Part shown: positions 1 to 12,295 of the stretch, piece by piece | Position numbering within the stretch: position 1 is the first letter of the stretch | How the letters are laid out: each line of letters opens with the position of its first letter | Source: an uncultured Phycisphaerales bacterium | GTDB taxonomy: Bacteria; Planctomycetota; Phycisphaerae; Phycisphaerales; UBA1924 | Direction: 5' to 3' | Length of the DNA: 12,295 bases | Assembly (NCBI GenBank): GCA_937871415.1 | Contig: CALMQD010000590.1 | Coordinates: 1 to 12,295, forward strand | Program-made: the position numbers and the translations under genes | Notes under the pieces: model-generated | The model's database searches: none | Told to the model about the DNA's origin: nothing | What the model saw: the letters and a program-made list of their open reading frames with translations, nothing else

Positions 1-1068
1 ATTCTGTCGGGCATCATCGTCGCCGCTTTCGGCATCGTCGGCATCAACGACAAAGGCCTCACCGTTCTGCACTGGGAGTTCCCGGGCATCTTCACCACGA
101 AGTGGATACCCGAGCCGGTGTTCTACAAACTGCTGTTCACGAACCTCGGCATCAAGTGGTGGCTCGCATGGATCGCCTCGATCCTCGCGCTCGTTTCCAC
201 CGCCGGGCTCTTCCCGTACTTCCTCGCCTCGGGATCGATTGAACTGACGCTCAGCCGCCCCATCGGGCGGCTGCGTCTCTGCCTCTACAAGTACGCCTGC
301 GGCCTGCTCTTCGTCGCCCTCCAGGTCTCCGTCTTCGCACTCGCCTCGTTCCTGGTCATCGGCCTGCGCGGCAAGACGTGGGAGCCCGGCGTCCTGCTGG
401 CCATCCCCATCACGGTCGCGATCTTCAGTTTCCTCTACTGCGTCTGCGTCCTGCTCGGCGTGCTCACCCGGTCGACCATCGCCTCGCTCCTGCTCACGAT
501 GCTCTTCTGGTTCCTGGTGTTCGGGGTTCACACGACCGAGCAGTCGCTCCTGTTCTTTAAGGAGCGCAACGCCCTCCAAGTGGAAAGCACCCGCAACCGG
601 ATCGAGGCCGACGAAGCCCGCGCCCAGCGCCGATTGGCCGAGAACAAGCCCAAGGACGGGGTGGACCCGGCGACCGGCCTCACCGAGGTCGAAAGGGATC
701 GTCTCGAGTCGCGTCGCAAGCGCCTGGTTGAACTCCAGAGCACCGCCAAGCCGCTCTCCCGTTTCCACACGGGTTTCTACGCCCTCAAGACGGTCCTGCC
801 CAAGACCACCGAAACCGCCGAACTCCTCGAGCGAGCCCTCCTGAGCAAGGAAGACCGCGAGCAACTCCGCAACTTCAGCCCCGGCGCCAACCGCCCGGAC
901 CCGGAGTTCGGCGACAACGATGCGCCGTTCACACAATCGGAACTCGGCGAGCGCGTGGAGAACGAGACCCTCTCTCGCTCCGTCGGGTGGGTCCTGGGGT
1001 CGTCACTCGGATTTGAGTGTTTCGTGCTGGGCATCGCCGCGTGGATCTTCGCCCGCCGCGATTTCTGA
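1..1068 (+). CDS. ABC-2 type transporter permease, 5'-truncated by the window edge
   Basis: The frame is open from base 1 to the TGA at 1066-1068, giving 355 visible residues, so the true start lies upstream. The GTG at 118 is internal: hydrophobic residues precede it in frame. Membrane segments are visible at about residues 1-16, 53-78, 98-121, 130-154, 158-176 and 328-350. Between the first and second group lies the hallmark stretch FLASGSIELTLSRPIGR, typical of ABC-2 permeases, in which a short amphipathic segment leads into the next helix. Between the fifth and sixth helices is a charged soluble insert of about 130-140 residues (about 187-320), rich in Glu/Arg and probably partly coiled coil. 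Family knowledge: such permeases pair with an ABC ATPase to move a substrate across the inner membrane; the ATPase would be expected upstream. The substrate cannot be told from the sequence. A terminator follows at 1124-1165. Confidence 0.85.
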   Translation: MLSGIIVAAFGIVGINDKGLTVLHWEFPGIFTTKWIPEPVFYKLLFTNLGIKWWLAWIASILALVSTAGLFPYFLASGSIELTLSRPIGRLRLCLYKYACGLLFVALQVSVFALASFLVIGLRGKTWEPGVLLAIPITVAIFSFLYCVCVLLGVLTRSTIASLLLTMLFWFLVFGVHTTEQSLLFFKERNALQVESTRNRIEADEARAQRRLAENKPKDGVDPATGLTEVERDRLESRRKRLVELQSTAKPLSRFHTGFYALKTVLPKTTETAELLERALLSKEDREQLRNFSPGANRPDPEFGDNDAPFTQSELGERVENETLSRSVGWVLGSSLGFECFVLGIAAWIFARRDF

Positions 1069-1123
1069 CGCCCTCCCGGTTCCCGTTCGCAACGCGCTCA
1101 ACCGCGAGCAAACAAGAAACAAC

Positions 1124-1170
1124 CAGGCCCGCGCCGTCCTTGGCACGGGCCTGGCCTTTGAGTTTCTTTC
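1124..1170. terminator. Bidirectional Rho-independent terminator between convergent genes
   Basis: A 12-base-pair stem pairs 1124-1135 with 1142-1153, with one C-A mismatch (1132/1145) and a six-base loop GTCCTT. On the + strand it is followed by a T-rich run (CTTTGAGTTTCTTTC, about 1156-1170). On the - strand the A-rich bases 1109-1122 give a T-rich tail. It lies between the permease (ends 1068) and the regulator on the opposite strand (ends 1219), so it can serve both. Confidence 0.75.
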
Positions 1171-1218
1171 TCCGCCGAGCGAGCGGGCTCGCGCCCAACC
1201 CGGGCGCGGCGTTCGGCC

Positions 1219-1818
1219 TCAGGCGACCATCGACGTGCACGTCTCGATCGCCTCGATCACCTGACGAACCTGGAACGGCTTCTTCAGGAGCGAGTCGAAG
1301 CCCTGTACCTTGAGCTGCCCCGCCTGGGCCTCGGTCACCTTCCCGCTCATCGCGATGATCTTCGTCATCTGCAGGTCGTCGTCCGAACGCACCATGTGCG
1401 CCAGCGCCTTGACGTCGCCCGGATTGCCCGAGGTCTCGCCCAGGTGCAGGTCCAGCAGCATCACGTGCGGCTTGAAGCGGTCGCACTCGACGCCCGCCTG
1501 GAACGAGCTCGTCGCCGTGCGCACTTCGTAGTTCGCCTGATCGGAGAGCACCTTCGAGAGCACGTCCACGATCTCCTGCTCGTCGTCGACGATCAGGATG
1601 CGCGTCTTGCCCCCAGCGATCCCGTCGAACGGGATCCCGTGCTCCTTCATGAAGCGCACGAGCTGAGCAACGGGGATCCGACGGTCCTTCGACCCCGGGA
1701 TCCGGTAGCCCTTGAGCTGACCGGTGTCGAACCACTTCGACACGGTGCGCGGGGCCACGTTGCAGATCTTGGCGACCTCGCCGGTCGTCAACACGTCTTT
1801 TTCAAAGGGCAGAGGCAT
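1219..1818 (-). CDS. Response regulator: excisionase/BldC-like HTH plus receiver domain
   Basis: This is a 199-residue two-domain protein. Residues 8-62 form an excisionase/MerR-like winged helix (LTTGEVAKICNVAPRTVSKW, then the wing GYRIPGSKDRRIP), a fold that binds DNA. Residues 72-196 form a CheY-like receiver with all expected residues: acidic pair D78-D79 in ILIVDDEQE, phospho-acceptor D123 in MLLDLHL, switch residue S158 in AMSGK, and K180 in LLKKPF. By family knowledge a sensor histidine kinase phosphorylates D123 and changes DNA binding; the usual order (receiver first) is reversed here. ATG at 1818 is chosen because GAGG sits 8 bases upstream and the HTH starts right after it. No kinase gene is in the window, so it is an orphan regulator here. 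It is divergent from the HEAT-repeat/secretion genes and could regulate them, but nothing in the sequence proves this. Confidence 0.9.
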   Translation of the reverse strand: MPLPFEKDVLTTGEVAKICNVAPRTVSKWFDTGQLKGYRIPGSKDRRIPVAQLVRFMKEHGIPFDGIAGGKTRILIVDDEQEIVDVLSKVLSDQANYEVRTATSSFQAGVECDRFKPHVMLLDLHLGETSGNPGDVKALAHMVRSDDDLQMTKIIAMSGKVTEAQAGQLKVQGFDSLLKKPFQVRQVIEAIETCTSMVA

Positions 1819-2311
1819 CGTCTCGTCCTCGCAAACAGAGAGTCCGGTTCGGCCGCTTCACCAGACGAGCGGCGGCGACCTTGGATCGGACTCTTGGCGC
1901 GAGGTCTTGACGTCTGAATCGACTGACCCGTCAAAATCAACTATCCGGACTTGGCCGGACCGGCGGAAAGTGCCTGTTTCTCCGTCTGGTGTTGCTGTCG
2001 GAATCACGCGGGCGCCGACCACCACCCCGCGCCCCATTGCCCGATCGGCCCGCCTCCCGGCCTTTGCGAAGCCTTTTTCCTCGCCCCCACCCGGTTTTCG
2101 ATGTGATCCGCCGGCCCCGATGGATCACCGAACAAACATCAACCATTGACCCCAACTGATTGACACCGCTTCACCTTTCGCGTTAGGTTACTCCCCCGCG
2201 CGCGTTCTCGGATCACCATGCATCCGCGTCCAGCGCGTGTTCGTAACTGATTCGGACCTCGGCGCCCCGGCGGCGCACCAGTGTTCGTCTCGACATCGCG
2301 AGGAGCCCCCT
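1819..2311. other. Divergent intergenic region
   Basis: About 490 bases separate the starts of the response regulator (-) and the HEAT-repeat protein (+). No convincing coding sequence lies inside: the short open frames have no Shine-Dalgarno and no recognisable product. It holds an 8-base perfect inverted repeat AGAGTCCG/CGGACTCT (1839-1846 and 1887-1894) in the regulator leader, a 6-base inverted repeat TTGACG/CGTCAA (1907-1912 and 1929-1934), and a promoter-like site at 2160-2189. Its A+T content looks higher than that of the flanking genes. Confidence 0.6.
2160..2189 (+). promoter_or_regulatory. Candidate sigma-70-type promoter for the HEAT-repeat gene
   Basis: A perfect -35 hexamer TTGACA lies at 2160-2165. 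After an 18-base spacer comes TAGGTT (2184-2189), which keeps the first, second and last bases of the -10 consensus. Transcription would start near 2196, leaving a leader of about 115 bases before the GTG at 2312. A second copy of the -35-like word, ATTGACCCC, lies 14 bases upstream (2145-2153 against ATTGACACC at 2159-2167). Motif match only. Confidence 0.4.
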
Positions 2312-4516
2312 GTGCAGCATCCGTCCGCGTCCCGTCTGACCCAGCTCTCGCTGGCCATGCTCCTGGTGTCTCTGGCCGGACAGCCCGTCTCCGCCCAGAC
2401 CGACGCGAGCCGCTCGACCGGAACGACCGCCGCGACCAAGACCGACCCCAAGGCGATGCTCGACGACTTCGAGCACTACGTCCTGATCGACCGCGCCGAC
2501 GTCGCCGCCGCCACCGGACAGGCGCTGCTCGACCTCAACCTTTCGCCCACCGAGTTCGTCAGCGTGGTCGAAGGCTCGCGCCGCGGGGTCGGCCAGTTCA
2601 ACAAGGCCATCAACCGCGCCATGGCCCGGCGCGAACTCGAGACCATCGCCGCCCAACTCCTCAAGGCCTACGAGTCCGGCAAGCTCGCCACCGCTCGCAG
2701 CCCCGAGGCCGTCACCAACGCCATCAAGGACCTCACCGGCACTCAGCGCCAGCGACTCTTCGCCGCCCAGCGCCTGATCGCGGCGGGCGAGTACGCCATG
2801 CCGCAGCTCCTCTCCGCCCTGCTCGGCGGCGATATCCGCCTGAGCACCGAGGTCCGACGGGTCATGGTCGAGATGGGCCGCCAGGCCGTCGTTCCGCTGA
2901 CCACCGCCCTCCCGGACCTCGATCCGGTCGGCCAGGAACTGGTCGTGAGCGTGCTGGGGGACATCACCTATACCCACTCCCTCCCCTACCTCTACGACCT
3001 CCGCGCGTCGACCACGAGCCCGAACGTCCGGACGGCCTGCGAAGAAGCCATCCGCAAGATCGCCGTCGTCGTCAACGACGCCACGCCGATCGCCGACCGC
3101 TATGTCGAAGTCGCCAACAGCTTCTACAAGGAAACCCCGACCCTCACGCCCTTCCAGGATGATCAGAACCAGCTCTGGTGGGGCTACGACCCGCGCATCG
3201 GCCTGACCTTCACCGCGATCGATACCTCGGTCTATCACGAGGCCATGGCGATGCGACTGACCGAGCGCGCCCTCACGCTCGATCCTGCCAACGAGAAGGG
3301 TGTCGCGCTCTGGATCGCCGCCAACTTCTCCCGAGAGATCGACTCACCGGCCAACTACGCCAACCCCGCCTACCCGGCGACGCGCCGCGACGCGATGTAC
3401 TACGCCGTCGCTGCGGGCTCCTCCACCGCCCAGCGCGTCCTGGCCCGCGCGATCGACGACATCGACACGCCGCTGGCACGCAAGGCGATCGCCGCGACCG
3501 AGAAGACCGCGGGCGGCAACGGCCTGTGGGAAGGCCTCGGCTCGCGTAAGCCGCTGCTCGAAGCGCTGCGCTACTCGAACCGGCGCGTGCAGTACGAGGC
3601 GGCGATGGCCCTGGGCGCCGCCCAGCCGCGCCAGCCGTTCGAAGGCTCCGACCGGGTCGTCCCCATCCTCGCCAGCGCCATCCGCGACGTCGGCGCCAAG
3701 TACGCCGTCGTCCTGGCGAGCGACGCCGAACGCCAGGCTTCGCTCGTGGGCATCCTGCAGGGCAAGGGCTACACCGTCCTCCCCGCCGCGGCCTCCTTCA
3801 CCGACATCGAGCAGGCTCTCGCGGACGCTCCGGGCGTCGACCTCATCGTGACCGACCTGCCGTCGGGCTCGACCGCCGACGCCCTGGACCAGGCCCGTTC
3901 GCGGATGAAACTCCGCGCAACGCCCGTCCTCGCGCTCGTGAGCGCCCAGGGCTACGCCGACCTGGCCGTGAAGTTCTCGCGTGACACCAGCGTCCGCATC
4001 GCCCGCGCGGGCCTGAGCGCCGACGAGATCGGTGTCTCTTCCGAGCAGCTCGTCGACAAGGCCACGGGCGGCAGCATCAGCAACGAAGAGGCCGAGGCGT
4101 ACCGCACCCAGGCGCTCCACGTGCTCCGCGACCTGGGCGTCTCTTCCAACAACGTCCTGAACATCGCCGACGCCGCGGGCCCGCTCATCTCCGCCCTCGG
4201 CGCCAGCACCGGCCCCAATCGTCTCCTCGTCGGCGAGGTCCTGGCCTATGTGCCCACCAAATCGGCGCAGCAGGCCCTCTTCGACGCGGCGATGGCCCCC
4301 GAGGCCGCGGGCCAGGAACGCGTCGCGCTCCTCGAACGCGTCGCCATGAGCGCCAAGCGCACCGGCAACCAGTTGAACGACCGCCAGGTCGCGTCGCTGG
4401 TCGAACTGGTCAAGACCGGCGGCGACGCCGAGGCCACCGCCGCCGCTTCACTCATGGGCGCGCTCAACCTCCCCAACGCCAACATCGTCCCGCTGATCCT
4501 GGGCAAGGGCGGCTAA
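2312..4516 (+). CDS. Exported HEAT-repeat protein with degenerate receiver-like domain
   Basis: The chosen start is GTG at 2312, with AGGAG at 2301-2305 and a 6-base spacer. The frame is open back to a GTG at 2237, but only the 2312 start gives a clean signal peptide: residues 1-28, hydrophobic LSLAMLLVSLAG, cleavage after VSA. The product is 734 residues. Helical HEAT-like repeats are visible at about 160-250 (MPQLLSALLGG, then VRRVMVEMGRQAVVPL), 413-460 (RKPLLEALRYSNRRVQYEAA) and again near the C-terminus (about 630-734). Residues 463-590 resemble a CheY-like receiver: YAVVLASDAERQ with D471, VDLIVTDLP with D515, and ALVSAQG with S544. The spacings of 44 and 29 residues match CheY (44 and 30), but the conserved lysine is missing. 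The signal peptide puts it outside the cytoplasm, where phosphotransfer is not expected, so a structural or binding role is inferred. It lies just upstream of the secretion cluster and is separated from it by a terminator-like hairpin. Confidence 0.85.
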   Translation: MQHPSASRLTQLSLAMLLVSLAGQPVSAQTDASRSTGTTAATKTDPKAMLDDFEHYVLIDRADVAAATGQALLDLNLSPTEFVSVVEGSRRGVGQFNKAINRAMARRELETIAAQLLKAYESGKLATARSPEAVTNAIKDLTGTQRQRLFAAQRLIAAGEYAMPQLLSALLGGDIRLSTEVRRVMVEMGRQAVVPLTTALPDLDPVGQELVVSVLGDITYTHSLPYLYDLRASTTSPNVRTACEEAIRKIAVVVNDATPIADRYVEVANSFYKETPTLTPFQDDQNQLWWGYDPRIGLTFTAIDTSVYHEAMAMRLTERALTLDPANEKGVALWIAANFSREIDSPANYANPAYPATRRDAMYYAVAAGSSTAQRVLARAIDDIDTPLARKAIAATEKTAGGNGLWEGLGSRKPLLEALRYSNRRVQYEAAMALGAAQPRQPFEGSDRVVPILASAIRDVGAKYAVVLASDAERQASLVGILQGKGYTVLPAAASFTDIEQALADAPGVDLIVTDLPSGSTADALDQARSRMKLRATPVLALVSAQGYADLAVKFSRDTSVRIARAGLSADEIGVSSEQLVDKATGGSISNEEAEAYRTQALHVLRDLGVSSNNVLNIADAAGPLISALGASTGPNRLLVGEVLAYVPTKSAQQALFDAAMAPEAAGQERVALLERVAMSAKRTGNQLNDRQVASLVELVKTGGDAEATAAASLMGALNLPNANIVPLILGKGG

Positions 4517-4565
4517 GACCGTTCCGCGCGGAAGTCCCCTCGCTCGCCTCAACCAATCCCCCCAC

Positions 4566-4599
4566 GCGCGCCGCGGCCATCCGCCGCGGCGTGTTCTTT
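4566..4599 (+). terminator. Terminator-like hairpin after the HEAT-repeat gene
   Basis: A 12-pair stem links 4566-4577 to 4583-4594 with a five-base loop CATCC. It is almost all G-C, with two G-T wobbles at the open end. A short, weak T tract follows (TTCTTT, 4594-4599). It lies 50 bases after the HEAT-repeat stop codon. The weak tail makes it a less certain terminator. Confidence 0.5.
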
Positions 4600-4831
4600 G
4601 GGCTCGCGCGATCGGGTGCTCGCGTCCCATCAGCTGGGCGACCCCGCCTGATAACCCTGCCAACGGGCGGGTAACCGCGCCTCGCCTCCTCGCCAGTCGG
4701 GTTAGAGCGCACAGCTTGGCGCCCACCGCACGCCGCACGACTCAACACCGCGCACCACACCCCGCGCCGATCCGATGCTGGGAGTGTTCGCATGCCCGCT
4801 TCGGGTGGCGACGTTCAACCCGCGTGTCACG

Positions 4832-4869
4832 GCCCGGGGAAGTGTGTGCCCCGGGCGCTCAAGTGTGTG
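4832..4869 (+). promoter_or_regulatory. Leader hairpin and repeated AAGTGTGTG before pseudopilin 1
   Basis: GCCCGGGG (4832-4839) pairs perfectly with CCCCGGGC (4849-4856), and the nine-base loop is AAGTGTGTG (4840-4848). The same nine bases recur unpaired at 4861-4869, immediately before the Shine-Dalgarno AAGGAG (4872-4877). One copy is thus presented in a hairpin loop and the other beside the ribosome site. It could stabilise the mRNA or bind a regulator; function is inference. Confidence 0.45.
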
Positions 4870-4885
4870 GTAAGGAGACTCCTGT

Positions 4886-5392
4886 ATGCGCAATCGTGTT
4901 CGGAAGGCCTTCACGCTCGTCGAAATCCTCATCGTCGTCGTGATCCTCGGCATCCTGGCCGCCATCGTCATCCCCCAGTTCACCAACGCCAGCCAGGAGG
5001 CGCAGGTGGGCAACATCCAGACGCAGCTGCAGACGATCCGCAGCCAGATCGAGCTCTTCCGCGTCCGGAACAACGGTTCGTCGCCCGACATCGCCGGCGA
5101 CGTGGACGCTTCGTTCTCCGACCTGCTCGTCGGTACGGGCAACCAGCTCAGCCTCGGCACGGAGAACTCCTTCGGCCGCACGCAGGAGCCGTACGCCCGC
5201 ACGCGTCCGGTGAACCCGCGCAACGGCTCGAACTCGGTGGTCGAGGACGCGACCCCGCGCACGACCGCCGGCAGCGCCGCGGCCACCCCGGGTGGCGCGG
5301 GCTGGTACTACAACAGCGCGACGGGCGAGTTCGCCGCCGCCGGCTTCGACGAGTCCACGAACACGTGGGTCGCCGAGTCGACCGGTCCGTAA
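4886..5392 (+). CDS. Type II secretion / type IV pilin-like major pseudopilin (PulG/GspG-like)
   Basis: ATG at 4886 follows AAGGAG (4872-4877) with an 8-base gap. The 168-residue product has a short basic leader MRNRVRKA and then the class III prepilin signal FTLVEILIVV, with the conserved Glu at position 5 of the mature protein. A prepilin peptidase would cut after Ala8. The hydrophobic helix (about 9-30) anchors the protein in the inner membrane before assembly; residues 31-57 continue the amphipathic helix (NIQTQLQTIRSQIELFRVRN). The globular part ends in a GWYYNSATGEFAAAGFD motif shared with the pseudopilin at 5529 and the secretin tail. Family role: subunit of the periplasmic pseudopilus of a type II secretion-like machine. 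Its own leader hairpin and a strong terminator (5421-5455) suggest separate, perhaps higher, expression, as expected for the major subunit. GspG itself or a type IV pilin are both possible identities. Confidence 0.85.
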   Translation: MRNRVRKAFTLVEILIVVVILGILAAIVIPQFTNASQEAQVGNIQTQLQTIRSQIELFRVRNNGSSPDIAGDVDASFSDLLVGTGNQLSLGTENSFGRTQEPYARTRPVNPRNGSNSVVEDATPRTTAGSAAATPGGAGWYYNSATGEFAAAGFDESTNTWVAESTGP

Positions 5393-5420
5393 GGCTCTGC
5401 CTGAGCAAGCATGACTTCAC

Positions 5421-5455
5421 ACGGGCGGCCGGCGAGAGCCGATCGCCCGTTTTTC
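5421..5455 (+). terminator. Rho-independent terminator between the two pseudopilin genes
   Basis: ACGGGCG (5421-5427) pairs with CGCCCGT (5444-5450). The stem continues inward through a G-T wobble and a C-A mismatch to CGGC/GCCG, closed by a GAGA tetraloop (5434-5437). TTTTT (5450-5454) follows directly. It lies 28 bases after the first pseudopilin stop and has the best terminator shape in the cluster. Confidence 0.8.
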
Positions 5456-5490
5456 AAGGGCCCTTCAGGGGCGGTCCAACCGGTGGAGGC

Positions 5491-5521
5491 GCGGGGCTCT
5501 TGCGCCCCGCTCTGCGGAGCC
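5491..5521 (+). promoter_or_regulatory. Leader hairpin overlapping the Shine-Dalgarno of pseudopilin 2
   Basis: GCGGGGC (5491-5497) pairs perfectly with GCCCCGC (5504-5510), loop TCTTGC. A competing pairing exists between GGCTC (5495-5499) and GAGCC (5517-5521), which would sequester part of the Shine-Dalgarno GGAG (5516-5519). The two structures exclude each other, so a translational switch is conceivable. With stems this short in GC-rich DNA, chance is a real alternative. Confidence 0.3.
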
Positions 5522-5528
5522 AAACGGT

Positions 5529-5975
5529 ATGAGGCGTCATTCGGCCTTCACGCTCGTCGAGATCCTCATCGTCGTCGTCATCCTCGGCATCCTGGCGGCC
5601 ATCGTCATCCCCACCTTCACCCGCGCGACCTCCGATGCCCAGGCCAACGCCACGCTCACCGACCTGGTGAAGATGCGCCGGGCCATCGGCGTCTATCGCG
5701 CCCGCAACAACGGCCAGATGCCCCCCATCGTCGAGGCCGACGGCGACCCCGCCGTCCAGTGGGGCCCGCTCGTGGGTCAGTCCGGCGAGTACATGCAGGG
5801 CCCGCCCGTGAACGCCTGGGTCGGCGGCGATAACGCCCGGAAGGTCGCGGTCATCGAGAACTACGAACCCGCCGCCGATTTCCAGACCGACTACGGCTGG
5901 ATCTTCGATCCGGTCACCGGCGAGCTCTACGCCGCGTCTTTCGACGCGACCGACAAGCCGCTCCCGCGGAACTAA
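5529..5975 (+). CDS. Type II secretion / type IV pilin-like pseudopilin, second copy
   Basis: ATG at 5529 follows GGAG (5516-5519) with a 9-base gap. The 148-residue product starts MRRHSA and then FTLVEILIVVVILGILAAIV; a prepilin peptidase would cut after Ala6. The 22 residues after the cut are identical to those of the upstream pseudopilin, while the globular parts are diverged. The helix continues as LVKMRRAIGVYRARNNG. The C-terminus carries DYGWIFDPVTGELYAASFD, very close to DYGWIFNPETGQIWASGFD in the secretin tail at 10366-10422. Family role: pseudopilus subunit in the inner membrane and periplasm. It comes after the strong terminator of the first pseudopilin, so it needs read-through or its own promoter. 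It may start the transcription unit that continues to the following small genes. Confidence 0.85.
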   Translation: MRRHSAFTLVEILIVVVILGILAAIVIPTFTRATSDAQANATLTDLVKMRRAIGVYRARNNGQMPPIVEADGDPAVQWGPLVGQSGEYMQGPPVNAWVGGDNARKVAVIENYEPAADFQTDYGWIFDPVTGELYAASFDATDKPLPRN

Positions 5976-6060
5976 CCCCCGAACCGGCGACGCGAGCATT
6001 CTCGGGCCCGGCCCGCGCCTGTTGAGCCCGGGCCTGAACGAGCCGATGGAGGTTGTGACC

Positions 6061-6080
6061 GCGCGGCCGCGCCGCGCCTT
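6061..6080 (+). promoter_or_regulatory. Compact GC hairpin before the 118-residue gene
   Basis: GCGCGGC (6061-6067) pairs perfectly with GCCGCGC (6071-6077) across a three-base loop CGC. CTT follows, then the Shine-Dalgarno GGAG at 6083-6086. It could be a weak terminator or a processing or stability element; the T tract is too short to call it a terminator. Confidence 0.35.
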
Positions 6081-6092
6081 CCGGAGACCGCC

Positions 6093-6449
6093 ATGAGCGT
6101 CCGCGAATCCATGTCCCCCGCCGCCTGTCGCGCCGATGCCGCCCACGGGCGCGCTCGCTCCTTGCTCCCGCTCGCCGCCCTGGGCGCCGCCATCCTGGCG
6201 ATCAGCCAGGCGAGCCTCGTGCCCGCGCCCTCGAGTGCGCTCGCGCAGTCGAACAACGACGAGCCGCTCACGACCACGCCCTTCAACGCCAGCGAGCAGC
6301 GCAAACAGATGATCGAGCAGCTCCGCGCCATGAACGAACGCCTGTCGCGTATCGAGACGAAGCTCGCCCAGCCGCTGGACGTGCGCGTCAAAGAAATGCC
6401 GCCGATCCAGATCCCGCCCGCCCCCGCGCCGGGCAGCGCGCCGCGCTGA
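6093..6449 (+). CDS. Small exported or membrane-anchored coiled-coil protein, function unknown
   Basis: ATG at 6093 has GGAG at 6083-6086 with a 6-base spacer. A second in-frame ATG at 6111 is possible but has no visible Shine-Dalgarno. The 118-residue product has a basic N-region, a hydrophobic stretch at about 24-40 (LLPLAALGAAILAISQASLV) and then PSSALAQ, which could be a signal-peptidase site; otherwise the stretch is an uncleaved anchor. Residues 66-92 form a heptad-like helix (QRKQMIEQLRAMNERLSRIE), followed by a Pro-rich tail. I do not recognise a family. Its place between two pilin-like genes suggests a periplasmic accessory of the secretion machine, perhaps in the position where PilN/PilO or GspL/GspM genes sit in other clusters; it is much shorter than those proteins. 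Confidence 0.65.
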   Translation: MSVRESMSPAACRADAAHGRARSLLPLAALGAAILAISQASLVPAPSSALAQSNNDEPLTTTPFNASEQRKQMIEQLRAMNERLSRIETKLAQPLDVRVKEMPPIQIPPAPAPGSAPR

Positions 6450-6517
6450 CGCAACGCCCGCCGCGTCCCGTCCCCGCGCCGTTCCCACGCCGACTCCTTG
6501 TGTTCCGGGAGCCCACG

Positions 6518-7177
6518 ATGAAACGCCTTCCACCGTCCGCCCCGCACGGCCCGGCCGCCCCCCGGCTGGTCGCCCGCGCCGGACGACCGCGCCCCGCCTT
6601 CACCCTGCTGGAGATGCTCGCGACGGTCGTCGTGATGGGCATCGCCGCCGCCCTGCTCATCCCCGCGATGGGCGAGACCGGCATCCTTCGGGTGCAGGGC
6701 GCGCTCCGCATGGTCGTCTCCGACATGACCTTTGCCCAGAGCGACGCCGTGGCCTTCCAGGAACGACGCGCCCTGGTCTTCGACGTCGAGAACAACGCCT
6801 ACGCGATCGTCGCCGTCCCCGGCAACTCGATCGACGTCGACAACAACGTCCTCTACGACCCCACCAAGACCGACGGGCGGTACCTCGTCACGCTCAACGA
6901 CCCGCGTTTCGGCGGCGCGCGCATGACCAGCGCCAACTTCGATAACAACAACTTCATCATCTTCGACGCGCTCGGCGGCCCCGTCTCCGACCCCGGTTCG
7001 AACGAGCCCAGTTCCGGCGGGACCATCCGCCTCTCCGGCAACAACCAGTCCTTCCGCATCACCGTCGACGCTTTTACCGGTCGCATCCGCGTCGTCCGTG
7101 AGGCCGCCGGCTCCGGCGGCGGCGAGAGCGAAGGCGGCGCCGGCGGCGGCGGGGCCGTCGCGCTCACCCCGCCGTAA
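6518..7177 (+). CDS. GspH/FimT-like prepilin-type protein
   Basis: ATG at 6518 is chosen because GGGAG (6507-6511) precedes it by 6 bases; an in-frame GTG at 6500 has nothing comparable. The product is 219 residues. It has a long 27-residue basic, Pro/Ala-rich leader, then the prepilin signal FTLLEMLATVVVMGIAAALL with the conserved Glu at mature position 5; cleavage is expected after Ala27. The sequence after the helix (LRMVVSDMTFAQSDAVAFQE) resembles GspH/FimT minor pseudopilins, in which an Arg/Ser-rich helix is followed by beta strands. The C-terminus is Gly-rich (SGGGESEGGAGGGG), probably a flexible tail. Family role: minor subunit at or near the pseudopilus tip, started in the inner membrane. 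It ends in a double stop (TAATAA, 7175-7180), followed by a hairpin with TTTT at 7193-7211. Confidence 0.8.
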   Translation: MKRLPPSAPHGPAAPRLVARAGRPRPAFTLLEMLATVVVMGIAAALLIPAMGETGILRVQGALRMVVSDMTFAQSDAVAFQERRALVFDVENNAYAIVAVPGNSIDVDNNVLYDPTKTDGRYLVTLNDPRFGGARMTSANFDNNNFIIFDALGGPVSDPGSNEPSSGGTIRLSGNNQSFRITVDAFTGRIRVVREAAGSGGGESEGGAGGGGAVALTPP

Positions 7178-7192
7178 TAACCCGCACTCATC

Positions 7193-7211
7193 CGCGCGGC
7201 GCGCGCGTTTT
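7193..7211 (+). terminator. Short GC hairpin with TTTT after the GspH/FimT-like gene
   Basis: CGCGCG (7193-7198) pairs with CGCGCG (7202-7207) across GCG, and TTTT follows at 7208-7211. The stem is only six pairs in a low-complexity CG run, so it is a weak or partial terminator at best. Confidence 0.4.
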
Positions 7212-7251
7212 CGCCTTGCACGACACCGACCTGGGTTGCACACTTCGGGCG

Positions 7252-7563
7252 ATGAGCCGCGACGAATCACCCCACGCCGTGCCGACCAGCGAGACTCTCG
7301 CCGCCGACGAGCACGCACCGCTTCCTTCACGCGTCCGCCGATTCCGCGGGCACGTGCGCATCACCGGCTTCGGGCTCTGCGTGCTCGCCCTGGGCCTGCT
7401 CATCTGGGCCCGGCTGATGCTCGTGACCAACCACCCGCGCATCGCCGTCGCAGAACCGGCGCACCCGCTGGTCGTCTCGCACGAGCGGCCCGCACGCTCG
7501 GCGCCGATGCTGCCCGACCAGGAGCCGCAGCCGCACCCCACGGCCATGGCCGATCAGAACTGA
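7252..7563 (+). CDS. Small single-helix membrane protein, function unknown
   Basis: The ATG at 7252 gives 103 residues. A TTG at 7216 would add 12 residues, but neither start has a good Shine-Dalgarno, so the start is uncertain. The N-terminal 36 residues are polar and end in the basic patch RVRRFRGHVR. One membrane helix follows at about 37-58 (ITGFGLCVLALGLLIWARLM), and then a Pro/His-rich tail of about 45 residues. The basic patch before the helix predicts an N-in, C-out topology. No family is recognised. It sits between the minor prepilin and the secretin and ends just before a strong terminator, so it is probably an inner-membrane accessory of the same machine. Codon choice matches the neighbours, which supports it being a real gene. 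Confidence 0.6.
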   Translation: MSRDESPHAVPTSETLAADEHAPLPSRVRRFRGHVRITGFGLCVLALGLLIWARLMLVTNHPRIAVAEPAHPLVVSHERPARSAPMLPDQEPQPHPTAMADQN

Positions 7564-7894
7564 TCGCCGCGGTCTCTCGACGCCAATCCGAAGCACCGTC
7601 ACGAGCGCCCCGCCTTTGCGGGGCCTCTTTGTTTTTGCATCGGATAACGCCGCGTCCATGCTGGCCACGCCAGGCCGAGGTTTGCCCTCTCGGCACGCCC
7701 GACAGAGGGGGTAAGGCTGGACCAGATTCCGCGCGATCTTCCCCGCGCCGCAAGTTGCCCAAAGTCCCGACCCGTGATGGACGACGAACCGATGCCGCGG
7801 CATGGGTTTGCCCGCGGCGGAGGCAAACAAGGCCAAGAGGCGCAGGCCGAGCTCGAGGAGCTGTTCTGCCGCGCACTCGCTTTCGGAGAGTCCC
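7564..7894 (+). other. Intergenic region and secretin leader
   Basis: No gene is seen here. The first part holds the strong terminator at 7607-7637. The rest, about 255 bases, is the presumed promoter and leader region of the secretin gene. It has overlapping hairpins (GCCGAG/CTCGGC at 7674-7679 and 7689-7694; CCCTCT/AGAGGG at 7685-7690 and 7704-7709) and a perfect 7-pair hairpin GTTTGCC/GGCAAAC (7806-7812 and 7822-7828). No known riboswitch consensus and no clear -35/-10 pair were recognised. Confidence 0.5.
7607..7637 (+). terminator. Rho-independent terminator before the secretin gene
   Basis: GCCCCGC (7607-7613) pairs perfectly with GCGGGGC (7618-7624), loop CTTT, followed by CTCTTTGTTTTTG (7625-7637). 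This is a textbook terminator shape, 44 bases after the stop of the small membrane protein. It indicates that the secretin gene downstream starts a new transcription unit. Confidence 0.85.
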
Positions 7895-10273
7895 ATGTCG
7901 AGTTCTCGTCGGCCCGTTCGTATCGCACCCCGCGACCTGGTCAGCATCTGCGGCAAGGCGCCGGCGTGCCTGGCCGCCTCGCTGGTCGGACTGCTCACCC
8001 CCGCCGCCTTGTGGGCACAGCCCGCCATGGACGCGCCCCCGCCCGCGGCTCAGCCCGCGCCGGCTCGCGACCCCATGAAGCCGGGCAAGGACAGCGCCGA
8101 CAAGCCCGTCGTCAAGGTCAGCGAGCACAACACCGTCGACCTCCACGTCAAGGACGAGGACCTGGCCAACGTCCTGCAGCTGCTCTCCATGCAGACGCAG
8201 AAGAACATCATCGCCAGCAAGAACGTCTCGGCGCGCGTCACCGCCACGCTCTACGGCGTGACCTTCTACGAGGCCCTCGACGCCATCCTCCACGTCAACG
8301 GCTTCGGCTACCTCGAGAAGGGCAACTTCATCTACGTCTACACCAACGAAGAGCTCAAGCAGATCGAGGCCGCGCTCAAGAAGCGCGTCGCCAAGGTCAT
8401 CCGCCTCAACTACCTCAACGCCACCGACGCCAAGAACTTCGCCGAGCCCCTGCTCTCGAAGGACGGCGGCCAGATCCAGACCGCCGAGAAGACCGCCAAC
8501 TTCGCCATCCCCGACAAGAGCCCCACCGGCAAGGACGACTTCGCCCACACCGCCACCATCGTCGTCATCGACTACGAGGAGAACATCGCCGCCATCGAGG
8601 AGATGATCCGCCAGATCGACACCCGCCCCTCGCAGGTGCTCATCGAGGCCACCATCCTCCAGACCTCCCTCACCGAAGAGAACGCCTTCGGCATCGACTT
8701 CTCCGTCATCGGCGACCTCAAGTTCACCGACTTCATCAACATCGGCGGGCCCCTGGGCGCCGCCAACGGCCTGATCAAGGGCGGCACCGGCAGCTCCACC
8801 GGCGGCCTCTCGCCCTCGGACAACCAGGGCACCGCCGTCGTTTCCTCCCCCGGCAACACCGCCGGCAAGGGCACCTTCAAGGCCGGCGTCGTTGCCGGCG
8901 ACCTCTCGATCTTCCTCAAGACCCTCGACGAGGTCACCGACTCGATCATCCTGTCCAACCCCAAGATCCTCACCCTCAACCGCCAGCCCGCCCGCGTCCT
9001 GGTCGGTACCCGCGTCGGCTACCTCAGCACCACCAGCACCGACACCAGCACGACCCAGACCGTCGAGTTCCTCGACACCGGTACCCAGCTCTACTTCCGC
9101 CCCTTCGTCTCCTCCGACGGCGACATCCGCATGGAGCTCAAGCCGCAGGTCTCGTCTGCTGAGATCCGCACCGTCACCGACTCCAACGGCGCCGCCGTCA
9201 CGATCCCCGACGAGATCACCCAGGAACTCGTCACGAACGTGAACGTCCGCGACGGCCAGACGATCGTCCTCGGCGGCCTGTTCACCGACAACCAGACGTT
9301 CACCCGCCGCCAGGTCCCCTTCCTCGGCGATATCCCCGTCATCGGCGCTGCGTTCCGCGGCAACGACGACAAGACCGACCGCTCCGAGATCATCTTCCTC
9401 GTCACCCCGACGATCGTGACCGACCAGGCCATCGCCTCTGCCGCCGAGAAGGCCCAGAGCGACATGGAGCGTCTGCGGGCCGGTTCGCGTCAGGGCCTGC
9501 TCCCCTGGAGCCGCGAGAAGATGACCGGCCAGCTCAACGTCGAGGCCGAGAAACTCGCCCGCGAGGGCCAGTACGACAAGGCGCTGTGGCTCGTGCAGCG
9601 CTCGCTCTCGCTCAACCCGCGCCAGCCCGAGGTCTACCGCCTCCGCGAGCGGATCACCGGCGAGCGCGAGATGTGGAACGACCCCAGCCGCATGGAGAAC
9701 TACTTCCACGACGACGCGACCAAGCGTCTGGGCGGCGTGCAGACGCAGGACCCGGCGCCCAAGCACCGCACCCCGTGGGGCTCGGTCGACCAGCCGCGTG
9801 AACGCACCAAGAACCCCGGCAGCGTCTCGTTCAACTACTCCAACAACGACCCGGTGGCGCAGGCGATGCTCACCAGCAACGCCCGCGACCTGCAGAACAA
9901 GATGAACGTCTCGCCGAACCCGACGCCGACCCCGGCGACGGACTCGACGAACACCGCGCCGGCGAACCCGGCGCCGACCGCGGAGAACTCGACGAACTCG
10001 AGCGAGCAGGCCGCCGCGCCCGCTCAGCCGCAGACCGGCATCAAGGGCAAGCTCGTCGAGCGTCCGAACAATCAGCTCGCCAACAACAACAACAACAATG
10101 CGTCCGCGAGCAACGACTCCGCCGTGAGTGTCACGAGCCTCGACGCCAAGTACGACCCGCGCCCCGTGCAGAACACCCTCGCCGAAGTCCGCACCTACAT
10201 CGGTGTCTGGATGTCGGAGAACGGCGCTACGGCGAGAACAGCGGCTGGGAGGCCCTCACCAGCACCGGTCTGA
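7895..10273 (+). CDS. Secretin (GspD/PilQ family) with TPR-like and pilin-like C-terminal extension, frame-disrupted
   Basis: ATG at 7895 follows GGAG (7885-7888) with a 6-base spacer; an in-frame ATG at 7802 lacks one and would hide the signal peptide. The 792 residues contain a signal peptide (1-41, cleavage after ALWA), an N0/STN-like domain (about 80-150, VDLHVKDEDLANVLQLLSMQ), an N1-like ring domain (165-242) and the secretin core (245-509). The core carries the diagnostic VNVRDGQTIVLGGLF and QVPFLGDIPVIGAAF near 449-487. Residues 550-590 look like a TPR unit (AEKLAREGQYDKALWLVQRS). A long Asn/Pro/Thr/Ala linker (about 600-750) includes a run of seven Asn. From about 750 the sequence LAEVRTYIGVWMSENG matches the pseudopilin at 5529, then the frame is lost: the last 15 residues are unrelated and end at TGA 10271-10273. 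Role: multimeric outer-membrane channel. If the lost base is restored the protein would be about 895 residues, continuing to 10581. Confidence 0.9.
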   Translation: MSSSRRPVRIAPRDLVSICGKAPACLAASLVGLLTPAALWAQPAMDAPPPAAQPAPARDPMKPGKDSADKPVVKVSEHNTVDLHVKDEDLANVLQLLSMQTQKNIIASKNVSARVTATLYGVTFYEALDAILHVNGFGYLEKGNFIYVYTNEELKQIEAALKKRVAKVIRLNYLNATDAKNFAEPLLSKDGGQIQTAEKTANFAIPDKSPTGKDDFAHTATIVVIDYEENIAAIEEMIRQIDTRPSQVLIEATILQTSLTEENAFGIDFSVIGDLKFTDFINIGGPLGAANGLIKGGTGSSTGGLSPSDNQGTAVVSSPGNTAGKGTFKAGVVAGDLSIFLKTLDEVTDSIILSNPKILTLNRQPARVLVGTRVGYLSTTSTDTSTTQTVEFLDTGTQLYFRPFVSSDGDIRMELKPQVSSAEIRTVTDSNGAAVTIPDEITQELVTNVNVRDGQTIVLGGLFTDNQTFTRRQVPFLGDIPVIGAAFRGNDDKTDRSEIIFLVTPTIVTDQAIASAAEKAQSDMERLRAGSRQGLLPWSREKMTGQLNVEAEKLAREGQYDKALWLVQRSLSLNPRQPEVYRLRERITGEREMWNDPSRMENYFHDDATKRLGGVQTQDPAPKHRTPWGSVDQPRERTKNPGSVSFNYSNNDPVAQAMLTSNARDLQNKMNVSPNPTPTPATDSTNTAPANPAPTAENSTNSSEQAAAPAQPQTGIKGKLVERPNNQLANNNNNNASASNDSAVSVTSLDAKYDPRPVQNTLAEVRTYIGVWMSENGATARTAAGRPSPAPV
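10081..10098 (+). repeat. CAA trinucleotide repeat in the secretin linker
   Basis: Six tandem CAA units encode most of the Asn run in the linker. A triplet repeat changes length without shifting the frame, so it would alter linker length and not switch the gene off. It is the only simple-sequence repeat of note in the cluster. Confidence 0.7.
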
Positions 10274-10581
10274 TGCCGGAAGCCCCCCGCAACACCTACA
10301 TCGACGGCCCGAACGCCGCCAAGGTCGTCGTCGGCTTCAAGCCCGACGAGAAGGTCCACAGCGACTACGGCTGGATCTTCAACCCCGAGACCGGCCAGAT
10401 CTGGGCCTCGGGCTTCGACACGAGCGACAACCCGCTCCCCAAGGCCGCGCCCAGCGCGGTCCAGAACGCCTCGAACGGCAACAACCCCGCCGCGTCGCCC
10501 GCCGCTCCGGCGTCGACGACCCCGGCGAACAACCAGCCCGGCCAGTCCAGCGCCAACGCGGAACCGAGCCAGGGCGAGTAA
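10273..10581 (+). CDS. Pilin-like C-terminal domain fragment, probably the displaced end of the secretin
   Basis: Read on its own, this ORF has 102 residues from an ATG that overlaps the secretin stop (TGATG, 10271-10275), and it ends with TAA. It has no Shine-Dalgarno of its own, no signal peptide and no prepilin signal. Residues 31-56 (SDYGWIFNPETGQIWASGFD and on to NPLP) match the C-terminus of the pseudopilin at 5529-5975 at about 16 of 26 positions. Related sequence continues upstream of the ATG in the same frame from about 10225 (RYGENSGWEALTSTGL), so the ATG is probably not the true beginning. The final 45 residues are an Ala/Pro/Asn-rich tail. Best explanation: the C-terminal end of the secretin, separated by a one-base frame change near 10220-10230. 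The alternative is a small protein made by translational coupling across TGATG. Confidence 0.7.
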   Translation: MPEAPRNTYIDGPNAAKVVVGFKPDEKVHSDYGWIFNPETGQIWASGFDTSDNPLPKAAPSAVQNASNGNNPAASPAAPASTTPANNQPGQSSANAEPSQGE

Positions 10582-10609
10582 TCGGACCCTCCGATTGTGC
10601 CGATGTTCT

Positions 10610-10647
10610 CGGGCGGGTGCGCTAGCCGCGCATCCGCCCGCTTTCTT
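10610..10647 (+). terminator. Terminator or attenuator between secretin tail and TPR lipoprotein
   Basis: A 12-pair stem (10610-10621 with 10629-10640, one G-T wobble, loop CTAGCCG) is followed by CTTTCTT (10641-10647). The Shine-Dalgarno GGAG of the next gene (10648-10651) begins straight after the tail. It is so close to the next gene that it would act as a partial terminator or attenuator, or as an mRNA stability element, and may set the secretin to lipoprotein ratio. Confidence 0.6.
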
Positions 10648-10660
10648 GGAGTACCGAATC

Positions 10661-11947
10661 ATGAACCAGCGCTTCCCCGTCCGTTCCGTCCTCGCCGTCG
10701 CCCTCGTCGCCGCCGCCGGCTCGCTCGCCTCGTGCGGCGGGTCCCAGCGGCACGGCAACTACACCAAGGAGGGCGTGAGCAAGGCGCAGGAGCGTCTCGC
10801 CCAGCTCAAGAGCGGCACCGAGTGGCAGATGGCCCAGCAGCAGTACCTCGCCGGCGACGTCGACAAGGCGCTCAAGACCATCGACAAGTCGCTCACGCTC
10901 AACCCCAAGGTCCCCAAGTCCCACGTCCTGCGCGGGCGAATCCTCATCGAGAAGGGTGAGATCGAGCACGCCAAGGACGCCTTCGAGACCGCCCTCTCGC
11001 TCGAGCCCGACAACGTCGAGGCCCACTACTTCCTCGGCATCGTCCACGAACGCTTCAGCATGGACGACAAGGCCCTCGCCTACTACCAGCGCGCCTCCGA
11101 ACTCGAGCCCAGCAACCCGCAGTACGTCCTCGCCTCCGCCGAGATGCTCGTGAACCTCGGCCGCATCGATGACGCCGAGCAACTCCTGCTCTCCCGCAAG
11201 GAGTCCTTCGGCTACAGCGCCGCCATCCGTCAGACCCTGGGCCACATCGCCGTCCTTCGCGGCCAGCACGTCAAGGCCGCCGAGTACTTCAACGACGCCC
11301 TCCTGCTCGCCTCCGACGACCCCGCGATCCTCGAGGACCTCGCCCGCTCGCAGATCGCCTGCGGCCGCTTCGGCGACGCCGAGTTCAACCTCCAGCGACT
11401 GCTCCGCATGGACGGCCAGCAGGACCGCCGCGACCTGCAGATGCTCCGCGCCAGGTGCCTCCTCGCCACCGACCGGCCCGTCGAGGCGCGCTCGCTCATG
11501 CAGACCGTCATCAACTCACCCGACGGCGGCGCCGACGCCCAGGCCTGGGTCGAGCTCGGCAATGCCGCGCTCGTCCTCAAGGACCGCGGCAACCTGCGCC
11601 TGGCCGGCGCGCGCGTCACGGCCCTCGCCCCCGAACGCTTCGAGGGGCACCTCTTCCGCGCCTCCTACCTGAACCTCGAGAGCCAGAAGAACGAGGCGCT
11701 CGTCGCCGCCGACAACGCCATCGCCCGGTGCGGCGGCAACACGGCCCCCTACCTCCTCCGCGCCTCCATCCTCAACGACATGGGCAAGCACGAGGAGGCC
11801 CGCCAGACCCTCGCCGCGGCCCTCGAGGTCGCCCCCAACGACCGCGCCGTCATCGCCTTCCAGAACTTCATCGACGCGAACCCGTCTACGACCGGCACGC
11901 CGGCCACGCCGGCTATCACGGGCGTCGAGACCGAATCGAACCCGTAA
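10661..11947 (+). CDS. TPR-repeat lipoprotein, possible secretin pilotin (PilF/PilW-like)
   Basis: ATG at 10661 follows GGAG (10648-10651) with a 9-base gap; in-frame upstream codons overlap the hairpin and lack a signal peptide. The 428-residue product has a lipoprotein signal with lipobox L22-A-S-C25, so Cys25 would be lipidated. Gly at +2 does not predict inner-membrane retention by the enterobacterial rule. About eight TPR-type helix pairs follow (about 55-410), for example YLAGDVDKALKTIDKSLTLN, AHYFLGIVHERFSMDDKALA and PYLLRASILNDMGKHEEARQ. The C-terminal 20 residues are a Thr/Pro/Ala tail. Family knowledge: PilF/PilW are TPR lipoproteins that help PilQ secretin localise and multimerise; they are shorter (about 250 residues, six TPRs). 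Position directly after a secretin supports that role here, but a general scaffold lipoprotein is also possible. Shared shape with the TPR-like unit inside the secretin is noted. Confidence 0.8.
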   Translation: MNQRFPVRSVLAVALVAAAGSLASCGGSQRHGNYTKEGVSKAQERLAQLKSGTEWQMAQQQYLAGDVDKALKTIDKSLTLNPKVPKSHVLRGRILIEKGEIEHAKDAFETALSLEPDNVEAHYFLGIVHERFSMDDKALAYYQRASELEPSNPQYVLASAEMLVNLGRIDDAEQLLLSRKESFGYSAAIRQTLGHIAVLRGQHVKAAEYFNDALLLASDDPAILEDLARSQIACGRFGDAEFNLQRLLRMDGQQDRRDLQMLRARCLLATDRPVEARSLMQTVINSPDGGADAQAWVELGNAALVLKDRGNLRLAGARVTALAPERFEGHLFRASYLNLESQKNEALVAADNAIARCGGNTAPYLLRASILNDMGKHEEARQTLAAALEVAPNDRAVIAFQNFIDANPSTTGTPATPAITGVETESNP

Positions 11948-11976
11948 TCGCACGTTCGAGACATCGACGGGCAAAC

Positions 11977-12025
11977 CAATCCGTACGCCCCGCGCTCTCA
12001 GGCACGGACGTACGGATTGTTTTTT
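11977..12025. terminator. Bidirectional terminator overlapping the end of the hydrolase gene
   Basis: CAATCCGTACG (11977-11987) is the perfect reverse complement of CGTACGGATTG (12009-12019), giving an 11-pair stem with a 21-base loop. On the + strand TTTTTT (12020-12025) follows and ends the TPR-lipoprotein transcript. On the - strand the tail is the short GGTTTG. The right arm lies inside the hydrolase coding region and encodes its Asn-Pro-Tyr-Val near the C-terminus. Confidence 0.75.
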
Positions 12026-12295
12026 CGCTCGCGCCCGATTGTCGTGGGCGGACCGTGCCCCGGGTACACCTGGGTGTCCTCCGGCAGCGTGTACAACCGC
12101 TCGCGGATCGACCGTTCGAGCGTCGCGCCGTCGGAACTGGGGAAGTCGTACCGCCCGATCGAGCCCAGAAAGAGCGTGTCGCCGACGAGCGCCTGGCGCG
12201 ACGGCTCGTGGTACAGCGTGATGCCGCCGGGCGAGTGACCCGGCGTGTGCAGCACCCGCCACGTGGTCGAGCCGAGCGTCAACTCATCGCCATCA
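11998..12295 (-). CDS. Metallo-beta-lactamase-fold hydrolase (glyoxalase II-like), 5'-truncated
   Basis: The frame is open to the window edge and ends with TGA (12000-11998), giving 98 visible C-terminal residues. A TTG at 12282 is internal, because conserved sequence (DGDE, then LTLGS) precedes and follows it. Visible motifs are LHTPGHSPGG (visible residues 15-24, metal-binding His20), VGDTLFLGSIGRYDFP (bridging Asp39) and VYPGHGPPTTIGRERKNNPY (metal-binding His80). The HxHxDH motif would lie before the visible part. By family knowledge these proteins bind two metal ions and hydrolyse thioesters or related bonds, as in hydroxyacylglutathione hydrolase; the exact substrate cannot be told. The end of the protein matches the usual family ending (ERxxNPxx), so the C-terminus is complete. 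It converges on the secretion cluster and is probably unrelated in function. Confidence 0.9.
   Translation of the reverse strand, partial: DGDELTLGSTTWRVLHTPGHSPGGITLYHEPSRQALVGDTLFLGSIGRYDFPSSDGATLERSIRERLYTLPEDTQVYPGHGPPTTIGRERKNNPYVRA

Follow-up and report, generated by a model that had tools for sequence, protein, structure and literature searches.

The secretin encoded at positions 7895-10273 of a contig from an uncultured Phycisphaerales bacterium almost certainly represents a distinct architecture, in which a C-terminal tether carries a soluble pseudopilin head and whose bearers form one clade. Comparison of related genomes showed that at least ten of them have a secretin tail fused to a sequence akin to the G2-type pseudopilins but devoid of the prepilin helix, apparently, and most simply, as the result of one event. 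Copies of components of the machine itself have accumulated on this tether. No report of a secretin tail with a pilin head was found in open-licence PubMed Central papers. The window referred to throughout is the whole stretch of DNA that was analysed, 12,295 nucleotides in length.

Organization of the secretin and its locus

The coordinates of the secretin and its parts, of the pseudopilin genes and of the downstream TPR protein all refer to the + strand. The secretin frame ends with a stop at 10273, and the signal region, N0, Secretin_N and the core occupy 7895..9418. The core (about 8930-9418, residues 346-508) matched the Pfam Secretin family (PF00263) with an E value of 2.2e-42 and a score of 145 bits, against a cut-off of 27.5. 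An earlier note on this DNA had described a complete secretin core extending to about residue 509, in agreement with the end of the match at residue 508. The N0 (about 8147-8329, E 7.6e-5) and Secretin_N (about 8393-8635, E 5.5e-6) matches were both slightly below the Pfam cut-off. With the core present and these two domains in the right order, albeit under their cut-offs, the protein is, as far as its sequence goes, a secretin of the T2SS/T4P type.

The order of N0, Secretin_N and secretin core is the same as in GspD/PulD and PilQ, which serve the T2SS and type IV pili. At the C-terminus of these proteins is a short S-domain to which the pilotin binds, according to the cited portions of PMC6532946 and PMC6882859. 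In contrast, the window-type secretin has a TPR-like block, a long linker and folded modules behind the barrel, and the position of the S-domain or pilotin-binding helix is taken by the conserved TPR-like block.

Upstream of the secretin are a type G1 pseudopilin (4886..5392) and a type G2 pseudopilin (5529..5975), each with an N_methyl match over the cut-off, and a GspH-like pseudopilin (6500..7177), in which both GspH (E 1.3e-4) and N_methyl exceeded the cut-off. Downstream, at 10661..11947, is a TPR protein (TPR_19, E 1.4e-28) with a lipoprotein-like N-terminus, the lipobox having been recognised by eye. Its position makes it a possible candidate for the pilotin. A HEAT-repeat protein of 759 aa (window 2237-4516, HEAT_2 over the cut-off) is encoded upstream of the pseudopilin genes, and similar long frames were seen by eye upstream in L001 and L002. 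On the minus strand, window 1219-1818 encodes a protein with a helix-turn-helix and a response-regulator receiver (HTH_17 and Response_reg over the cut-off), and by eye L002 has a frame that resembles it.

The ATPase (PF00437) and GspF (PF00482) families were found over the cut-off in all 15 genomes searched, including G000 and the ten genomes with the head, although both families also match close relatives that are type IV pilus parts. Among the matches listed, none of either family was on the window contig, so these components are linked to the window secretin by kind and not by position. The situation differs from that on the window contig at G036:C1:68723-71029, where matches to GspF and to the ATPase family are less than 5 kb away from the secretin of L062 (73516-75204).

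The TPR-like block and the linker

The secretin tails were compared in a set of 83, one locus being taken from each of 80 of 100 relative genomes and the remainder from L001, L002 and the window; the L051 tail, as taken, included part of the barrel. A TPR-like helical block (9482..9691) was assigned directly behind the barrel from weak TPR_9 and TPR_14 matches, from its recurrence in the tails and from a model of the L045 tail. The earlier note had described a TPR-like helix pair here. In the window tail itself the Pfam matches were weak (TPR_9, E 0.0027; TPR_14, E 0.032), both below the curated cut-off. The block was found in 83 of 83 tails by a profile grown from those same tails, and in the model of the L045 tail, from a relative, it is helical. 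TPR families appeared at E <=0.1 in seven of the nine valid segments of the post-barrel block, with none over the cut-off. The block also resembles one of the repeats in the TPR protein encoded downstream, the alignment reaching 47% over 34 residues (E 2e-8).

The Asn/Pro/Thr/Ala linker that had been described between the TPR-like block and the head is indeed present as a low-complexity segment (9692..10159), delimited from the sequence and from the linkers of relatives. Among intact relatives, the linker was measured in seven and ranged from 101 to 248 residues in length, the 221 residues of L045 including an N0 domain. Behind the head, the sequence of the tail closes with a low-complexity C-terminal end and the stop (10441..10581).

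A short motif of the type [TA]xVP[TEV] occurred in the last 30 residues of 28 of 82 tails (the window left aside), whereas 200 shuffles gave 3.7 such tails on average and never more than 11; the pattern was picked after inspection, in rows that are related to one another. The window TPR protein has a similar end, ITGVET. By eye, the L092 tail contains several similar WW..(P/S)EF..F...W units after the linker, to which Pfam gave no name.

The pilin-like head

The window copy was analysed as two separate frames, the secretin frame and the tail frame P0002. When set against the heads of relatives, the head starts in the secretin frame with the end of the pilin helix alpha1 (10160..10222), and the rest, comprising the sheet and the C-terminal loop, follows in the other frame (10231..10440), where it was identified by BLASTP and by the head profile (120.7 bits, E 6.2e-35). 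The match of the tail to the upstream pseudopilin that had been noticed by inspection was confirmed by BLASTP, which aligned 55 residues of P0002 with the pseudopilin at 5529 at a level of 45% (E 2e-16). A second match had been proposed for the segment LAEVRTYIGVW of the secretin frame; taken alone it was not significant (E 21), but comparison with the relatives identified it as the start of the head. In profile-profile comparison, the ten heads matched 42 G2 pseudopilins with an E value of 1.5e-42 and the G1 pseudopilins with 2.9e-28, while five column-shuffled controls failed, their highest probability being 17.6%. Pfam recognised no family for P0002 or for the L042 head.

The residues common to the fused heads and G2 are those of the sheet and the C-terminal loop. 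A helix Lys (present in 93% of G2) and a helix Arg (83%) are lost in the fused heads, and a His that is invariant in ten of ten fused heads is found in 19% of G2. In six relatives, the 30 residues at and immediately ahead of the head contained neither a prepilin cleavage site nor the hydrophobic helix alpha1-N, and the head of the tail is a pilin-derived domain rather than a pilin. The same relatives bear out the proposal that the globular part only was joined and that the membrane helix is missing. The head is homologous to the globular head of pseudopilins of the GspG kind, represented in the window by G2, but differs from these T2SS proteins in that neither a site for the prepilin peptidase nor a hydrophobic helix precedes it, and in being soluble and tethered to the secretin.

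Structure prediction, which the earlier note had proposed as a check for a pilin-like sheet, did not refute its proposal: the model of the head has a helix and three strands (pLDDT 93.4). The best match of the head in the PDB was a type IV pilin, which was not significant, and a profile search of the PDB returned a single unrelated match (E 0.87).

The break in the window copy

Between the Arg of the helix and the Gly-Trp that is conserved among the heads there are 53 nt in the window, as compared with 24 codons in L039, L042 and L122. The window copy is 19 nt shorter there, with a conserved turn missing, the frame changed and about six residues fewer; these figures are anchor distances only, the underlying DNA alignment being poor. 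The zone of the break extends over 10213..10273. The window genome consists of 615 contigs and has a completeness of 77%, and the break may be either a mutation in the organism or a fault of assembly.

Distribution among genomes

A search with a head profile built from seven heads, the first such profile having been made from heads picked by eye, found the main head in 10 of 163 genomes of the family, belonging to six genera, each with at least 120 bits. Six relatives and the window carry it among the 83 tails. In each of the nine head genomes besides the window, the head and the secretin are in one open frame of 871-1115 aa, and these intact fusions refute, for the relatives, the alternative, considered at the outset, of a separate gene for the pilin-like part. 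In L001, a publicly available contig from a Phycisphaerales MAG, a single frame of 852 aa runs from the secretin to the pilin head. All matches of 108.5 bits or less, among the matches listed, sit in frames of at most 314 aa.

An assembly chimera was ruled out as the source of the fusion by its occurrence in one frame in nine other genomes. The idea that the head is the sole pseudopilin of the organism, relocated to the secretin, was ruled out as well, since ten of ten head genomes keep a separate G2 pseudopilin match in a short frame.

In a sample of 392 genomes of the phylum, an E value of 1e-18 was reached by four, all of the window's family, and the window was the sole head-bearing genome drawn; where there were more than 13 candidates, only 13 were scored, and heads of weaker or more remote similarity may have been overlooked.

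Origin and constraint of the head

A tree was built from 110 sequences, comprising heads and the globular domains of pseudopilins, and it united the ten fused heads in one clade (support 99/96). Their sister group consisted of 42 G2 pseudopilins (98/95), and the two groups together were supported at 100/98. The G1 and G2 labels had been set by the score (59.5 bits) against the fused-head profile, which favours the split, while the clade supports are the tree's own. The G2 type of the gene at 5529..5975 is the nearest lineage to the fused head, and the tree and the profile comparison together make the kinship of the head with the G2 lineage, that of the neighbouring pseudopilin, highly probable.

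In the tree of secretin cores, the seven head-bearing secretins sampled fell into one group of nine (SH-aLRT 87), which includes two head-less secretins, L043 and L044. The simplest reading would be one gain of the main head followed by later loss.

For the head, dN/dS was 0.30/0.76 between the window piece and L039 of the same genus, 0.072/0.38 between L042 and L122, and 0.116/0.63 between L040 and L127. The separate G2 heads of the window and L039 gave a dN of 0.35 and a dS of 0.95. The linker was near neutral between the window and L039 (0.84/0.86) but not between L042 and L122 (0.18/0.61). These rates indicate that the head evolves under constraint.

Other modules in secretin tails

Two further kinds of secretin tail carry pilin-like heads, a single one in L062 and a tandem pair in L096. 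Two tandem heads at the secretin end were observed in L096, L159 and L160, all three of the genomes of the L096 genus, and the head was present in one of the two genomes of the L062 genus. In the trees, the L062 and L096 heads grouped with G1 pseudopilins and their host secretins stood apart from the main clade, which suggests a separate capture. The AU test, however, rejected neither a common origin for the whole set of 13 heads (p 0.163) nor one shared by L062 and the main clade (p 0.0835).

An extra N0/STN domain lies behind the barrel in 4 of 83 tails, those of L002, L045, L066 and L084. The tail N0 was over a Pfam cut-off in three of the four and under it in L002. The model of the L045 tail matched N0 structures of secretins with E values of 1.4e-5 and worse, and in it the N0 and the head appear as beads on a disordered string. 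A tree of N0 domains, which had too few columns, placed L002 and L066 together and left the other two copies as long unplaced branches. A second secretin-core match was observed in relative genomes in frames of several thousand codons, for example at G037:C10:41792-42364 (frame of 5151 aa) and G057:C35:24666-25277 (4765 aa), which encode giant secretin-domain proteins.

Secretins extended by folded modules that link them to other parts of the envelope are also known from the AMIN domains of PilQ and the SPOR domain of LspD, as described in the relevant sections of PMC9239104. The AMIN and SPOR modules precede N0 and, according to the same sections, bind peptidoglycan, whereas the modules of the window-type secretin follow the barrel and copy the machine's own parts.

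Discussion

According to the passages of PMC6882859 and PMC6532946 that deal with solved T2SS secretins, both the pilotin and the S-domain at the C-terminus are periplasmic and lie outside the barrel. The tail is accordingly expected to extend into the periplasm, each subunit contributing one such tail around the channel. Having no membrane helix, the head could not join the pseudopilus by that route. In the reading that we prefer, it may instead bind the normal partner of the G2 head, which would be either the pseudopilus or the secretin N domains and the inner-membrane connector at the entrance, and such binding would tether the pseudopilus and the assembly platform to the gate or align them with it. 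The N0 copies of other tails could serve the opposite side of the same contact. The N domains of secretins contact effectors, the inner-membrane connector and the tip of the pseudopilus in the cited part of PMC5646246, and N0 binds GspC in that of PMC3169554; the captured modules, pilin head and N0, would be the two sides of this known meeting place. The explanation as a whole, including the docking role of the tethered head, is put forward tentatively, at somewhat less than even confidence.

Several other accounts of the tail have been weighed against docking. The head might be a plug or decoy that, in the resting channel, fills the site contacted by pseudopilins until the growing pseudopilus displaces it, and that competes with G2. 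The sheet and the C-terminal loop known from G2 are retained in it, though not the helix Lys and Arg, and an anchorless soluble mimic would be the usual form of a competitor. There was, however, no sign that the head enters the channel, and in the portion of PMC6882859 cited the C-terminal end of known secretins is outside the barrel; we consider a plug or decoy quite improbable. An aid to assembly or targeting is slightly less so, but still unlikely: the tail with its TPR-like block and the downstream TPR protein would replace the S-domain and pilotin, and the head would only assist folding, spacing or retention. The pilotin site of known secretins is the S-domain (PMC6532946, in the section cited), and the TPR-like block, present in all 83 tails, resembles a repeat in the TPR protein encoded downstream. 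Such an aid accounts for the TPR-like block but not for the pilin head or N0, and TPR repeats are alike in any case.

Equally unlikely, in our estimation, is that a fast-changing disordered tail simply takes in domains that have no function. The variable length and content of the tails, the head-less tails inside the head clade, the broken window copy and the near-neutral linker of the window and L039 would all fit such a passenger. The head has nevertheless been kept over six genera, with residues invariant in ten rows and dN well below dS in three pairs, and what the tails have taken in are pilin heads and N0 domains. The last account, in which the head is a protein of its own or the join an error of assembly, is very improbable. 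In its favour are the broken frame of the window and the overlap of the stop with an ATG at 10273. A separate protein could start there in the broken window copy only, and it would omit the helix and the first part of the head. For the family this account is refuted by the nine other genomes with one intact frame, L001 included.

A broader form of the docking proposal is that the periplasmic tails of this secretin family repeatedly capture copies of the machine's components, and that the resulting tethered ring docks, holds or gates the pseudopilus. This self-mimicry, which we regard as possible though rather unlikely, would involve as many as three captures of pseudopilin heads, one of them as a tandem pair, and as many as three of N0. 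If true, it would be a working layer of a secretion machine. The natural covalent join between a pseudopilin head and a secretin says that both work close together, and a naturally soluble head offers a handle for finding its partner. In different lineages one and the same place in the tail is taken by pilin heads or by copies of N0, which suggests that spare contact domains at the gate are useful.
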